The notes under the pieces were generated by a model. It was not told the DNA's origin and ran no database searches. It was given only the letters and a program-made list of their open reading frames with translations. 64,000 bases of DNA from Conexibacter sp. SYSU D00693 (GTDB lineage Bacteria; Actinomycetota; Thermoleophilia; Solirubrobacterales; Solirubrobacteraceae): contig NZ_CP070950.1 in assembly GCF_017084525.1 (NCBI RefSeq), forward strand, positions 3,100,001 to 3,164,000. The letters are read 5' to 3'. This document shows, piece after piece, positions 1-64,000 of the stretch; position 1 is the stretch's first letter; each line of letters starts with the position of its first letter. Made by a program: the position numbers and the translations under genes.

Positions 1-1
1 G

Positions 2-838
2 CCCCGGCTCGGGCGCCAGTACAAGGACCAGTACGTGCAGGTGCCCTCGGGCGGCTTCCGCTGGTTCCCGCTGAACCAGAAGCTCAAGCCGTTCGACGAC
101 CTCAACGTCCGCAAGGCGGTCCTCGCCGGCTTCGACCGTGACGCGGCCCGCAAGGCGCGCGGCGGCAAGTTCACGGCCGACATCCCGACCCACTTCCTCC
201 CGCCGGAGTTCCCCGGCTTCGAGGAGGCCGGTGGCTTCGAGACCGACCTGGACTTCCTGAAGAACCCGAAGGGCGACATGGCGGTCGCGGCCAAGTACTT
301 CAAGGCGGCGGGCTACGCCTCCGGCAAGTACGAGGGCGACGAGGAGATCTACATGGTCACCGCCAACGCCGACCCGGGCAAGGCCCAGGCGGAGGTCGCC
401 AAGGCGCAGCTCGAGAAGATGGGCTTCAAGGTCCGTCTGCGCGCGGTGCCCCAGGACGCGACGTACACGGAGTACTGCCAGGTCCCGGCCAAGAAGGTCC
501 ACGTCTGTGGCGCGGCCGGCTGGTTCAAGGACTTCGCCGACCCGCAGTCCATGCTCGAGCCCACGTTCAAGGGCTCGGAGATCCGCGCCCAGGGCAACAA
601 CAACCTCGGCCAGCTCGACGACCCCGCGGTCGACAAGGCGATGGACGAGGCTGCCGTGCTCGAGGGCGAGGCGCGCCTGAAGGCCTGGGGCGAGATCGAC
701 AAGCAGATCACCGCCCTGGCCCCGGCCATCCCGTTCGTCTGGGACAAGACGACGCTGATCTGGTCGAAGGACGTCAACGGGGTCTCCAACCCCAACAACT
801 CGCTCCTCGACCTGACGTTCACGTCGCTGAAGCAGTAG
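2..838 (+). CDS. ABC transporter substrate-binding protein, C-terminal part
   Basis: This is the C-terminal ~278 residues of an extracellular solute-binding protein of the SBP_bac_5 (oligopeptide/dipeptide/nickel) family; the start lies off the left edge. Visible family traits are a segment reading VRKAVLAGFDRD, the helix AAKYFKAAGY, an AQLEKMGFKVRLR strand-helix unit, and a C-terminal lobe with DFADPQSMLEP and NNLGQLDDPAVDKAMDEA. The protein would capture peptides or similar solutes outside the membrane and pass them to the permease encoded 90 bases downstream. The ligand cannot be told from this fragment. The following permease and two ATPases on the same strand fit one transport operon. 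Confidence 0.85.
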   Translation, partial: PRLGRQYKDQYVQVPSGGFRWFPLNQKLKPFDDLNVRKAVLAGFDRDAARKARGGKFTADIPTHFLPPEFPGFEEAGGFETDLDFLKNPKGDMAVAAKYFKAAGYASGKYEGDEEIYMVTANADPGKAQAEVAKAQLEKMGFKVRLRAVPQDATYTEYCQVPAKKVHVCGAAGWFKDFADPQSMLEPTFKGSEIRAQGNNNLGQLDDPAVDKAMDEAAVLEGEARLKAWGEIDKQITALAPAIPFVWDKTTLIWSKDVNGVSNPNNSLLDLTFTSLKQ

Positions 839-855
839 CGACGCGCTGACCGTCA

Positions 856-893
856 CGGCCGGCTCGCGAGCCTTCGGGCACGCGGGCCGGCCG
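856..893 (+). other. intercistronic stem-loop
   Basis: Between the binding-protein gene and the permease gene, CGGCCGGC (856-863) pairs perfectly with GCCGGCCG (886-893), and the palindrome GGCTCGCGAGCC (861-872) lies across the left arm and loop. No T-run follows. Such hairpins after binding-protein genes commonly protect the upstream message or attenuate transcription, giving more binding protein than permease. That role here is inference. Confidence 0.45.
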
Positions 894-928
894 CCGGTCG
901 CCACACCCGCCGAGAGCACGCACGCCAC

Positions 929-1888
929 ATGGGCGCCTACATCCTCCGCCGACTCCTCTGGACGGTCCTGCTGGTCATCCTGGTCAGCGCGATCACCTTC
1001 GTGATCTTCCGGGTCCTCCCGAGCGCCGATCCGGCTGCGCTGCGCGCCGGGCGCTCGCCGTCGCCCGACACCCTGCGGCTCATCCGCGAGCAGCTCGGGC
1101 TGGACGACCCGACCTACGTGCAGTTCTGGAACTTCCTCAAGGACCTGTTCCTGCACTTCGACCTCGGGCGCAGCTACATCAACGACGCGCCGGTCCGCCA
1201 GCAGGCCTTCGACCGCCTCGGCGCCACGCTCTTCCTCGTCCTCGGCGCAGCCTGCATCTGGTTCCTCGTCGGGGTGACGATCGGCATCGTCTCCGCCGTC
1301 TTCCGGGGCCGCATCTGGGACCGCCTCGCCATGGGCGCCGCCCTCGTGATGATCTCGGCGCCGGTCTACTGGCTGGGCCTGGTCACGCTGTACCTCTTCA
1401 GCGAGGACATCGGTCGGTTCAAGCTCCTGCCGGGCTCCGGCGCCTACCAGGACGCCGACGGGTTCTTCGACAAGATCCCCGCGCTCATCATGCCGTGGTG
1501 CGTGCTCGCGACGGCGTTCGCGGCGATCTACGCGCGGCTCATGCGCTCGGGCATGCTCGAGACGCTCTCGGAGGACTACATCCGCACCGCGCGGGCCAAG
1601 GGCCTGAGCAAGCGGCGTGTGGTGCTCAAGCACGCGACCCGGTCGGCGATCACGCCGATCATCACCGTGCTCGGCCTCGACATCGGCATCCTCTTCGGCG
1701 GTGCCATCCTCACCGAGACCGTGTTCGGCATCCCGGGGATCGGGCTCTACTCGTTCAACGCGATCGAGCGGGCCGACCTCGCGACGATCCAGGGCACGAC
1801 GCTCATCCTGGCGCTCGGGGTCGCGCTGATGAGCCTCCTCGTGGACATCATCTACGCCTTCCTCGACCCCCGCGTGAGGTACTCCTAG
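929..1888 (+). CDS. peptide-type ABC transporter permease (DppB/OppB family)
   Basis: A 319-residue inner-membrane permease of the binding-protein-dependent transport family. It begins with a hydrophobic helix at about residues 8-30 and has further membrane segments around 90-120, 130-155, 185-205, 240-265 and 285-310. The EAA loop that contacts the ATPases is at about residues 217-230 (DYIRTARAKGLSKRRVVLKH), followed by the typical ILTETVFGIPGIG segment. Length and layout match the DppB/OppB half of the heterodimeric pore. The gene ends two bases before the next start codon. No DppC/OppC partner lies between it and the ATPase genes, which is unusual for this operon type. Confidence 0.92.
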   Translation: MGAYILRRLLWTVLLVILVSAITFVIFRVLPSADPAALRAGRSPSPDTLRLIREQLGLDDPTYVQFWNFLKDLFLHFDLGRSYINDAPVRQQAFDRLGATLFLVLGAACIWFLVGVTIGIVSAVFRGRIWDRLAMGAALVMISAPVYWLGLVTLYLFSEDIGRFKLLPGSGAYQDADGFFDKIPALIMPWCVLATAFAAIYARLMRSGMLETLSEDYIRTARAKGLSKRRVVLKHATRSAITPIITVLGLDIGILFGGAILTETVFGIPGIGLYSFNAIERADLATIQGTTLILALGVALMSLLVDIIYAFLDPRVRYS

Positions 1889-1890
1889 CG

Positions 1891-2997
<1,107 letters not shown>

Positions 2998-2998
2998 G

Positions 2999-4021
2999 GT
3001 GGCCGAGAACCTGGTCGAGGTCCGCAACCTCGTCAAGCACTTCCCGATCAAGCGCGGCGTGCTCGTGCAGCGCCAGGTCGGCGCGGTCCAGGCGGTCGAC
3101 GACATCTCGTTCGACATCAAGCAGGGCGAGACGCTGGGCATCGTCGGCGAGTCCGGCTGCGGCAAGTCGACGACGGCGCGCCTGCTGACCCGGCTGCTGG
3201 ACCCGACGTCGGGCTCCATCGAGTTCGAGGGCCAGGACATCGCGCGCCTGAAGGGCAAGGACCTCAAGCCGCTGCGCCGCGAGGTCCAGATGATCTTCCA
3301 GGACCCGTACTCGTCGCTGAACCCGCGCAAGACCGTGGGCTCGATCATCGGCGAGCCCTTCGCCATCCACGGCGTCGAGTCCAGCGCCGAGGGGCGCAAG
3401 AAGCGCGTGCAGGAGCTCATGGAGGTCGTCGGCCTCAACCCCGAGCACTACAACCGCCTGCCCCACCAGTTCTCCGGCGGCCAGCGACAGCGCATCGGCG
3501 TGGCCCGGGCCATCGCGCTCAAGCCGAAGCTCGTGATCGCCGACGAGCCGGTCTCCGCGCTGGACGTCTCCATCCAGGCGCAGATCCTCAACCTGCTGCG
3601 CGACCTCCAGCGCGACCTTGGCCTGACGATCGTCTTCATCGCCCACGACCTCAGCGTCGTGCGCCACATGTGCGACCGCATCGCGGTGATGTACCTCGGC
3701 AAGGTCGTCGAGCTCGCGACCGCCGAGGAGCTCTACGCGCACCCGCGCCACCCGTACACGGGCGCGCTGCTGTCCGCCGTGCCGGTGCCCGACCCGCTGC
3801 TGGCCGCGCAGAAGAGGCGCCAGGTCCTGACGGGCGACGTGCCCTCGCCGACCAACCCGCCGAGGGCCTGCCGCTTCCACACGCGCTGCCCGAAGGCCCA
3901 GCAGGGCACGTGCGATGTCGAGCCGCCGGAGCTCGTCGCCAAGGACGGCGGCAACCTCGCGGCCTGCCACTTCCCGCTCACGGACGCCGAGGTCCGCGAG
4001 CGCGTGCCGACCGCGGCGTGA
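2999..4021 (+). CDS. peptide-type ABC transporter ATP-binding protein (DppF/OppF family)
   Basis: A 340-residue ATPase, the second of the pair. The GTG at 2999 follows the previous stop by one base and gives the expected N-terminus ([15 protein letters not shown]); the open frame upstream overlaps the preceding gene and is not used. Walker A is GESGCGKS, the signature is FSGGQRQRI, Walker B is [12 protein letters not shown] and the switch region is IAHDLSVV. The C-terminal extension has the [10 protein letters not shown] cysteine pair typical of OppF/DppF. Tight spacing indicates translational coupling with the partner ATPase. Confidence 0.93.
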
Positions 4022-4455
4022 GCGCGCCCGACGCCGAGGAGCGCTTCCCCGGCGTCCGGGAGTTCCCGGCGTCGACGCGCACGGCCGCGGAGGCGGCCGC
4101 GGCGATCGGCTGCGACGTCGCCCAGATCGTCAAGTCGCTCGTGTTCCGCGACGGTGGCGCTGACGGGCCCGCGACCCTGGTGCTCTGCTCGGGCGCCAAC
4201 ACCGTCGACGAGGCCGCGCTGGGCGTCGTGCGCGCCGACGCCGCGTTCGTGCGCGAGCAGACGGGCTACGCCATCGGCGGCGTGGCGCCGTGGGGCTGGA
4301 CGGTCGCGCCGTCGCGCACGGTCGTCGACGAGGACCTCCTCGCCTTCGACGAGGTCTGGGCCGCGGCCGGCACACCTCGCACGGTCTTCCCGCTCACCCC
4401 CGCGCTGCTCGTCGAGCGCACCGGCGCGACGGTGGCGCGGGTGCGTCCGGCCTAG
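4018..4455 (+). CDS. YbaK/EbsC-family aminoacyl-tRNA deacylase
   Basis: A 145-residue single-domain protein of the YbaK/ProX editing family, which removes wrongly attached amino acids from tRNA in trans. The N-terminus has the family pattern of a short helix with Ala-rich segment followed by [14 protein letters not shown], which supplies the conserved Lys, and ALVLCSGAN-like strand. IGGVAPWGW and the [16 protein letters not shown]-like tail complete the fold. The GTG at 4018 overlaps the previous stop as GTGA; the longer frame upstream is a shadow of the ATPase gene. Which mischarged tRNA it edits cannot be read from the sequence. Its position behind transporter genes is probably only operon hitch-hiking. 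Confidence 0.82.
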
Positions 4456-5084
4456 TCCTCGTCGTCGTCGCTGTAGAGCGACTCGACGGCGATCTGGTTG
4501 TTGCGCTGGTCGAAGACCTTCACGTCGAGCGTGTCGCCGCGGTAGTCGTCGGGCGCCACGAGGGTGAAGCGCCGCTCCACGAGCAGGCACTGGTCGACGG
4601 CGAGGTCGGCGAGCTCGGCGGTGACGACGTGGCCGCCGTCGCGCATCGGCGTGCCCCAGACGACGGTGATCGCCGCGACGTTGCCGTTCTCGCCGCGCCA
4701 GCCGCCGATGACCTCGTCGCAGAGGTCGATCGTCCACTCGGGGTTCGCGTCGGCGGTCTCGGCGGTCCAGTCGGCCGTGGCGCGCAGGTCCGACGGCTCG
4801 TCGCCCTCCTCCCACGCGGGGATCCACGAGACCAGGCCGAAGAGCTCGAGGCCGGTCGTCGTGCCGCAGGTCACCGGCTGGTAGGTGCGGCCGTTCCAGG
4901 TGCGGTCGGGGTAGAAGACGACCTCGCCGGGGTCGCCGAGGTCCTGGGCGTCCTCGGACGAGCGCAGCTCGAGCACGGCGGCGAGGAACGTCTCCTGCAG
5001 GCGCTCGGACCAGCGCCCGTAGGGCAGGCCCTCCTGCGGCGGCTCGGCGGCGAAGCGGCAGACGAAGCGGGGCTCGGGGGCCAT
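4452..5084 (-). CDS. hypothetical protein, 210 aa
   Basis: I do not recognise this family. The product is soluble, acidic (tail YSDDDED), rich in Trp and Thr, has three scattered cysteines and no signal peptide or membrane segment. The middle reads like a series of beta strands (CGTTTGLELFGLVSWIP, NVAAITVVWGTPM, QCLLVERRFTLV). The ATG at 5084 is supported by a TAGGGT box seven bases upstream, as for leaderless genes elsewhere in the window. Its stop overlaps the stop of the convergent YbaK-like gene in a shared CTAG. The codon pattern is that of its neighbours, with high third-position GC. Confidence 0.72.
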   Translation of the reverse strand: MAPEPRFVCRFAAEPPQEGLPYGRWSERLQETFLAAVLELRSSEDAQDLGDPGEVVFYPDRTWNGRTYQPVTCGTTTGLELFGLVSWIPAWEEGDEPSDLRATADWTAETADANPEWTIDLCDEVIGGWRGENGNVAAITVVWGTPMRDGGHVVTAELADLAVDQCLLVERRFTLVAPDDYRGDTLDVKVFDQRNNQIAVESLYSDDDED

Positions 5085-5091
5085 GGCGGGA

Positions 5092-5097
5092 ACCCTA
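5092..5097 (-). promoter_or_regulatory. TAGGGT -10 box, leaderless type
   Basis: On the minus strand TAGGGT ends seven bases before the ATG of the 210-residue hypothetical gene. This is the spacing at which transcription would begin at the A of the start codon. No Shine-Dalgarno sequence is present. The box coincides with the stop codon of the dtd gene behind it. Confidence 0.5.
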
Positions 5098-5529
5098 GGG
5101 CGAAGGCGACTCGACCATCAGCGTCACCGGCCCGTCGTTGACGAGCTCCACCTCCATGTGCGCGCCGAAGACCCCGCCCTGCGCGCCGAGGCGCTCGCGG
5201 AAGCGCTCGTACAGCGGCTCGGCGTGCTCGGGCCGCGCGGCGGCGACGTAGGACGGACGCGTGCCCTTGCGCGCGTCGCCCAGCAGGGTGAACTGGGAGA
5301 CGACGAGGACCTCGCGGTCGCCGAGCGCCTCGTCCATCCTGCCCGAGGCCCCCGAGAAGATCCGCAGCGCCCGCACCTTGTCCGCGAGCCAGTCACACGC
5401 CCGCTCATCGTCCCCGTGGCCCACGCCGAGCAGGACGAGCAGGCCCGCGCCGATCGCGCCGACCTCCTCGCCGTCGACCCGCACCGCCGCCCGGCTCACC
5501 CGCTGCACCAGCGCCCGCACGCAGGGCAT
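5095..5529 (-). CDS. dtd: D-aminoacyl-tRNA deacylase
   Basis: A 144-residue Dtd that hydrolyses D-aminoacyl-tRNA (and glycyl-tRNA-Ala), protecting translation from D-amino acids. Diagnostic motifs are VQRVSRA near the N-terminus, SQFTLLGDARKGTRPS in the middle and NDGPVTLMVES at the end; these correspond to the SQFTL and NxGPxT active-site signatures. Length fits the family (about 145-150). The ATG at 5529 gives an MPCVRALVQRV start; the GTG three codons later (5520) would give the more usual MRALVQRV and may be the real start. The next gene downstream on this strand begins 10 bases after the stop. Confidence 0.93.
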   Translation of the reverse strand: MPCVRALVQRVSRAAVRVDGEEVGAIGAGLLVLLGVGHGDDERACDWLADKVRALRIFSGASGRMDEALGDREVLVVSQFTLLGDARKGTRPSYVAAARPEHAEPLYERFRERLGAQGGVFGAHMEVELVNDGPVTLMVESPSP

Positions 5530-5605
5530 CGTGGCAAGCCGGCGCCCGTGGATCTGTCCGCCCGCGGGTTGCGCTCAGCACCCACGCTGGTAGACAAGAC
5601 CCTGC

Positions 5606-8266
5606 GTGAGCGACCACGACGTCGACCCGCAGGAGACGCAGGAGTGGCTCGAGGCGCTCGACGACGTCGTGGCCACGGACGGGCTCGGCCGTGCCCACGA
5701 GCTGCTGGAGGCGCTGCTCGAACGGGCCGGGCGCTCCGGTGTGGCCGTGCCGGCGGGCCTCAACACGCCGTACGTCAACACGATCCCGGTCGAGGCCGAG
5801 CCGCCGATGCCCGGCGACCCGGCGGTCGAGCAGCGGGTGCGCGCGCTCGTGCGCTGGAACGCGCTGGCGACGGTGCTGCAGGCCAACGCCGAGTCCTCGG
5901 AGCTGGGTGGGCACATCGCCTCGTTCCAGTCGGCCGCGACGCTCTACGAGGTCGGCTTCAACCACTTCTGGCACGCGCCGTCGGCCGAGCACGCCGGCGA
6001 CCTCGTCTTCATCCAGGGCCACTCGTCGCCCGGCGTCTACGCCCGCGCGTTCCTCGAGGGGCGCATCTCCGAGGAGGAGATGAAGCGCTTCCGGACCGAG
6101 GTCGGCGGCGGCGGGCTGAGCTCGTACCCGCACCCGTGGCTCATGCCGCGCTTCTGGCAGTTCCCGACGGTCTCGATGGGCCTCGGGCCGCTCATGGCGA
6201 TCTACCAGGCGCACTTCATGAAGTACCTCAGCGGCCGCGGGATCGCCGACACGGGCGGCCGCAAGGTCTGGGCCTTCCTGGGCGACGGCGAGATGGACGA
6301 GCCCGAGTCGATGGGCGCGCTCTCGCTGGCCGGCCGCGAGAAGCTCGACAACCTGGTCTTCGTCATCAACTGCAACCTGCAGCGCCTCGACGGCCCCGTC
6401 CGCGGCAACGGCAAGATCATCCAGGAGCTCGAGACGAACTTCCGGGGCGCCGGCTGGAACGTCATCAAGGTCGTCTGGGGCTCGCGCTGGGACCCGCTGC
6501 TGGCCGCCGACGGGCAGGGCCTGCTGCGCCGCCGGATGGAGGAGGCGCTGGACGGCGACTACCAGACCTACAAGTCGCGCAACGGCGCCTACGTGCGCGA
6601 GCACTTCTTCGGGGCCGACCCGCAGCTGGCGGCGATGGTCGCCGACATGAGCGACGACGAGATCTGGCAGCTCAACCGCGGCGGCCACGACCCCAACAAG
6701 GTCCATGCCGCGTACGCCGCCGCCGTCGCCCACACCGGCCAGCCCACGGTCATCCTCGCCAAGACGATCAAGGGCTACGGGATGGGCGAGGCCGGCGAGG
6801 GCCAGAACATCACCCACCAGCAGAAGAAGATGGGCGAGGGTGCGCTCTTCGCGTTCCGCGACCGCTTCGGCCTGTCGCTCTCCGACGACCAGGTCCGCGC
6901 CAAGGCGTTCCTCAAGCCGCCCGACGACTCCGAGGAGGCGCGCTACCTGCGCGAGCGCCGCGACGCCCTCGGCGGGTCGCTGCCCGCCCGCGTCGTCGAG
7001 CCCAAGCCGCTGGCCGTCCCGTCGCTCGACGCCTTCCGCTCCGTGCTCGAGGGCACCGGCGAGCGCGAGGTCTCCACGACGATGGCCTTCGTGCGCGTGC
7101 TCGCGGCGATCCTGCGCGACAAGGCGCTCGGCCCGCGCGTGGTGCCGATCGTCGCCGACGAGTCGCGCACGTTCGGCATGGAGGGCATGTTCCGCCAGCT
7201 GGGGATCTTCAGCCAGGTCGGGCAGCTCTACCAGCCCGAGGACCGCGAGCAGCTCATGTTCTACCGGGAGGACCGCGCCGGCCAGATCCTCCAGGAGGGC
7301 ATCAACGAGGCGGGCGCGACGGCCTCCTGGATCGCCGCGGCGACGTCGTACGCCAACCACGGCGAGCCGATGATCCCCTTCTACATCTTCTACTCGATGT
7401 TCGGCTTCCAGCGGGTGGGCGACCTGCTGTGGGCGGCGGGGGACAGCCGCGCGCGGGGCTTCCTGCTCGGCGGGACGTCGGGTCGCACGACGCTCAACGG
7501 CGAGGGGCTGCAGCACGAGGACGGCCACAGCCAGGTCATGGCCGCCGCGTACCCCACGTGCATCTCCTACGACCCGACCTACGGCTACGAGGTCGCGACG
7601 ATCGTGCAGGACGGCCTGCGGCGCATGTACGCCGAGGAGGAGGACGTCTTCTACTACCTGACCCTCCTCAACGAGAACTACCCGCACCCGCCGATGCCCG
7701 AGGGCGCGGCGGAGGGCGTGCTCAAGGGGATGCACCGCATCCGGGCGGTCGAGGGCGCGGCGGACGACGCGCTGCGCGTCCGGCTCGTCGGGTCCGGCGC
7801 GATCCTGCGCGAGGTCGAGGCGGCGGCCGACCTCCTGGCCGCCGAGTGGGACGTCCACGCCGACGTCTTCAGCGCCACGAGCCTCACCGAGCTGCACCGC
7901 GACGGCATGGACGCCGAGCGCGAGGCGCGCCTGCACCCCGAGTGGCAGCCGCGCCGGCCGTGGGTCGCCGAGCAGCTCGCGCTCGGCCGCGGCCCGACCA
8001 TCGCGTCCACCGACTACATGCGGCTCTACGCCGAGCAGATCCGGCCCTTCGTCGACGGGAGGTACACCGTGCTGGGCACCGACGGCTTCGGCCGCTCCGA
8101 CTACCGCCGGACGCTGCGCCGGTTCTTCGAGGTCGACCGCCACCACGTGGTCGTCGCCGCGCTCGACGCGCTCGCGCAGGACGGCACGCTGCCGGCCGGC
8201 CGCGTGCGCGAGGCGCTGGACCGCTACGGCATCGAGCCGGGGACGGAGGCGCCGTGGCGCCGGTAG
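5606..8266 (+). CDS. aceE: pyruvate dehydrogenase E1 component, homodimeric type
   Basis: An 886-residue thiamine-diphosphate E1 subunit, the same length class as E. coli AceE. It decarboxylates pyruvate and transfers the acetyl unit to the lipoyl arm of E2. The ThDP motif begins with GDGEMDEPESMGAL and ends with NCNLQRLDGPVRGN. The pyrimidine-binding and transketolase-like C-terminal domains follow (GATASWIAAATSYANHGEP, GRTTLNGEGLQHEDGHSQ). The GTG at 5606 is chosen because a TAGACA box lies nine bases upstream and the protein starts like other AceE. Its 3' end overlaps the E2 gene by 13 bases. With aceF and lpdA it makes a complete pyruvate dehydrogenase operon. Confidence 0.97.
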   Translation: MSDHDVDPQETQEWLEALDDVVATDGLGRAHELLEALLERAGRSGVAVPAGLNTPYVNTIPVEAEPPMPGDPAVEQRVRALVRWNALATVLQANAESSELGGHIASFQSAATLYEVGFNHFWHAPSAEHAGDLVFIQGHSSPGVYARAFLEGRISEEEMKRFRTEVGGGGLSSYPHPWLMPRFWQFPTVSMGLGPLMAIYQAHFMKYLSGRGIADTGGRKVWAFLGDGEMDEPESMGALSLAGREKLDNLVFVINCNLQRLDGPVRGNGKIIQELETNFRGAGWNVIKVVWGSRWDPLLAADGQGLLRRRMEEALDGDYQTYKSRNGAYVREHFFGADPQLAAMVADMSDDEIWQLNRGGHDPNKVHAAYAAAVAHTGQPTVILAKTIKGYGMGEAGEGQNITHQQKKMGEGALFAFRDRFGLSLSDDQVRAKAFLKPPDDSEEARYLRERRDALGGSLPARVVEPKPLAVPSLDAFRSVLEGTGEREVSTTMAFVRVLAAILRDKALGPRVVPIVADESRTFGMEGMFRQLGIFSQVGQLYQPEDREQLMFYREDRAGQILQEGINEAGATASWIAAATSYANHGEPMIPFYIFYSMFGFQRVGDLLWAAGDSRARGFLLGGTSGRTTLNGEGLQHEDGHSQVMAAAYPTCISYDPTYGYEVATIVQDGLRRMYAEEEDVFYYLTLLNENYPHPPMPEGAAEGVLKGMHRIRAVEGAADDALRVRLVGSGAILREVEAAADLLAAEWDVHADVFSATSLTELHRDGMDAEREARLHPEWQPRRPWVAEQLALGRGPTIASTDYMRLYAEQIRPFVDGRYTVLGTDGFGRSDYRRTLRRFFEVDRHHVVVAALDALAQDGTLPAGRVREALDRYGIEPGTEAPWRR

Positions 8267-9558
8267 AGGTCGTCGTCCCCGACATCGGGGACTTCTCCGA
8301 CGTCCCGGTCATCGAGGTGCTCGTCGCCGTCGGTGACACGGTCGGCGAGGAGGACCCGCTCGTCACGCTCGAGTCCGACAAGGCGACGATGGACGTCCCG
8401 TCGCCCTTCGCCGGCAAGGTCACCGAGCTGAAGGTCAACGTCGGCGACAAGGTCAGCGAAGGCGATGTGCTCGCGCTCGTCGAGGCCGGCGACGCGGGAG
8501 CCGCCGAGGCCACGCCGCAGGCCGAGCCGCCGGCCAGCGAGGCCGGCGCCGAGTCGTCGGTCGAGAGCGCGGTGGCGGCCGAGGCCCAGGCCGCGGGTCC
8601 CGAGGACGCCGAGGCGCCGCCGCCCGAGCCCGAGGTCCACCAGGTCCCGCCGCCCGACCATGCCGGGGAGTCGCTGCACGCGAGCCCCGCGGTGCGCCGG
8701 CTGGCCCGCGAGCTCGAGGTCGACCTCTCGACGGTGCGCGGCACGGGCCGCAAGGGGCGCATCACCAAGGACGACCTGCGCCGCGCCATCGCCGGCACCG
8801 GTCCCGCGGGCACGGGCGCCGGGGCGACCGACCTGGGCCTCGCGCCGTGGCCCGTCGTCGAGCACGAGCGCTACGGCCCGGTCGAGCGCGTCCCGCTCTC
8901 GCGGATCAAGCGCATCAGCGGCCCGAACCTCGCGCGCAACTGGGTCCGCATCCCGCACGTCACCCAGCACGACGAGGCCGACGTCACCGAGCTCGAGGCG
9001 TTCCGCAAGCGCACGAACGCCGAGCAGAGCGAGGCGAAGGTCACGATGGTCGCGCTGCTGCTCAAGGCGTGCGTCGCGTCGCTCAAGGCCTACCCCGAGG
9101 TCAACTCGTCGCTGGACGGCGAGGAGCTCGTCCTCAAGCGCCACTACCACCTGGGCTTCGCGGCCGACACGCCGGGCGGCCTCGTCGTCCCGGTGATCCG
9201 CGACGTGGACCAGAAGGGCCTGCTCGACCTCGCCAAGGAGCTCACGACGCTGTCGAAGAAGGCCCGCGACGGCAAGCTCACGCCCGGGGAGATGTCGGGC
9301 GGCACGTTCACGATCTCGTCGCTGGGCGGCATCGGCGGCACGGCGTTCACGCCGATCGTCAACGCGCCGCAGGTGGCGATCCTCGGCGTGTCGCGCAGCG
9401 CGATGAAGCCCGTGTGGGACGGCACGCAGTTCGTGCCGCGGCTCATGCTCCCGCTCTCGCTGAGCTACGACCACCGCGTGATCGACGGCGCCCTGGCGGC
9501 GCGCTTCTGCGTCCACCTCGCCGACGTGCTGAGCGACATGCGGCGCGTCCTCCTCTAG
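8254..9558 (+). CDS. aceF: dihydrolipoamide acetyltransferase (pyruvate dehydrogenase E2)
   Basis: A 434-residue E2 with one lipoyl domain. The lipoyl Lys is residue 43 in ESDKATMDVP. An Ala/Pro/Glu-rich flexible linker covers about residues 80-140, followed by the E1/E3-binding domain (ASPAVRRLAREL, GTGRKGRITKDDL) at about 145-180. The acyltransferase domain ends with the catalytic SYDHRVIDGALAARF, giving the HxxxDG motif. The GTG at 8254 overlaps aceE by 13 bases; the very long open frame running upstream from here is antisense-type shadow of aceE. One lipoyl domain is fewer than in E. coli AceF (three). Confidence 0.96.
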   Translation: MAPVEVVVPDIGDFSDVPVIEVLVAVGDTVGEEDPLVTLESDKATMDVPSPFAGKVTELKVNVGDKVSEGDVLALVEAGDAGAAEATPQAEPPASEAGAESSVESAVAAEAQAAGPEDAEAPPPEPEVHQVPPPDHAGESLHASPAVRRLARELEVDLSTVRGTGRKGRITKDDLRRAIAGTGPAGTGAGATDLGLAPWPVVEHERYGPVERVPLSRIKRISGPNLARNWVRIPHVTQHDEADVTELEAFRKRTNAEQSEAKVTMVALLLKACVASLKAYPEVNSSLDGEELVLKRHYHLGFAADTPGGLVVPVIRDVDQKGLLDLAKELTTLSKKARDGKLTPGEMSGGTFTISSLGGIGGTAFTPIVNAPQVAILGVSRSAMKPVWDGTQFVPRLMLPLSLSYDHRVIDGALAARFCVHLADVLSDMRRVLL

Positions 9559-9561
9559 GCG

Positions 9562-10971
<1,410 letters not shown>

Positions 10972-10976
10972 GCAGC

Positions 10977-10991
10977 AGGGGTCAGACCCCT
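10977..10991. repeat. short palindromic repeat AGGGGTC-A-GACCCCT
   Basis: Directly after lpdA there is a perfect 7-bp inverted repeat with a one-base centre, AGGGGTC/GACCCCT. It could act as a transcription terminator for the pdh operon, although no T-run follows. Its design (perfect arms, single central base) resembles the longer GTGCC-N-GGCAC elements at 21796, 24854 and 33338, so it may be another family of dispersed palindrome. Confidence 0.5.
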
Positions 10992-11026
10992 CCGTCTCAC
11001 GGGCGGCGCCGGCGCGCCTCCGAGGG

Positions 11027-11677
11027 CTAGGCCGCGGCGGTCGCGGGGACGGGCCAGAGCTCGTCGACCGCCCGCTCGGCGGCGGCGAGGCTCTCCGCGG
11101 CCAGCGGGCGTAGCTCGGCCATCGCCGGGTTGACGTCGGCGAGGGTCAGCTCGGCGGTGATGAAGCGCGGCTCGAGGCCGGTCAGCGAGAGGCCGTGGGG
11201 CAGCCACGGCTGCGCGTGGTCCCAGCCCTCGCGCGGCGTGCCCGGGCCGTAGCCGCCGCCGCGGGCCTGCAGGACGACGAGGTCCCGGCCGCCGAGGAGG
11301 CCGTCGCCCGTCGCGGGGTCGTAGCCGATGCCGGGGGCGACGAGGTGGTCGACCCACGCCTTGACCGTCGACGGCGGGCCGAAGTTGTAGAGCGGCAGGC
11401 CGAGCACGACGACGTCCGCGGCGAGGGTCTCGTCGGCGAGCTCGCGGGCCAGCGCGTGGGCGGCGGCCTGCTCGGGCGTGTGCTGCTCGGCGGGGACGTT
11501 GCGCGCCTCGAGGGCGACGTGGTCCAGGTGGGGCAGCGGGTGGGCGCCGAGGTCGCGGCGGGTGACCGTGCCGGTCGGGTGGGCGGCCTTCCAGGCGGCA
11601 ACGGCGCGGTGGCTGAGGGCGCTGCTCACCGAGCGGTCGCCCTGGATGGTCGCGTCGAGGTGCAGCAGATGGGGCAT
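11027..11677 (-). CDS. azoR: FMN-dependent NADH-azoreductase / NAD(P)H:quinone reductase
   Basis: A 216-residue flavodoxin-fold oxidoreductase. The N-terminus MPHLLHLDATIQGDRSVSSAL matches the phosphate-binding start of AzoR (usually LxxxSSPRxxxSxS). The middle shows VVVLGLPLYNFGPPSTVKAWVD, the FMN-binding PMYNFxxPxxLKxWxD motif, and LQARGGGYGPGTP corresponds to the second FMN loop. It would reduce quinones or azo and electrophilic compounds. The ATG at 11677 is used; the open frame upstream runs through the control region. A purine-rich GGAGAGGA stretch upstream can serve as ribosome-binding site. The divergent MarR gene and the palindromes between them suggest inducible control. Confidence 0.87.
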   Translation of the reverse strand: MPHLLHLDATIQGDRSVSSALSHRAVAAWKAAHPTGTVTRRDLGAHPLPHLDHVALEARNVPAEQHTPEQAAAHALARELADETLAADVVVLGLPLYNFGPPSTVKAWVDHLVAPGIGYDPATGDGLLGGRDLVVLQARGGGYGPGTPREGWDHAQPWLPHGLSLTGLEPRFITAELTLADVNPAMAELRPLAAESLAAAERAVDELWPVPATAAA

Positions 11678-11701
11678 CAGATGTCGTCCTCTCCAGATGG
11701 T

Positions 11702-11732
11702 TTGTGTGACGCAACGCAGTTGTAGCACACAA
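11702..11732. promoter_or_regulatory. 31-bp interrupted palindrome, probable MarR operator
   Basis: TTGTGTG (11702-11708) and CACACAA (11726-11732) are perfect inverted arms, and CAAC/GTTG (11712-11715, 11719-11722) form a second pair about the same centre, 11717. It lies between azoR and the divergent MarR-family gene. Size and position suit a MarR dimer site. The regulator bound is inferred from proximity. Confidence 0.65.
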
Positions 11733-11748
11733 GTGGACTGTGGTCCGC
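11733..11748. promoter_or_regulatory. weak copy of the GCGGACC-N2-GGTCCGC operator
   Basis: GTGGACT-GT-GGTCCGC matches the operator found upstream of yceI (43539 and 43573) and of the gene ending at 35400, with a degenerate left arm and a perfect right arm. It abuts the 31-bp palindrome, so the azoR/MarR region may answer to two regulators. Confidence 0.4.
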
Positions 11749-12270
11749 AAAGTGGTCGTGGGACACCCCTACACTCGGTCCATCGCTGCATCCGCCCACA
11801 CGACCGGCTCGCAGAGCGCCGCACCGCTGCTGGACCACCTGGCCCGGCTCACCCGGGCGCGCTCCGAGGCGGTGCTCGGGAAGCTCGGCCTGCGACCGCG
11901 CCACCTCGTCTGCCTGACCGTCCTGCGCGACCACGGCGAGGTCTCCCAGCAGGACCTCGCTTCGGTGCTGCGCATGGACCGCACGAACCTCGTCGGCCTG
12001 CTCAACGAGCTCGAGGAGCAGGAGCTGATCGCCCGGCGGCGCTCCAAGGAGGACCGCCGCCGCCACGTCGTCGGCCTGACGACCGCCGGCGAGCGCCGTC
12101 TGCGCAAGGCCGAAGCCGCGCTGGGCGACGTCGAGGACGAGGTCCTGGGCGCCCTCGACGCGGACGAGCGGGCGACGCTCTACCGGCTGCTGCGCCAGGC
12201 GACGGGGAGCCACATGGACTGCGCCGCGGCCGTCGTCGAGGCGCAGGCCGACGGCGACGACGCCTGCTGA
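11740..12270 (+). CDS. MarR-family transcriptional regulator
   Basis: A winged-helix regulator of up to 176 residues. The MarR core is clear: LLDHLARLTRARSEAVLGKLGL, the recognition helix region VSQQDLASVLRMDRTNLVGLLNELEEQELI, and the wing RRRSKEDRRRHVVGLTTAGERRL. The start is uncertain. In-frame GTG codons occur at 11740, 11752 and 11758, but they lie on or beside the putative operators. A TACACT box at 11770-11775 sits six bases before an in-frame ATC (11782) that would give a normal-length 162-residue protein. It is divergent from azoR and probably represses it and itself. Confidence 0.88.
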   Translation: MVRKVVVGHPYTRSIAASAHTTGSQSAAPLLDHLARLTRARSEAVLGKLGLRPRHLVCLTVLRDHGEVSQQDLASVLRMDRTNLVGLLNELEEQELIARRRSKEDRRRHVVGLTTAGERRLRKAEAALGDVEDEVLGALDADERATLYRLLRQATGSHMDCAAAVVEAQADGDDAC

Positions 12271-12274
12271 GCGC

Positions 12275-13198
12275 TCAGACGAACGGCGAGACCGCGATCG
12301 CGGCGAGGACGGCGGCGGCGGTCGACCACGCGAGGGCCGAGGCGACGAGGCGCAGGTCGAGCCCGAAGACGTGGGCGACGACGAGCGAGTTGATGCCGCT
12401 GGGCATCGCCGCCAGCACGTAGTAGGCGTCGGGGACGTCGACGGACGTGGCGGCGGCGAACGCCGCGAGCAGGATGGGGGCCGCGACCAGGCGCAGGCCG
12501 ACGACGAGCGCCACGGGCGTGCTGAACGGCGGGGGGAAGCGCAGCTGGCCGTCCTCGGCCTCGTGCGTGAGGTTCACCCCCAGCAGGAAGAAGCCGACCG
12601 GCAGCAGCGCGGCGGCGGCGAGCTCGGCGACGTCGACGACCGCGTCGGGCGCGAGCTCCTTCGGCGCGAGCAGCCCGAGCACCACGGCGGGGAGCACCGG
12701 GTTGCGGGTGAAGAACGCCCGCACGCGCTGGCGCGCCGTCTCGCCCGCCCGCGTGCCGAGCGCGGCGCCCGAGCCGAAGCCGACGGTGTAGAGCATCACC
12801 GCCGAGACCAGCGAGTCGTAGGCGACGGCGAGCGCGACGCTGTCGGTCCCGAAGAACGCGATGCACAGCGGGATGCCGAGGTAGCCGGTGTTGGCCAGCG
12901 AGGTCGTGACGACCACGGCTCCCGTGGCGCCGCGGCCGAGGCGCAGCAGGCGGGTCGCCACGAGGTAGGCCGCCGTCGTGACGATCGCCAGCTCGGCGTA
13001 GACGAGCAGCAGCCCGACCCCGACGCCCTCGGTCAGCTCGAGGTGCGCCGTGACGAAGAAGGCGATCGGCGGCAGCAGGACCCAGAGGATCAGCCGGACG
13101 AGGCGGTCGGTGAGCGCCGTCGCGCGGTCGCCGAGGCGGCGGTCGGCCCAGACCCCCGCGGCGGTCGAGACGGCGATCGCCAGGACGACCCAGACCAC
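12275..13198 (-). CDS. AEC-family permease (auxin efflux carrier-like)
   Basis: A 307-residue integral membrane protein with about ten hydrophobic segments in two five-helix halves, as in the AEC (auxin efflux carrier, Mem_trans) family. Family features include the N-terminal half ending with VVVTTSLANTGYLGIPL, the conserved NxGxxGxP helix, and the C-terminal MPSGINSLVVAHVFG, the re-entrant substrate region. Bacterial members move organic acids such as malate or malonate; the substrate here is unknown. The start is GTG at 13198. It is the last gene of a minus-strand run with the GalT-like, GNAT and TlpA-like genes and converges on the MarR gene, four bases away. Confidence 0.87.
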   Translation of the reverse strand: MVWVVLAIAVSTAAGVWADRRLGDRATALTDRLVRLILWVLLPPIAFFVTAHLELTEGVGVGLLLVYAELAIVTTAAYLVATRLLRLGRGATGAVVVTTSLANTGYLGIPLCIAFFGTDSVALAVAYDSLVSAVMLYTVGFGSGAALGTRAGETARQRVRAFFTRNPVLPAVVLGLLAPKELAPDAVVDVAELAAAALLPVGFFLLGVNLTHEAEDGQLRFPPPFSTPVALVVGLRLVAAPILLAAFAAATSVDVPDAYYVLAAMPSGINSLVVAHVFGLDLRLVASALAWSTAAAVLAAIAVSPFV

Positions 13199-13207
13199 GG
13201 CGGCGCC

Positions 13208-14200
13208 CTAGCCGGCGGCGGCGCGCAGCTGCGCCGCGACGTCCTCGGGCGCGACGGGCGTGACGCCCAGGCCGGTGCCGAGCTCGAGGCCCGCCTGGTG
13301 GGCCAGGCGCGGGAGCACGTCGATGCGCCAGCAGAAGCGCTCGGCGCCGCGGGGCGCGGTGCGGATCCAGAGGTTGAGCGGCGGCATCGCGCCGAGCACG
13401 CGGCGCAGGCGCTGGAGGGCGTCGTGCAGGAGCGCGGCGCCGCTCGGTCCCGCCTCGTCCTCCCAGCGCTCGCGACCCGCCCGCGGCGCGAGCAGCAGCT
13501 GGAACGCCGTGCGCGGGGCGTAGGCGGCGAGCAGGACGCAGTCGTCGTCGTACGCGACGAGGCGCTTGCGCTGCTTGACCTCCTCCTGCACGAGGTCCTG
13601 GAGCAGGTCGCCGCCCATCGTGCGCACCGCATGGGCGGCGAAGCGCTCGCGCTCGCGGGCGACCTGGGCGGGGACGAAGTCCAGCGCGACGAGCTGGGCG
13701 TGGGTGTGGGGCAGCGACGCGCCGCCCTCGGGGCGCTCGTTGACGAAGAGGTGCAGGCAGGCCGCGCGCTCGGCGTGCGCGCGCATCCGGGCCCGCCAGA
13801 CGCCCATCGCCAGCTCGACCTGCTCGACGGGCAGGTCGCCGAGCGACTGCACGCCCTCGGGCGCGTTGACGACGACCTCGTGGGCGCCCGTGGCCGCCTG
13901 GGCGGTGAAGAGCTCGCGCCGCGCGACCGGCTCGGGCTCCTCACCCTCGGCGGTGACGACCGGGAAGCGGTTGGGGACCGCGCGCACGCGCCACCCCGGC
14001 GTGTCGGGCGCGCTGCCGTCCTCCCGGACCGCGTGGACCTCCGGCGGCGTCTCGTGCTCGTTGCCGGGGGCGAACGGGTCCGTCGCCGGGTCGACGGGCT
14101 GCGGCGGCGTCACCGGCAGGAACGCCCCGGGCCGGTCGCCGCGGTGCGCGGCGACGACGCTGCGCGTCCCGCTCAGCGGGTCGACCCGGACCTCGCTCAC
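13208..14200 (-). CDS. galT: galactose-1-phosphate uridylyltransferase-like protein
   Basis: A 330-residue HIT-superfamily nucleotidyltransferase. The nucleophile motif is H165-T-H167-A-Q169 in ASLPHTHAQLVALD, corresponding to the HPHGQ of GalT. The N-terminus has the family features RVDPLSGTRSVVAAHRG, a PFAPGNEHETPPE segment and VRAVPNRFPVV. Members exchange UMP or AMP between nucleotide sugars and sugar phosphates. No galK or galE is nearby, so the true substrate could be another sugar phosphate. The GTG at 14200 overlaps the upstream GNAT stop as GTGA, showing translational coupling. Confidence 0.85.
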   Translation of the reverse strand: MSEVRVDPLSGTRSVVAAHRGDRPGAFLPVTPPQPVDPATDPFAPGNEHETPPEVHAVREDGSAPDTPGWRVRAVPNRFPVVTAEGEEPEPVARRELFTAQAATGAHEVVVNAPEGVQSLGDLPVEQVELAMGVWRARMRAHAERAACLHLFVNERPEGGASLPHTHAQLVALDFVPAQVARERERFAAHAVRTMGGDLLQDLVQEEVKQRKRLVAYDDDCVLLAAYAPRTAFQLLLAPRAGRERWEDEAGPSGAALLHDALQRLRRVLGAMPPLNLWIRTAPRGAERFCWRIDVLPRLAHQAGLELGTGLGVTPVAPEDVAAQLRAAAG

Positions 14201-14655
14201 GCCACGTCCTTGGCCATCCAGCGGTGCTCGATGCCGGCGTCGAGGAACACGTCGCCCCACGCCGCGTACCCGGCGCGCTCGTAGAGCCCGATCGCGTCGA
14301 GCTGGGCGGTCAGGACGATGCGCCCGCTGCCCACCCGCGCGGCCCGCACGTCGGCCTCGTCGAGCAGCGCGCGGGCCAGGCCGCGGCCGCGCAGGTCCCG
14401 GCGGACGGCCATGCGGCCGAGCTTCGTCGCGGGACGCTCGCGATCGCCGTCGGGGCTGCCGTGCAGCAGCCGGCAGGTCGCCACGACCGTCCCGTCGTCG
14501 TCGACCACGACGAGGTGCTCGGCCTCTGCGTCGCGCCCGTCGAGCTCGTCCTCCTCCGAGACGCCCTGCTCGAGGCAGAAGACCTCGTGGCGCAGGGCCA
14601 GCGCGGCGGCGAGCTCGGCCTCGTCGACGACCAGGCGGGCGGTGGCGGCAGGCAC
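14197..14655 (-). CDS. GNAT-family N-acetyltransferase
   Basis: A 152-residue acetyltransferase. The acetyl-CoA pyrophosphate-binding motif A is clear: LGRMAVRRDLRGRGLARALLDEA (R/Q-x-x-G-x-G/A). It follows a strand with VVATCRLLHG and an N-terminal RHEVFCLEQGVSEEDELDG segment that places it near the ElaA/YitI-like group. The C-terminus has the usual AIGLYERAGYAAWGDVFLDAGI. The GTG at 14655 lies five bases after the preceding stop. The substrate is unknown. It overlaps the GalT-like gene by four bases. Confidence 0.88.
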   Translation of the reverse strand: MPAATARLVVDEAELAAALALRHEVFCLEQGVSEEDELDGRDAEAEHLVVVDDDGTVVATCRLLHGSPDGDRERPATKLGRMAVRRDLRGRGLARALLDEADVRAARVGSGRIVLTAQLDAIGLYERAGYAAWGDVFLDAGIEHRWMAKDVA

Positions 14656-14660
14656 GTCGC

Positions 14661-15245
14661 TCAGCGCAGCGCGTGGCGCTCGAGGTCGCGGAACAGCGCC
14701 TCCGCGGAGGCGTAGCCGCCGGCGTGCACGAAGCGCTCGCCGTTGCGGTCCTGGAAGACGGTCACGGGGTAGGCCGCCGACGCGTCGAGGCGCAGCGCGG
14801 CCTTCTCGTCGGGGTCCTCGAAGCTCACGTAGGCGACCGGGAAGCGCTCGAGGAAGCGCTGCGCGTCCTGCTTGTTGTCGCCCGAGTTGAGGCCGAGGAA
14901 GGCGATGCGCTTGCCGTAGCGCTCGACCGCCTGCTGGAGGAAGGGGAACTCGAAGCGGCAGGGCCCGCACCACGACGCCCACTTGTTCACGACGACCGGG
15001 TGGCGGCCCCTGAGGGCGTCGACGGTCCGCTCGACCTCGCTGGGGGAGGCGTCGACGATCGCGTTGGGCCGCGCGTAGCCGCGGGCGACCTCGGCGGGGG
15101 CGCCGCGCAGCGCCGCCTGCTGGTCGGCGAGCGAGACGGTCCGGGGCTTGGACGCGTCGTCGTCCTTGCCGCCCGCCTGCGTGAGGCCGATGACGAGGAC
15201 GGCGACCAGGGCGACGGCGGCGAGGGCGAGGAGCGGACGGCGCAT
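14661..15245 (-). CDS. TlpA-like membrane-anchored thioredoxin-fold protein
   Basis: A 194-residue protein with an N-terminal signal anchor (residues 5-22, Ala/Val/Leu-rich) and an extracytoplasmic thioredoxin fold. The redox motif is W92-C93-G94-P95-C96, in KWASWCGPCRFEFPF, as in TlpA/ResA/CcmG proteins that reduce cysteines of apocytochromes or other exported proteins. A cis-Pro occurs in AAYPVTVF. ATG 15245 is preferred over one ten codons upstream because the anchor then begins at once with MRRPLL. A haem-export cluster lies elsewhere in the window, so a role in cytochrome c maturation is possible but not shown. Confidence 0.88.
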   Translation of the reverse strand: MRRPLLALAAVALVAVLVIGLTQAGGKDDDASKPRTVSLADQQAALRGAPAEVARGYARPNAIVDASPSEVERTVDALRGRHPVVVNKWASWCGPCRFEFPFLQQAVERYGKRIAFLGLNSGDNKQDAQRFLERFPVAYVSFEDPDEKAALRLDASAAYPVTVFQDRNGERFVHAGGYASAEALFRDLERHALR

Positions 15246-15300
15246 GGGACCCGTCGCATGATGCCACCGGGGCATTGCGGTACCATCCGGCGCACAAGCC

Positions 15301-15356
15301 GGGGGTCGAACGTCGTTCAGGGAGGTCCCCCGCGCTTCTCGTCCCCGTCACAGGGG
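15301..15356 (+). other. structured leader upstream of helicase gene
   Basis: GGGGG (15301-15305) can pair with CCCCC (15327-15331), enclosing a perfect GAAC-GTC-GTTC hairpin (15308-15318). A second hairpin, CCCC-GTCACA-GGGG, spans 15343-15356. A TACCAT box at about 15282-15287 could start a transcript here, leaving a leader of about 130 nt before the ATG at 15418. No known riboswitch class is recognised. Confidence 0.35.
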
Positions 15357-15417
15357 CCACAGCAAGCCGTGCGACGTCCTGCCTGCACGCCTTGCCCTCC
15401 ACTGCTGAGTCGTCCTG

Positions 15418-18400
15418 ATGGCCGAGTCCACGACCGTGGCCGCCGAGGCCGCCATCCCCGATCCCGCGCTGGTGCAGCGCGCGGAGGCGTTCACGCGCGA
15501 GCGCTTCGTCCACGAGGGCGAGGACCCGGCGACGGCGCTCGCCCCTGGGTCGGCGCGCCGGCGGGCGCTCGACGCGGCGGTCCGCGAGCTCGAGGCGGGC
15601 GCGAAGGTCCCGTCGGCCAAGTGGCGCCGCCGCTACGCGCTGCTGCTGGGCCTCGAGCGCGTCCTGTCCGAGGACGAGCCGCACCTCGTCGACGGCACGA
15701 AGCTCCATCCCCACCAGGTCGATGCCCTCTCGGGCACGCTGGTCGCGCTCCTGGCGCGGGCCCAGCAGATCGACGACGCGGCGCCCGTCGCCGAGACCGC
15801 CGCGCCGGTCCTCGCGGTCGACGACGACGAGCCCGAGCCCGAGGAGGACGAGCCCGACGTCCCCGACGAGCCGCTGGAGCCCGAGCTCGCGGCCGACGAG
15901 GACGACGACGAGGAGGAGGACGAGCCGGAGGAGGACCCGGCCGCCCGCGAGGCGGAGGCCTTCGACGACGAGGCCGACCCCGACGTCGACGAGGACATCG
16001 ACGAGGCCGCGGCCGACGACCCCAACGCGCACAAGCGCTTCTGGTTCGAGCACGCGACGGGCGCCGGCAAGACCGTCGCCGCGATGGCGTTCGTCGAGGC
16101 CTCGCGCACCGGCGGCGTCCTGATCCTCACCCACCGGCGCAACCTCGTCGACCAGTTCCTCGGCGAGCTGCACGACCGCGGCTACGGCGACCGCGAGTCC
16201 CCGCCGCTGCTGGACGGCGAGGGCCACGACCGCGTCGACGGTCCCGTCACGGTCGAGACCTACCAGTGGTTCGTGCGCAACGCCGGCCGCATCTCCGACG
16301 CGTACGGCATCGTCATCTGCGACGAGGCCCACACGGCGCTCGGCGACAAGACGTCGGCGGCGATCCGCGCGTGGACGGGCCCGATCTTCATCGGCATGAC
16401 GGCGACGGGCGCGCTCATCGCCCGCCACGTCACCGACCTCTTCCCGACGCAGACCTCGCGCTTCGACCTCGCGCAGGCCGCGCGCCGCGGCGTCATCGCG
16501 CCGCTGCGCTGCATCCGCATCCCGCCGGGTCCGGGGGTGCGCACGATCGCGAAGGTGCCGCTGCGCAAGGGCGAGGTCGACGTCGAGTTCGACCAGGAGA
16601 TGCTGGCCGAGCTGCTCGACCAGACGCCGTTCAACCTGGCGATCGCCGACCTCTACAAGACGCGCTTCAACGGCGTGCCGGGCGTCGTCTACGCGGCGGG
16701 CGTCAAGCACGCCTACAACGTCGCCGAGGCGTTCCGCGAGCTGGGCATGAACGCGCAGGCGGTGTCCGGGGAGACGCCCAAGCGGGAGCTCGCCGAGATC
16801 CTCGCCGCCTACGAGCGCGGGGACGTCGACGTCCTGGTCAACGCGCAGCTCCTCGCCGAGGGCTGGAACTCGCCGCGAGCGACGGTCTGCATGCACCTGG
16901 CGCCGACGGCGTCCAAGCGCATCTACCAGCAGCGCGTCGGTCGCGTCACCCGCCGCCACCCGGGCAAGGAGTCCGGGCTGGTCATCGACTTCGTCCATCC
17001 CGCGACGCGCCACGACGACCCGGTCGTGACGCTCCACTCGCTGCTCGAGCGCGACGTCTACCGCGGCGGGGCGATCGTCGTCGGCCCGGTGCGCCGCGGC
17101 CGCGGGCGGCGCATCCGCGTCGAGCGTCGCGTCATCCCGGTCGCCGCCGACGAGGATCGGCGTCACGAGGTCTTCGAGCGCGAGCTCTGGCGCATCGCGG
17201 TCGAGCACCTCGACTGGGGCGAGCAGCACATGTGGGCCGCGCTGGCCGGCGCGCGCGTCGCGCCCAGCGGCTGGCGCCGCGCGCGGGCGATGCTGCACTT
17301 CGACCGCACGGGCGAGCTCAAGGCGCGCTTCCTCATCACCGCGGTCGAGCGCAACAAGAACTCGCAGCTGCGCGTGCGCGCGCTGCAGGAGATCGCGCAG
17401 TCCCGCGACCCCGACGCGTTCGACCGCTCGGTCGACGTCGTCGGCACCTGGTCGCGCGACGAGCGCCGCGAGGGCGCGAAGGTCCTGCTCCAGGCGCTCG
17501 CCGAGCGGCGCATCGGCCGGCGCGACCAGGCCAACGCCTGGATCTGGCGGCTGGCCGAGTACACGCGCGAGATCCACGAGGAGTACGCGGTCCAGCGCTG
17601 GCCGGAGACGAAGCGGCTGCTGGGTCTCCTGGTGAACTCCAGCGGCGCGGCGCACCAGCGCAACGCCCGCCGGCTCATCCACGCGGCGCGCAAGCAGGAC
17701 CGACGGCTGCAGGCCGCGCTGCTCGCCGCCGCGGTGGCCCACTCGCCGGGCGCCGAGACCGAGCTGCGCGACGCGCGGACGCGGCTGGCGCGCAAGCCCA
17801 GCGCGCTGTCGCGCGAGCTGCTGCGCAACTTCCCCAAGCGGCGCAGTGGACGCAACCGGCGACGCAAGAAGAAGGACGTCGGCGAGTCCCAGCAGGTCGA
17901 GGCCGCGGTCGCCGGGGCGGTCGTCGATGGCGAGGTCGTCGAGGGGGCCGAGGGCTCCTCGGGCGGCGACGGCGGTGACCAGCCGGTCTCGAAGTCCAAG
18001 CGCCGCCGGACGCGCCGCAAGGCCGCGGCCGCCGCGAAGGCCGCCGAGGAGCGGGCGGCGCGGGCCGAGGCCTCCGGCGAGGCGTCTGGCACCGACGCGG
18101 ACGGTGGCGACGGCGCGGCGATCGACGAGGTCCAGGCGGCGACCGCCGAGGCGGCGATCGCCGAGACCGACACGCCGGTCGACGACACCGAGTCCGCCAC
18201 CGCCGAGGCCGCGATCGCGGAGACCGACCAGCCGGCGCCGCCGAAGCCCAAGCGCGCGCGCCGCACGACGAAGAAGGCCGCCGAGCCGGTCGAGGCGGAG
18301 GCCGCGCCCGTCGAGACCGAGGCCGCCGACGCGTCGGTCGACGACGACCCGCCGGCCAAGCCCAAGCGCACCCGCCGCACCACGAAGAAGACCGTGGAGC

Positions 18401-18813
18401 CGGTCGAGGCGGACGTCCCGCCCGTCGAGACCGAGGCCGCCGACGCCTCCGTCGACGACGACCCGCCGGCCAAGCCCAAGCGCACGCGCCGTACCACCAA
18501 GAAGGTCGTCGCAGCCGAGGGCGAGCCGGACGCCCAGCTCTCGCTCGACACCCCGAGCGCCGAGCCGGAGGCCGACGCCGAGCCGCCGAAGCCCAAGCGC
18601 ACCCGCCGCACCACGAAGAAGGCCGCGGAGGCCGAGCCGGAGTCCGCCACGGACGAGGCACCCAAGCCCAAGCGCACGACCCGCCGCAAGCCGGCCACCG
18701 TCGCCGCCGCCGAGGCGGTCGCGGCCGCCGCCGCGGAGGCCGACGCCCCCGCGAAGCCCAAGCGCACCCGCCGCAAGCCCGTGGCGGACGATGCGCTCGA
18801 CGACGCGGCCTAG
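15418..18813 (+). CDS. DEAH-box SF2 helicase with acidic insertion and basic repetitive tail
   Basis: A 1131-residue superfamily 2 helicase. Motif I is T214-GAGKT, motif II is D302-E-A-H305, motif III is MTATG near residue 327, and motif VI is Q504-QRVGRVTRR, as in the type III restriction/UvrB-like DEAD/DEAH group. A Q-like segment LHPHQVDAL lies at residues 96-104. It is separated from motif I by about 100 residues made almost wholly of Asp, Glu, Pro and Ala (about 125-205). From about residue 815 the tail is low-complexity, with repeated KPKRTRRTTKK blocks alternating with acidic Ala/Glu spacers. The tail looks suited to nucleic-acid or partner binding. No methylase gene is adjacent, so restriction is unlikely. 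Confidence 0.85.
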   Translation: MAESTTVAAEAAIPDPALVQRAEAFTRERFVHEGEDPATALAPGSARRRALDAAVRELEAGAKVPSAKWRRRYALLLGLERVLSEDEPHLVDGTKLHPHQVDALSGTLVALLARAQQIDDAAPVAETAAPVLAVDDDEPEPEEDEPDVPDEPLEPELAADEDDDEEEDEPEEDPAAREAEAFDDEADPDVDEDIDEAAADDPNAHKRFWFEHATGAGKTVAAMAFVEASRTGGVLILTHRRNLVDQFLGELHDRGYGDRESPPLLDGEGHDRVDGPVTVETYQWFVRNAGRISDAYGIVICDEAHTALGDKTSAAIRAWTGPIFIGMTATGALIARHVTDLFPTQTSRFDLAQAARRGVIAPLRCIRIPPGPGVRTIAKVPLRKGEVDVEFDQEMLAELLDQTPFNLAIADLYKTRFNGVPGVVYAAGVKHAYNVAEAFRELGMNAQAVSGETPKRELAEILAAYERGDVDVLVNAQLLAEGWNSPRATVCMHLAPTASKRIYQQRVGRVTRRHPGKESGLVIDFVHPATRHDDPVVTLHSLLERDVYRGGAIVVGPVRRGRGRRIRVERRVIPVAADEDRRHEVFERELWRIAVEHLDWGEQHMWAALAGARVAPSGWRRARAMLHFDRTGELKARFLITAVERNKNSQLRVRALQEIAQSRDPDAFDRSVDVVGTWSRDERREGAKVLLQALAERRIGRRDQANAWIWRLAEYTREIHEEYAVQRWPETKRLLGLLVNSSGAAHQRNARRLIHAARKQDRRLQAALLAAAVAHSPGAETELRDARTRLARKPSALSRELLRNFPKRRSGRNRRRKKKDVGESQQVEAAVAGAVVDGEVVEGAEGSSGGDGGDQPVSKSKRRRTRRKAAAAAKAAEERAARAEASGEASGTDADGGDGAAIDEVQAATAEAAIAETDTPVDDTESATAEAAIAETDQPAPPKPKRARRTTKKAAEPVEAEAAPVETEAADASVDDDPPAKPKRTRRTTKKTVEPVEADVPPVETEAADASVDDDPPAKPKRTRRTTKKVVAAEGEPDAQLSLDTPSAEPEADAEPPKPKRTRRTTKKAAEAEPESATDEAPKPKRTTRRKPATVAAAEAVAAAAAEADAPAKPKRTRRKPVADDALDDAA

Positions 18814-18837
18814 CCGTTCTGCGCACGCGGCTGCGGG

Positions 18838-18843
18838 TACGGT
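18838..18843 (+). promoter_or_regulatory. TACGGT -10 box, leaderless type
   Basis: TACGGT ends six bases before the GTG at 18850, with no Shine-Dalgarno sequence between. It indicates a separate promoter for the LP-repeat protein just downstream of the helicase gene. Confidence 0.5.
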
Positions 18844-18849
18844 CGCGCC

Positions 18850-19509
18850 GTGAGCCCCTTCGGCATCGAAGCCATCCCCGCGGACGTCGCGAAGGCGCTG
18901 CGCTCGCTGCCCGACCTCGGCGAGCACCTCGCCGACGTCGCGAAGACCACCCGCGAGCTGCCGCCCATGGCCCGCGCGCTCGACGCCGTGACCGCGAACA
19001 CGTCCACGCTGAGCGCGATCACCACCGACGTCCGCAAGATCGCCAAGGCGCTCACCACCATGCCGTCGATCGCCAAGGGCGTCGGCAGCGTCGCGCAGGA
19101 CACCGGCGTCCTGCCGCAGGTCGAGCGGTCCATCCAGGACGTCGCGCGTGACACGAGCGCGCTGCCCGGCGTGAGCAAGGGCCTGCAGGACCTCGCCGGC
19201 GACATGGCCGAGCTCAAGGGCCAGATGGCCGCGGTCTCCGCCGCCACCGAGGTCCTCCCGACCATGGACGGCCGCATGGCGACGATCGAGGAGGCGATGC
19301 CGACGCTCGTCGAGGTCCAGCAGCACCTCGCCGCCCTCCCGGAGACCATGCGCAGCCTCGACCAGGGCATCGCCGGCCTCACGGACCTCCTCGAGCGCCT
19401 CGTCGGCTCCCTCGCGACGCTCGACGGCAACGTGTCGTCGTTGCAGGGCTCCGTCGAGCCGCTCAGCCGGCTCGCCGACAAGCTGCCGGGCAGCTCGCGG
19501 CGCGGCTGA
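18850..19509 (+). CDS. hypothetical amphipathic repeat protein, 219 aa
   Basis: No family is recognised. The protein is predicted almost wholly helical, without Cys or Trp and without a signal peptide. It is built from short amphipathic segments of about 18-25 residues that often end or begin with Leu-Pro (SLPDLGEHL, ELPPMARAL, VLPQVERSI, ALPGVSKGL, VLPTMDGRM, ALPETMRSL, KLPGSS). The Thr/Ser and Asp-rich heptads between them suggest a rod or coiled-coil bundle, resembling phasin-like or apolipoprotein-like helices. The GTG at 18850 has its own TACGGT box. It follows the helicase gene by 36 bases. Confidence 0.72.
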   Translation: MSPFGIEAIPADVAKALRSLPDLGEHLADVAKTTRELPPMARALDAVTANTSTLSAITTDVRKIAKALTTMPSIAKGVGSVAQDTGVLPQVERSIQDVARDTSALPGVSKGLQDLAGDMAELKGQMAAVSAATEVLPTMDGRMATIEEAMPTLVEVQQHLAALPETMRSLDQGIAGLTDLLERLVGSLATLDGNVSSLQGSVEPLSRLADKLPGSSRRG

Positions 19510-19683
19510 CTACACGCGGCGCCCGGCCGAGCGGGCGCCGTCGCCCTGCACCTCGTGCCGCTCGCCGTCGCTTGGCGCCGCCGGCATGGAGCCGACGCCG
19601 GGCGCGAGCGCGAGCTCCCAGCCGAAGACGCTCGCGTACGCGTGGCGTGCCGCGTCCGCATCGGCGGGTCGGCGGTCGGTCAT
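19510..19683 (-). CDS. small hypothetical protein, 57 aa
   Basis: A small minus-strand frame beginning at ATG 19683. The segment ARHAYASVFGWELALAPG has the look of a conserved helix-strand unit, distantly like the first element of prim-pol N-terminal domains, but it is too short to call. The rest is Gly, Ala, Asp and Arg-rich. No -10 box or ribosome-binding site is evident. It could be a real small gene or a remnant, since it ends convergent with the LP-repeat gene and shares an intergenic interval of under 300 bases. Confidence 0.35.
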   Translation of the reverse strand: MTDRRPADADAARHAYASVFGWELALAPGVGSMPAAPSDGERHEVQGDGARSAGRRV

Positions 19684-19783
19684 GGAGGGGTGGGTCACAG
19701 CGCAGCGCTCCAGGTCGGCTCTCGGGCTGCACATCAAGACCGCCGGCGGGCGTGAACCTCATCGGTGACGCAGGTCAGAGGGG

Positions 19784-19789
19784 TAGCGT
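19784..19789 (+). promoter_or_regulatory. TAGCGT -10 box, leaderless type
   Basis: TAGCGT ends six bases before the ATG at 19796, the spacing expected if the transcript begins at the start codon. Confidence 0.5.
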
Positions 19790-19795
19790 CGCCCG

Positions 19796-19984
19796 ATGGG
19801 CACGGACCCGCGGCCGGTGACCGAGTTCGAGGACGACGAGGGCAGCAAGCTGCATGCCACGTGGTCGAGGTCGGGCAAGCGCCTGATCGTGACCGTCGAG
19901 CGTCGCCGGCAGTGGGCGCAGGTCGAGCTCCGGCCCGAGGAGGCGGCCGAGCTCGCGAGGTGGCTCACCGCCTCGGCCGGCTGA
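19796..19984 (+). CDS. small hypothetical protein, 62 aa
   Basis: A 62-residue product with an acidic N-terminus, a central pair of beta strands (SKLHATWSRSGKRLIVTVERR) and a C-terminal helix (LRPEEAAELARWLTASAG). The pattern looks like a compact strand-strand-helix fold. No function is recognised. The ATG is supported by a TAGCGT box six bases upstream. It converges on birA, with 12 bases between the two stops. Confidence 0.6.
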   Translation: MGTDPRPVTEFEDDEGSKLHATWSRSGKRLIVTVERRRQWAQVELRPEEAAELARWLTASAG

Positions 19985-19996
19985 GCGGGCCGGCGT

Positions 19997-20692
19997 TCAG
20001 GCGGCGGCCGGGCCGGTGCCCAGGTGCACCTCGCCCGCGTCGAGCGCGGTCTGCCCGCCGCCCGGGAGCTCGACCACGAGTCGTCCCTCCCCGTCGACCC
20101 CTGCCCCGACGCCCTCGCCGCCCGTCCACCGGACGGGCTTGCCGCGCAGCGCATCCCGCGCCCGCCACGCGTCGAGCAGCGCCGAGGTGTCGAGTGCGAG
20201 CGCGCGGTCGAGCTCGCCGAGGAGGGTCTGGAGCGTCGGCTCGAGCTCGTGCGGCTCGCGGCCGAGGGTGGTCGCCGTGGCGTGCAGCTCCGGCGGCAGG
20301 TCCTCCACGCGGATCGCGACGTTGAGGCCGATGCCCAGCACCGCCCACCCCTCCTGCGGACGGCCCTCCGCGAGGATGCCGGACACCTTGCGCCCGTCCA
20401 GGAGGACGTCGTTGGGCCACTTGATCTGCGCGTCGTCGCCACAGGTGCGGGTGACCGCAACGGCCGCGACGAGCGGCAGCATCGGCGACAGGTCGCGCAG
20501 GACCAGCGACAGCAGCAGCGCGCGGCCCGGCGGCGCCGACCAGGTCCGGCCCTGACGGCCGCGACCCGACGACTGCGCGCCGGCGGTGACGAGCGTCCCG
20601 TGCGGCGCGCCGGCGGAGGCCAGCGATCGTGCGACGTCGTTGGTCGAGGTCGTCTCCCGCAGGTGCACGCGCGGGAGGCCGAGCGCGGTCAC
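19997..20692 (-). CDS. birA: biotin--[acetyl-CoA-carboxylase] ligase
   Basis: A 231-residue biotin protein ligase that forms biotinyl-5'-AMP and attaches biotin to the carrier Lys of biotin carboxylases. The biotinoyl-AMP motif is SSGRGRQGRTW, preceded by TTSTNDVAR. KWPNDVLLDGRKVSGILAE carries the catalytic Lys and ATP/biotin contacts, and VLGIGLNVAI follows. There is no N-terminal helix-turn-helix, so this is the monofunctional class without repressor activity. The GTG at 20692 overlaps the stop of the SAM hydrolase-type gene as GTGA; the longer upstream frame is a shadow of that gene. Confidence 0.94.
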   Translation of the reverse strand: MTALGLPRVHLRETTSTNDVARSLASAGAPHGTLVTAGAQSSGRGRQGRTWSAPPGRALLLSLVLRDLSPMLPLVAAVAVTRTCGDDAQIKWPNDVLLDGRKVSGILAEGRPQEGWAVLGIGLNVAIRVEDLPPELHATATTLGREPHELEPTLQTLLGELDRALALDTSALLDAWRARDALRGKPVRWTGGEGVGAGVDGEGRLVVELPGGGQTALDAGEVHLGTGPAAA

Positions 20693-21492
20693 AGCGGCTG
20701 GATGCGGATCTCGGCGTCGACCTCGAGGCCGAGGACGTCCTTCGCCGATCCGCGGTTCACCGCGATGGACAACGTCCGGTACGCGTCCTCGTAGAGGAGG
20801 AGCTCGCCGGGCGGGACGTCGGCGAAGGTCGTCGCGTAGACCGCCTCGCGGTCGTCGACCAGCACGCGGTGGCCGAGGCGCAGGCCGGTGTCCTCGAGCT
20901 CGGTGTGCTCGACGTCGAGCGTCACGTTGCCGAAGCGGTCGAAGGCGATGGCGTGGCAGAGGACCTCGTCCTCGCCGGCGAAGGCCATCGGCATGTCGAG
21001 CGTGACGATCTCGCGCGGCTCCATCGGGTCGCCGGCGTCGGCCAGCGGCGCGCCGGCGGCGAGGTGCGCGGCGACGGGGGCGAAGATGTCGCGGCCGTGG
21101 AACGTCGCGGACGCCGGCTCGAGCCGGTAGCGCGACCGCGCGATGTCGACGACCTCCGCCACGCCGCCGAAGCGCTGGGCGGCGAGGTGCAGCAGGCCGT
21201 TGTCGGGCCCGACGAGGATCCGGTCCTCCTCCATGCAGCGCAGCGCGAGCGCCCGCCGCTCGGCCCCGACCTCGGGGTCCACGACGGCCAGGTGCACGCC
21301 GGCGGTCGCGTACGGCAGCGCCCGTCGGAGGGTCAGCGCGCCGGTCCGCACGTCGTGCCGGGGGACGCCGTGGGTCAAATCGATGACCCGCGCGTCCGGC
21401 GCGATCCGCGCCATCACCGCGTGGCAGACGCCGACGAAGTCGTCGTCGTAGCCGTAGTCGGTGAGGAACGTGATCGGGCGGGCGTCTGGCAC
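20689..21492 (-). CDS. SAM hydrolase / SAM hydroxide adenosyltransferase (DUF62 family)
   Basis: A 267-residue member of the chlorinase/fluorinase-like family that splits S-adenosylmethionine to adenosine and methionine using water. It begins with the family signature PITFLTDYGYDDDFVG, then VIDLTHGVPRHDV, the SAM-binding VHLAVVDPEVGAERRALAL, and ILVGPDNGLLHLA with the Asp-Asn pair. The C-terminal domain has the typical AFDRFGNVTLD and the terminal RGSAKDVLGL. The GTG at 21492 is chosen because a TAGGGT box lies eight bases upstream and other members start at this point; an ATG at 21528 would add an atypical leader. It is coupled to birA. Confidence 0.88.
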   Translation of the reverse strand: MPDARPITFLTDYGYDDDFVGVCHAVMARIAPDARVIDLTHGVPRHDVRTGALTLRRALPYATAGVHLAVVDPEVGAERRALALRCMEEDRILVGPDNGLLHLAAQRFGGVAEVVDIARSRYRLEPASATFHGRDIFAPVAAHLAAGAPLADAGDPMEPREIVTLDMPMAFAGEDEVLCHAIAFDRFGNVTLDVEHTELEDTGLRLGHRVLVDDREAVYATTFADVPPGELLLYEDAYRTLSIAVNRGSAKDVLGLEVDAEIRIQPL

Positions 21493-21500
21493 GAGTTCCG

Positions 21501-21506
21501 ACCCTA
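21501..21506 (-). promoter_or_regulatory. TAGGGT -10 box for the SAM hydrolase-type gene
   Basis: On the minus strand TAGGGT stands eight bases before the GTG at 21492. It lies back-to-back with the TAGGAC box of the divergent small acidic gene, only nine bases away. Confidence 0.5.
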
Positions 21507-21514
21507 GCGGTGGG

Positions 21515-21520
21515 TAGGAC
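21515..21520 (+). promoter_or_regulatory. TAGGAC -10-like box, leaderless type
   Basis: TAGGAC ends six bases before the ATG at 21527. The last base departs from TANNNT, so it is a weaker match than its neighbours. Confidence 0.35.
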
Positions 21521-21526
21521 CGGGCC

Positions 21527-21730
21527 ATGAGCGATCTGTCCCGGGACCCGGTTCCGACGTCCGACGACGAGGCCCCGACCGGCATGCCCGCCGACGACGA
21601 GAGCCCGAGCGACCAGGCCGAGGGCGAGCCGCTCGGCGTCCCGGAGGCCGACCCGGACTACGAGGGCGGCGGGGACATGGACGACGTGCCGGGGATCCCG
21701 ACGGAGGGTGAACCGCCCACCAGCGGCTGA
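21527..21730 (+). CDS. small acidic hypothetical protein, 67 aa
   Basis: A 67-residue, strongly acidic, Pro- and Gly-rich product (about one third Asp/Glu, no Cys, Lys or aromatic residues except one Tyr). It is probably disordered. Nothing in it suggests an enzyme; acidic disordered proteins of this size are common in actinobacteria. It is divergent from the SAM hydrolase-type gene and has its own -10-like box six bases before the ATG. A palindromic repeat follows 65 bases after its stop. Confidence 0.55.
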
Positions 21731-21795
21731 CGCTCCGTCCGCGCGCGGCAGCACCTGCGCTGCGCATCGCACCCAGGCGCGACGGGCTGATCCAA

Positions 21796-21822
21796 GGTGG
21801 AAAGTGCCTGGCACTTTCCCCC
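21796..21822. repeat. GTGCC-N-GGCAC palindromic repeat, copy 1
   Basis: GGTGGAAAGTGCC (21796-21808), one central T, and GGCACTTTCCCCC (21810-21822) form 13-bp arms with one mismatch. The inner 10 bp are perfect. It lies between the small acidic gene and selO. Copies 2 and 3 are at 24854-24878 and 33338-33364. Confidence 0.8.
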
Positions 21823-21857
21823 CGTCCGCGCGCGGTGAGGTGCGTCGCCCATGGCCC

Positions 21858-21863
21858 TAGCCT
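21858..21863 (+). promoter_or_regulatory. TAGCCT -10 box, leaderless type
   Basis: TAGCCT ends seven bases before the ATG of selO at 21871. GTGAGG at 21835-21840 is a weak -35 candidate, with a 17-base spacer. Confidence 0.5.
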
Positions 21864-21870
21864 GAACGGC

Positions 21871-23352
21871 ATGGCCACCGCCGTCCGGTCGCTCCCGACG
21901 TTCGAGAACACCTACGCCCGCGCGCTCGAGGAGCTGGTCCTCCCGTGGCGGGCCGACGAGGCCCCCAACGCGCAGGGCCTGCTGCTCAACGCCGGCCTCG
22001 CGCGCGAGCTCGGCTTCGACGTCGACGCCCTCGCGACGCCGGAGGGCGTCCAGCTGCTGATCGGCCACGGGCTGCCGGAGGAGGCGACGCCCGTCGCGAT
22101 GGCCTACGCCGGTCACCAGTTCGGCGGGTACTCGCCGCGGCTCGGGGACGGCCGGGCGCTGCTGCTCGGCGAGGTCGTGGACGCGAGCGGCCAGCGGCGC
22201 GACCTGCACCTGAAGGGCTCGGGACGGACGCCGTTCGCGCGCGGCGGCGACGGCAAGGCGGCCGTCGGCCCGATGCTGCGCGAGTACCTCGTCAGCGAGG
22301 CGATGCACGCGCTGGGCATCCCGACGACGCGCTCCCTGGCGGTCGTGGCGACGGGCGAGGAGGTCGTCCGCGAGACGATGCTCCCCGGCGCGGTCCTGTC
22401 GCGGGTGGCGGCGAGCCACATCCGGGTCGGGACGTTCCAGTACGCGCTGCGCGCCGGCGGCCCGGAGCTCGTCAAGCGCCTCGCCGACTACGCGATCGAC
22501 CGCCACTACCCCGAGGTCCGCGAGGCCGGCAACCCGTACCTCGCGTTCTTCGACCAGGTCCTCCAGGCGCAGGCCTCGCTCGTCGCGCGGTGGATGCTCG
22601 TGGGCTTCGTCCACGGCGTGATGAACACCGACAACATGGCGATCTCGGGCGAGACGATCGACTACGGCCCCTGCGCCTTCATGGACGCCTTCGACCCGGC
22701 GACGGTCTTCAGCTCGATCGACCAGGGCGGCCGCTACGCCTTCGGCAACCAGCCGACGATCGCCACCTGGAACCTCGCGCGGCTCGCAGAGTGCCTCGTC
22801 ACCGTCGTCGACGAGGACCACAAGCAGGCGATCGAGCAGCTCACCGCAGTCCTCGAGACCTTCCCCGTCCGCTTCCACGAGACCTGGTTGCCGGGGCAGC
22901 TGGCGAAGCTCGGCATCGCCGAGGGCCGCGACGGCGACGACGAGCTCATCAACGCCCTGCTCAAGGCGATGCACGACAACGGCGTGGACCACACGTCGCT
23001 GTACCGCGCGCTGGCGACGGCGCTGCGCGGCGACGACGCACCCGTCCGCGCGCTCTTCGTCAGCGAGACCGACGTCGACGAGTGGCTCGAGCGCTGGCGC
23101 CGCCGGCTCGACGCCGAGGGGCGCGACGTCGCCGAGGTCGCCGACGCCATGGACCGCGTCAACCCGATCTACGTCCCGCGCAACCACCTCGTCGAGGACG
23201 CCCTCGCCATGGCGACCGCCGGCGACATGTCCTCCTTCAGCACGCTGCTCCACGTCGTCAGCCGGCCGTTCGAGGAGCGTCCGGGCCTCGAGGATCACGC
23301 GAAGCCCGCGGCGGACGGCGACGGGCCGTACGTGACGTACTGCGGGACCTGA
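21871..23352 (+). CDS. selO: SelO/YdiU-family protein adenylyltransferase
   Basis: A 493-residue pseudokinase-fold enzyme that transfers AMP from ATP to Ser/Thr/Tyr of proteins, linked to redox stress. It shows the G-loop region [20 protein letters not shown], the ATP-binding [17 protein letters not shown] with the conserved Lys/Arg, the catalytic-loop analogue HGVMNTDNM and the metal-binding DYGPCAFMD. The C-terminus ends YCGT: the Cys at the position where some SelO have selenocysteine. The ATG at 21871 is supported by the TAGCCT box; the open frame upstream adds 12 unrelated residues. It is monocistronic and converges on cobA/hemD. Confidence 0.94.
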
Positions 23353-23375
23353 GCGCGGCCGGCTCGCGTCGGCAG

Positions 23376-24878
23376 CTAGCCGCCGACGCGCTCGACGAGC
23401 GCGCTGACCAGTCCCGAGGGCGTGTGCTCAGGCGCCTCGACGTCGGGGTCGAGTCCCGCCGCGTGCAGGGCCTCGGTCGTGACCGGCCCGATGGAGGCCA
23501 GCTTGAGCGACGACTCGCGGATGGCGTCGACGCCGACGGCGGCGGTGAAGGACCGCACCGCGGAGCCGCTCGTGAACAGCGCCCAGTCGGCACCCAGGGC
23601 GGCGTCGCGGTCGCGGTCGGCGAGGGGCTCGGGGACCGTGCGGTAGAGGACGAGCTTCTCGACCTCGGCGCCGGCGGCCTTCAGGGCATCCGGGACGACC
23701 TCGCGGGCCTCCTCGGCGCGGGCCACGAGGGCGCGCTGGACGTCGAGCCCGCTGAGGGCCTCCGCGAGCGCCTCGCCCACGGCGCGCCCCGGCACGAGAT
23801 CGGGCTCGATGCCGTGCGAGCGCAACGCGTTGGCGCTGCCCGGGCCGACGGTCGCGATGCGCATGCCCGCGAGGGCGCGGGCGTCCAGCCCCGCCGCGCG
23901 GAGCTCTTCGAAGAGCCGGTGGGCGCCGTTCGGGCTCGTCACCACGAGCGTGTCGAACGAGGCGAGATCAGGCAGTGTCACGTCGACCGGCTCGATGCGG
24001 ATCGCCGGCGCCTCGACGACGCGCGCGCCGAGGTCGCGCAACGTCGCGGCCATCCCGGACGCCTGCGGCCGCGCGCGCGTCACGACGACGCTGACGCCGG
24101 CGAGGGGACCGCGGCCGAGCCAGCCGATCTCCTCGGTCAGCCCAGCGACGGGGCCGACCACCGTGATCGACGGCGGGCGCACGCCTGCCTCCTTCGCCCG
24201 CGCGGCGATGTCGGCGAGCGTGCCGGTGACGACGCGCTGGGACGGCAGCGTCCCGGACTGGACGACCGCAGCAGGCTCCGAAGCCGCGCGCCCACCGGCG
24301 ACAAGCTGCTCCGCGATCCGCGGCAGCGCCTTGACGCCCATGTAGAAGACGAGCGTCCCGGGGAAGGCGGCCAGCGCTGGCCAGTCGATGCGCGACTCGG
24401 GGCGCTCCGGGTTCTCATGGCCGGTCACGAAGGCGACCGCCGAGGACAGGTCGCGGTGCGTGACGGGGATGCCGGCGTAGGCGCTGGCGGCGATGCCGGC
24501 GGTGACGCCGGGAACGACCTCGAACGGGATGCCGTGCTCGCGGCAGAGCTGGGCCTCCTCGCCGCCGCGCCCGAAGACGAACGGGTCGCCGCCCTTGACG
24601 CGCGCGACGGACCGCCCGGCGAGCGCGTGCTCGAGCAGCAGCCGGTGCGTCTCCTCCTGCGGCACCTGCGGCCCGCCGCCGAGCTTGCCGACGTCGATGA
24701 CCTCCGCGTCGCTGCGGGCGCCGTCGAGGGCGGTCGGCGGGATGAGCTTGTCGGCGAGGATGACGTCGGCCTGGGCGATGACCTCCAGCGACCGCGCAGT
24801 CATGAGCCCCGGGTCGCCCGGGCCGGCGCCGATCAACCAGACACGCCCGGGTCGTGGAAGGTGCCTGGCACCTTTCAC
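23376..24878 (-). CDS. cobA/hemD: uroporphyrinogen-III C-methyltransferase / uroporphyrinogen-III synthase fusion
   Basis: A 500-residue fusion. Residues ~10-250 are a SUMT methyltransferase, making precorrin-2 from uroporphyrinogen III: LIGAGPGDPGLMT, DVGKLGGG, RVKGGDPFVFGRGGEEA, VPGVTAGIAASAYAGIPVTHR, VFYMGVK. Residues ~255-500 are uroporphyrinogen-III synthase, which closes hydroxymethylbilane: VVVTRARPQASG, VVTSPNGAHRLFEEL, IATVGPGSANALRSHGI, LFTSGSAVRSF, and ASIGPVTTEALHAAGL. The fusion lets one polypeptide serve both haem and sirohaem/cobalamin branches. The GTG start at 24878 lies inside a palindromic repeat that encodes the first residues (MKGARHLP) and overlaps the hemC stop as GTGA. 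Confidence 0.95.
   Translation of the reverse strand: MKGARHLPRPGRVWLIGAGPGDPGLMTARSLEVIAQADVILADKLIPPTALDGARSDAEVIDVGKLGGGPQVPQEETHRLLLEHALAGRSVARVKGGDPFVFGRGGEEAQLCREHGIPFEVVPGVTAGIAASAYAGIPVTHRDLSSAVAFVTGHENPERPESRIDWPALAAFPGTLVFYMGVKALPRIAEQLVAGGRAASEPAAVVQSGTLPSQRVVTGTLADIAARAKEAGVRPPSITVVGPVAGLTEEIGWLGRGPLAGVSVVVTRARPQASGMAATLRDLGARVVEAPAIRIEPVDVTLPDLASFDTLVVTSPNGAHRLFEELRAAGLDARALAGMRIATVGPGSANALRSHGIEPDLVPGRAVGEALAEALSGLDVQRALVARAEEAREVVPDALKAAGAEVEKLVLYRTVPEPLADRDRDAALGADWALFTSGSAVRSFTAAVGVDAIRESSLKLASIGPVTTEALHAAGLDPDVEAPEHTPSGLVSALVERVGG
24854..24878. repeat. GTGCC-N-GGCAC palindromic repeat, copy 2 (inside coding sequence)
   Basis: GTGGAAGGTGCC (24854-24865), central T, and GGCACCTTTCAC (24867-24878) form 12-bp arms with one mismatch. 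This copy covers the hemC stop and the cobA/hemD start on the minus strand. Confidence 0.8.
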
Positions 24879-25705
24879 GACGCCACCGCCTCGGCGTCGG
24901 CCAGCAGCTCGCGCACGCCGACGGACTCGAGCCGCTCGAGCATCTGTCCCGACGGCGCGCGGTCGCGGATCCAGCGCGAGCCGTCGGGCATCCCGACGAA
25001 GACGTGGAGCTCGCTGCCGTCGTGCCAGGCGCCGATCGGCGTGTGGCAGGTCGCACCCAGCGCGTGGCAGAGCGCGCGCTCGGCGTGCACCTCGCCCGCG
25101 GCGCGCTCGTCGTTGACCGGCGCGCCCCACGCCTCATGGCCGACCGGGCCCTCGATCGCCAGGGCGCCCTGTCCCGGAGCGGGCACGAAGACCGACGGGT
25201 CCAGGAAGCAGCCGATGCGCTCCCCCAGCCCCAGCCGCAGGAGCCCCGCCGCCGCCAGGACGATCGCGTCCGCCTCGCCGTCGTCGAGCTTCCTCAACCG
25301 CGTGTCGACGTTCCCGTGCAGGTCGACCACCTCCAGGTCCGGCCGGACGGCGAGCAGCTGCGCCCGGCGACGCAGCGACGACGTCCCGACGCGCGCCCCC
25401 TCTGACAACGCCTCCAGCGACGCAGCACCCACGAGCGCGTCGCGCACGTCCTCGCGCGAGCTCATCGCCACGAGCCCGAGGCCCGGGGCCAGCTCGCCCG
25501 GCACGTCCTTGGCGGAGTGCACCGCCAGGTCGACCTCCCCGGCCACCAGGGCGCTCTCGATCGCGTCGACCCACCGCGCCTTGTCGCCGTCGCGCGCGCC
25601 CGCGTCGCCGGAGGTCGTGATCGTCACGAGCTCGGCGCCGAGCGCGTCGGCGACCGGCTGGGCCTGCGTGAGGGCGAGCTTGGAGCCGCGGGTGCCGAGC
25701 TTCAC
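24875..25705 (-). CDS. hemC: hydroxymethylbilane synthase (porphobilinogen deaminase)
   Basis: A 276-residue enzyme that polymerises four porphobilinogens into hydroxymethylbilane on a dipyrromethane cofactor. The N-terminal KLGTRGSKLALTQAQPVA, the substrate-binding VDLAVHSAKDVPGE, VGTSSLRRRAQLLAVRPDL and GNVDTRLRKLDDGEADAIVLAAAGL are all present. The cofactor-bearing Cys is in LGATCHTPIGAW. At 276 residues it is shorter than the 300-315 usual in proteobacteria, mainly through a shortened C-terminal domain. The GTG at 25705 overlaps the hemA stop, and the stop overlaps the cobA/hemD start. Confidence 0.95.
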   Translation of the reverse strand: MKLGTRGSKLALTQAQPVADALGAELVTITTSGDAGARDGDKARWVDAIESALVAGEVDLAVHSAKDVPGELAPGLGLVAMSSREDVRDALVGAASLEALSEGARVGTSSLRRRAQLLAVRPDLEVVDLHGNVDTRLRKLDDGEADAIVLAAAGLLRLGLGERIGCFLDPSVFVPAPGQGALAIEGPVGHEAWGAPVNDERAAGEVHAERALCHALGATCHTPIGAWHDGSELHVFVGMPDGSRWIRDRAPSGQMLERLESVGVRELLADAEAVAS

Positions 25706-27039
25706 GAGCGACCGCGGCGCAGCTCGCGGACCTCGGCCGGCGGCGCGTCGCGGTCGGTCGCGTCGGCGGCCTGGCCGTCGTCGAGCCCGAACAGCTCGCG
25801 CGCGAGCTGCAGGCGTCCGTGGCCCGAGGCGTGGTCGCCGGACTTCAGGCGGATCGTCGGCTCGTGCAGCAGGCGCTGCATCACCGCGCGGGCGACCGCG
25901 TCGATCCGCGCCCGGTCGCGCGCCGAGACGCTCTCCCACCGGCCGGCGTTCTCGGCCAGGACCGTCTCGACGACGTCCTCGCCCATCCGCCGCAGCGCCG
26001 CGATGGTCGGCTGCACGTCGAGCTGGCCCATCCACTTGGCGAAGCGCAGGATCTCGTCCTCGACGATCGCCTCGGCGGTGTCGCGCTCGCCCTCGCGGCC
26101 GACGAGGTTGCGCGACACGACGGCCTGGAGGTCGTCGATGTCGTAGAGCGTCACGCCGTCGAGCTCGCCCGCGCCGGCCTCGACGTCGCGCGGGACCGCG
26201 ATGTCGATCAGCACGAGCGGGCGGCCGCCGCGCTCGGCGACGACCTCGGCCAGGACGTCGGTCTCGATGATCGGGTGCGGGGACGACGTCGACGCGACGA
26301 CGACGTCGGCCTCGACGATCCGCTCGGGCAGGTCGTGCAGCGACGAGACGGTCCCGCCGAAGCGCTGCGCGATGGAGCGCGCGCGGTCGGCGTGGCGGTT
26401 GGCGACGAAGATCGTGCGCACGCCGTGGGCGTGCAGCGCCTGCGCGGTGAGCTCGCTGGTCTCGCCCGCGCCGATGATCACGACGTGGCGGTCGGCGAGG
26501 TCGCCCACGACCTCGCGCGCCAGGTCGACGGCGACCGTCGAGACGCTCGTGCGCGACGCGCCGACGCCCGTCTCGGTCCGCACGCGCTTGCCGGTCTGCA
26601 GCGCCGCGGTGAACAGGCGGTTGGTCAGCGGTCCGGTCGTGCCGGCGCTCAGCGCCGTCTCGTAGGCGCGCTTGACCTGGCCCTGGACCTCGGCCTCGCC
26701 GACGATCATCGAGTCCAGCCCGCCGGTCACCCGGTACAGGTGGCGGGCCGCGTCGCAGTTGCGCGGCGCGTAGACGATGTCGGTCAGCTCGGTCGGGCGG
26801 ATCGCGGCCCGGGTCGCCAGCCGGCCGAGCAGGTCGGCCTCGGCGCGCACCGGATCGGGCGCGACGACGTAGATCTCCGTGCGGTTGCACGTGGAGATCA
26901 CGACGGCCTCCGAGACCGCGTCGGACTGCACGAGCTCGCGGCAGAACGCCGGGCCCGAGACGTCGTTGAAGGCGAGGCGCTCGCGCAGCGCCACCGGCGC
27001 CGTCTTGAAGGAGATGCCGAGGAGGAGGAGCTCGTTCAC
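25702..27039 (-). CDS. hemA: glutamyl-tRNA reductase
   Basis: A 445-residue NADPH-dependent reductase that makes glutamate-1-semialdehyde from glutamyl-tRNA, the first step of C5 tetrapyrrole synthesis. The N-terminal domain has ISFKTAPVALRERL and the catalytic Cys in VISTCNRTEIY. SMIVGEAEVQGQVKRAY follows. The NADPH domain has VVIIGAGETSELTAQAL and ANRHADRARSIA. LIDIAVPRDVE and the C-terminal dimerisation helices complete the fold. The GTG at 27039 overlaps the ccmD-like stop as GTGA; the upstream extension of the frame is a shadow. Confidence 0.96.
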   Translation of the reverse strand: MNELLLLGISFKTAPVALRERLAFNDVSGPAFCRELVQSDAVSEAVVISTCNRTEIYVVAPDPVRAEADLLGRLATRAAIRPTELTDIVYAPRNCDAARHLYRVTGGLDSMIVGEAEVQGQVKRAYETALSAGTTGPLTNRLFTAALQTGKRVRTETGVGASRTSVSTVAVDLAREVVGDLADRHVVIIGAGETSELTAQALHAHGVRTIFVANRHADRARSIAQRFGGTVSSLHDLPERIVEADVVVASTSSPHPIIETDVLAEVVAERGGRPLVLIDIAVPRDVEAGAGELDGVTLYDIDDLQAVVSRNLVGREGERDTAEAIVEDEILRFAKWMGQLDVQPTIAALRRMGEDVVETVLAENAGRWESVSARDRARIDAVARAVMQRLLHEPTIRLKSGDHASGHGRLQLARELFGLDDGQAADATDRDAPPAEVRELRRGRS

Positions 27040-27236
27040 GCCGGGGTCCGCTCCGACGGAGGGGCCGCAGCGGCGCCGGGCTGCTCGCTGCCCGCGAGGT
27101 CGTCGAGCTCGGCCAGCTCGCCCTGCAGGCGCGACAGCCGGATCCCGAGGATCACGACGTACACGAGGACCAGCGCGAGGAAGACGAGGTACGCGGCGGC
27201 GACGTAGCCGCCGTTGTCGGGGAGGTTGTCGCTCAT
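27036..27236 (-). CDS. ccmD: CcmD-like small membrane protein
   Basis: A 66-residue protein with one membrane helix (about residues 10-33, YVAAAYLVFLALVLVYVVIL), followed by a charged cytoplasmic helix (LSRLQGELAELDDL) and a Pro/Ala-rich tail. Size, topology and position directly after ccmC match CcmD, which releases haem-loaded CcmE from the CcmABC complex. Sequence conservation in CcmD is low, so the call rests mostly on context. It overlaps ccmC and hemA by four bases each. Confidence 0.72.
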   Translation of the reverse strand: MSDNLPDNGGYVAAAYLVFLALVLVYVVILGIRLSRLQGELAELDDLAGSEQPGAAAAPPSERTPA

Positions 27237-27964
27237 GGCAGCTGCGGCGCGGCCGACCGGCCACGCACCGGAGTGTCGACGCCTCCGAGGCGCCGCTTGA
27301 GGCTCTTGACCCGGCCGCGGGTGAGCTTGGCGTCGATCTCCACGCGCCAGAGGGTCGCGTAGAGCAGCGCCATGCCGGCGAGGCAGACCACGAAGGCGAC
27401 CGCCATCCAGCCCGGGAGGTTGTCCGTCGAGTCGAACGTGCGCGGGTGGATGAGGCTGTCGGCGGCGCGCACCGCGGCGAAGTTCAGCGGCACGAAGGCG
27501 CCCGCGGTGATCGCGAAGACCGACGCGTAGCGCGACTGGCGCTCGCGGTCCTCGATCGAGAAGCGCAGCGGCTGGTACGTGCAGTACAGGAGGAAGACGA
27601 TGAGGAAGGAGACGAGCGTCGGCTCGTCCCACACCCACCACGTGCCCCACGACGCCTTCGCCCAGATCCCGCCGGTGATGAGGACCGCGACGCCGAAGAT
27701 CAGCGCCATGTGGATGGCCACGTACGAGCGCAGGTCGTGCTTGGCGTCCCCCGTGCGCAGGTGCCGGATCGCCTCGATCCCACCGAAGACGAACCCGCAC
27801 AGCGCCACGATCGCCAGCGGCACGTGCAGGTAGAAGATCTTCTGCATGAAGCCCTGGTCGGCGTCCATCGGGGCGACGAACGCGGCGATGGCGTAGCCGG
27901 TGACGAGGGTCACCACGGTGGCCACGGCCAGGAGGGGGAGCTTCGAGCCGGAGGTGCGACGCAT
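27233..27964 (-). CDS. ccmC: haem exporter permease CcmC
   Basis: A 243-residue membrane protein of the CcmC/CcmF/CcsA haem-handling family with six predicted helices. The tryptophan-rich WWD signature is WGTWWVWDEPTLVSF. Conserved histidines flank it (FYLHVPLA before, and a later His in the periplasmic loop SLIHPRTFDSTDN), as expected for haem coordination. CcmC delivers haem to CcmE for cytochrome c maturation (system I). ATG 27964 follows ccmB by five bases, and its stop overlaps ccmD as ATGA. Confidence 0.92.
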   Translation of the reverse strand: MRRTSGSKLPLLAVATVVTLVTGYAIAAFVAPMDADQGFMQKIFYLHVPLAIVALCGFVFGGIEAIRHLRTGDAKHDLRSYVAIHMALIFGVAVLITGGIWAKASWGTWWVWDEPTLVSFLIVFLLYCTYQPLRFSIEDRERQSRYASVFAITAGAFVPLNFAAVRAADSLIHPRTFDSTDNLPGWMAVAFVVCLAGMALLYATLWRVEIDAKLTRGRVKSLKRRLGGVDTPVRGRSAAPQLP

Positions 27965-27969
27965 CGGGG

Positions 27970-28647
27970 TCAGTCCTCGACGAGGAAGTCGAAGACGGCG
28001 TAGGCGAGGAGCCCGAAGACCAGATCATAGAGGCCGAGGATCGCCAGCCAGCGCCCGGGCAGCGCGCCCGCGCCCGCGGCGTCGAAGACGGGCGCGAGGG
28101 CGCGCGCCGTCCCGATGACCACCGGGACGAGCAGCGGCAGCGCGATCAGCGGGACGAGCAGGTCCCGCGCGCGCGTCTGGATGCCCAGGGCGGCGACGAG
28201 CGTCCCGACCACGGCGATGCCCGCGTCGGCGAGCAGCAGGACGACGGCGGCGCGCCACAGCAGGCCGACGTCGAGCCCCGGCTCGAGGAGCAGGAGCGCG
28301 AAGACCGGCAGCGCGAAGAGCTCGAGCAGGACCAGGAAGCTGAAGAGCGCGGTGGCCTTGGCCACGAGCAGCGCGGTGCGGTCGACCGGCGCGAGGAGGA
28401 AGCCGTCGAAGCCGCCCTCCTCCTCGTCGGTGACGAACAGCCGGTTGATGCCGAGCATCGCCGCGAAGAGCAGCGTCACGACCAGCACGCCGGCGGCGAG
28501 CTGGCCCTCGACGGTGTCGCGGTCCAGCCCGAAGTGGAAGACGACGAACGTCGTGACGCTGAACAGCGCCATGCCGGTGAGCGTCGTGGGCGCGCGCAGC
28601 TCGAGGCGCAGCTCCTTGCGCAGCAGGGCGCCGACCGCGTGCCTCAT
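27970..28647 (-). CDS. ccmB: haem exporter permease CcmB
   Basis: A 225-residue membrane protein with six hydrophobic segments, the permease of the CcmAB(C) ABC complex. Family marks are the N-terminal LLRKELRLELR, the loop LFVTDEEEGGFDGFLLAPVDR with the conserved E-x-E-x-G/D-x-L-x-L-P-like pattern, and the C-terminal LVPLIALPLLVPVVIGTARA. ATG 28647 overlaps the ccmA stop as ATGA; the longer open frame is a shadow of ccmA. Confidence 0.92.
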   Translation of the reverse strand: MRHAVGALLRKELRLELRAPTTLTGMALFSVTTFVVFHFGLDRDTVEGQLAAGVLVVTLLFAAMLGINRLFVTDEEEGGFDGFLLAPVDRTALLVAKATALFSFLVLLELFALPVFALLLLEPGLDVGLLWRAAVVLLLADAGIAVVGTLVAALGIQTRARDLLVPLIALPLLVPVVIGTARALAPVFDAAGAGALPGRWLAILGLYDLVFGLLAYAVFDFLVED

Positions 28648-29330
28648 GCGTAGAGCTCCCGCACGCGCTCGACGTCGACCTCGTCGGCGCCGGCCAGCAG
28701 CTCCTGGCGCCCCCCGCGCAGGCCCAGCACGACGTCGGCCTCCGCCAGCCCGCCTGCGGGGTCGTGGCTCGTGACGATCCGGGTGCGGCCCGACGACCGA
28801 CCCACGAGCGGCTCGAGCGCCGCGGTGGCCGCCGGGTCGAGGTTCGCGGTCGGCTCGTCGAGCAGCACGACCGGCGGGTCGTGCAGGACGGCCCGGCAGG
28901 CGGCGGCGCGCTGGACCATCCCGCGCGAGTACGTCTCGATCGGGTCGTCGGCGCGCGGGCCGAGGCCCACCTGGTCGAGCAGGGCGTCGACGCGCTCGAA
29001 CGGCGCCCGGTGCAGCCGCGCGTGGAAGCGCAGGTTCTCGCGGGCGCTGAGGTCGCGGTACAGCAGCGGCGCGTGGCCGAGCAGGCCGATGCGCCCGCGC
29101 ACCGCCCACGAGCGCCTGGGCAGGTCCTCGCCGAGCACGCGCGCGACGCCCGCGTGCGGGCGCAGCAACGTCGCCAGCACGCGCAGGAGCGTCGTCTTGC
29201 CCGCGCCGTTGGGCCCGAAGACGACGAGCGTCTGCCCGGGCTCCAGGGTGAGCGTCAGCCCGGCGAGCGCCTCGCGGTCCCCGTAGCGGCGGACGAGCCC
29301 GTCGAGCTCAAGCGCCGGGGTGCCGGCCAT
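28644..29330 (-). CDS. ccmA: haem exporter ATP-binding protein CcmA
   Basis: A 228-residue ABC ATPase. Walker A is GPNGAGKTT, the Q-loop region contains LLGHAPLLYRDLSARENL (typical of CcmA), the signature is YSRGMVQRAA, and Walker B is VVLLDEPTANLD with the H-loop in VTSHDP. It powers release of haem-CcmE by the CcmABCD complex. The start overlaps the end of moaB by 23 bases. No ccmE, ccmF or ccmH is seen in the window. Confidence 0.93.
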   Translation of the reverse strand: MAGTPALELDGLVRRYGDREALAGLTLTLEPGQTLVVFGPNGAGKTTLLRVLATLLRPHAGVARVLGEDLPRRSWAVRGRIGLLGHAPLLYRDLSARENLRFHARLHRAPFERVDALLDQVGLGPRADDPIETYSRGMVQRAAACRAVLHDPPVVLLDEPTANLDPAATAALEPLVGRSSGRTRIVTSHDPAGGLAEADVVLGLRGGRQELLAGADEVDVERVRELYA

Positions 29331-29808
29331 GGTCGCCGCGGCCGCGGATCGTGCCGACGGCGTGGCCGAGCACGGGGGCGAGGATCGGGAACAGCTGGTC
29401 GAGCGCCTTCGGGTTGCCCGGGAGGTTGACGACGAGCGTGCGGCCCGCCACGCCCGCGACCCCGCGGCTCAGGACGCCCATCGGCGTGTGCTGCAGCGAC
29501 GCGGCGCGGAAGGCCTCCTGGATGCCCGGGACCTCGCGCTCGACGACGTCGGCGGTGGCCTCGGGCGTGACGTCGTCGGGGGTCAGCCCGGTGCCGCCGG
29601 TCGTGAGGACGACGTCGAGCCCCTCGCTCACCCACGAGGCGATCCGGGCGCTGATCGCGGCGCGGTCGTCGCGGACGACGTCGGTCGCCGCGACCTCGCA
29701 GCCGGCGTCGCGCGCGAGCTCGGCCAGCCGCGGGCCGCCGCCGTCCTGCGCGTCGCCGCGGGCGACCGTCGTCGAGACCGTCAGGACGGCCGTGCGCGGG
29801 GCGCTCAC
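29308..29808 (-). CDS. moaB: molybdopterin adenylyltransferase MoaB/MogA
   Basis: A 166-residue MoCF_biosynth-domain protein that adenylylates molybdopterin before metal insertion. The signature is VVLTTGGTGLTPDDVTPEA, with the substrate-binding LSRGVAGVAGRTLVVNLPGNPKA near the end. The start is GTG at 29808. It heads the haem-export operon physically, overlapping ccmA by 23 bases, although its pathway partner moaC lies 1.4 kb upstream, beyond the glycosyltransferase gene. Confidence 0.92.
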   Translation of the reverse strand: MSAPRTAVLTVSTTVARGDAQDGGGPRLAELARDAGCEVAATDVVRDDRAAISARIASWVSEGLDVVLTTGGTGLTPDDVTPEATADVVEREVPGIQEAFRAASLQHTPMGVLSRGVAGVAGRTLVVNLPGNPKALDQLFPILAPVLGHAVGTIRGRGDHGRHPGA

Positions 29809-29818
29809 CCCGCGAGTC

Positions 29819-31138
29819 CTACCACGCCGAAGCGGTGGCTCCCCGCGTGAAGCGCTGGTCGCGGGCCTCGGCCGAGGGGCCGGGACCGGTGCGGGTGGCC
29901 ATCGCGCTGAGCAGGGAGTACGACGCGGGGCCGAGGTCCGGGACGGGCGGGGCGGGGAGCGCCAGCGGGACCTGCGCGATCGCCGTCAGGCCGTGCAGGC
30001 GGCAGACGTCGACGAGCGTCGTGAGGTCGACGGCGTCGTCGTTGGGCAGCGCGAGCTCTGCAAGGACGTCGCGGCGGATCGCCCAGGCAGGAGCCAGCGG
30101 CGAGGCGACGGCGGCCAGGTCCGGGGCGTGGACGCGCAGCAGCGGGCGGGCGACCGGCTCGTCGAGCGGGTGGGGCATCGGCGGGACGGCCTTGACGAGC
30201 ACGAGGCGCGGGTCGGCCTGGAGCGGCGCGGCGAGGACCTCCGCGGCGGCCGCCGGGTCCGGGCAGTCGTCGGGCAGGACGACGACCACGTCGGCGCCGC
30301 CGGTGCGCGCGTCGGCGAGCGCCTCGCGCAGCGCGCGGCCGCGGCTGCCGCGGGCGGCACGCAGCACGAGCGGCGGCGCGGCGGGGATGGTGGGCGCGGC
30401 GGTGTCGTCCGCGGCCGGCTGGGCCTCGTCGGCGGGGTCGAGCAGCCGCAGCGGACCGCGGCTCAGGCGGGCACCGTCGTGCGCGACGGTGCGCACGCGG
30501 GCGGCGCGCGAGTAGGCGACGCGGATGCCGGCGGCGTGCAGCGCGCGCTCCAGGGCCTCGTCCTCGCCCTCCGGGACCGCGGCCAGCCCACCGACGGCGT
30601 CGTAGGCCGCGCCGGTCAGCGCGAACGACGCGCCCGTGAACTGGTGGTGCTCGGCGTCCGGCGCGGCTTCGCGGACCGCGAGCAGGCGGCGGCGGGCGTC
30701 GGCGCTGCGCGCGGCCCGGAGCGCGGTCGGGACGGCCGCCGCGTCGCTCTCGGGCAGCTCGACCATGCCGGCCACCGCGCCCGCGCCGCCGCGCACGGCG
30801 GCGAGCTGGGCGGCGATCCAGTCGTGGGCCACGACGCTGTCCGCGTCGGTCGAGCACAGCAACCGCGGGTCCCGGCTGCGGGCGACGAGCATCCCGGCGC
30901 GCCGGGCCAGCCCCGGGCCGCGGCCTGGGCCATCGACGACGGTGACGGGCAGCCACGGGTGCGCCTGGCGCGCGGCCTCGACGGCCTCGGCCGTCCGGTC
31001 GCGGCACCGGTCGAGGACGACGACGACCTCCACGTCCCCCGGATGGACCCCGGCCTGGACGGCCAGCGCGGCGATGCACGCGCCGATCCGGTCTTCCTCG
31101 TCCCGGGCAGGGACGACCACGACGGCCTGGGGCTTCAC
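29819..31138 (-). CDS. two-part glycosyltransferase (GT2 domain plus degenerate GpgS-like domain)
   Basis: A 439-residue protein. Residues 1-225 are a GT-A family 2 domain: VVVVPARDEEDRIGACIAAL, VVVVLDRCRDRT, GPGRGPGLARRAGM, and the metal-binding STDADSVVAHDW. Residues about 250-405 resemble the second half of glucosyl-3-phosphoglycerate synthase: GSRGRALREAL, ADVVVVLPDDCPDP, LVLVKAV, VARPLLRVHAPDLAAV and GLTAIAQVPLAL. In this half the usual DxD and the VEIGLLID segment are not preserved, so it is probably non-catalytic. The sugar donor and acceptor are unknown. The start is GTG at 31138; moaB begins 10 bases downstream of its stop. Confidence 0.78.
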   Translation of the reverse strand: MKPQAVVVVPARDEEDRIGACIAALAVQAGVHPGDVEVVVVLDRCRDRTAEAVEAARQAHPWLPVTVVDGPGRGPGLARRAGMLVARSRDPRLLCSTDADSVVAHDWIAAQLAAVRGGAGAVAGMVELPESDAAAVPTALRAARSADARRRLLAVREAAPDAEHHQFTGASFALTGAAYDAVGGLAAVPEGEDEALERALHAAGIRVAYSRAARVRTVAHDGARLSRGPLRLLDPADEAQPAADDTAAPTIPAAPPLVLRAARGSRGRALREALADARTGGADVVVVLPDDCPDPAAAAEVLAAPLQADPRLVLVKAVPPMPHPLDEPVARPLLRVHAPDLAAVASPLAPAWAIRRDVLAELALPNDDAVDLTTLVDVCRLHGLTAIAQVPLALPAPPVPDLGPASYSLLSAMATRTGPGPSAEARDQRFTRGATASAW

Positions 31139-31152
31139 GGCGCTTCCCTACC

Positions 31153-31180
31153 CGGACGGACGGCACTCCATGTCCGTCCG
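31153..31180. other. inverted repeat CGGACGGAC / GTCCGTCCG
   Basis: Perfect 9-bp arms (31153-31161 and 31172-31180) separated by ten bases, in the 83-base gap between moaC and the glycosyltransferase gene. It could terminate moaC transcripts or serve as an operator for the glycosyltransferase-moaB-ccm-hem run. No T-run is present. Confidence 0.5.
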
Positions 31181-31221
31181 TGTCCGAACCAGGGCGCCGG
31201 CGGTGGCTTCCTGACCCGTGG

Positions 31222-31704
31222 TCAGTCGTCGCGGCGCCAGCTGCCCGAGCGCCCGCCCGTCTTCTCGACGAGCTCGACCGCCTCGACCACGACGCCCTTC
31301 TCGAGGCCCTTGACCATGTCGTAGACCGTGAGGGCGGCCACCGCGGCGGCGGTCATCGCCTCCATCTCGACGCCGGTGCGGGCGGTGACGGCGGCGGTCG
31401 CGACGAGCGTGACGGTCCCGGCCGGCGCGTCGACGGTCCCCTCGACGTCGCAGTGGTCGAGGCCGACGGGGTGGCAGAGGGGGATGAGCTCGCCGGTGCG
31501 CTTGGCCGCCTGGATGCCGGCGATGCGCGCGACGCCGAGGACGTCGCCCTTCGGGGCGTCGCCCGCGGCGACGGCGGCGGCGGTCTCGGGCGACATCCGC
31601 ACGACGGCGCGGGCCACCGCGCGCCGGGCGGTCTGCGGCTTGGCGCCGACGTCGACCATCCGGGCGGCGCCCTGGTCGTCGAGGTGCGTCAGCCGGCCGG
31701 CCAT
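31222..31704 (-). CDS. moaC: cyclic pyranopterin monophosphate synthase
   Basis: A 160-residue MoaC, which rearranges the MoaA product into cyclic pyranopterin monophosphate in molybdenum cofactor synthesis. Motifs: MVDVGAKPQTARRAVARA, KGDVLGVARIAGIQAAKRT, LIPLCHPVGLDHC, GVEMEAMTAAAVAALTVYDMVKG. The last contains the catalytic Asp, and its Lys is in the following KGLEKG segment. Length matches the family. It is ten bases downstream of the sirohaem synthase gene and so probably cotranscribed with it. Confidence 0.96.
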   Translation of the reverse strand: MAGRLTHLDDQGAARMVDVGAKPQTARRAVARAVVRMSPETAAAVAAGDAPKGDVLGVARIAGIQAAKRTGELIPLCHPVGLDHCDVEGTVDAPAGTVTLVATAAVTARTGVEMEAMTAAAVAALTVYDMVKGLEKGVVVEAVELVEKTGGRSGSWRRDD

Positions 31705-31714
31705 GTGGTGGGGG

Positions 31715-32458
31715 CTACGCCGCGGCGGGCGCGTGGCGCGCCTGCGCCTCGGTGATGAGCTCGCGCACGGCGGTCGTGTCGCCGGAGCGCAGGAGCTCGA
31801 TCGGGTCCGGATGGCCGTTGACGATGGCCTCGAAGAACGCCTTGCGGTCCTGGTAGGTCGGCAGCGTGCCCTTCGCCCAGCCGCGGACCTCGTTGAGCAT
31901 GACGGCGAGCGTCGCGTACTCGTCGCCGAAGAGCGAGGCGATCTCGCGCTTCATGCGCTTGGCCAGCGCGGGCGACGCGCCGGCGGTGGAGATCGCGATG
32001 GCCAGCGGGCCGGTGCGCACGATCGCCGGGAGGATGAAGTTGCACAGCGGCGGGACGTCGACGACGTTGACGAGCATCGCCCGCCGCTCGGCGTCCTCGT
32101 AGATCCCGATGTTGATGTCGGTGTCGTCGGTGCAGGCGATCACCATGAACGTGCCCTCGAGGTCCGACGGCTGGTACTCGCGCTGGTGCCAGACGACCGA
32201 GCCCTCCTGCGCCAGCTCCTCGAGCTCGGGCCCGACCTCGGGCGCCACGACGACCACGTCGCCCTCGCACGCCAGCAGGCCCTCGACCTTCTCCAGGCCG
32301 ATCTCGCCGCCGCCGACCACCAGGCACTTGCGGCCCCGCAGCTTCAGGCACGCGACGTAGAACGGCGTGTCGAGCATGTCGCGGACGCACGTCTGGTCGC
32401 AGGTCCCGCGGCGGAACTGGCAGACGCACTCCTTCCCCGAGTAGGCAGCAGCAGGCAT
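31715..32458 (-). CDS. precorrin-2 dehydrogenase / sirohydrochlorin ferrochelatase-type sirohaem synthase
   Basis: A 247-residue protein with the CysG N-terminal (Met8p-like) fold that oxidises precorrin-2 with NAD and may insert iron to make sirohaem. The Rossmann motif is [58 protein letters not shown] is conserved (given here in part as NFILPAIV and [12 protein letters not shown]). The N-terminus is unusual: C11, C13, C20 and C24 precede the Rossmann fold, a possible metal or Fe-S site absent from classic CysG/Met8p. The methyltransferase half is missing because cobA is fused to hemD at 23376. ATG 32458 has a TACCCT box nine bases upstream. Confidence 0.88.
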
Positions 32459-32467
32459 CGCTGACGA

Positions 32468-32473
32468 AGGGTA
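32468..32473 (-). promoter_or_regulatory. TACCCT -10 box for the sirohaem synthase gene
   Basis: On the minus strand TACCCT lies nine bases before the ATG at 32458, with no ribosome-binding site between. The divergent MpaB-type gene has its own TACCCT at 32496-32501. Confidence 0.45.
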
Positions 32474-32519
32474 GTCCCCCCGGGTCGCTCGGCCGTACCC
32501 TCGGTGCAACCCAGGCGCG

Positions 32520-33332
32520 ATGGCCTCGTACTTCGACGACACCTCCATGCTGCGGCGCGTCCATCGCGAGCAGGCCGTGGCCCTCGGCGGCCCGCGGGCG
32601 CTGCTGATGATGGCCGCCCACCCCGTCGCCTTCGAGGGCTTCTTCATGTCGACGGGCGCCCTCGGCGACCCGTACGCCCGCCTCCAGCGCACCGCGAACG
32701 TCCTGGGCGCCATCGCCTGGCGCGACCGCGCGGAGGCCGACCGCCTCACGCGACGCGTGCGCTCCATGCACGGCAAGGTCCGTGGCGAGCTCCACGAGCC
32801 CGCGGGCCCGTTCCCCGCCGGGACGACGTACGCGGCCGACGACCCCGGCCTCCTGCTGTGGATCCTCGCCTGCCTCGTCGACTCGAGCCTGCTGGCCTAC
32901 GAGCGCTACGTCCGCGGCCTGGAGGAGGACGAGCGCGACGCCTACTGGGCCGACTACCGCCTCGTCGGCCGGCTCTTCGGGATCCCGGACGAGGCGATGC
33001 CGGGCGACTGGGCGGGCATTCGCGCGTACATGGACGAGCGCCTGGGCTCCGACGAGCTCGTCGTGACCCCCAAGGCCCGCGAGCTGGGCATCGACATCGT
33101 CATGCGCCCGCCGGTCCCGCTCGCCGCGCGTCCCCTCGTCGAGACGGTCAACCAGATCACCATCGGCCTGCTGCCCTCCCGGGTGCGCAAGGGCTATGGC
33201 CTCCGGTGGGACCCGGTCCGCGGGCTGGCGGTGCGTGGCGGGCAGGAGTACGCGCGGCGGGTGCTGGTGCCGCTGCTGCCCGAGCGGTGGCGGCTCGTGC
33301 CGAGCGCGCGGGCGCTGCGGGCGGCGGCGTAG
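32520..33332 (+). CDS. oxygenase MpaB family protein (DUF2236)
   Basis: A 270-residue, mostly helical protein of the ER-bound oxygenase MpaB / latex-clearing protein-like family. Conserved pieces are [43 protein letters not shown] and [28 protein letters not shown], which supply the His residues proposed to bind haem b. Bacterial members are haem-dependent oxygenases of unknown substrate. The ATG at 32520 follows a TACCCT box by 18 bases. It is monocistronic, and a palindromic repeat begins five bases after its stop. Confidence 0.85.
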
Positions 33333-33337
33333 GCGAC

Positions 33338-33364
33338 GGTGGAAGGTGCCAGGCACTTTCCACC
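33338..33364. repeat. GTGCC-N-GGCAC palindromic repeat, copy 3
   Basis: GGTGGAAGGTGCC (33338-33350), central A, and GGCACTTTCCACC (33352-33364) form 13-bp arms with one mismatch. It directly follows the MpaB-type gene and could double as a terminator. Confidence 0.8.
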
Positions 33365-33394
33365 CGACGGGCGAGGCGATGGAGTTCGGCGCGG

Positions 33395-33610
33395 TGCGTC
33401 CGCTGGATGTGGAGCGCTCGCTGTTGGGCACTGAGGGAGGGAGGGCCAGGCCGCCCGGCGGTCGGAGGGGCGGTTCTGGGGTCCGGCCACACCGGCGGGA
33501 GCGGTCGGTCCGTGAGCCTGTCGCTTCCGGCGCTGTAGGGGGCCCAACTGCAGGGTGACGAGCAGTCAGCCGCGCGGGCCCCCATGGCGGTGTGGTGCGA
33601 CCACCCGTCG
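33395..33610. repeat. non-coding repeat element, copy A
   Basis: Within the 442-base gene-free block 33333-33774, this segment resembles 55705-55850. Shared blocks include GCACTG, then CCCG-CGGTCGGAGGG-CG with GGGGTCCGGC, then CTGCAG, and at the end TGGCGGTG-GGTG-GACCAC. A strong stem, GGGGGCCC/GGGCCCCC (33538-33545, 33576-33583), encloses a smaller ACTGC/GCAGT pair. No convincing reading frame is present. It may be a non-autonomous mobile element or a structured RNA. Confidence 0.5.
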
Positions 33611-33709
33611 AACCCCCAAGACCGCCCGAACCTCGCCCAGGACGGCCCGGAGGCCCGGCGGCCGCCTCGCGCACGACGCGGCCGCCGGCCGGTTGCCCTC
33701 CCTCAGTGC
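33428..33709. repeat. 14-bp perfect inverted repeat bounding the non-coding block
   Basis: GCACTGAGGGAGGG at 33428-33441 is exactly repeated in inverse orientation at 33696-33709. Flanking bases outside the arms (TCGCTGT on both copies) also agree, suggesting two inverted copies of one unit rather than a simple hairpin. Apart from repeats I see nothing in 33333-33774. Confidence 0.6.
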
Positions 33710-33774
33710 GAGACAGCGACGGCTTCGCACCCGGCGAACGCGCCGAACGGCGCGCCACCACGAACCGCCAACGC

Positions 33775-35385
33775 CTACCGCCGGGTCCGCGCCGGACTCC
33801 GCAACGCCCGCCCCACCCGCACCGCGATCCGGCCCAGCGGCACGGTCCCGTCCCGCAGCGCCCGCTCGCGATCGGCATCGCGCGCCGAGCGCAGCCGCGC
33901 GATGGCCCGCCCCGAGTCGGCGAGCGCGCCGTCGTAGGGGAACCACCAGAACGGCCGCCCCCGCGGCGGGTCCCAGGTCGTCACCTTCGGCTCGGCGCAC
34001 GTGCGCAGGGCGATCGCGCCGCGGGCGCGCCCGAGGCCCGAGCCGCCGATGCCGCCCCACGGCAGCTGCGGTGCCGAGCGTGACACGAGGTGCTGGTTCA
34101 TCCAGACCATGCCGACGCGCAGCTCGCGGGCGATGCGGGCGCCCTTGTAGCGGTCGGCGGTCCAGACGGAGGCGCCGAGGCCGAGGGCGCTCTCGTTGAC
34201 CGCCGCGATGGCGGCCTCCTCGTCGTCGACGACGCTCACGACGACGACGGGGCCTGGTGCCTCCTCGCGCAGGATCCGCGCCCCGGGCGGGACGCGGCTG
34301 AGGACGGCCGGGGCGCAGAAGGCACCAGACAGGCCCTCGACCTCGACGGGCCCGCCGCAGTGGAGGGTGGCACCCGCGGCGACCGCGTCGTCGAGGAGCT
34401 CGCGGACGCGGTCACGGCGGTCGTGGGTGACGAGCGGCCCGATCTCGGTGTCGGCGTCGCGGGGGTCACCGAGCCGGCGCGCCACGGCCTGGGCGACGAG
34501 CCCCTGGACGACTGCGTCGCCGACCTCGCGCACCGCCAGCACGCGCTTGACCGACCCGCCGGACTGGCCGGCGTTGGCGAAGGCGCCCCAGGCGATGCCC
34601 TCGATCGCGCGGGCGACGTTCGCGTCCGCGCAGACCAGCGCCGCGTCCTTGCCGCCCATCTCCAGCACCGCGCGCTTGACCCCCTGGGCGCAGCGCTCGA
34701 GCACGCCACGGCCGGCCCGCAGCGAGCCGGTGAAGCGCACCTGGTCGACGGCGCCGTCGACGAGCGCCTGGCCCGCGTCGGCGTGGCCGTGGACGACCGC
34801 GAGCAGGCCCTCCGGCAGCCCGGCGCGGGCGAAGACGCGGGCGACGCGCTCGCCCGACAGCGCCCCGTGCGGGGACGGCTTCAGGACGACGCCGTTGCCG
34901 GCCATGAGCGCGACGGCCACGTCGCCCAGCGGTGTCGCGAACGGCTCGGTCGCCGCGCCGATCACGCCGACGACGCCCAGCGGCTCGTAGCGCCAGCGCG
35001 CCCGCGTGAGCGGATGCAGCACCCGGGAGAGCGCGACGCGCTCGCCCGACAGGATCTTCGGGCCGTTCTGGGCCAGCCACTGGAGCGTCTCGATCGTCGG
35101 CAGCAGCTCGTGGAGCTCGGCCTCCGCCCGCGGGCGACCCTGCTCGCGGGAGACGAGGGCGACGACCTCCTCGCTCTCGTCGATCACGGCCTGCGCCGCG
35201 CGCGCCATGTACCGGGCGCGGTCGGCGAGGCGCAGCTGCGCCCAGAGGCGCTGGACCTCGCGGGCCTCGGCGATCGCGGCGTGCACGTCGGCGGCCGACG
35301 CGACGGGCACGGAGCCCAGCACGTCGCCGGTGGCAGGCGCGTAGGCCTCGAGGGTGCTGCGGACGGCGGCGTCGGTGCCGGGCAT
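33775..35385 (-). CDS. aldehyde dehydrogenase-family protein lacking the catalytic cysteine
   Basis: A 536-residue ALDH-superfamily protein. The NAD-binding domain is intact: PLGVVGVIGAATEPFATPL, GNGVVLKPSPHGAL, DQVRFTGSLRAGRG, and the general-base Glu242 in LEMGGKDAAL. At the nucleophile motif, usually GQxC, it reads F-A-N-A-G-Q-S-G276, so Cys is replaced by Gly (codon at 34558-34560). The Lys and Asn contacts near the end (MVWMNQHLVS) and PWGGIGGSGLGRARG are present. Without the Cys, normal aldehyde oxidation is unlikely; it may be a non-catalytic or altered-function member. ATG 35385 has a TAGGCT box 11 bases upstream. The C-terminus has an extra ~50 basic residues. Confidence 0.88.
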   Translation of the reverse strand: MPGTDAAVRSTLEAYAPATGDVLGSVPVASAADVHAAIAEAREVQRLWAQLRLADRARYMARAAQAVIDESEEVVALVSREQGRPRAEAELHELLPTIETLQWLAQNGPKILSGERVALSRVLHPLTRARWRYEPLGVVGVIGAATEPFATPLGDVAVALMAGNGVVLKPSPHGALSGERVARVFARAGLPEGLLAVVHGHADAGQALVDGAVDQVRFTGSLRAGRGVLERCAQGVKRAVLEMGGKDAALVCADANVARAIEGIAWGAFANAGQSGGSVKRVLAVREVGDAVVQGLVAQAVARRLGDPRDADTEIGPLVTHDRRDRVRELLDDAVAAGATLHCGGPVEVEGLSGAFCAPAVLSRVPPGARILREEAPGPVVVVSVVDDEEAAIAAVNESALGLGASVWTADRYKGARIARELRVGMVWMNQHLVSRSAPQLPWGGIGGSGLGRARGAIALRTCAEPKVTTWDPPRGRPFWWFPYDGALADSGRAIARLRSARDADRERALRDGTVPLGRIAVRVGRALRSPARTRR

Positions 35386-35399
35386 GCCGGCGGCCGAGC

Positions 35400-35750
35400 C
35401 TACGCCACGTCTCGGGGGCGCGTCCCGGCGCGCTCGGCGACGGCCGCATCGAGCACGTCGTGCAGGCCGGGCGCGAGCCCACCGTCGACGAGGAGGACGT
35501 CCGGGACGCCGGCGTCCAGGTCGCCGGCGGCGTAGCCCACGACCTGGTGGCGGCCCTCGAGCCACGCCGTCGCGCAGACCGCGACCCGAGCGTGGGGCGC
35601 GACGCGGACGAGCCGATGCGCCTCGAGGTCGTCGACCGGGCGCCCGCAGCGCGACGCCAGCGCGCGCAGCGCCGGGGCGTCGGTCCCGTGGGCCAGGCGC
35701 AGGCGGACGCGCAGGCCGTTGGGGAGGGTGTGGGCGTGGCCGAGGAGCAT
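35400..35750 (-). CDS. short GNAT-like protein, 116 aa
   Basis: A 116-residue product whose first half (LPNGLRVRLRLAHGTDAPALRALASR) looks like the opening strand and helix of a GNAT acetyltransferase. The acetyl-CoA loop (Q/RxxGxG/A) is not evident, so it may be a half-domain or degenerate member. The ATG at 35750 comes four bases after a perfect GCGGACC-N2-GGTCCGT palindrome, which puts its expression under the same regulator as the yceI operon. It ends 14 bases before the aldehyde dehydrogenase-like gene, so the two may be cotranscribed. Confidence 0.6.
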   Translation of the reverse strand: MLLGHAHTLPNGLRVRLRLAHGTDAPALRALASRCGRPVDDLEAHRLVRVAPHARVAVCATAWLEGRHQVVGYAAGDLDAGVPDVLLVDGGLAPGLHDVLDAAVAERAGTRPRDVA

Positions 35751-35754
35751 GGGT

Positions 35755-35770
35755 GCGGACCGAGGTCCGT
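35755..35770. promoter_or_regulatory. GCGGACC-GA-GGTCCGT operator
   Basis: Seven-base arms about a two-base centre, identical in design to the paired sites upstream of yceI. It ends four bases before the start codon of the short GNAT-like gene, so a bound dimer would block transcription or initiation. Confidence 0.6.
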
Positions 35771-35783
35771 CTTCGAGGGTGCT

Positions 35784-35801
35784 GGGTGCGGTCCTGCACC
35801 C
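35784..35801. other. hairpin GGGTGC-N6-GCACCC
   Basis: A perfect 6-bp stem with a six-base loop in the 125-base gap between rarA and the short GNAT-like gene, both on the minus strand. It may terminate rarA transcripts; no T-run follows. Confidence 0.4.
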
Positions 35802-35875
35802 TGTTGAACGGCTGTGAACGCCGCAGGTCGCGCGCTGGGGCGCTGATCGCGGACGGATGTCGTGATGGACGCCGG

Positions 35876-37156
35876 TCAACCCCGTCCGCGCCGCCGCTCG
35901 ACCTCCCGCTGGCGCTCGGCGAGCCACCGCTCGGCCTCTCCCGGCTGCCAGAACCGCGTCCCGGCGACGCGCGAGGGCAGCAGCTCCTGCGGCGAGACGC
36001 CCTCCGGGCGGTCGTGCGGGTAGTCGTAGGCCTCGTCGCCGGTGGGCGTGTTGCGCAGGTAGCCCGGGGCGGGCGCCGCGCCCTGGTCGCGCACGAGTGC
36101 GCGGGCGCGGCCGAGCGCGACGTACGCGGCGTTCGACTTCGGCGCGAGCGCCAGGTACACGGCGCACTGCGCCAGCGCGTGCGCGCACTCCGGCATCCCG
36201 ACGTGCTCGACCGCCGCGGCCGCCGACGTGGCGACGACGAGGGCCTGCGGGTCGGCGTTGCCGATGTCCTCGGAGGCGAGGATGACCATGCGCCGGACGA
36301 TGAAGCGCGGGTCCTCGCCGCCCTCGAGCATGACCGCGAGGTAGTAGAGCGACGCGTCGACGTCGCTGCCGCGCGTCGCCTTGATCCACGAGCTCGCCAG
36401 GTCGTAGTGCTGGTCGCCCGCCTTGTCGTAGCGGACTGCCGCGCGCTGCAGCGCGTCCTCGGCGGTCTCGAGCGTCACCGGCCCGCGTGACGCCGCGACC
36501 TCGAGCGCGCCGAGCGCCGTCCGCGCGTCGCCGGCCGACCGTCGCGCGAGGAAGTCCAGCGCCTCCTCGTCGGCGCGCGCGCCGAGCTCGGCGATGCCGC
36601 GGCCCAGCAGCTCGCGGACCTCCTCGGGCTCGAGCGGCTGCAGCTCGACGACCGGCGCGCGGCTGAGCAGCGCGCTGTTGACCTCGAAGCGCGGGTTCTC
36701 CGTCGTCGCGCCGACGAGGGTGACGAGGCCCTCCTCGACCGCCGGCAGCAGCGCGTCCTGCTGGGCCTTGTTGAACCGGTGGATCTCGTCGAGGAAGAGC
36801 ACGGTGCGCCGCCCGGCGCGCCGGCGCTCCTGCGCACGCTCGAGCACCGCCACGACCTCGGCCTTGCCCGCGCGCACCGCGCTGAGCTCCTCGAACGCCG
36901 CGTCGGCATGGCGCGCCACGAGCCGCGCGATCGTCGTCTTGCCCGACCCCGGTGGCCCGTGCAGGACCATCGACGTCGGCCGGCCCTGCTCGAGCGCGCT
37001 GGCCAGCGCGGTCCCCTCCCCCAGGACGTGGCGCTGGCCGACGACGTCCTCCAGGCGCTGCGGGCGCAGCCGCGCGGCGAGCGGCGCGTCGGGCGGCGGC
37101 GCCTCGGCGTGCGGGCGCTCGGGCTCGGGCTCGGCGTCGAAGAGGCGACCCTCCAT
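35876..37156 (-). CDS. rarA: replication-associated recombination protein A (AAA+ ATPase)
   Basis: A 426-residue AAA+ ATPase of the RarA/MgsA/WRNIP1 family, acting at stalled replication forks with SSB. It has LAARLRPQRLEDVVGQRHVLG, Walker A HGPPGSGKTT, Walker B LFLDEIHRFNKAQQDALLP, sensor 1 LVGATTENPRFEVNSALLSR, and the C-terminal MgsA tetramerisation domain with IKATRGSDVDASLYYLAVMLEGGEDPRFI (here in part) and YLRNTP. Length is typical (about 430-450). ATG 37156; the gene is followed by the chrA gene upstream on the same strand, 19 bases apart. Confidence 0.95.
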   Translation of the reverse strand: MEGRLFDAEPEPERPHAEAPPPDAPLAARLRPQRLEDVVGQRHVLGEGTALASALEQGRPTSMVLHGPPGSGKTTIARLVARHADAAFEELSAVRAGKAEVVAVLERAQERRRAGRRTVLFLDEIHRFNKAQQDALLPAVEEGLVTLVGATTENPRFEVNSALLSRAPVVELQPLEPEEVRELLGRGIAELGARADEEALDFLARRSAGDARTALGALEVAASRGPVTLETAEDALQRAAVRYDKAGDQHYDLASSWIKATRGSDVDASLYYLAVMLEGGEDPRFIVRRMVILASEDIGNADPQALVVATSAAAAVEHVGMPECAHALAQCAVYLALAPKSNAAYVALGRARALVRDQGAAPAPGYLRNTPTGDEAYDYPHDRPEGVSPQELLPSRVAGTRFWQPGEAERWLAERQREVERRRGRG

Positions 37157-37175
37157 CGCCCGCAGACCTTGACGG

Positions 37176-38297
37176 TCACAGCGGCGGCAGCGGGCCGTCG
37201 AGCGCGCCGACCAACGCCCCCACGACCGCGGCCCCGAGCAGCACGACGACGATCCCGGCGCGCACGACGAGCAGCAGGACCCCGGCCAGGCCGAGCACGA
37301 GCCACTGCCACGCCTCCTCGACCCCGCCGATGAGCGGCACCGCGGCGCCGAGGATCGCGCCCACCGCCGCAGGCCCCGCGCCGTCGAGGAACGCCCGCGC
37401 GCGCGGCTCCTTGCGCAGGCGCTCGAAGTGCCGGCCGCCGAGGAGGATCGCCAGGAACGACGGCGCGAAGGCGACCGCCGCGGCCAGCAGCCCGCCGCCG
37501 ATGCCCGCCGCCGCGTAGCCGACGCCGCCGACCGTCTGCACGACCGGCCCCGGGGTGATCTGGCCCAGCGCGACGGCGTTCAGGAACTCCTGCTCGGTCA
37601 TCCAGCCGTGCTGGTCGACCGCGTCGCCGCGCATGAGCGGGATGATCACGAAGCCGCCGCCGTAGCTGAGCGCGCCGACCTTGAACGCGGTCCACACCAG
37701 GGCGGGCAGGACGCCGACCGACAGCAGGACCGGCGGGGTGCCGCGGCGCCAGACGAGCTCGACCAGCCCGCATCCCAGGAGCACGAGGACGACCCACGGG
37801 CCGGCGAGCGCCGCGGTGATCGCCCCCGCCACGACGTAGGCCGCCGCGCGCACGCCGCGCACCGAGGTCCGGCCCAGCGCGACGCCGGCCTCCACGACGA
37901 CCGCCACGACGGCCGCCCCCGCGCCGGCCGCCGCGCCGCGCGCCCACGCCGGAGGGTCGTCGCCCAGGGTCAGGACGGCGAGCGCGAGGAGCGCGACGAG
38001 GCCCGGGACGATGAACGCCAGGCCGCCGACGACCGCCCCGCGCGCGCCCGCGACGCGATGCGCGCAGAAGATCGCCAGCTGCGTGGACGCCGGACCGGGC
38101 AGCAGGCCGCACGCCGCGTTGGCGTCCTCGAAGTCGCGTCCGTCGAGCCAGCGGCGCTCGTCGACGCACAGCCGCCGCAGCAGCGCCACGTGCGCGGGCG
38201 GCCCGCCGAACCCGATCAGGCCGATGCGGCCCCACTCGCGCAGGACCGTGCGCAGCGAGACCGGCTCCGGCGCCATCGGCGCGATCCTGCCGGTCAC
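37176..38297 (-). CDS. chrA: chromate transporter, two-domain (ChrA)
   Basis: A 373-residue CHR-superfamily membrane protein made of two homologous halves with about 12 helices. The first half has GFGGPPAHVALL and LLPGPASTQLA; the second has SYGGGFVIIPLM and ITPGPVVQTVGGVGY. Long-chain ChrA exports chromate, and many members probably carry other oxyanions. The start is GTG at 38297; an ATG seven codons in (38276) is an alternative. It is divergent from the M20 peptidase gene with only 56 bases between start codons. Confidence 0.9.
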   Translation of the reverse strand: MTGRIAPMAPEPVSLRTVLREWGRIGLIGFGGPPAHVALLRRLCVDERRWLDGRDFEDANAACGLLPGPASTQLAIFCAHRVAGARGAVVGGLAFIVPGLVALLALAVLTLGDDPPAWARGAAAGAGAAVVAVVVEAGVALGRTSVRGVRAAAYVVAGAITAALAGPWVVLVLLGCGLVELVWRRGTPPVLLSVGVLPALVWTAFKVGALSYGGGFVIIPLMRGDAVDQHGWMTEQEFLNAVALGQITPGPVVQTVGGVGYAAAGIGGGLLAAAVAFAPSFLAILLGGRHFERLRKEPRARAFLDGAGPAAVGAILGAAVPLIGGVEEAWQWLVLGLAGVLLLVVRAGIVVVLLGAAVVGALVGALDGPLPPL

Positions 38298-38340
38298 GCC
38301 GGACCTCCCGCGTGACGGCGGTGTGAACGCCGGCCGGCGG

Positions 38341-38346
38341 TAGGTT
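38341..38346 (+). promoter_or_regulatory. TAGGTT -10 box, leaderless type
   Basis: TAGGTT ends seven bases before the GTG at 38354. A TTG at 38345 lies inside the box, which argues against that codon as the start of the M20 peptidase. Confidence 0.5.
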
Positions 38347-38353
38347 GGAGCGC

Positions 38354-39646
38354 GTGCCCGACCTCCAGGCCGCCGCGGTGGACCTCCTGCAGCGCCTGCT
38401 GCGCCACCGCACGGTCAACCCGCCCGGCGACGAGCGTGCGTGCCTGGAGATGCTGGCCGCCGAGCTGCGCGACGCGGGCTTCGACGAGGTCACGCTCGTC
38501 GGCTCCTCCGAGCAGCGCCAGAACCTGGTGGGCCGCCTGCGCGGGAAGGCCGACGGGCCGACGCTCTGCCTCCTGTCCCACGTCGACACGGTCCTGGCCG
38601 AGCCGTCGGAGTGGCAGCGTGACCCCTGGGGCGGTGACCTGGTCGACGGCGACGTCTGGGGCCGCGGCGCCCAGGACATGAAGTCCCAGACCGCCGCCGA
38701 GGTCGCTGCCGCCTGCGACCTCGCCCGCTCGGACTGGCGGCCCGCCGCCGGCGACCTGCTGGTCGTCGCCGTCTGCGACGAGGAGGTCGGGGGCGAGCTC
38801 GGCGCGATCTGGCTGTGCGACACCCACCCGGACCTCGTGCGCTGCGACTTCCTGCTCAACGAGGGCGGCGGCTCGGTCATCCCCCACGGCGACGAGCTGC
38901 TCATGGGCGTCTGCGCCGCCGAGAAGGGCGTGCAGCGCTTCACCCTCACCGTCCGCGGCGTCGCCGGCCATGCGTCGATGCCGGCCTTCGCCGACAACGC
39001 GCTGCCCAAGCTCGCGCCGCTGCTCGAGCGCCTCGCCACCGCGCATCCCGGCTACGACCTGACCGAGGCGCCGCAGGCGCTGCTCGGCGCCCTCGAGCTC
39101 ACCGTCGACGACCTCCCGGCGCTGCGCGAGCGCGCCCCGCAGCTCGCCGCCTTCGTCGAGCCGATGTGCAGCGTGACGTTCGCGCCGACGATGGCCGCGG
39201 CCTCGACGAAGATCAACGTCATCCCCAGCGCGGCGACGCTGAAGGTCGACTGCCGCACGCCGCCGGGCCTGGGCGCCGACGCGGCGGAGCGCCGCATCCG
39301 CGAGGTGCTCGGCGACCTCGAGGGCTGGGAGCTGTCCTTCGACGAGCAGGTCGTCGGCAACGGCTCGCCCGTCGACACGCCGCTCATGGACGCGCTGCGC
39401 GGCTGGGCGGGGCGCGAGGTGCCCGAGGCACGGATGGTGCCGGTGATGCTCCCGGCCTACACCGACTCGCGCACCTTCCGCGATGCCTTCCCGGAGTGCG
39501 TCGCCTACGGCTTCTTCCCCCAGCGCACCCGCACCCTCTTCGAGATGTGGCCGCTCGTCCACGGCAAGGACGAGCGCATCCACGTCGACGACGTGGGCCT
39601 CGCGGCTCGCTGCTACCGCGACGTCGCCAAGGAGCTGCTCGGATGA
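38354..39646 (+). CDS. M20-family metallopeptidase (ArgE/DapE type)
   Basis: A 430-residue zinc hydrolase of the acetylornithine deacetylase / succinyl-diaminopimelate desuccinylase / carboxypeptidase group. Metal and catalytic residues appear in LSHVDTVLAE (His, Asp), WGRGAQDMKS (Asp), AVCDEEVGGELGA (Glu-Glu) and the dimerisation-domain GHASMPAFADNA (His). The final metal His is in WPLVHGKDERIHVDD. Its exact substrate cannot be told. GTG 38354 is preferred to the TTG at 38345 because of the TAGGTT box. The stop overlaps the DUF1385 start as ATGA. Confidence 0.88.
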   Translation: MPDLQAAAVDLLQRLLRHRTVNPPGDERACLEMLAAELRDAGFDEVTLVGSSEQRQNLVGRLRGKADGPTLCLLSHVDTVLAEPSEWQRDPWGGDLVDGDVWGRGAQDMKSQTAAEVAAACDLARSDWRPAAGDLLVVAVCDEEVGGELGAIWLCDTHPDLVRCDFLLNEGGGSVIPHGDELLMGVCAAEKGVQRFTLTVRGVAGHASMPAFADNALPKLAPLLERLATAHPGYDLTEAPQALLGALELTVDDLPALRERAPQLAAFVEPMCSVTFAPTMAAASTKINVIPSAATLKVDCRTPPGLGADAAERRIREVLGDLEGWELSFDEQVVGNGSPVDTPLMDALRGWAGREVPEARMVPVMLPAYTDSRTFRDAFPECVAYGFFPQRTRTLFEMWPLVHGKDERIHVDDVGLAARCYRDVAKELLG

Positions 39647-40482
39647 GCGAAGAGCCGGAGAAGACCCCCGACACCGACCAGCCGCCCGAGGAGAAGCTGC
39701 GCCTCGGCGGCATGGCGCTGCGCAACGGCCTGCTCGTCCATGGCCCGACCTCGTGGGCCGCGGCGGTCCGCACGCCGTCCGGCGAGGTCCGGACCGCGTC
39801 GGGCCCCAAGCCGCGCGTGCGCGGCCCGGTCGAGCGCGTGCCGCTGGCCCGCGGCGCGATCCGGCTGGCCGAGGCGATGGCGGTCATCCCCCTGGTCAAG
39901 CGCGCGCTGCCCGAGGCGCGCCTGCCCTTCCAGGACACGACCGTCCTGGGCGCGATGGCCGCCGCGACGCTCGGGGGCGCCGCGCTGCGCCGCCGCAAGG
40001 CCGCCGGCCCCGGGACCGAGGCGCTCGTCGCCGGGCTGTCGCTCGTGCCCTCGCTCATCGCCCTGCGCGGCGGCGAGCTGGCGGCCTACCACGGCGCCGA
40101 GCACAAGACGATCGGCGCCTACGAGCAGGACGCCGAGGACCACACGAAGGAGCACGACCGCTGCGGCTCGCACCTCATGGCGCCGCTGCTGGCCTCCAAC
40201 CTCGCGGGCACCGCGGTCCTCAAGCGCGCCGTCGAGAAGCCGGGCCCGCTGCACGGGCTGGCGCTGTCGGTCGCCTCCGTCGGGGTCGCCGTGGAGGTCT
40301 TCGCGTGGTCCGAGCGCCACAGCGACTCGCGCGCGGCGGGCCTGCTGCGCCGCCCCGGCCACGAGCTCCAGCGCGTCATCGGCACGCGCGAGCCGACCGC
40401 CGCGCAGCTCGAGGTCGGGCGCGCGGCGCTCGCGGAGGTCCTGCGCGCGGAGGGTGTGGGCGAGGGCGCCCAGAGCGGCTGA
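39643..40482 (+). CDS. DUF1385 (YqhQ-like) membrane protein
   Basis: A 279-residue protein. The N-terminal GGMALRNGLLVHGPTSWAAAVR and the central ELAAYHGAEHKTIGAYE, with its His-Gly-Ala-Glu-His cluster, are the hallmarks of DUF1385. Hydrophobic stretches around residues 95-115, 120-140 and 190-220 suggest membrane insertion. The function of the family is unknown; the conserved His/Glu/Lys suggests metal binding or catalysis. It is translationally coupled to the M20 peptidase. Confidence 0.85.
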   Translation: MSEEPEKTPDTDQPPEEKLRLGGMALRNGLLVHGPTSWAAAVRTPSGEVRTASGPKPRVRGPVERVPLARGAIRLAEAMAVIPLVKRALPEARLPFQDTTVLGAMAAATLGGAALRRRKAAGPGTEALVAGLSLVPSLIALRGGELAAYHGAEHKTIGAYEQDAEDHTKEHDRCGSHLMAPLLASNLAGTAVLKRAVEKPGPLHGLALSVASVGVAVEVFAWSERHSDSRAAGLLRRPGHELQRVIGTREPTAAQLEVGRAALAEVLRAEGVGEGAQSG

Positions 40483-40521
40483 CGGGGCGTCAGCAGGGCC
40501 GATGACGGGGAGGGAGGGTCC

Positions 40522-41700
40522 ATGTCCCGCTCCCGCAGAACCGCGCTGGCCACCCTCGCCGGCGCCGCCGCCGTGCTCGGCGCCCCCGCCGCCGCCTCGG
40601 CGGCCGAGGCGCTCTACGGCGTCACCGACCAGAACCGCCTCGTGCAGTTCGCCTCCGACGCGCCGGGCGACGTCCGGTCGTCCGTCCCGATCCGCGGGCT
40701 GGCCCAGGGTGAGGTCGTCGTCTCGATCGACGTGCGCCCCGCGACCGACCAGCTCTACGCGATCACGAACCTCAGCCGCATCCACTACGTCAACCCGACG
40801 ACGGGGGCGACGCGCCTCGTGGGCGCCGGGCCGATCACGCCGAACCTCAACGGCACGACCGTCGGTGCGGACTTCAACCCGGTCGCCGACGCCCTGCGCC
40901 TGACGACCGACACCGAGCAGAACCTCCGCGTGCGCTTCTCCGACCAGGCGTCGTTCGAGGACACGGCGCTGTCCTACGCGGCCGGCGACCCGGGCGCGGG
41001 CACGAACCCGGTCGTCGGCGGGGTCGCCTACACGTCGTCGGTGCCGGGCGCCACGACGACGACGCTGCTGGGCATCGACAGCGCGCGCGACGCGCTCGTG
41101 CGCATCGACCCGCCCAACAGCGGCACGCTGACGACGGTCGGCGCGCTCAACGTCGACGCCGGGCCGATCACCGGCTTCGACATCGCCGCCACCGGCGACG
41201 TCGCCTTCGCCGCCTTCCAGACCGCCGGCAGCGGCGCGGTGAACCTCCACCGCATCGACCTGTCGACGGGTCGGGCGACGCCGGCCGCCGCGTCGCCGGC
41301 GATCCTCCTGCCGGCGGGCCAGGGCCTCGTGCGCTCGATCGCGGCGGCGGGCCAGGTCGCCGACGACGACACGCGCCCGGAGGCGTCGGTCGCGTTCTCG
41401 TCCACGATCCTCGAGGAGAACACCGACACGCTGGAGCCGTCGGTCTCCTGCGACGAGACCTGCGGTGTGTCGATCCGCGCGACGGTGGACGGCTCGAGCG
41501 CCGGCACGGGCACGGCGACGATCGTCGGTGCGGGCCGCGAGACGGTCGACATCCGGCTGTCGAGTGCCGCGCGCTCGCGCATCGCGCGCCGTGGGACGGA
41601 GCTCATCCGCCTCGCCGTCACGGTGACCGACGCGGCGGGCAACCGCTCGACCCAGGAGCGCACCTCGCGCACCCAGACGCTCAGCGACCGGCGCGGCTAG
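40522..41700 (+). CDS. secreted DUF4394-domain protein
   Basis: A 392-residue exported protein. A signal peptide (RSRRTALATLAGAAAVLGAPAAASA) with an AxA cleavage site near residue 28 is followed by a beta-propeller-like DUF4394 domain: ALYGVTDQNRLVQF, IDVRPATDQLYAI, VGADFNPVADALRLTTD, ENLR-like, GIDSARDALVRID and GPITGFDIA. The last ~110 residues have a Cys pair (CDETC) and Ig-like strands. Unlike many genes here it has a clear ribosome-binding site, GGGAGGGAGG just upstream of the ATG. Function unknown; probably cell-surface. Confidence 0.83.
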   Translation: MSRSRRTALATLAGAAAVLGAPAAASAAEALYGVTDQNRLVQFASDAPGDVRSSVPIRGLAQGEVVVSIDVRPATDQLYAITNLSRIHYVNPTTGATRLVGAGPITPNLNGTTVGADFNPVADALRLTTDTEQNLRVRFSDQASFEDTALSYAAGDPGAGTNPVVGGVAYTSSVPGATTTTLLGIDSARDALVRIDPPNSGTLTTVGALNVDAGPITGFDIAATGDVAFAAFQTAGSGAVNLHRIDLSTGRATPAAASPAILLPAGQGLVRSIAAAGQVADDDTRPEASVAFSSTILEENTDTLEPSVSCDETCGVSIRATVDGSSAGTGTATIVGAGRETVDIRLSSAARSRIARRGTELIRLAVTVTDAAGNRSTQERTSRTQTLSDRRG

Positions 41701-41745
41701 CCGGCCGTCCGCGGCGGGCGGCGCGGGCCTGCGGGTCCGCGCCGC

Positions 41746-42369
41746 CTAGCCGGCGGCGCGCAGCACGCCGTCGCAGAGCGTGTGCCAGCCGGCGCGCACC
41801 TGCTCGGCGGTGTGGCCCAGCCGCAGCTGCTCGGCGTAGTGCACGCCGGTGAGACATCGCAGCAGGACGTGCGTGAGGTAGCCCGTGGGCGCCCCGGGCG
41901 GCAGCGCCTGCTGCAGCAGGACCTCGATGTGGCGGAAGTACAGCTGGTAGGGGCCGCTCGTCAGCCCGTTGCCCCGCTCGGCCTCGGCGAGGAACGCGCC
42001 GAAGGCCTCGAGGAAGTCGTGCTTGGCGTCGCCGAAGGCGTGCAGCCGGTCGGCGGCGGGGGCGCCCGGGCCGAGCGGCGCCTCCCCGCGGATGAAGCTG
42101 TCCTGCATCTTGCGCTCGTCGTCCTCGAGGAGCGCGAAGAACAGCCCTGACCGGTCGCCGAAGCGCCGGTACAGCGTGCCCTTGCCGACGCCGGCGGTGG
42201 CCGCCACGCAGTCCATGCTCACGGCCTCGGGCCCTCGCTCGTCCAGCAGCTGGCGCGCGGCGGCCAGGATGCGCTCGCGGTTGCGGGCGGCGTCCGCGCG
42301 CTCCTCGCGCCCGGCGGGCTGGATGACCGGGAGATCGGTGGGGCCGGTGGCGGTGGGCAGGACTTGCAC
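41746..42369 (-). CDS. TetR-family transcriptional regulator
   Basis: A 207-residue regulator. The TetR N-terminal domain is clear: ADAARNRERILAAARQLLDERG, VSMDCVAATAGVGKGTLYRRFGDRSGLFFALL, with the helix-turn-helix around residues 45-75. The ligand domain is all-helical. It is the third gene of yceI-FMN reductase-tetR (17 bases after the FMN reductase stop), so the two GCGGACC-N2-GGTCCGY palindromes before yceI are its most likely targets and would give autoregulation. The start is GTG at 42369. The ligand is unknown; quinones or electrophiles would fit its partners. Confidence 0.9.
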   Translation of the reverse strand: MQVLPTATGPTDLPVIQPAGREERADAARNRERILAAARQLLDERGPEAVSMDCVAATAGVGKGTLYRRFGDRSGLFFALLEDDERKMQDSFIRGEAPLGPGAPAADRLHAFGDAKHDFLEAFGAFLAEAERGNGLTSGPYQLYFRHIEVLLQQALPPGAPTGYLTHVLLRCLTGVHYAEQLRLGHTAEQVRAGWHTLCDGVLRAAG

Positions 42370-42386
42370 GGTGGTCGGTGCGCAGG

Positions 42387-42953
42387 CTACGGGACGCCGG
42401 CGGCGGCGTCCTGGCGTGCGTGCTCCAGGAAGGCGTTGAGGTGGTCCTCCAGGGCGGCCTGGAGGTCGGGGTCGGCGAGGCGGTGCTCCGTGTCGTGGAA
42501 GGCGTGGTGGGCCTGGCCGATGGGGAGGTCGCGCTCGAGGACGCGCGCGCCGGCGATGCCGAGCGCCTTGCGGGCGTCGGCCTGCGCCCAGATGGCGCCG
42601 AAGAGGCCGGTCGTGGCGCCCATGACGCCGGCGGGGAGGCCCTTGAGGGCGGCGTCCTCGCGGGGGCGCGAGGCCCAGTCGATGGCGGTCTTGAGGCCGC
42701 CGGGCAGCGTGCCGTTGTACTCGGGCGTCGCGATGAGCAGCGCGTTGGCGTCGGCGATGGCGGCGCGCAGGTCGGCGACCGCGGCCGGCGCCTCGCCGGC
42801 CTCGTCGACGTCCGGGTCGTACGGGGGCAGCTCGCGCAGGCGGTCCCAGCGCTCGAGGCGGACCCCGGACGGCAGCACCTCGGCTGCCGCCCGGAGCAGG
42901 CGCTCGTTGTGGGAGCCGGCCCGCAGCGAGCCGGAGAGGGCGAGCACCTTCAT
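42387..42953 (-). CDS. NADPH-dependent FMN reductase family protein
   Basis: A 188-residue flavodoxin-like reductase. The phosphate-binding start is LALSGSLRAGSHNERLLRAA and the FMN ring loop is ATPEYNGTLPGGLKTAIDWASR, both diagnostic for the FMN_red / ChrR / SsuE-like family. Such enzymes reduce FMN, quinones, chromate or azo dyes with NAD(P)H. It starts four bases after yceI and precedes tetR, in an operon with paired operators. Together with azoR at 11027 this suggests a shared redox-stress response. Confidence 0.9.
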   Translation of the reverse strand: MKVLALSGSLRAGSHNERLLRAAAEVLPSGVRLERWDRLRELPPYDPDVDEAGEAPAAVADLRAAIADANALLIATPEYNGTLPGGLKTAIDWASRPREDAALKGLPAGVMGATTGLFGAIWAQADARKALGIAGARVLERDLPIGQAHHAFHDTEHRLADPDLQAALEDHLNAFLEHARQDAAAGVP

Positions 42954-42957
42954 CGTG

Positions 42958-43494
42958 CTACGCGGCCTGCTCGACCAGCTCGAGGTGGACGATGAGCTTG
43001 ACCTGCTCGGCCAGGGCCTTGCCGCCCTGCGGGAGGTCGGCGTTCCAGGTGAGGCCGAACTTCGTGCGGTCGATCTCGGCCTCGAGCTCGATGGCGACGC
43101 GGGTGTCGCCGCCCAGGCCGGTGATCGGGCCGGCGAAGGAGCCGGTGCCGACGACGGGGAGCGTCGTGCCGCGGATCGTGAGCTCGCCCTCGACGCTGGC
43201 GGCGCCGCCGTCGGCGACGGTGATCGTGGTCGAGCGGAAGTCGATGGTCGGGTGGGTCTCGGCGTCGAAGAAGTCGCCGGAGAGGACGTGGCCCTTGAGG
43301 TCCGGGAGGTCGATGTCGATCGAGTCGACCTTGACCGAGCCGGTGAGGACGCCGCCCTCGAGCTTGGCGTCGAACTCCTTGAAGGAGGAGCGGAAGGTCG
43401 AGATGCCCAGGTGCTTGACGGCCGAGGAGGCGGTCGAGTGGATCGGGTCGATCGTGAAGGTCCCGGTCGGGACCTGCTGCGCGGTGGTGCTCAT
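42958..43494 (-). CDS. yceI: YceI-family polyisoprenoid-binding-like protein
   Basis: A 178-residue lipocalin-like beta barrel. The family signature GTFTIDPIHSTASSAVKHLGISTFRSSF opens the protein (here in part: FTIDPIHSTASSAVKHL), with FDAKLEGG, SGDFFDAETHPTIDFRST, LTIRGTTLPVVGTG and IDRTKFGLTW. No signal peptide is present, so unlike E. coli YceI it is cytoplasmic. The family binds polyisoprenoid or quinone-like lipids. AAGGAG about ten bases before the ATG serves as ribosome-binding site. It heads the yceI-FMN reductase-tetR operon. Confidence 0.92.
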   Translation of the reverse strand: MSTTAQQVPTGTFTIDPIHSTASSAVKHLGISTFRSSFKEFDAKLEGGVLTGSVKVDSIDIDLPDLKGHVLSGDFFDAETHPTIDFRSTTITVADGGAASVEGELTIRGTTLPVVGTGSFAGPITGLGGDTRVAIELEAEIDRTKFGLTWNADLPQGGKALAEQVKLIVHLELVEQAA

Positions 43495-43538
43495 GGGAGT
43501 GGTGCTCCTTGGAAGATGGTGTCCGGGGGTCCGTCGAT

Positions 43539-43554
43539 GCGGACCGGGGTCCGC
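43539..43554. promoter_or_regulatory. GCGGACC-GG-GGTCCGC operator, proximal site
   Basis: A perfect 7-bp inverted repeat with a two-base centre, in the leader of yceI on the minus strand. Its centre is 34 bases (about three helical turns) from the second site at 43573-43588. Confidence 0.65.
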
Positions 43555-43566
43555 TTCTATGGGGAC

Positions 43567-43572
43567 ACTGTA
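43567..43572 (-). promoter_or_regulatory. TACAGT -10 box of the yceI operon
   Basis: On the minus strand TACAGT lies between the two palindromic operators. The distal operator would fill the -10/-35 spacer and the proximal one the early transcribed region, a layout suited to repression. Confidence 0.5.
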
Positions 43573-43588
43573 GCGGACCGTGGTCCGT
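43573..43588. promoter_or_regulatory. GCGGACC-GT-GGTCCGT operator, distal site
   Basis: Second copy of the palindrome in the yceI control region; six of seven arm positions are perfectly paired. It also lies about 90 bases before the divergent FtsH-like gene. Confidence 0.65.
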
Positions 43589-43676
43589 TTCTCGTAGCGA
43601 TGTCCGCATGCGGACGTCCGGCCGCTTCCTCGGGCGTCCAGACGCGGTTGAGCCCGCCCACGGCCGTGCCGATGGG

Positions 43677-45221
<1,545 letters not shown>

Positions 45222-45224
45222 CCG

Positions 45225-46937
45225 CTAGGCTCCGGCGCGATGTTCGCCCGGGTCGACCACATCGGCGTGGCCGTCGAGGACCTCGACGCCGCGATCGCCC
45301 TCTACGAGCAGACGCTCGGCATGGAGCTCGTGCACCGCGAGACGGTGACCGAGCAGGGCGTCGAGGCCGTCCTGCTCGACGTCGGCGAGAACCACGTCGA
45401 GCTGCTCGCACCGCTCGGCCCCGACACGCCCGTCGGCAAGTACCTGGCCAAGAAGGGCCCGGGCATCCACCACGTCGCCTACCAGACGACCGACATCGAG
45501 CAGACGCTGTCCGCCCTCAAGGCGGCCGGCATCCGGCTCATCGACGAGACGCCCCGCATCGGCATCCGCGGCTCGAAGGTCGCCTTCGTGCACCCGGGCG
45601 CGGTGGGCAGCGTGCTGACCGAGGTCGTCGAGCCCGCCCACTGACCGGGCAGGACAGGAGCACACCATGGCCCAGCGCATCTCCATCGGCTTCCAGGCCT
45701 CCCCGCCGCTCGCCCTCCGCGTCTCCGACGACGAGCTCTCCAAGCTCCAGGGCGCCCTGGGCGGCGAGGGCTGGCACGACGTCTCCGCCGAGGACGGCTC
45801 CGTCCGCCTCTCCCTCCAGCACGTCCTGTGGCTGCGGGTGGAGAAGGACGAGGCGCGCGTCGGCTTCGGCCTGGGCGGCTGCCCGCCCATGGCCGGCGGG
45901 GCGCGCCTCCCCCGGTGGGGGAGCGGAGAAGACGCCACTCGATGACCCAGTTCGCGTTCGACGCGCTGCAAGAGGCGCTGCGGCTCGCGCGTGACGTCCC
46001 ACCACGTGACGCGCAGGACGCGCCAGCCGGCGTCCTCCAGGAGCGCGTCCCGTCGGGCGTCCTCGAGCTCTGCGACGACGCCCTCGTGGTACGCGCGGCC
46101 GTCCGCCTCGATGGCGAACCGCTTCTGGCCGAAGACGACGTCGACCTCGAGGAGCTCGCCTGTCGAGACCTGCACGAGCTCGTTGAACCGCGGTGACGGA
46201 CGCAGTCCGGCATCCAGGACGAGCTCTGCGACCAGCGCCTCGAGCTTGCTGCGCAGGCGCAGCGCGCGGGATCGACGCGCATCGAGGAAGCGGAGCATCA
46301 CCCGCCGCCCGGGCTGTCCGCGGTGGCGGTCGACGCAGTCGCGCAGGGCGCGAGGGGTGCAGATGCCCCGGCGCAGGGCCTCGTCGGCCGCGTTGACCGC
46401 CACGGTCCTCGGCGCCATCGACGAGAGGTCGATGAGCGTGCGAGCCGGCTTCGTCACCGTGATCCCGCGTGTGGTCACGACGTCGCGGGCGCAGAGCGTC
46501 CTCGAGCGATGGACGACGAGGCCCGGGATGGCGTGGTGGACGTCGTCGACGACGGTGACGTGGAGCTCGGGGCGGTCCGGCGTGCACCGCCAGAAGGCGC
46601 TCGCCGACCAGGACGTCAGCGCGGCGTCGCCATCGCAGGCCAGGATCGCCGCGAGGCGTTCGCCGTCGCGGGAGAGGATCCGGTGGCCCACGGCATAGAC
46701 GCCGGCGTGCACCGCGCGGAGCAGGCGCTGCCGGGTGAGGACGTCGATCGCCGTCCCCGGGAAGCCGAGCTCGAGGAGCTGCTTGCGCGTGACGACGCCG
46801 TGCTGGCGCTCCGCGAGGTCGCCACAGACCCTCGCCAGCCATCGAGTGGCGGATAGTCCGTCTGGGAGACGGAGAATCCGCCAATCGATGGGCAGGGGGA
46901 GCGGGGGGACGAGGAGGCGCTGGGACACCTCCACCAC
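45225..46937 (-). CDS. AbiEi-like / DUF559 endonuclease-fold protein, frame open past its domain
   Basis: The recognisable protein runs from about 46937 down to about 45950 (about 330 residues). The first part has an AbiEi-type winged helix, LAERQHGVVTRKQLLELGF and LLRAVHAGVYAVGH. The C-terminal DUF559/Vsr-like PD-(D/E)XK fold has ELLEVDVVFGQKRFAIEADGRAYHE (in part) and RDALLEDAGWRVLRVTWWD, supplying D, E and K. After ELGH at about 45942 no stop occurs, and the frame continues antisense through the small gene and mce to 45225; that extension is probably not functional. The start is uncertain: GTG codons at 46937, 46934 and 46928. It may be a defence or mobile-element gene that lost its stop. 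Confidence 0.55.
   Translation of the reverse strand: MVEVSQRLLVPPLPLPIDWRILRLPDGLSATRWLARVCGDLAERQHGVVTRKQLLELGFPGTAIDVLTRQRLLRAVHAGVYAVGHRILSRDGERLAAILACDGDAALTSWSASAFWRCTPDRPELHVTVVDDVHHAIPGLVVHRSRTLCARDVVTTRGITVTKPARTLIDLSSMAPRTVAVNAADEALRRGICTPRALRDCVDRHRGQPGRRVMLRFLDARRSRALRLRSKLEALVAELVLDAGLRPSPRFNELVQVSTGELLEVDVVFGQKRFAIEADGRAYHEGVVAELEDARRDALLEDAGWRVLRVTWWDVTREPQRLLQRVERELGHRVASSPLPHRGRRAPPAMGGQPPRPKPTRASSFSTRSHRTCWRERRTEPSSAETSCQPSPPRAPWSLESSSSETRRASGGEAWKPMEMRWAMVCSCPARSVGGLDDLGQHAAHRARVHEGDLRAADADAGRLVDEPDAGRLEGGQRLLDVGRLVGDVVDARALLGQVLADGRVGAERCEQLDVVLADVEQDGLDALLGHRLAVHELHAERLLVEGDRGVEVLDGHADVVDPGEHRAGA
45226..45231 (+). promoter_or_regulatory. TAGGCT -10 box, leaderless type
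   Basis: TAGGCT ends eight bases before the ATG at 45240, giving the epimerase gene its own start within 20 bases of the FtsH-like stop. Confidence 0.5.
45240..45644 (+). CDS. mce: methylmalonyl-CoA epimerase
   Basis: A 134-residue VOC-fold protein that interconverts (R)- and (S)-methylmalonyl-CoA in propionate metabolism. It has the paired beta-alpha-beta-beta-beta units: VDHIGVAVEDLDAAIALYEQTLGM with metal His, NHVELLAPLGPDTPVGKYLAKKGPGIHHVAYQTTD (in part) with the second His, and the closing Glu in VLTEVVEPAH. The KYLAKKGPGIHHVAY block is specific for the epimerase rather than glyoxalase. No mutase gene is nearby. The antisense strand has an open frame across the whole gene. Confidence 0.93.
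   Translation: MFARVDHIGVAVEDLDAAIALYEQTLGMELVHRETVTEQGVEAVLLDVGENHVELLAPLGPDTPVGKYLAKKGPGIHHVAYQTTDIEQTLSALKAAGIRLIDETPRIGIRGSKVAFVHPGAVGSVLTEVVEPAH
45667..45945 (+). CDS. small hypothetical protein, 92 aa
   Basis: A 92-residue protein with AGGAG six bases before the ATG. It shows alternating strand and helix segments (ISIGFQASPPLALRVSDDELSKL, WHDVSAEDGSVRLSLQHVLWLRVEKDEARVGFGL in part), suggesting a small beta-sheet fold with a helix. The family is not recognised. The last ~15 residues are encoded by a hairpin region and may not belong to the fold. It lies downstream of the epimerase gene and converges on the AbiEi/DUF559-type gene. Confidence 0.65.
   Translation: MAQRISIGFQASPPLALRVSDDELSKLQGALGGEGWHDVSAEDGSVRLSLQHVLWLRVEKDEARVGFGLGGCPPMAGGARLPRWGSGEDATR
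45907..45923. terminator. hairpin CTCCCCC-GGT-GGGGGAG at a convergent junction
   Basis: A perfect 7-bp stem with a three-base loop lies where the small plus-strand gene and the minus-strand AbiEi/DUF559-type gene meet. It could end transcription from both sides. There is no T-run. Confidence 0.5.
46847..46883. repeat. 37-bp near-perfect palindrome near the start of the DUF559-type gene
   Basis: Outer arms TGGCGGAT/ATCCGCCA (46847-46854, 46876-46883) and inner arms TCCGTCT/AGACGGA (46857-46863, 46867-46873) share one centre at 46865; only two base pairs between them do not match. It falls inside the 5' part of the AbiEi/DUF559-type frame, so it may be an operator or mobile-element end, or show that the true gene starts further in. 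Confidence 0.6.
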
Positions 46938-46988
46938 GCTGGTGGCCTCCGGCGCGCGTGTGGCGCGCGCAACGTGCCGATACCGCGC

Positions 46989-47087
46989 CACCGCGCACGC
47001 CAGCGGCGCTCGAGACCGCGCCACCGAGCACGCCAGCGGCGCGCGAGAGCGCGGCACCGCGCACGCCAGCGGCGCGCGGTCCCGCCC
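46989..47087. repeat. 33-bp tandem repeat, three copies
   Basis: Units begin with CACCGCGCACGCCAGCGGCG at 46989, 47022 and 47055. The first two units are nearly identical and the third diverges at its end. It lies in the gap 46938-47120, between the PLD-type gene and the AbiEi/DUF559-type gene, which otherwise holds nothing. The 33-base period could encode 11-residue repeats in several frames, but none belongs to a convincing gene. Confidence 0.75.
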
Positions 47088-47120
47088 GGCCCCGCGTCCC
47101 GGCCGTGCCCGCCGCGCCGC

Positions 47121-48422
47121 CTACAGCTCCCGCCGCGCCAGCCGCATGACCTGCTCGCGCGCGCGGTGGGTGACCGGGCGCCCGTCCCAGCGCGCCGGGT
47201 CGATCTCCTCGCTCACGGAGAGGTCGCGCTCGAACTGGGCGTCGAGCTGCGCCACGAACTCCGGCGACTGGAGGCAGAGCGTCGCCTCGTCGTGGAGCTG
47301 GAACGAGCGGTTGTCGAAGTTCACGGAGCCCACGGAGGCCCAGGCGCCGTCGACGGCCAGCGTCTTGGCGTGCAGCATGGTCGGGCAGTACTCGAAGACG
47401 CGCACGCCGCACTCGAGCAGGCGGCGGTAGGCCGCCCGGCCGGCGACGCGGACGAACTCCTTGTCGATGTGCTCGCCGGGCACGAGCAGGCGGACCGCCA
47501 CCCCGCGCTCGGCCGCGTCGCACAGCGCCTCGATGAAGGCGGGGCGCGGGGCGAAGTACGCGGCGGTGAGGTCCAGGCGCTCGCGCGCGCAGGCCAGCGC
47601 CAGGAAGTACAGCGCCTCGGCGTTCGTGTCGCCGACCTCGGCGACGGAGCGGACGACCTGCATCGGGCAGCCGCCCTCGAGCGGCTCGAGCTCGGGCAGG
47701 AAGTCCGGCCCGACCAGGACCTCGCCGGTCGCCTCGAGCCAGTTCTCGGCGAACGCGCCCTGCAGGCCGCGGACGACCGGGCCGTGGACGCGCACGTGGG
47801 TGTCGCGCCAGTGGTCGGGGTCCTGCGCGTCGCCCGTCCACTCCTCGGCGATCCCGACCCCGCCGATCATCCCCACGCGCCCGTCGGCGACGAGGACCTT
47901 GCGGTGGGTGCGGTTGTTGACCCGTCGCACCGCGTAGGGCTTGACGGGTCGGAAGCGCGCGACGTGCACCCCCGCCTCGCGCATCTCCTTCAGCAGCCCG
48001 CGGTCCATCGGGATCGTCCCGACCGCGTCGAGCAGGACGTTCACCCGCACGCCCTCGCGCGCCCGCCGGCACAGCGCGTGCGCGATGTCGTGGGCGATGT
48101 CGCCCTTCCAGTAGACGTAGGTCAGGAGGTTGATGGTGTTCTGCGCCTGCTCGATCGTCTCGAGGAAGCAGGGGAAGATCCGGTCGCCGTTGATGAGCAG
48201 CTCGGCCTTGTTGCCGACGGAGATCGGCGCCGCGGTGAGCGACTCGCACGCGTGCAGGAACGCCTCGGAGCCGACGTCGAGCCCGTCGCCGGCCAGCCGG
48301 TAGCCGTGGCCCTGCTCGCGGCGGTGGCGCAGCGAGTCGCTGGCGTACCAGGCGGTGCCGAAGGCGGCGAGGCCGACCGGCCAGCTCCACCGCGCCGGGA
48401 CCCGCGGGACCTCGACCTTCAC
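47121..48422 (-). CDS. phospholipase D-like protein (cardiolipin synthase type)
   Basis: A 433-residue enzyme with two HKD motifs: NRTHRKVLVADGRVGMIGG in the first half and MLHAKTLAVDGAWASVGSVNFD in the second, giving HxKx4D twice. An N-terminal hydrophobic segment (WSWPVGLAAFGTAWY) probably anchors it. Members join two phosphatidylglycerols to cardiolipin, or act as related phosphatidyltransferases. The GTG at 48422 overlaps the stop of the lipid kinase gene as GTGA, so the two are coupled in lipid metabolism. Confidence 0.9.
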   Translation of the reverse strand: MKVEVPRVPARWSWPVGLAAFGTAWYASDSLRHRREQGHGYRLAGDGLDVGSEAFLHACESLTAAPISVGNKAELLINGDRIFPCFLETIEQAQNTINLLTYVYWKGDIAHDIAHALCRRAREGVRVNVLLDAVGTIPMDRGLLKEMREAGVHVARFRPVKPYAVRRVNNRTHRKVLVADGRVGMIGGVGIAEEWTGDAQDPDHWRDTHVRVHGPVVRGLQGAFAENWLEATGEVLVGPDFLPELEPLEGGCPMQVVRSVAEVGDTNAEALYFLALACARERLDLTAAYFAPRPAFIEALCDAAERGVAVRLLVPGEHIDKEFVRVAGRAAYRRLLECGVRVFEYCPTMLHAKTLAVDGAWASVGSVNFDNRSFQLHDEATLCLQSPEFVAQLDAQFERDLSVSEEIDPARWDGRPVTHRAREQVMRLARREL

Positions 48423-49267
48423 CGCCCCACCACCACGCGCACCAGCTCGTCGTCGACGCCGAAGCGCGAGACCGTCCCGCACGGGCAGACCTCGCCGTCG
48501 ACGTTGTAGGTCTCCGGGCCCTCGACGACGACCTCGCGGCCGCGGGCGTGGACGACGTCGTCCTGCGCGTGCAGCCGCCCGAGCTTCATCCCCACCGCCC
48601 GCCGCGCCAGCCCCAGCCGCGACCCGCCCGGGACGACGAGCACGTCCAGCTCGCGGTCGTCGGGGTCCGTGCCGCCCGTGGCCGAGCCGCCGCCGAAGTG
48701 GCCGGTCGCGGCGACCACCACCTGCCACGCCTCGTCGTCGTGCACCTCGACGCCGTCCACCACCACCCGCGCGTGCTCGGGCCCGTGCAGGACACCGGCC
48801 TTCGCCGCGCCCACGCCGTAGGCCAGCGCGCCCAGGCGCGGCTTGAGGGGCTTGGCCTCCCGCGCCGCGACGACCGACAGCCCGGCCGACGCGACGTTGA
48901 GGAAGGGCCTGCCGTCCATGCGCGCCAGCTCGTACGGGCGGACGTCGGCGTCCGCGTCGACGGCGAGCGCCGCGGCCTCCTCCACGTCCCCGGGCAGTCC
49001 CGCGGCACGCGCGAAGTCGTTGGCCGTCCCGGTGGGGACGACGCCGAGCGCCAGGCCGTGGCGCGCCGCGAGCTCCGCGGCGGGACCGAGGGACCCGTCG
49101 CCGCCGGCCACCACGAGGCGTTCCGCGTCGCCCACCTCGCACGACGCGTCGAGCTCGCGCACGTCGCACACCCGCAGCTGCGCGCCGTGGCGCTCGAGCA
49201 CCTCGCGCACCGAGGACGCCGACCCGCTCCCCGACCGCTCGTTCGTCGCCAGCAGGACGCGCACCAC
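48419..49267 (-). CDS. diacylglycerol kinase-family lipid kinase
   Basis: A 282-residue DAGK-catalytic-domain protein (YegS/DgkB-like) that phosphorylates diacylglycerol or related lipids. The nucleotide motif is VVAGGDGSLGPAAELA and the second motif is VVPTGTANDFARAAGLP. The C-terminal beta domain ends with TYNVDGEVCPCG, the usual xxDGE element, here followed by a CxC. GTG 49267 is preceded by GGGGAGGA at good distance; the neighbouring GTG at 49264 is equally possible. It is coupled to the PLD-type gene. Confidence 0.9.
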   Translation of the reverse strand: MVRVLLATNERSGSGSASSVREVLERHGAQLRVCDVRELDASCEVGDAERLVVAGGDGSLGPAAELAARHGLALGVVPTGTANDFARAAGLPGDVEEAAALAVDADADVRPYELARMDGRPFLNVASAGLSVVAAREAKPLKPRLGALAYGVGAAKAGVLHGPEHARVVVDGVEVHDDEAWQVVVAATGHFGGGSATGGTDPDDRELDVLVVPGGSRLGLARRAVGMKLGRLHAQDDVVHARGREVVVEGPETYNVDGEVCPCGTVSRFGVDDELVRVVVGR

Positions 49268-49338
49268 GGCGATCCTCCCCAGGGAGGCCGTCCGCCAAGC
49301 GAGGACCGCCCGGACATCCGTCCGCGCCGCGCGCCGCG

Positions 49339-49344
49339 TAGCCT
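49339..49344 (+). promoter_or_regulatory. TAGCCT -10 box, leaderless type
   Basis: TAGCCT ends eight bases before the GTG at 49353 of the PAP2 gene, divergent from the lipid kinase. Confidence 0.5.
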
Positions 49345-49352
49345 CCCGCGCC

Positions 49353-49910
49353 GTGGCGCGTCTCCCCCTCGCCCCCGAGCCCGCCGCGCGGCGCTCCCTG
49401 CGCGCGCGGTTCGCCGCCGGCCCCGTCGGCCGGCGCGTCGTGGCGTTCGACCTCGTCGGCTTCCGGCTCCTGCGCGTCACCCCGCGTGCCGAGCCGGCGG
49501 TGCGTCGCTTCAGCGCCTGCGGCGAGCACGCCGCGTGCTGGATCGCCGTGGGGGCGGTCGGCGCCGCCGTGGACCGGCCGCGGCGCGAGCGCTGGCTCAA
49601 GGCGCTGGCCATCGTCGCCCTCGCCTACGCGATCAACGTCGTGCTCAAGTCGGTCGTCCGGCGCAAGCGCCCCGTGATCGACGGGCTGCCGGCGCTCATC
49701 GCCACCCCCACGAAGCTGTCGTTCCCCAGCTCGCACGCCGCGTCGTCGTTCGCCGCGGCGCGGGCCTACTCGGCCCTCGTCCCCGGCGCGCCGCTGTACG
49801 CGACCGCCGCGGCGATGGCCACCAGCCGGGTGATGCTCGGCGTCCACTACCCCTCTGACGTCCTCTGCGGCGCCGCCCTCGGCGCCGGGATCGGGAGCCT
49901 CGCGCGATGA
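49353..49910 (+). CDS. PAP2-family lipid phosphatase
   Basis: A 185-residue membrane phosphatase. The three PAP2 motifs are in order: K-SVVRRKRP (KxxxxxxRP), FPSSHAASSFA (PSxH) and SRVMLGVHYPSDVLCG (SRxxxxxHxxxD). About four hydrophobic segments are predicted. Together with the divergent lipid kinase and PLD-type enzyme it forms a phospholipid-remodelling locus: it would dephosphorylate phosphatidate or undecaprenyl pyrophosphate. The GTG at 49353 has its own TAGCCT box. Its stop overlaps ychF as ATGA. Confidence 0.9.
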   Translation: MARLPLAPEPAARRSLRARFAAGPVGRRVVAFDLVGFRLLRVTPRAEPAVRRFSACGEHAACWIAVGAVGAAVDRPRRERWLKALAIVALAYAINVVLKSVVRRKRPVIDGLPALIATPTKLSFPSSHAASSFAAARAYSALVPGAPLYATAAAMATSRVMLGVHYPSDVLCGAALGAGIGSLAR

Positions 49911-50983
49911 AGGTCGGCATCGTCGGCATGCCCAACGCCGGCAAGTCCTCGCTGTTCAACGCGCTGACGAAGGCCGGCGCCGAGGCGGCGAACTACCCGT
50001 TCACGACGATCGAGCCCAACGTCGCCGTCGTGCCCGTGGAGGACGAGCGGATGACGAAGGTCGCCGACACCGTCCGCGCCTCGGGGATCGTCTGGGACAC
50101 CATCGACTTCCACGACATCGCCGGGCTCGTCCGCGGCGCCCACGAGGGTGAGGGCCTGGGCAACCAGTTCCTGGCGAACATCCGCGAGACCGACGCCGTC
50201 GTCCACGTCGTGCGGGCCCACAACGACCCGAACGTCATCCACTCCGAGGGCCGCGTCGATCCCGTCGGCGACATCGAGATCATCGAGACCGAGCTGGTCT
50301 TCGCCGACCTCGAGCAGGTCGAGCGCCGGCTCGAGCGCGTCGTGCGCTCCGCCCGCGGCGGCGACAAGGCGGCGGTCGCCGAGCAGGCCTGGCTCACCGA
50401 GGTCCAGGCCGCGCTGCAGGAGGGCAAGGCCGCCCGCATCGTGCCGATGCCCGACGACGTCGAGGCCCACCAGACCGTCCAGCTGCTCACCGCCAAGCCG
50501 GTGCTCTTCGTCGCCAACGTCGACGAGGGCGACGACGAGGTCCCCGCCGCGATCGCCGAGCACGCGGAGGCCGAGGGGGCCGTCGCGGTGGCGATCTCGA
50601 GCCGCCTGGAGGCCGAGCTGTCCGAGCTCGACGACGAGGAGGCCGCGACGATGCGCGCCGAGCTGGGGGTCAGCGAGTCCGGCCTCCAGCGCGTGGTCCG
50701 CGGCGCGTTCGACCTCCTGCGCCTCATCGCGTTCTTCACCGCCGGCGAGGGCAAGCCGGCGCAGTGCTGGCACCTGCGCAACGGCCTCACCGCGTGGCAC
50801 GCGGCGGGCGAGATCCACAGCGACATCCAGAAGGGCTTCGTCCGGGCCGAGGTCGTCGGCTGGGAGGCGCTCGTCGAGGCCGGCGGCTACGCCGGCGCCC
50901 GCGACCGGGGGACGCTGCGCCTCGAGGGCCGCGACTACGTGATGCAGGACGGCGACGTCCTCACGGTGAAGTTCACCCCGTAG
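49907..50983 (+). CDS. ychF: redox-regulated ATPase/GTPase YchF (OLA1 family)
   Basis: A 358-residue Obg-related P-loop protein that binds ATP in preference to GTP. G1 is GIVGMPNAGKSSLFNAL, G3 is DIAGLVRGAHEGEGLGNQFL, and the specificity loop is VLFVANVDEGD in place of NKxD, which explains ATP preference. A coiled-coil insertion lies at about residues 125-180 and a TGS domain closes the protein (IAFFTAGEGKPAQCWHLRNG, KGFVRAEVV, VMQDGDVLTVKF). It is coupled to the PAP2 gene by a four-base overlap. Confidence 0.97.
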   Translation: MKVGIVGMPNAGKSSLFNALTKAGAEAANYPFTTIEPNVAVVPVEDERMTKVADTVRASGIVWDTIDFHDIAGLVRGAHEGEGLGNQFLANIRETDAVVHVVRAHNDPNVIHSEGRVDPVGDIEIIETELVFADLEQVERRLERVVRSARGGDKAAVAEQAWLTEVQAALQEGKAARIVPMPDDVEAHQTVQLLTAKPVLFVANVDEGDDEVPAAIAEHAEAEGAVAVAISSRLEAELSELDDEEAATMRAELGVSESGLQRVVRGAFDLLRLIAFFTAGEGKPAQCWHLRNGLTAWHAAGEIHSDIQKGFVRAEVVGWEALVEAGGYAGARDRGTLRLEGRDYVMQDGDVLTVKFTP

Positions 50984-51007
50984 GCGACGGCGGGTAGAGC
51001 CCCGTCC

Positions 51008-51298
51008 ATGCTGACCTACCTGCTGCTGCTGGCGCTCACGGGCCTGATCGTCGGCGGCCTCGCGCGCCTCGCGCTGCCCGGCCCCGACCCGATGGGGGTG
51101 CTGGCGACGATCGGCCTCGGCCTCGCCGGCTCGTTCATCGCCGGCCTCATCGTCTACGCGATCGCCGGCGACGACGGCCGCGGCCCCGGGATCCTGCTCA
51201 GCGTCCTGTGCGCGACCGGGCTGATGTACCTCGTGCGCCGCAGCCGCGGCCAGGGCCTGGAGTCGACCCGGCGCCGGCCGGGCCACATGGCGCGCTAG
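51008..51298 (+). CDS. GlsB/YeaQ/YmgE-like membrane protein
   Basis: A 96-residue membrane protein with three hydrophobic segments (about residues 2-22, 30-57 and 62-80). GLIVGGLARLALPGPDPMGVLATIGLGLAGSFIAGLI (in part) is the core pattern of the transglycosylase-associated/GlsB family, small envelope-stress proteins. A TAGAGC sequence seven bases before the ATG may be its -10 box. It converges on the GH2 gene; the two stop codons are adjacent. Confidence 0.82.
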   Translation: MLTYLLLLALTGLIVGGLARLALPGPDPMGVLATIGLGLAGSFIAGLIVYAIAGDDGRGPGILLSVLCATGLMYLVRRSRGQGLESTRRRPGHMAR

Positions 51299-53383
51299 CT
51301 AGGCGACCGAGCGGACCGGCTCGCGGTCCTCCTCGGCCGCCTGGCGGCCGCGGAGGTCCGTCGGCGGCGGCGGCGCTCCGGCGCCGCCGCGCGAGTCGCG
51401 CATCAGGCCCCGGAACGCCCACACCGGGATCCCGAGCAGGACGATCAGGCCGCCGACGAGCGCCAGCCACGGCAGCGCGTCGCCGAGACCGCCGCGGCCC
51501 TCGGGCACGCGGGTGCCGGTCGCCTCGGCGACCTCGGTGGAGCCGCGCCACAGCGCCGTGCGCTGCGCGTCGGCCGCCAGGACGTCCCAGGCCGGCTTGC
51601 GCTGGCCCTCGTAGGTGATGAGGCCCTTGTTGTGGATGCCGTCGCGGGGGATGCCGGTGCGCTTGGCGCCGCCATCCCAGTCGGGCTTGACGGCGAACTC
51701 CCGCAGTGTCCAGTAGATCGCCCCGCCGATGCGCGGCGTGCGCTCGACGACGTCGAGCACGCGGCGCACGTAGTCGGTCTGGAAGGCGTAGGTCTCCTTG
51801 ACCGACGCGGGCCCGTCGAAGGTGGACTCCGCACCGAACTCGGTGACGATGAGCGCCGCCCCGGGGTACTTGCGCTGCGTCGCGCGCAGGAACGGCCCGA
51901 GGTCCTCGATGTTCGCGGTCGAGCGGTCCTTCTTGCCGGGGTACCAGCCGAAGTACGAGTTGATCCCGAGCAGCGGGAACTTCGCGTAGGTCTCCTGGCG
52001 GTCGTAGCCGGGGTAGCTGAGGAGGTCGACGGACGCGGGCAGCGTCGGGTCGAGGTCGCGGGTGAGCGTCCGCGCGTCGAGCAGGAAGCGGCGCGTGCCC
52101 GGCACCTGGTCGGGGATCACCGACAGCTCGTTGCCCACCGAGTGGGTGATCACCGACGGGTGGCTGCGCGCGCCGAGGACCGTGCCGCGGACGGTGTCCA
52201 GCGCGGTGCGGCGCTGGGCGGCGGTCTCCAGGAGGCGGTCGCGGTGGTAGATCGGCGCCTGGGACCAGACGAGGATGCCCTCCTCGTCGAAGCGCTCGAG
52301 CAGGCGCTCGTCGAGCAGGTAGTGCGCGCGGGTGACGTTCGCGTTGAGCGCCTTGAGCTCGCGGACGATCCACTCGACGTCGGCGTCGGTCAGGGCCGCG
52401 CCGTGGCCGGGCGCGTCCTCCTGGATCGACGCGCCGCGCAGCTCGACGGGGCGGCCGTTGAGGCGCAGCAGGCCGTCCTTGACCTCGACGGTGCGCAGGC
52501 CGACCTTCTTGCGCTCCTCCTGCACGAGCGTGTCGCCGTCGCGGACGCGCAGCACCGCGCTGTAGAGGTTGGGCGAGCCGGGCTGCCAGAGCTGGGCGTC
52601 GCCGTCGACCGGGACGTCGAAGCGCACGCGCGTGCGCTCGCCCGGCGACAGCGGGCGGGTCTCGACGGCCTTGCCGGAGACCGTGCCGTCGGGCGCGCGC
52701 AGCTGGACGCCGACCTGCGGCCGGGCCGTCCCGGGACCGACGCCCGTGAGCTCGGCGTCGACGAGCACCCGCCACCGGCAGCCCGCCTCGCCGCAGACGC
52801 GGCGCGGCATGAGGCCGGGGCGGTCGGCGACGACGGTCCCGCGCGGGACGAGCTGCACGGGCTTGCTGATCCCGCCCCAGTTCCACCAGCCCTCGCGGGG
52901 CTCCTTGGCCTTGCGGTTGTCGACGCGCACGACGAGCGTGTGCTCGCCCGTCCCGAGCTCGCCGGCCGGGAGGTCGAACGGGACATAGGGGTCGCGGTGC
53001 TCGCCGAGGCGGCGGCCGTCGAGCCAGACCTCGGCCGTCCGGCGGACCTGGCCGAAGCGCAGCGCCCAGCGCTGGGCGGCCGGCGCGTCGGGCGCCCGGA
53101 AGCGGACGCGGTACCAGCCGACCGTGCCCCAGAAGCGCCCTTCGTCCGGGCGCGGGTCGAAGAGGTGGGGCACCTCGACGGGCTGCCAGCCCTCGCCGGT
53201 CGTCCCGCTCTGCAGGCCGTCGGCGCGGCCCTGGTCCTGCGGGTCGGGCAGGTACTGCCAGGCGCCCTCGAGGGGGCTGGGCGTCGCCCGCGGCTCCTGG
53301 GCGGAGGCGTGCGCCGTCAGCGCGCAGGTGAGCGCGACCACGAGCACGAGCATCCGGCCGAGGGCACGGGTCACCGCCTCCAT
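51299..53383 (-). CDS. secreted, membrane-anchored glycoside hydrolase family 2 protein
   Basis: A 694-residue exported hydrolase. After a signal peptide (MLVLVVALTCALTAHASA) come the GH2 sugar-binding domain (WGTVGWYRVRFRAP, WLDGRRLGEHRDPYVPFDL, WNWGGISKPVQL), the immunoglobulin-like domain and the TIM barrel. The acid/base Glu is in HSVGNELSVIP and the nucleophile Glu in IVTEFGAEST. A C-terminal helix (LPWLALVGGLIVLLGIPVWAF) and a short charged tail anchor it. Substrate could be a beta-galactoside, glucuronide or mannoside. ATG 53383 begins an arginine-containing signal peptide. Confidence 0.88.
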   Translation of the reverse strand: MEAVTRALGRMLVLVVALTCALTAHASAQEPRATPSPLEGAWQYLPDPQDQGRADGLQSGTTGEGWQPVEVPHLFDPRPDEGRFWGTVGWYRVRFRAPDAPAAQRWALRFGQVRRTAEVWLDGRRLGEHRDPYVPFDLPAGELGTGEHTLVVRVDNRKAKEPREGWWNWGGISKPVQLVPRGTVVADRPGLMPRRVCGEAGCRWRVLVDAELTGVGPGTARPQVGVQLRAPDGTVSGKAVETRPLSPGERTRVRFDVPVDGDAQLWQPGSPNLYSAVLRVRDGDTLVQEERKKVGLRTVEVKDGLLRLNGRPVELRGASIQEDAPGHGAALTDADVEWIVRELKALNANVTRAHYLLDERLLERFDEEGILVWSQAPIYHRDRLLETAAQRRTALDTVRGTVLGARSHPSVITHSVGNELSVIPDQVPGTRRFLLDARTLTRDLDPTLPASVDLLSYPGYDRQETYAKFPLLGINSYFGWYPGKKDRSTANIEDLGPFLRATQRKYPGAALIVTEFGAESTFDGPASVKETYAFQTDYVRRVLDVVERTPRIGGAIYWTLREFAVKPDWDGGAKRTGIPRDGIHNKGLITYEGQRKPAWDVLAADAQRTALWRGSTEVAEATGTRVPEGRGGLGDALPWLALVGGLIVLLGIPVWAFRGLMRDSRGGAGAPPPPTDLRGRQAAEEDREPVRSVA

Positions 53384-53442
53384 TGTGGCGAACCCGTCCC
53401 CGGTGGGGGGCCGCCCCACCGCGGCGCGGACCCCGGAGCGTC

Positions 53443-54303
53443 TCACCGCAAACCGGTCAACCTCGATGCCAAGCGGGCCATGCCGTGCTCCTCGGCCATC
53501 GCAGCGGCGCGCTGCGCGTCGAGCGGCGCGTCGGCCGGGCGCTCCACGTCCACCGGCTGGAGCGTCGCCATGCGGCGGAAGGCGAGCAGCTCGTCGCGCT
53601 GGGTCTCCAGCGTCCCGCGCACGCGGGGCTTGAGCGAGATGGGCAGCTCGAGCAGGGCGTCGAGGGACCCGTGCTCGCTGAGCAGGTCGCGCGCGGTCTT
53701 CTCGCCGATGCCCTTGGCGCCCGGGATCCCGTCGCTGGGATCGCCGCGCAGGGCGATGAAGTCCGGCACCTGGGAGGGCTCGATGCCGTAGCGCGCGCGG
53801 ACGCCGGCGACGTCGATGGGCTGCGGGCCCTCCTTGCCGCCGGGCCACAGGACCCGTACGGACGCCGAGACGCACTGGAACATGTCCCGGTCGCCCGTGA
53901 AGAGCATCGCGGTGCCGCCGGCCTCGGTCTCCACCCGGGCGTAGGCGCCGAGGAGGTCGTCGGCCTCGAGCTCGTCGTGGCGGTGCACGAGGAAGCCGAA
54001 GGCCTCGAAGAACTCGCGCGCCATGCGCCACTGGTGCTCGAGGTCGTCGGGCATCGGCGGTCGGTCGGCGTGGTAGCCCTCGAACAGCTCGACGCGGTAG
54101 TGGGCGGCCTCCTCCCCGAAGCACAGGACCGTCGCCCGCGGGCCGAAGCGCTCGTGCGCCTGGAGCAGGAGGTTGGCGCAGCCCAGCAGGGCGTTGCGCG
54201 GACGGCCGTCGGGGCCCTTGATCGAGTCGGGCAGCGCGAAGAACGCGCGGTAGAGCAGGGACGGCGCGTCGACGGCGAGCAGCGGTCCGGCGGCGGGGGC
54301 CAT
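53443..54303 (-). CDS. 5'-3' exonuclease (PolA N-terminal domain type)
   Basis: A 286-residue FEN-like nuclease that would remove 5' flaps or RNA primers. Metal-binding acidic residues sit in LLAVDAPSLLYRAFFALP, ELEADDLLGAYA and MLFTGDRDMFQCV, and the helix-hairpin-helix is LRGDPSDGIPGAKGIGEKTARDLL. It is a stand-alone protein without the polymerase domain, as in many actinobacteria. ATG 54303 has a TAGGGT box 11 bases upstream and is divergent from the ABC1 kinase gene, only 38 bases apart. Confidence 0.92.
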   Translation of the reverse strand: MAPAAGPLLAVDAPSLLYRAFFALPDSIKGPDGRPRNALLGCANLLLQAHERFGPRATVLCFGEEAAHYRVELFEGYHADRPPMPDDLEHQWRMAREFFEAFGFLVHRHDELEADDLLGAYARVETEAGGTAMLFTGDRDMFQCVSASVRVLWPGGKEGPQPIDVAGVRARYGIEPSQVPDFIALRGDPSDGIPGAKGIGEKTARDLLSEHGSLDALLELPISLKPRVRGTLETQRDELLAFRRMATLQPVDVERPADAPLDAQRAAAMAEEHGMARLASRLTGLR

Positions 54304-54341
54304 GGTGGTCGCGCACCCTACGCTGGCCCGTAGAGGTCCGG

Positions 54342-55694
54342 ATGCCCAAGGTCCCCCGCTCCCGCATCGCCCGCACCGCGAAGTTCGGCTCCATGGTCGC
54401 CGGCCAGGGCGTGCGCCGGCTCACCGCCCGCAGCGACGAGCGCCGCGGCGAGTGGGCGATGGGCGCCGCCGAGGAGCTCGTCGCGACCCTCGGGCAGATG
54501 AAGGGCGCGGCCATGAAGCTCGGCCAGGTCCTCTCGACGGTCGACTTCGACCTCGTCCCCGAGGAGCACCGCGAGGAGTTCAAGGCCAAGCTCGCGGCGC
54601 TGCGCGACCAGTCCCCGCAGGTCGCCTTCAAGGACATGCGGCGGGTCGTCGAGCAGGACACGGGCGAGCCGCTGCACCGCACGTTCGCCGAGTTCGACGA
54701 GCAGGCGATCGCCGCCGCGTCGATCGGCCAGGTCTACCGCGCCCGCACGCACGACGGCCGCGACGTCGCGGTCAAGGTCCAGTACCCGGGCGTCGCCGAG
54801 GCGGTCGAGACCGACCTGCGCAACGCCGGGATGCTGATCCCGCTCGTGCGGCGCATGGCGCCCGGCCTCGACGCCAGGGCGCTGCTCGCCGAGCTGCGCG
54901 ACCGCATCGGCGAGGAGCTCGACTACGAGCTCGAGGCCCAGCACCAGCGCGCCGTCGCCCGTGCCTTCCGCGGCCACCCGTTCGTCGTCATCCCGCAGGT
55001 CGACACGTCGCTGTCCAGCCGCCGCATGCTCGTCAGCGAGTACGTCCCGGGCACCGGCTTCGAGGCCGTCAAGGCGCGGCCCGAGGCCGAGCGCGACCGC
55101 TTCGCCGAGATCTGCTTCCGCTTCTTCTACGGCCTGCTCGAGCGCGAGCGCCTCGTCGCCGGCGACCCGCACCCCGGCAACTACCTGCTCGCCGACGACG
55201 GCCGCGTCTGCTTCCTGGACTTCGGCCTCATGCGCAAGATGGACCAGGCCTACCTCGACGCCGAGCGCGCCCTCGCCCGCGCCGTCGTCGCCGGCGACGC
55301 CGCCGAGGTCCACCGCGGCCTGGCCGAGCTCGGCTACCTCCCGGACCCCGACGCCTTCGTCCCCGAGGACGTCCTCGGCCAGCTCCAGGCCGCGGGCGAG
55401 TGGTACTTCACGCCCGGCTTCCGCCGCCTGGACCCCGAGTTCGTCCGCCAGACGATGGAGACGAGCTCCTCCCCGCGCTCGGCCTACTTCGACCAGATGC
55501 GCCGCCAGACCATCCCGCCCCAGGCCCTGCTGCTGCGCCGCATGGAGGGGCTGCTCTTCGGCGTCCTGGGCGAGCTGCGCGCCGGCGGCGACTGGGGCAC
55601 CCTCGCCCTCGAGTACATCGCGGGCGCGCCGCCGAGCACCGAGCTCGGGCGCGAGGAGGCGGCGTGGCTGGGGGAGCCGGTCGCGGCGCCGTAG
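54342..55694 (+). CDS. ABC1/UbiB-family atypical kinase
   Basis: A 450-residue AarF/UbiB-family protein. The family signatures are MKGAAMKLGQVLS (KxGQ motif), AAASIGQVYRA (the Ala-rich loop replacing the Gly loop), VAVKVQYPG with the catalytic Lys, and AGDPHPGNYLLADDGRVCFLDFGLM with the catalytic-loop and DFG-like residues. Members act as atypical ATPases or kinases supporting isoprenoid quinone synthesis or lipid homeostasis. Unlike UbiB it lacks C-terminal membrane helices. The ATG at 54342 follows a TAGAGG box by five bases. Confidence 0.9.
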   Translation: MPKVPRSRIARTAKFGSMVAGQGVRRLTARSDERRGEWAMGAAEELVATLGQMKGAAMKLGQVLSTVDFDLVPEEHREEFKAKLAALRDQSPQVAFKDMRRVVEQDTGEPLHRTFAEFDEQAIAAASIGQVYRARTHDGRDVAVKVQYPGVAEAVETDLRNAGMLIPLVRRMAPGLDARALLAELRDRIGEELDYELEAQHQRAVARAFRGHPFVVIPQVDTSLSSRRMLVSEYVPGTGFEAVKARPEAERDRFAEICFRFFYGLLERERLVAGDPHPGNYLLADDGRVCFLDFGLMRKMDQAYLDAERALARAVVAGDAAEVHRGLAELGYLPDPDAFVPEDVLGQLQAAGEWYFTPGFRRLDPEFVRQTMETSSSPRSAYFDQMRRQTIPPQALLLRRMEGLLFGVLGELRAGGDWGTLALEYIAGAPPSTELGREEAAWLGEPVAAP

Positions 55695-55704
55695 GGACGG
55701 CGGG

Positions 55705-55850
55705 TGAGGCGTTGCGCCCATGCGCCGCTGGTCGCGCACTGTGGCCCGCCGGTCGGAGGGCCGTCTCGGGGTCCGGCGCGCGCCCCGCGTCGACCACCCT
55801 GCAGTCGAGGTCCTCACAGAGCCTCAACTTGGCGGTGGGGTGGGACCACA
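55705..55850. repeat. non-coding repeat element, copy B
   Basis: The 179-base gap between the ABC1 kinase and K+ channel genes resembles 33395-33610. Both contain GCACTG, a CCCG-CGGTCGGAGGG-CG block, GGGGTCCGGC, CTGCAG and TGGCGGTG-GGTG-GACCAC in the same order. No reading frame is convincing. Copy B is shorter, with the strong stem of copy A missing. Confidence 0.5.
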
Positions 55851-55873
55851 CTCCGCAACGCGCGACCGCGTTG

Positions 55874-56623
55874 TCACCCCGTATCGTCCTCGAGGCGCGC
55901 CTCGATCCTGGTCAACGCCGCGCGAAGCTCGGCTGTGTCGGTCCGAAGCTGCCGAAGCTCGGCGCGCAGTTCCTGGTCGGCTGCGCGCTCCGTGGTCTCC
56001 AGCGCCTCGACGTCGCGGGAGAGGAAGCGCTCCGCCACTGCACCGGTGAGGACCGCGACGAGACCGATGCCGACGAGCATCACCACGACGGAGACCGCCT
56101 TGCCCACCGTCGTCTCGGGCGCGATGTCGCCGTAGCCGACCGTCGTCGCCGTAGTGATGGCGAAGTAGATGCCGTCCCCGACAGGCACGTCCTCCGCCGC
56201 CGCGTACGCCTCGCCGCCTCCGAGGATCGCGAGGACGGCGACGATGGACGCGTAGCGCAGCCCGGTGACGCTGAAGACCTGCTTGGCCAGGGGCGCCACG
56301 CGCACGAGGCGCAGGAGCCGAAGGGCGCGTAGCGCGCGGATGGCCGGCAGCAGCGCCGTGAAGGCCGGGACCGTGAGGACGACGATCGCCACCTCGAGCG
56401 GATGAGACCGCAGCCAGGCCCGGCGGTCCGGCACGACCGCCAGCATCGCGATGGCCTCCGCGGCGAACGCCGTCCAGATGATCCAGTCCGTGACCTCGGC
56501 TGTGGTGGCGAGCCAGCCACGCGTCTCGCTCTCCTCGATCGCCACCACGGGGATGACGAGCAGGGCGAGGACCATCAGCGGTGTCGCGAAGGCGCGCTCG
56601 ACGCTCCGGCTGCGCTCATCCAC
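55874..56623 (-). CDS. voltage-gated-type potassium channel with C-terminal coiled coil
   Basis: A 249-residue six-helix channel. The S4 voltage sensor is RALRALRLLRLVRVAPLAKQ with an Arg every third position; the pore has the K+ selectivity filter TTVGYGD between S5 and S6. After S6 comes a heptad-patterned helix (about residues 200-245, ALETTERAADQELRAELRQL and onward) likely to form a tetrameric coiled coil. Size matches compact KvAP-like bacterial channels. The start is GTG at 56623, divergent from the MaoC gene. Confidence 0.9.
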   Translation of the reverse strand: MDERSRSVERAFATPLMVLALLVIPVVAIEESETRGWLATTAEVTDWIIWTAFAAEAIAMLAVVPDRRAWLRSHPLEVAIVVLTVPAFTALLPAIRALRALRLLRLVRVAPLAKQVFSVTGLRYASIVAVLAILGGGEAYAAAEDVPVGDGIYFAITTATTVGYGDIAPETTVGKAVSVVVMLVGIGLVAVLTGAVAERFLSRDVEALETTERAADQELRAELRQLRTDTAELRAALTRIEARLEDDTG

Positions 56624-56719
56624 CGCACCGGAGTTCCGCGGCGGTGGGCGGTCCCCTCCTCCGTGCCGACCCGCGAGGCAGGGTCCCCTGCCGCGAGGCG
56701 AGCGGGACTCCAGCCCGGA

Positions 56720-56725
56720 TAGCGT
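56720..56725 (+). promoter_or_regulatory. TAGCGT -10 box, leaderless type
   Basis: TAGCGT ends eight bases before the ATG at 56734 of the MaoC-family gene. Confidence 0.5.
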
Positions 56726-56733
56726 CCACCCCC

Positions 56734-57189
56734 ATGCGCACCTTCAGCGGGATCGACGACCTCAAGGCCAACGTCGGCGAGGAGATCGGCGTCAGCGACT
56801 GGCTCGAGGTCACGCAGGACGTGATCAACGCGTTCGCCGACGCGACGGGCGACCACCAGTGGATCCACGTCGACCCCGAGAAGGCGGCGAGCACGCCGTT
56901 CGGCGGGACGATCGCCCACGGCCTCTACACGCTGAGCATCGGGCCGAAGCTCTCGTACGACATGTACACGGTCGACGGCGTGGCGTTCGCGTTGAACTAC
57001 GGCTACGACAAGGTGCGCTTCCCGTCGCCGCTGCCCGTCGGGTCCAAGCTGCGCATGCGGGTGACGGTGTCGAGCGTGGACGACGTCGCCGGCGGCGCGC
57101 AGGTGAAGTTCACGCAGACGTTCGAGCGCGAGGGCGGCGACAAGCCGGTCTGCGTCGCCGAGCAGCTCGTGCGCTTCTTCGCCGGCTGA
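56734..57189 (+). CDS. MaoC-family (R)-specific enoyl-CoA hydratase-like protein
   Basis: A 151-residue single hot-dog domain. The hydratase-2 motif is FADATGDHQWIHVDPEKA followed by PFGGTIAHGLYTLS, with the catalytic Asp and His. Such proteins hydrate (R)-specific enoyl-CoA in fatty-acid or polyhydroxyalkanoate metabolism, or belong to the NodN-like group. The ATG at 56734 is supported by a TAGCGT box eight bases upstream; the open frame before it is a shadow. It converges on the PAS kinase gene, six bases away. Confidence 0.9.
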   Translation: MRTFSGIDDLKANVGEEIGVSDWLEVTQDVINAFADATGDHQWIHVDPEKAASTPFGGTIAHGLYTLSIGPKLSYDMYTVDGVAFALNYGYDKVRFPSPLPVGSKLRMRVTVSSVDDVAGGAQVKFTQTFEREGGDKPVCVAEQLVRFFAG

Positions 57190-57195
57190 CCGCGG

Positions 57196-58650
57196 CTAGT
57201 CCTGCGGCGCGTCGGCGACCCGGCGCAGACGCAGGCAGACGAGCGTCCCGCGGCCCGGGGCGCTCTCGAGGCGCAGCGACCCGCCCGCCGTGGTGGCCAC
57301 GTGGCGGGCGGTCGTGAGGCCCAGGCCCGTGCCCTCGCCGGCGGGGCGGGTGGTGAAGAACGGCTCGGTCGCGCGGGCGGAGACCTCGGGCGGCATGCCC
57401 ACCCCCGTGTCGCGGACGCGCAGCTCGACCCAGTCGCCCTCGCGGGCCAGCTGGACGTCGAGCTCGCCGCCGTCGGGCATCGCGTGGCGGGCGTTGACCA
57501 CGAGGTTGAGGACGACCTGCTCCAGGCCGGTGCGATCGACCCGGACCGGGCCGTCGCCCTCGGCGCGCACGGTCATGCGGACGTCCGGCCCGGCGAGGCG
57601 GCGCATGAGCGGCTCGAGCTCGCGCAGGAGCTCGCCGACGTCGACGTCGGTGGGGCGCGGAACCGTGCGCTGGCTGAGCGCGACGAGGCGCTGGGTGAGC
57701 TGGCGGGCGCGGGCGGCGGCGAGGGCGATGTCGTCGATCGCCTCGAGCCCGGGCCCCTCGTCGGGCAGGTCGAGGCGCGTGAGCTGCGCCGCGGTCTCGA
57801 TGATCGTCAGGAGGTTGCCGAAGTCGTGGGCCAGCGGACCGGCCAGCCGTCCCGCGGCCTCCAGGCGCGTGGCGTGCAGGGCCTCCTCGTGCATCCGCCG
57901 GCGTTCGGTGACGTCGCGCAGGATGAAGATGACGTTGCGGACGGTCCCGTCGCCGTCGCGCAGCGGGCTCATGACGAGCTCGGCCCAGAACGGCGTGCCG
58001 TCCCGGCGGGCGTGCAGGAGCTCGACGCGCTCGGGCCGGCCGTCCTTGACCGCCTGCTGCAGCGCGCGCAGCTCCTCGCCGTCGGCGTCGCGGTGCAGGA
58101 GGAAGTGCGGGTCGCGGCCGATCGCCTCCTCCGCCGACCACCCGGTGAGCCGCGCGAAGGTCCCGTTGACCTCGACGATGCGCAGCTCCGCGCGCGGGCC
58201 CGTCGGCGGGCCGGTCATCACCACGACGTCCTCGGTGACCTGGAGCGCCGCTGCGACCGCCGCCACGCGGGAGCGGTGGTCCTCGGCCTCGGTGACGTCG
58301 CGCAGGGTCGCGCAGCGCAGCGGCCGGTCGCCCACCTGCACCGGGCCGCTCGTGATCTCGACCCACATGGTCGAGCCGTCGGCCCTGACCTGGCGCCAGC
58401 GGCTGGCCCGCCGGCCGTCGTCCATGCCCTGCTGGATGAAGTCCTCGACGGCCTGCGCGTCCTCGGCCGGGTGCAGCAGCCTGAGGTCGGACTCCAGCAG
58501 CCGCTCGACGTCGTAGCCGTACTGGGCCGCCGCCGGCCCGTTGGCCGCCAGGATGCGCAGGTCCGCCGGGTCGTAGACCAGGGCGGGGACGGGCAGCAGG
58601 GCGACGGAGGTCGTGACGGCGCAGAGGTCGGGCAGGACCACCGCCGTCAT
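57196..58650 (-). CDS. PAS-domain sensor histidine kinase
   Basis: A 484-residue cytoplasmic kinase with no membrane segment. Two PAS domains occupy about residues 15-120 (NGPAAAQYGYDVERLLESDL, WRQVRADGSTMWVEITSG) and 130-255 (NGTFARLTGWSAEEAIGRDP, RRDGTPFWAELVMSPLRDGD). The phosphoacceptor box is RLAGPLAHDFGNLLTII (HDFxN type), and the ATPase has the N box NLVVNARHAMP, G1 DTGVGMP and G2 GEGTGLGLTTARH. The PAS domains resemble LOV-type folds, but the flavin-binding Cys is not seen. Its start overlaps the stop of the LuxR-type regulator by one base; these are a two-component pair. Confidence 0.92.
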   Translation of the reverse strand: MTAVVLPDLCAVTTSVALLPVPALVYDPADLRILAANGPAAAQYGYDVERLLESDLRLLHPAEDAQAVEDFIQQGMDDGRRASRWRQVRADGSTMWVEITSGPVQVGDRPLRCATLRDVTEAEDHRSRVAAVAAALQVTEDVVVMTGPPTGPRAELRIVEVNGTFARLTGWSAEEAIGRDPHFLLHRDADGEELRALQQAVKDGRPERVELLHARRDGTPFWAELVMSPLRDGDGTVRNVIFILRDVTERRRMHEEALHATRLEAAGRLAGPLAHDFGNLLTIIETAAQLTRLDLPDEGPGLEAIDDIALAAARARQLTQRLVALSQRTVPRPTDVDVGELLRELEPLMRRLAGPDVRMTVRAEGDGPVRVDRTGLEQVVLNLVVNARHAMPDGGELDVQLAREGDWVELRVRDTGVGMPPEVSARATEPFFTTRPAGEGTGLGLTTARHVATTAGGSLRLESAPGRGTLVCLRLRRVADAPQD

Positions 58651-59273
58651 CAGGTGATGAGACCTCGCCGCAGCGCGATCGCGACGGCCTGGACGCGGTT
58701 GCCGGCCTCGAGCTTGGCCATCGCCGACTCCACGTACGAGCGCACCGTGGTCGGGCTGAGGAAGAGCGCCTCGGCGGCCTTGGCGGTCGTCATGCCCTCG
58801 GCGAGCAGGCGCAGCACCTCGAGCTCGCGCCCGGACAGCCCGCCGCTCTGGCGCTGGTCCTGGCGCTTGAGGACGTCCGCCGCGATCGACCCGTCGACGT
58901 ACTCGCTGCCCGCCGACACGAGGCGGATCGCGTGCACGAGGTTCTGCGGCGGACCGGCCTTGACGACGTAGCCGCGCACGCCCGCCTCGCGGGCCTGGCT
59001 GACGAGCTCCGCGTCGCCGTGGGCGGAGTAGACGACGCACGCCGGCGGGTGCTCCAGCCGCTGCAGGTCGGCCGCGACCTCGATGCCTGATCGGTCAGGG
59101 AGCTGCACGTCGAGGACGACGACCTGCGGGCGGCGGCGCTCGGCCAGCGGGACGAGCTGCGAGGCCATGCCCGCCTGCCCCACGACCTCGATGTCGTCCT
59201 CGGCCTGCAGCACCGCGGCGACCCCTCGGCGGAGGGCCTCGTGGTCGTCGGCGAGGAGGCAGGTGATGGCCAT
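58650..59273 (-). CDS. NarL/FixJ-type response regulator
   Basis: A 207-residue regulator. The receiver domain has CLLADDHEALRRGV with the acidic pair, the phosphoacceptor Asp in VVVLDVQLPDRSG, and the switch Lys in GYVVKAGP. The LuxR helix-turn-helix is SGRELEVLRLLAEGMTTAKAAEALFLSPTTVRSYVESAMAKL (in part). ATG 59273 gives the normal N-terminus; an upstream GTG at 59303 would add ten residues. It is coupled to the PAS kinase downstream. Its targets are unknown. Confidence 0.93.
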   Translation of the reverse strand: MAITCLLADDHEALRRGVAAVLQAEDDIEVVGQAGMASQLVPLAERRRPQVVVLDVQLPDRSGIEVAADLQRLEHPPACVVYSAHGDAELVSQAREAGVRGYVVKAGPPQNLVHAIRLVSAGSEYVDGSIAADVLKRQDQRQSGGLSGRELEVLRLLAEGMTTAKAAEALFLSPTTVRSYVESAMAKLEAGNRVQAVAIALRRGLIT

Positions 59274-59310
59274 TTGCTTGGTGAGCCTAGACCCGTTGGA
59301 CACCCTGTCA

Positions 59311-59330
59311 CCCCCTCGGAAACGAGGGGG
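59311..59330. terminator. hairpin CCCCCTCG-GAAA-CGAGGGGG
   Basis: A perfect 8-bp stem capped by GAAA on the plus strand (TTTC on the minus), in the 112-base gap between the hybrid kinase gene and the response regulator, both on the minus strand. Most likely a terminator or leader structure; no T-run is present. Confidence 0.45.
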
Positions 59331-59333
59331 CGG

Positions 59334-59373
59334 CGTCGGCCGTTCGGCGGAAGGGAACCGCCGCTCGCCGACG
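59334..59373. other. nested stem-loop after the hybrid kinase gene
   Basis: CGTCGGC (59334-59340) pairs with GCCGACG (59367-59373), enclosing CGGCGG/CCGCCG (59345-59350, 59358-59363). It lies 12 bases past the hybrid kinase stop and, with the adjacent hairpin, separates the kinase message from the regulator gene. Confidence 0.45.
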
Positions 59374-59385
59374 TAGGCGCACCGC

Positions 59386-61389
59386 TCAGAGAACTAGTCG
59401 ATCGACAAGTGCGACGAGCTGGCGCACTTCGAAGGGCTTGGCCAGGAAGCGCTCCTGGCCCGCCGCGCGACCCTCGTGCTCGAGTCCCTGACCATCCACG
59501 TAGCCCGACATGAACGCGACCTCCAGACCGGGCCGGCGGCGGGCCAGCTCGCCGGCCAGCTCGGTCCCGGACTCGTCGCCCAGGACGACGTCGGTGAGCA
59601 CGAGCCGCAGACCCGGGACCGCCTCCGCGACGGCCAGCGCGCCCTCGGCCGTCGTCGCCGTGCGCACGTCGTAGCCCTGGTCGGCGAGGACCCGCTCGAC
59701 GAGGCGGACGATGGCCGGCTCGTCGTCGACCACCAGCACCGGACTGGCCGCCCGGTCGCGTCGCGCCCCCGGCGGGCCGAGCGCCGCAGGCCGCTCCGGC
59801 GCCGCGCAGCACGCCAGGGGCAGGACGACCGTGGCGCTGGTCCCGACGCCCTCGACGGAGTCCAGCAGGAGCGCGCCGCCCGCCGCGAGGACGATCGCGT
59901 GCGCGGTGGCCAGGCCGAGGCCGAGGTGCGGCCCCGCGTCCTTCGTCGTCACGAACGGGTCGAACGCCCGCTCGAGCAGGACGTCGGGGATGCCCCGGCC
60001 GTCGTCGCTCACGCGGATCAGCCCGAAGTCCTTGCCCTCGCCGTCGCGCACGCCGCGGGAGACCTCGACCGAGAGGTTGCCCCCGCCCACGGGCAGCGCC
60101 TCCACCGCGTTGCCGACCACCTCGCGCAGCGCGCGCAGGAGCTGGTCGGGGTCGCCGTGGACGAGCACCGGGTCCGGCGGGGTGGTGAAGACCGACAGGA
60201 CGCGGGCCGGGACGTCGGCGACCGCGGCGGCCGCCAGGTCGCGCAGGTCGAGCTCGTCGAGCTGGACGTGCCCGCGACGGCTGAGGGACTCGAGCCGGCG
60301 CGTGAGGTCGCGGGTGCGTCCCACGCTGGCGATGATCTGCTCGGCGTCGTGACGGACGCCTGCCTGCCCGGCGTCGGCGGCGATGAGCTCCGCCGACCCG
60401 GCGATGACCGTCAGGTGCGTGTTGACCTCGTGGGCCACGCCGCCCGCGAGCCGCGCGAGCGCCTCGGTGCGCTGGAGGTCGGCCAGGCGGCTGTGCAGGC
60501 CCGCCAGCTGGTGCTCGGCGTCGCGCACGTCGGTGACGTCGACAGCCACCGTCCCGTAGCCGTCGGCCACCGGGAAGCGCGTCACCGCGTACGTGCGCAT
60601 CTTGCCGTCGCTGCGGCGGTGGACCTCCTCGGCCGTCGACGTCTGCCCGTGCTGGACCATCGCGCGGCGGCGCTCGGCGACCGCCGGCGTCCGCGAGTGG
60701 GGCAGCAGCTCGTCGACGTGATGGCCCAGCGCCTCGGCCAGCGGGCGGCCCAGCGCCTCCGCGAACGCGGCGTTGGCCATGACGAGGTGGCCGTCGCGGT
60801 CGTAGAGGCTCATGAGGCCCGGCATGTGCTCGACGAAGGCCTGCACCTGGGCGCGGCCCTCGGCGGCGACGCGCAGCGCCAGGCGCAGCTCGACGTGCTC
60901 GCGCACGTGCCGGGCCAGCCGGGCGAGGTCCTCGAGCGCGCCGGGGACGAACGTGCGGCGCACGCGGTCCAGGACGCACAGGCTCCCGAGGCGCTCGCCG
61001 GCCGCGCCGAGGACGGGGACCGCGGCGACGGCGCGCAGGCCGGCGGCGACCTCGCGCAGGCCCGGCTCGTGCGCGGTGTCGGTGAGCGCCAGCGGCGCGT
61101 CGTGCACCTCGAGCGCCGCGCAGACCGCCAGGGCGGCGGCGCGCTCGTCGCGGTCGCGCTCGTCGCCGAGCACGCCCTCCACGTGCCAGCCGTGTGGAAC
61201 GCCCGCGACGGCCACCAGCGCGATCGGGGCGTCGGCCAGCCGCGCGGCGAGCGTCGCGAGGTCGTCCAGCGCCGGCTCCGGGCTGCCCGCCGGGGCGAGC
61301 ACGGCCGGCGATGCTGACGCGGCGTCAGGTGCCCGTGGTGCTCTGGCGTCCCGCCCCTTTGGCGGGTCGCCGACGTGCGTTCGCCCCAT
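59386..61389 (-). CDS. hybrid sensor histidine kinase with GAF, PAS and C-terminal receiver
   Basis: A 667-residue cytoplasmic kinase. A GAF-like domain (about residues 35-180) has APLALTDTAHEPGL and GSLCVLDR; a PAS domain (about 195-310) has SLYDRDGHLVMANAAFAEALG. The kinase core has LARLAGGVAHEVNTHLTVI (HExN box), GNAVEALP, SDDGRGIP and GPHLGLGLATAHAI. The receiver (about 545-667) has VLVVDDEPAIVRLV, phospho-Asp in LVLTDVVLGDESG, and FLAKPFEV. The receiver at the end suggests transfer through a separate phosphotransfer protein, or feedback on kinase activity. ATG 61389; divergent from the ECF sigma gene. Confidence 0.92.
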   Translation of the reverse strand: MGRTHVGDPPKGRDARAPRAPDAASASPAVLAPAGSPEPALDDLATLAARLADAPIALVAVAGVPHGWHVEGVLGDERDRDERAAALAVCAALEVHDAPLALTDTAHEPGLREVAAGLRAVAAVPVLGAAGERLGSLCVLDRVRRTFVPGALEDLARLARHVREHVELRLALRVAAEGRAQVQAFVEHMPGLMSLYDRDGHLVMANAAFAEALGRPLAEALGHHVDELLPHSRTPAVAERRRAMVQHGQTSTAEEVHRRSDGKMRTYAVTRFPVADGYGTVAVDVTDVRDAEHQLAGLHSRLADLQRTEALARLAGGVAHEVNTHLTVIAGSAELIAADAGQAGVRHDAEQIIASVGRTRDLTRRLESLSRRGHVQLDELDLRDLAAAAVADVPARVLSVFTTPPDPVLVHGDPDQLLRALREVVGNAVEALPVGGGNLSVEVSRGVRDGEGKDFGLIRVSDDGRGIPDVLLERAFDPFVTTKDAGPHLGLGLATAHAIVLAAGGALLLDSVEGVGTSATVVLPLACCAAPERPAALGPPGARRDRAASPVLVVDDEPAIVRLVERVLADQGYDVRTATTAEGALAVAEAVPGLRLVLTDVVLGDESGTELAGELARRRPGLEVAFMSGYVDGQGLEHEGRAAGQERFLAKPFEVRQLVALVDRLVL

Positions 61390-61548
61390 GACTCCAGTGT
61401 CGCCGTGGCCTGCAGGTTGATTCCCCTCTTTTCTGCGGAGCGTGCGCGGCACTCTGCGGTGCCCTGGCCCGTCCGCCCGCAGCCCACCGGGGAGCGGTTC
61501 CTGCACTTGGAGGGGGAAGCGGGGGCGCCGGTCCGCCGAAAGTAGGGC

Positions 61549-62889
61549 ATGGCCATCTCCGAGGCGATCTCCGTGCGTCGTGCCACGGGCTGGGACGAGC
61601 CCGCCTTCGAGGACCTCCATCGCCGCCACGGGGCGGCCGTCCAGCGCCTCTGCCTGGCGCTGCTGCGCGACCCCGAGGAGGCCGCCGACGCGGCGCAGGA
61701 GACCTGGCTGCGCGCCCTCCAGCGGCTGCAGGCCGGCGGTGAGGTGCTCGCGATGCGCCCGTGGCTGCTCCAGGTCGCCCGCAACGCCTGCGCGGACCGG
61801 GCCGGCGCGCTCGGCGCCCGGCCCGTCGCCCTCGAGGACCCCGACCTCCTCGAGGCCACCGCGCTCGACCCCGAGGCGGCCCTCGTCGCCCGTGCCGACC
61901 TGCGCGACCTCGTCGCCGACCTGCGCACCCTCAGCGAGGCGCAGCGCACCGCCTTCGTCCTGCGCGAGCTGACCGGGCTGGAGTACGGCGCCGTCGCGCG
62001 CCGCCTCGACGTCCGCCTCGAGCAGGCCCAGTGGCTCGTGGCCGATGCCCGCAAGGCGCTGACCGAGCGCCGCGCCGGACGCGCCATGCCCTGCGGCGAG
62101 GTCCGTCGCCAGCTCGGCGCCCTGCGCCGGCGCGACCGCCGCGTGCGCGCGCACCTCGACGCGTGCACGCCCTGCCTGGGCTTCGACCGCAGCCGCCGCG
62201 CCCGCGCGCTGCACACCCGCTGCGTCACCCCGGTCCTCGGCCTCCTCGGGTGGGCGCGCGAGCTCGGCTCGCGCGGCGTGGCCGCCGCGTCGACGTCCCC
62301 GGACGTCCTCGCCGCCGGGTCGTCGGCCCGTCCCGTCGCCGCCGCCGTCGCCGCCCTCGCCCTCGCGGGCGGCGGCATGGCCGCCACGACCGACCGCGAC
62401 GCGCCGCGCGACAGCACCCGCACCGCGCAGGTCGCGGAGGTGGCGCCCGCGCGCGCGGCGGCCGCGCCGACCATCCGCCTGCGCGCCACGGGCGCCGACG
62501 GCCCGCGGCGCCGTGCCCGCGCGACCGCCGCGGCGCGCCGTGCCGACGCTCGTGACGGCGACACGCCGCGCACCCGCGCGGTCGGCCGCGCGACGCCCAC
62601 GCCGCCCGCCGACGACCGCCCGACGCGCCTGCCGCTCGACGGCCAGACGACCGCGGCCGTCGTGCCGGAGGTCCAGCCGCCGACGCCGCCCGCGGCCGAG
62701 ACCCCCGCGTCCACGCCCGCCGGCGACACGCTGCGCACCGTGTCGAGCACGGTCGACACGGTCGTCCGGGGCACCCTCGGCGAGGCCGTCGTGCCGGTCG
62801 TCGCGCAGGTCGAGGCCCGCGTCGGCGAGGTCGTGGGCGGCGTGCGCCAGCTGCTCGACGCCCTCGACCGGCCCCAGGGCACCAGGTAG
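61549..62889 (+). CDS. ECF sigma factor with fused ZAS-like zinc motif and membrane-like segment
   Basis: A 446-residue protein. Residues ~15-95 are sigma region 2 (AFEDLHRRHGAAVQRLCLALL, DAAQETWLRALQRL) and ~115-170 are region 4 (LSEAQRTAFVLRELTGLEYGAVARRLDV). Next come C182 (MPCGEV) and H202-LDA-C206-TP-C209, the HxxxCxxC signature of zinc-binding anti-sigma domains. A hydrophobic Ala/Gly segment (about 256-282) could cross the membrane, and the last ~160 residues are a Pro/Ala/Thr-rich, then helical, possibly external tail. This suggests a sigma factor carrying its own restraint. A short purine-rich stretch and TAGGGC precede the ATG. It is divergent from the hybrid kinase. Confidence 0.85.
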   Translation: MAISEAISVRRATGWDEPAFEDLHRRHGAAVQRLCLALLRDPEEAADAAQETWLRALQRLQAGGEVLAMRPWLLQVARNACADRAGALGARPVALEDPDLLEATALDPEAALVARADLRDLVADLRTLSEAQRTAFVLRELTGLEYGAVARRLDVRLEQAQWLVADARKALTERRAGRAMPCGEVRRQLGALRRRDRRVRAHLDACTPCLGFDRSRRARALHTRCVTPVLGLLGWARELGSRGVAAASTSPDVLAAGSSARPVAAAVAALALAGGGMAATTDRDAPRDSTRTAQVAEVAPARAAAAPTIRLRATGADGPRRRARATAAARRADARDGDTPRTRAVGRATPTPPADDRPTRLPLDGQTTAAVVPEVQPPTPPAAETPASTPAGDTLRTVSSTVDTVVRGTLGEAVVPVVAQVEARVGEVVGGVRQLLDALDRPQGTR

Positions 62890-62941
62890 TCGGCGGGTGC
62901 GCCGGCCTGCTTGAGCAGGTCGGCTCGATCGTCCAAGCGGT

Positions 62942-62953
62942 CCCGGATCCGGG
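62942..62953. other. 12-bp perfect palindrome CCCGGATCCGGG
   Basis: Located in the 86-base gap between the sigma factor gene and the Ala-rich secreted protein gene, 22 bases before its ATG. It could be an operator or a short hairpin. Confidence 0.35.
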
Positions 62954-62975
62954 CCGGTGAGCGGTCTTGGAGGGC

Positions 62976-63803
62976 ATGTCCCCTCGCAAGCCCTCCGCCC
63001 TCCTCACCGCCGTGCTCGCCTGCCTCGCGGGCACCCTCGTCTCCGCGCCGTCGGCCGCCGCCGACGGCCCCAAGGCCACGACCGCCGTCCCCGCCGCGAC
63101 CGCGGTCCACGCCGAGTCGCAGGCCCGCGCGGACCTCGCGGCCGCGTCGCGCCTGGCCCGCCGCGCGCCCGCCCAGGCCAGCCGTCTGGTCCGTCGCGCC
63201 GAGCGCCGCCTGCGCCAGGCCCACAGCGCGGCCGTCACGCGCGCCGCGTCCGCGCCGCTCGCCGTCCAGGCCGACGCCGCGGTCGCCCTCTCCGCCGCCG
63301 CCGTCACGCAGGCCGAGGAGGCCGCGAGCCTCGCCGTCCGCGGCACGGGCGCCGTGCGTCGCAGCGCCACGGCCGCCCTGCGCGTCGCGCTCGCCGCCCA
63401 GACCGACGCGCTCGTCGCCGTCGCCGCCCGCGCCGAGCGCGAGGCCGACACCGTCGACGCGGCCGTCGTGCAGGCGGTCACGGTCCTGGCCGGCGACCAG
63501 GTGAGCGTCCTGCTCAGCGTCGAGGACGCCCTCGCCGCCCGCGTCGACCACCGCACCGCCGCGGTCCTGCGCGCCGCTCGCGATCGCGCCGGCGACCGCC
63601 GCGCCGCCGCGCGGCGCGCCGTCGACGGCCTGCGCCTCGCCGCGCCCGCCGCGCTGCACGACGCCGTGCAGGCGCTGGCCGACGGCGTGCGCGTCGGCAG
63701 CGACCGCCTCGAGGACCTGCGCTCCGACTCGCTGGACGTCCCGTTCGCGGTCGACGCCCGGATCGGTCGCGACGGCCGTGCGGCCCGGGAGGGCCGCCGG
63801 TAG
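62976..63803 (+). CDS. secreted Ala-rich helical protein, 275 aa
   Basis: After a signal peptide (about residues 1-28, ending SAPSAAADG) the mature protein is over one third Ala with many Arg and Val, no Cys, and predicted long amphipathic helices ([57 protein letters not shown]). It resembles surface-layer-associated or DUF5667-like helical proteins, but no family is recognised. GGAGGG lies just before the ATG at 62976; a TTG at 62967 is an alternative start. Its position right behind the ECF sigma gene makes it a candidate target or cotranscribed partner. Confidence 0.7.
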   Translation: MSPRKPSALLTAVLACLAGTLVSAPSAAADGPKATTAVPAATAVHAESQARADLAAASRLARRAPAQASRLVRRAERRLRQAHSAAVTRAASAPLAVQADAAVALSAAAVTQAEEAASLAVRGTGAVRRSATAALRVALAAQTDALVAVAARAEREADTVDAAVVQAVTVLAGDQVSVLLSVEDALAARVDHRTAAVLRAARDRAGDRRAAARRAVDGLRLAAPAALHDAVQALADGVRVGSDRLEDLRSDSLDVPFAVDARIGRDGRAAREGRR

Positions 63804-63817
63804 CGCCACCCGGCACG

Positions 63818-63856
63818 GCGGCGGCGGGCCTTCCCCCCCCCGGGGCCCGCCGCCGC
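63818..63856. terminator. strong GC hairpin between secreted-protein genes
   Basis: GCGGCGGCGGGCC (63818-63830) and GGCCCGCCGCCGC (63844-63856) form a perfect 13-bp stem with a 13-base, C-rich loop, 15 bases after the stop of the Ala-rich gene. It is the best terminator candidate in the window, though without a T-run. Confidence 0.6.
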
Positions 63857-63882
63857 GCCGCCGTCTGCCCGCAGCACACGCC

Positions 63883-64000
63883 ATGCCCCTCGCCCGCCCC
63901 TCCCTCCGCCCCGCCGCCGTCGTGGCGCTCGTCGCCGCGGTCCTCGCCTGCCTGCTGGCCGCCGCGCCGGCGCACGGCGACGTCCCCGACCGCGTCGAGA
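63883..64000 (+). CDS. secreted protein, N-terminal fragment
   Basis: An ATG at 63883 opens a frame running off the right edge. Its 39 visible residues form a signal peptide: MPLARPSLRPAAVV, a hydrophobic core (ALVAAVLACLLAAA) and a likely cleavage after APAHG. The Cys in the core (ACLLAA) is not in a clear lipobox position. The mature protein lies outside the window. It follows a strong hairpin and so may have its own promoter. Confidence 0.6.
   Translation, partial: MPLARPSLRPAAVVALVAAVLACLLAAAPAHGDVPDRVE

What the first reader, a model, noticed from the sequence alone, without database searches (positions are those of the whole stretch)
33775..35385. Aldehyde dehydrogenase with Gly in place of the catalytic Cys
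The nucleophile motif GQxC reads GQSG (Gly276, codon 34558-34560) while the cofactor site and the general-base Glu are kept. The frame is otherwise intact and full length, so this is not simple decay. It may be a non-catalytic scaffold, or act on a substrate without a thioester step. It also has an extra basic C-terminal stretch and sits behind an operator-controlled GNAT-like gene.
Basis: partly seen in the sequence, partly recalled or inferred. Interest (0 to 1): 0.65.

Follow-up and report, generated by a model that had tools for sequence, protein, structure and literature searches.

The report
Dead aldehyde dehydrogenase kept by selection
In one family of soil bacteria (Solirubrobacterales) an aldehyde-detoxifying enzyme lost its whole catalytic centre long ago, yet the gene stayed in place and selection still preserves the protein, mainly at its helices and tail, so it probably now works as a binding or assembly part, not as an enzyme.

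Summary
In detail: an intact 536-aa aldehyde dehydrogenase (ALDH) homologue on the minus strand has Gly276 (GGC) where the catalytic Cys belongs. It is neither a base-call error nor unique. All 40 full-length orthologues of one clade, from 13 genera of the window's family, lack the Cys (23 Gly, 14 Arg, 2 Pro, 1 Gln). The next-nearest orthologues, in the same genomic slot, keep it.

The cofactor and catalytic sites are therefore only partly kept.

The gene is a single-copy positional orthologue in a conserved cluster (rarA–ALDH–cysG–moaC–mog–ccm). Catalysis was lost in place. The copies stay full length, with purifying dN/dS like that of the active clade. Constraint moved from the Rossmann and catalytic domains to the N-terminal helices, oligomerisation hairpin and C-terminal tail. 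Core charge rose from about −17 to −1.

Best reading: a clade-specific pseudo-ALDH with a non-catalytic binding or assembly role. Its partner is unknown. Repeated gene loss in sister genera shows it is dispensable there. Pseudo-ALDHs are known (ALDH16; GRM1 microcompartment AldDH), so this is a new variant of a known kind.

The parts
33775..35385 (-). Cys-less pseudo-ALDH gene (536 aa plus stop)
   Evidence: Open frame, Pfam PF00171 410 bits; AF2 model pLDDT 86, PDB ALDHs at Z about 49
34558..34560 (-). Gly276, at the place of catalytic Cys302 (human ALDH2 numbering)
   Evidence: Gly/Arg/Pro/Gln in 40/40 of the clade, Cys in 33/33 intact orthologues
34945..34953 (-). Ala145-Thr146-Glu147, replacing Trp168-Asn169-Tyr/Phe170 (oxyanion-hole Asn lost)
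   Evidence: Alignment, 0/40 of the clade keep Trp or Asn, 33/33 intact keep both
34255..34257 (-). Pro377, replacing Phe401 that packs on the nicotinamide
   Evidence: 0/40 of the clade keep Phe, 33/33 intact keep it
34660..34662 (-). Glu242, general base (Glu268), kept here and in 35/40 of the clade
34879..34881 (-). Lys169 (Lys192, adenosine ribose), kept here and in 30/40
35047..35298 (-). N-terminal helices (residues 30-113), more constrained in the Cys-less clade
   Evidence: Relative site rate 0.93 against 1.20 in intact orthologues
33778..33969 (-). C-terminal tail (residues 473-536), with the clade signature RSxRxxDR
   Evidence: Relative site rate 1.18 against 1.52 (residues 473-525); tail present in both groups
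35400..35750 (-). Shortened GNAT-fold gene (116 aa) between rarA and the pseudo-ALDH, acetyl-CoA loop missing
   Evidence: No Pfam hit; AF2 model resembles GNATs weakly; full-length GNAT with QGQGIG loop at the same place in family f2
35876..37156 (-). rarA/mgsA (AAA+ ATPase), conserved upstream neighbour
   Evidence: Pfam MgsA_C; homologues in 65/75 orthologous loci
32520..33332 (+). MpaB/rubber-oxygenase-like gene, convergent, in part of the loci
   Evidence: Pfam MPAB_Lcp_cat 185 bits; homologues in 21 loci, with Cys-less and a few intact orthologues
31715..32413 (-). Precorrin-2 dehydrogenase (CysG N-terminal type), conserved downstream neighbour
   Evidence: Pfam; homologues in 56 loci
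31222..31704 (-). moaC, conserved downstream neighbour
   Evidence: Pfam
28644..29808 (-). Molybdopterin-binding (Mog-like) gene and a ccmA-like ABC ATPase, conserved downstream
   Evidence: Pfam

Best explanation
A pseudoenzyme. A single-copy ALDH, in a fixed rarA-cysG gene slot of Solirubrobacterales, lost its catalytic Cys, oxyanion Asn/Trp and nicotinamide Phe together at the base of one clade of the window's family. The protein keeps the ALDH fold but should have no Cys-dependent dehydrogenase or esterase chemistry (lost residues shown; inactivity inferred). It is kept for a non-catalytic job, inferred to be binding or assembly through the N-terminal helices, oligomerisation hairpin and C-terminal Arg-rich tail, where constraint increased (shown). 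The shift from an acidic to a near-neutral core suggests an anionic partner (inferred). That partner might be linked to RarA, since the gene is often translationally coupled to rarA, but this is a guess. In several sister genera the gene was deleted or wore down, so the job is accessory.
For: Clade-wide loss of C302, N169, W168 and F401 in 40/40 against 0/33. One clade, SH-aLRT 100, on a tree built without the trait columns; fewest changes 1 for N169, and 2 for C302, the second being a lone Cys-to-Ser in L122. Same syntenic slot in both groups, so true orthologues. Purifying selection: dN/dS 0.09-0.42 against 0.14-0.33 in intact pairs; 157 near-invariant sites in sub-clade A against 152 in intact. 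Constraint shift: N-helices, hairpin and tail about 0.77x, Rossmann and catalytic 1.14-1.17x, Mann-Whitney p 6e-8. Core charge -0.9 against -17.1, while RarA and CysG from the same loci do not differ. Fold kept. No replacement Cys: C232 and C343 are equally conserved in intact orthologues.
Against: No partner is identified and nothing was measured. The gene is absent in several genera and badly worn in two, so it is not essential and erosion continues in places. Site tests treat sites as independent. dS uses a simple model at about 94% GC3. The charge shift rests on one ancestral event.
Confidence: 0.72

Rival explanations
1. Slow decay: the enzyme became dispensable, catalytic residues went first, and the gene is on its way out without a new role.
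For: Clean loss between rarA and cysG in several genera; worn but open relics in L195 and L200; overall within-group identity is lower than in intact orthologues (0.577 against 0.639).
Against: 40 full-length open copies at 43-76% identity; dN/dS well below 1; N-terminal helices and tail more, not less, conserved; new residues fixed clade-wide, such as R84, R323, G277 and S500.
Confidence: 0.15
2. New catalytic chemistry without the Cys: the rebuilt pocket (Glu147, Ser278, Pro377 in sub-clade A) binds or turns over a new substrate.
For: Glu147 and Ser278 are fixed in 25/25 of sub-clade A; the general-base Glu is kept in 35/40 and Lys192 in 30/40.
Against: Sub-clade B has Ala at 147 and Arg or Gln at 276, so there is no shared new site; catalytic-domain sites run faster, not slower, than in intact orthologues; Glu268 is lost in genus g3.
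Confidence: 0.1
3. Regulatory or structural partner in a hetero-oligomer with one of the genome's active ALDHs, through the conserved oligomerisation hairpin (a special case of the best explanation).
For: The hairpin is slower-evolving in the clade (0.76x); ten other ALDH-like matches exist in the genome, the best 37-41% identical.
Against: No closely related active paralogue exists; no test of pairing was possible.
Confidence: 0.15
4. Base-call error or an isolated mutant.
Against: Independent assemblies from 13 genera share the loss, and three further active-site residues changed too.
Confidence: 0.01

Closest known systems
ALDH16 (human ALDH16A1) pseudoenzyme
   Same: ALDH homologue without the catalytic residues, proposed to act as a binding protein (PMC10650815, PMC8160307)
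   Different: ALDH16 is a longer protein of animals and some bacteria (own knowledge); here a 536-aa single-domain bacterial orthologue that lost catalysis in place in a rarA-cysG slot, with other residues changed
Second AldDH of GRM1 bacterial microcompartment loci
   Same: Bacterial ALDH with the catalytic Cys replaced (Ser or Pro), suggested scaffold or regulator (PMC4207490)
   Different: That one sits beside an active AldDH in a microcompartment locus; here there is no microcompartment gene and no active sister copy at the locus
Cys-intact Solirubrobacterales orthologues (e.g. L113, L134)
   Same: Same gene slot, 45-53% identity, same C-terminal tail
   Different: Keep PWNYP, GQTCSG and EEIFGP; acidic core
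Succinic semialdehyde dehydrogenase (NCBIfam PRK09407)
   Same: Best NCBIfam match, 335 bits
   Different: Below the curated cut-off of 521 bits, and without the catalytic Cys

Membership tests
ALDH superfamily (PF00171), by descent and fold | Sequence and fold homology over the full domain | tested here: met
   Pfam 410 bits, residues 10-467; VIA Z about 49, rmsd 1.6-2.2 A to solved ALDHs
Catalytic ALDH | Nucleophilic Cys302 | tested here: not met
   Gly276; 0/40 in the clade
Catalytic ALDH | Oxyanion-hole Asn169 | tested here: not met
   Thr146; 0/40 in the clade
Catalytic ALDH | General base Glu268 | tested here: met
   Glu242; 35/40 in the clade
Catalytic ALDH | NAD(P) binding | tested here: inconclusive
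   Lys192, Glu399 and FTGS kept in the window protein, Trp168 and Phe401 lost; binding itself not testable here
ALDH16 pseudoenzyme family | Missing catalytic residues | tested here: met
   (Cys and Asn missing; the general-base Glu is kept)
ALDH16 pseudoenzyme family | Long protein with a second ALDH-like region (own knowledge) | tested here: not met
   536 aa, one Aldedh stretch
GRM1 microcompartment pseudo-AldDH | Lies in a microcompartment locus with a second, active AldDH | tested here: not met
   Neighbours are rarA, cysG, moaC, mog and ccm genes
Succinic semialdehyde dehydrogenase PRK09407 | Curated score cut-off of 521 bits | tested here: not met
   335 bits

The most novel reading that the evidence does not exclude
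The dead ALDH has become an accessory of the replication-recombination ATPase RarA: co-translated with it, with an acidic-to-neutral surface and clade-fixed arginines for contact with nucleic acid or an acidic partner. That would be a metabolic enzyme turned DNA-maintenance factor.
Probability: 0.08. Interest if true: 0.8.

Novelty: new variant of a known kind. Interest (0 to 1): 0.5.

Why it matters
Pseudoenzymes are usually found as extra copies beside an active one. Here an orthologue that is single-copy at its locus lost catalysis in place, at one branch, with active sister orthologues, worn relics and clean deletions all sampled in the same gene slot. That gives a graded natural series for asking what keeps a dead enzyme under selection. 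It also warns that annotation by family name (such as 'succinate-semialdehyde dehydrogenase') is wrong for a whole clade.

Tried and rejected
Sequencing error: rejected, the change is clade-wide. Migrated Cys: C232 and C343 are as conserved in intact orthologues, and the Cys at position 275 is present in only 7/40. The special basic tail: shared with intact orthologues. A pseudogene with stops: none in the 40 coding regions; stops listed by the search lie at or past the C-terminus, where the alignment ran on. Papers on Cys-less bacterial ALDH clades: only ALDH16 and GRM1 found. A search for RarA together with ALDH gave nothing relevant. Operator upstream: only imperfect repeats (D1 35741-35794; I3 35776-35802) at the start of the GNAT-like gene, in 77% GC DNA; judged unremarkable without a shuffle test, not pursued. 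Mapping the new arginines on the model surface was not possible, because no coordinates are given.

Full report
OBSERVATION. The gene is an uninterrupted 536-codon frame on the minus strand, 35385 to 33775. It matches PF00171 with 410 bits over residues 10-467. The catalytic loop reads NAGQSGGSVKRV, and codon 276 (34558-34560) is GGC, Gly. The AF2 model (21-row alignment) has mean pLDDT 86 and superposes on solved ALDHs with Z about 49 and rmsd 1.6-2.2 A, so the fold is kept.

RELATIVES. Searches of the family (146 genomes), class (199), order (232) and phylum (296) found orthologues at 41-76% identity; wide flanks were fetched. In the alignment every orthologue of one clade, 40 full-length rows from 13 genera, lacks the Cys: 23 Gly, 14 Arg, 2 Pro, 1 Gln. 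All 33 aligned orthologues with a Cys keep the usual WN[YF]P, GQxC and E-x-F-G-P motifs. Phylum-wide nearest hits (L167-L174) are also intact.

MORE THAN THE CYS. In all 40 the oxyanion Asn169 and Trp168 are replaced (mostly by Ala, Ser, Thr or Gly) and Phe401 is Pro, Asp or other. Glu268 is kept in 35, Lys192 in 30 and Glu399 in 13. Roles of Cys302, Glu268, Lys192, Glu399 and Phe401 are taken from PMC8160307; those of Asn169 and Trp168 from general knowledge of the family. Two sub-clades rebuilt the pocket differently. A (25 rows, with the window): GQ[SAC][GP]GS, E-P-[FLW] and PGP. B (15 rows): mostly GQARGS, SAPF and D-G-P. They share no new nucleophile; the two conserved Cys, 232 and 343, are as conserved in intact orthologues.

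ONE EVENT, IN PLACE. On a maximum-likelihood tree built without the trait columns the 40 form one clade (SH-aLRT 100, branch 0.37), beside the intact group. The fewest changes are one for Asn169 and two for Cys302; the second is a lone Cys-to-Ser in L122. Gene order M20-rarA-ALDH-cysG(N)-moaC-mog-ccmABC is shared by intact and Cys-less loci. Only one copy per genome passes E 1e-90. This is therefore an orthologue that lost catalysis where it stands, not an extra paralogue.

SELECTION. Pairwise dN/dS (Nei-Gojobori) is 0.09-0.42 among Cys-less pairs and 0.14-0.33 among intact pairs; dS is rough at about 94% GC3. Sites at least 95% conserved number 157 in sub-clade A and 152 in the intact group. 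Normalised site rates show a shift. N-terminal helices: 0.93 in Cys-less against 1.20 in intact. Hairpin: 1.13 against 1.48. Tail: 1.18 against 1.52. These are slower. Rossmann: 0.73 against 0.64. Catalytic: 1.14 against 0.97. These are faster. Mann-Whitney p is 6e-8 for helices plus tail against Rossmann plus catalytic. New residues are fixed nearly clade-wide: R84, R323, G277, and S500 and R506 in the tail motif RSxRxxDR. The core's net charge is -0.9 against -17.1, while RarA and CysG of the same loci do not differ. Arg content is 9.1% against 6.2-6.6% in intact orthologues of f1 and f2, at similar GC3.

LOSS AND WEAR. In several genera of the family the slot is intact but the gene is gone (L192, L194, L196, L197, L198, L201). 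Two loci (L195, L200) hold open but badly worn relics without FTGS, LELGGK or the catalytic motif; they keep parts of the N-terminal helices and tail. The protein is therefore dispensable in some lineages, and slow decay remains a rival (0.15).

COUPLING TO rarA. The gap from rarA stop to ALDH start is 45 nt or less (often -4, -1 or 10) in 25 of 36 Cys-less loci and 5 of 25 intact loci (Fisher p 2e-4, not corrected for relatedness). In the window itself the GNAT-like gene intervenes. This, with the charge shift, is the only lead to a partner, and it is weak.

NEIGHBOUR. The 'GNAT-like' gene (35400-35750) has no Pfam hit. Its model matches GNATs weakly (best E 1.6e-3). In family f2 the gene at this place is a full GNAT with the QGQGIG / QAQGVG loop; in f1 it is about 113-125 aa and the loop is gone, also beside intact ALDHs (g20, g25). 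So a second enzyme next door eroded too, and probably earlier.

MECHANISM. Shown: loss of the catalytic residues, predicted fold retained, retained selection, constraint moved to helices, hairpin and tail. Inferred: no dehydrogenase or esterase turnover; a binding or assembly role; an anionic or acidic partner. Unknown: the partner and the phenotype.

KNOWN KINDS. Pseudo-ALDHs exist: ALDH16A1 (PMC10650815, PMC8160307) and the second AldDH of GRM1 microcompartment loci with Cys to Ser or Pro (PMC4207490). Their defining context is not met here. No paper on this clade was found in the held library, which is not exhaustive. Verdict: new variant of a known kind, interest 0.5.

Noticed in passing
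window 35400-35750 (minus strand): The small gene between rarA and the pseudo-ALDH is a shortened GNAT that lost the acetyl-CoA loop; family f2 has a full GNAT at this place. It probably eroded before the ALDH did, since genera g20 and g25 have the short form beside an intact ALDH.
   Followed up: partly
L192, L194, L196, L197, L198, L201: Clean absence of the ALDH between rarA and cysG in several genera of the same family (repeated gene loss).
   Followed up: partly
L195:9268-10284, L200:7660-9057: Highly worn but open ALDH-derived frames (423 aa and about 510 aa) in the same slot, with all catalytic motifs gone.
   Followed up: partly
L122 (GQSSSG): An independent Cys-to-Ser replacement in genus g25, outside the Cys-less clade and with PWNYP partly changed (SQFNYP).
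   Followed up: no
window 28644-37156: Order-wide conserved cluster rarA-ALDH-cysG(N)-moaC-mog-ccmABC; an MpaB/rubber-oxygenase-like gene (32520-33332, + strand) is inserted convergently in many but not all loci.
   Followed up: partly
   Followed up: no
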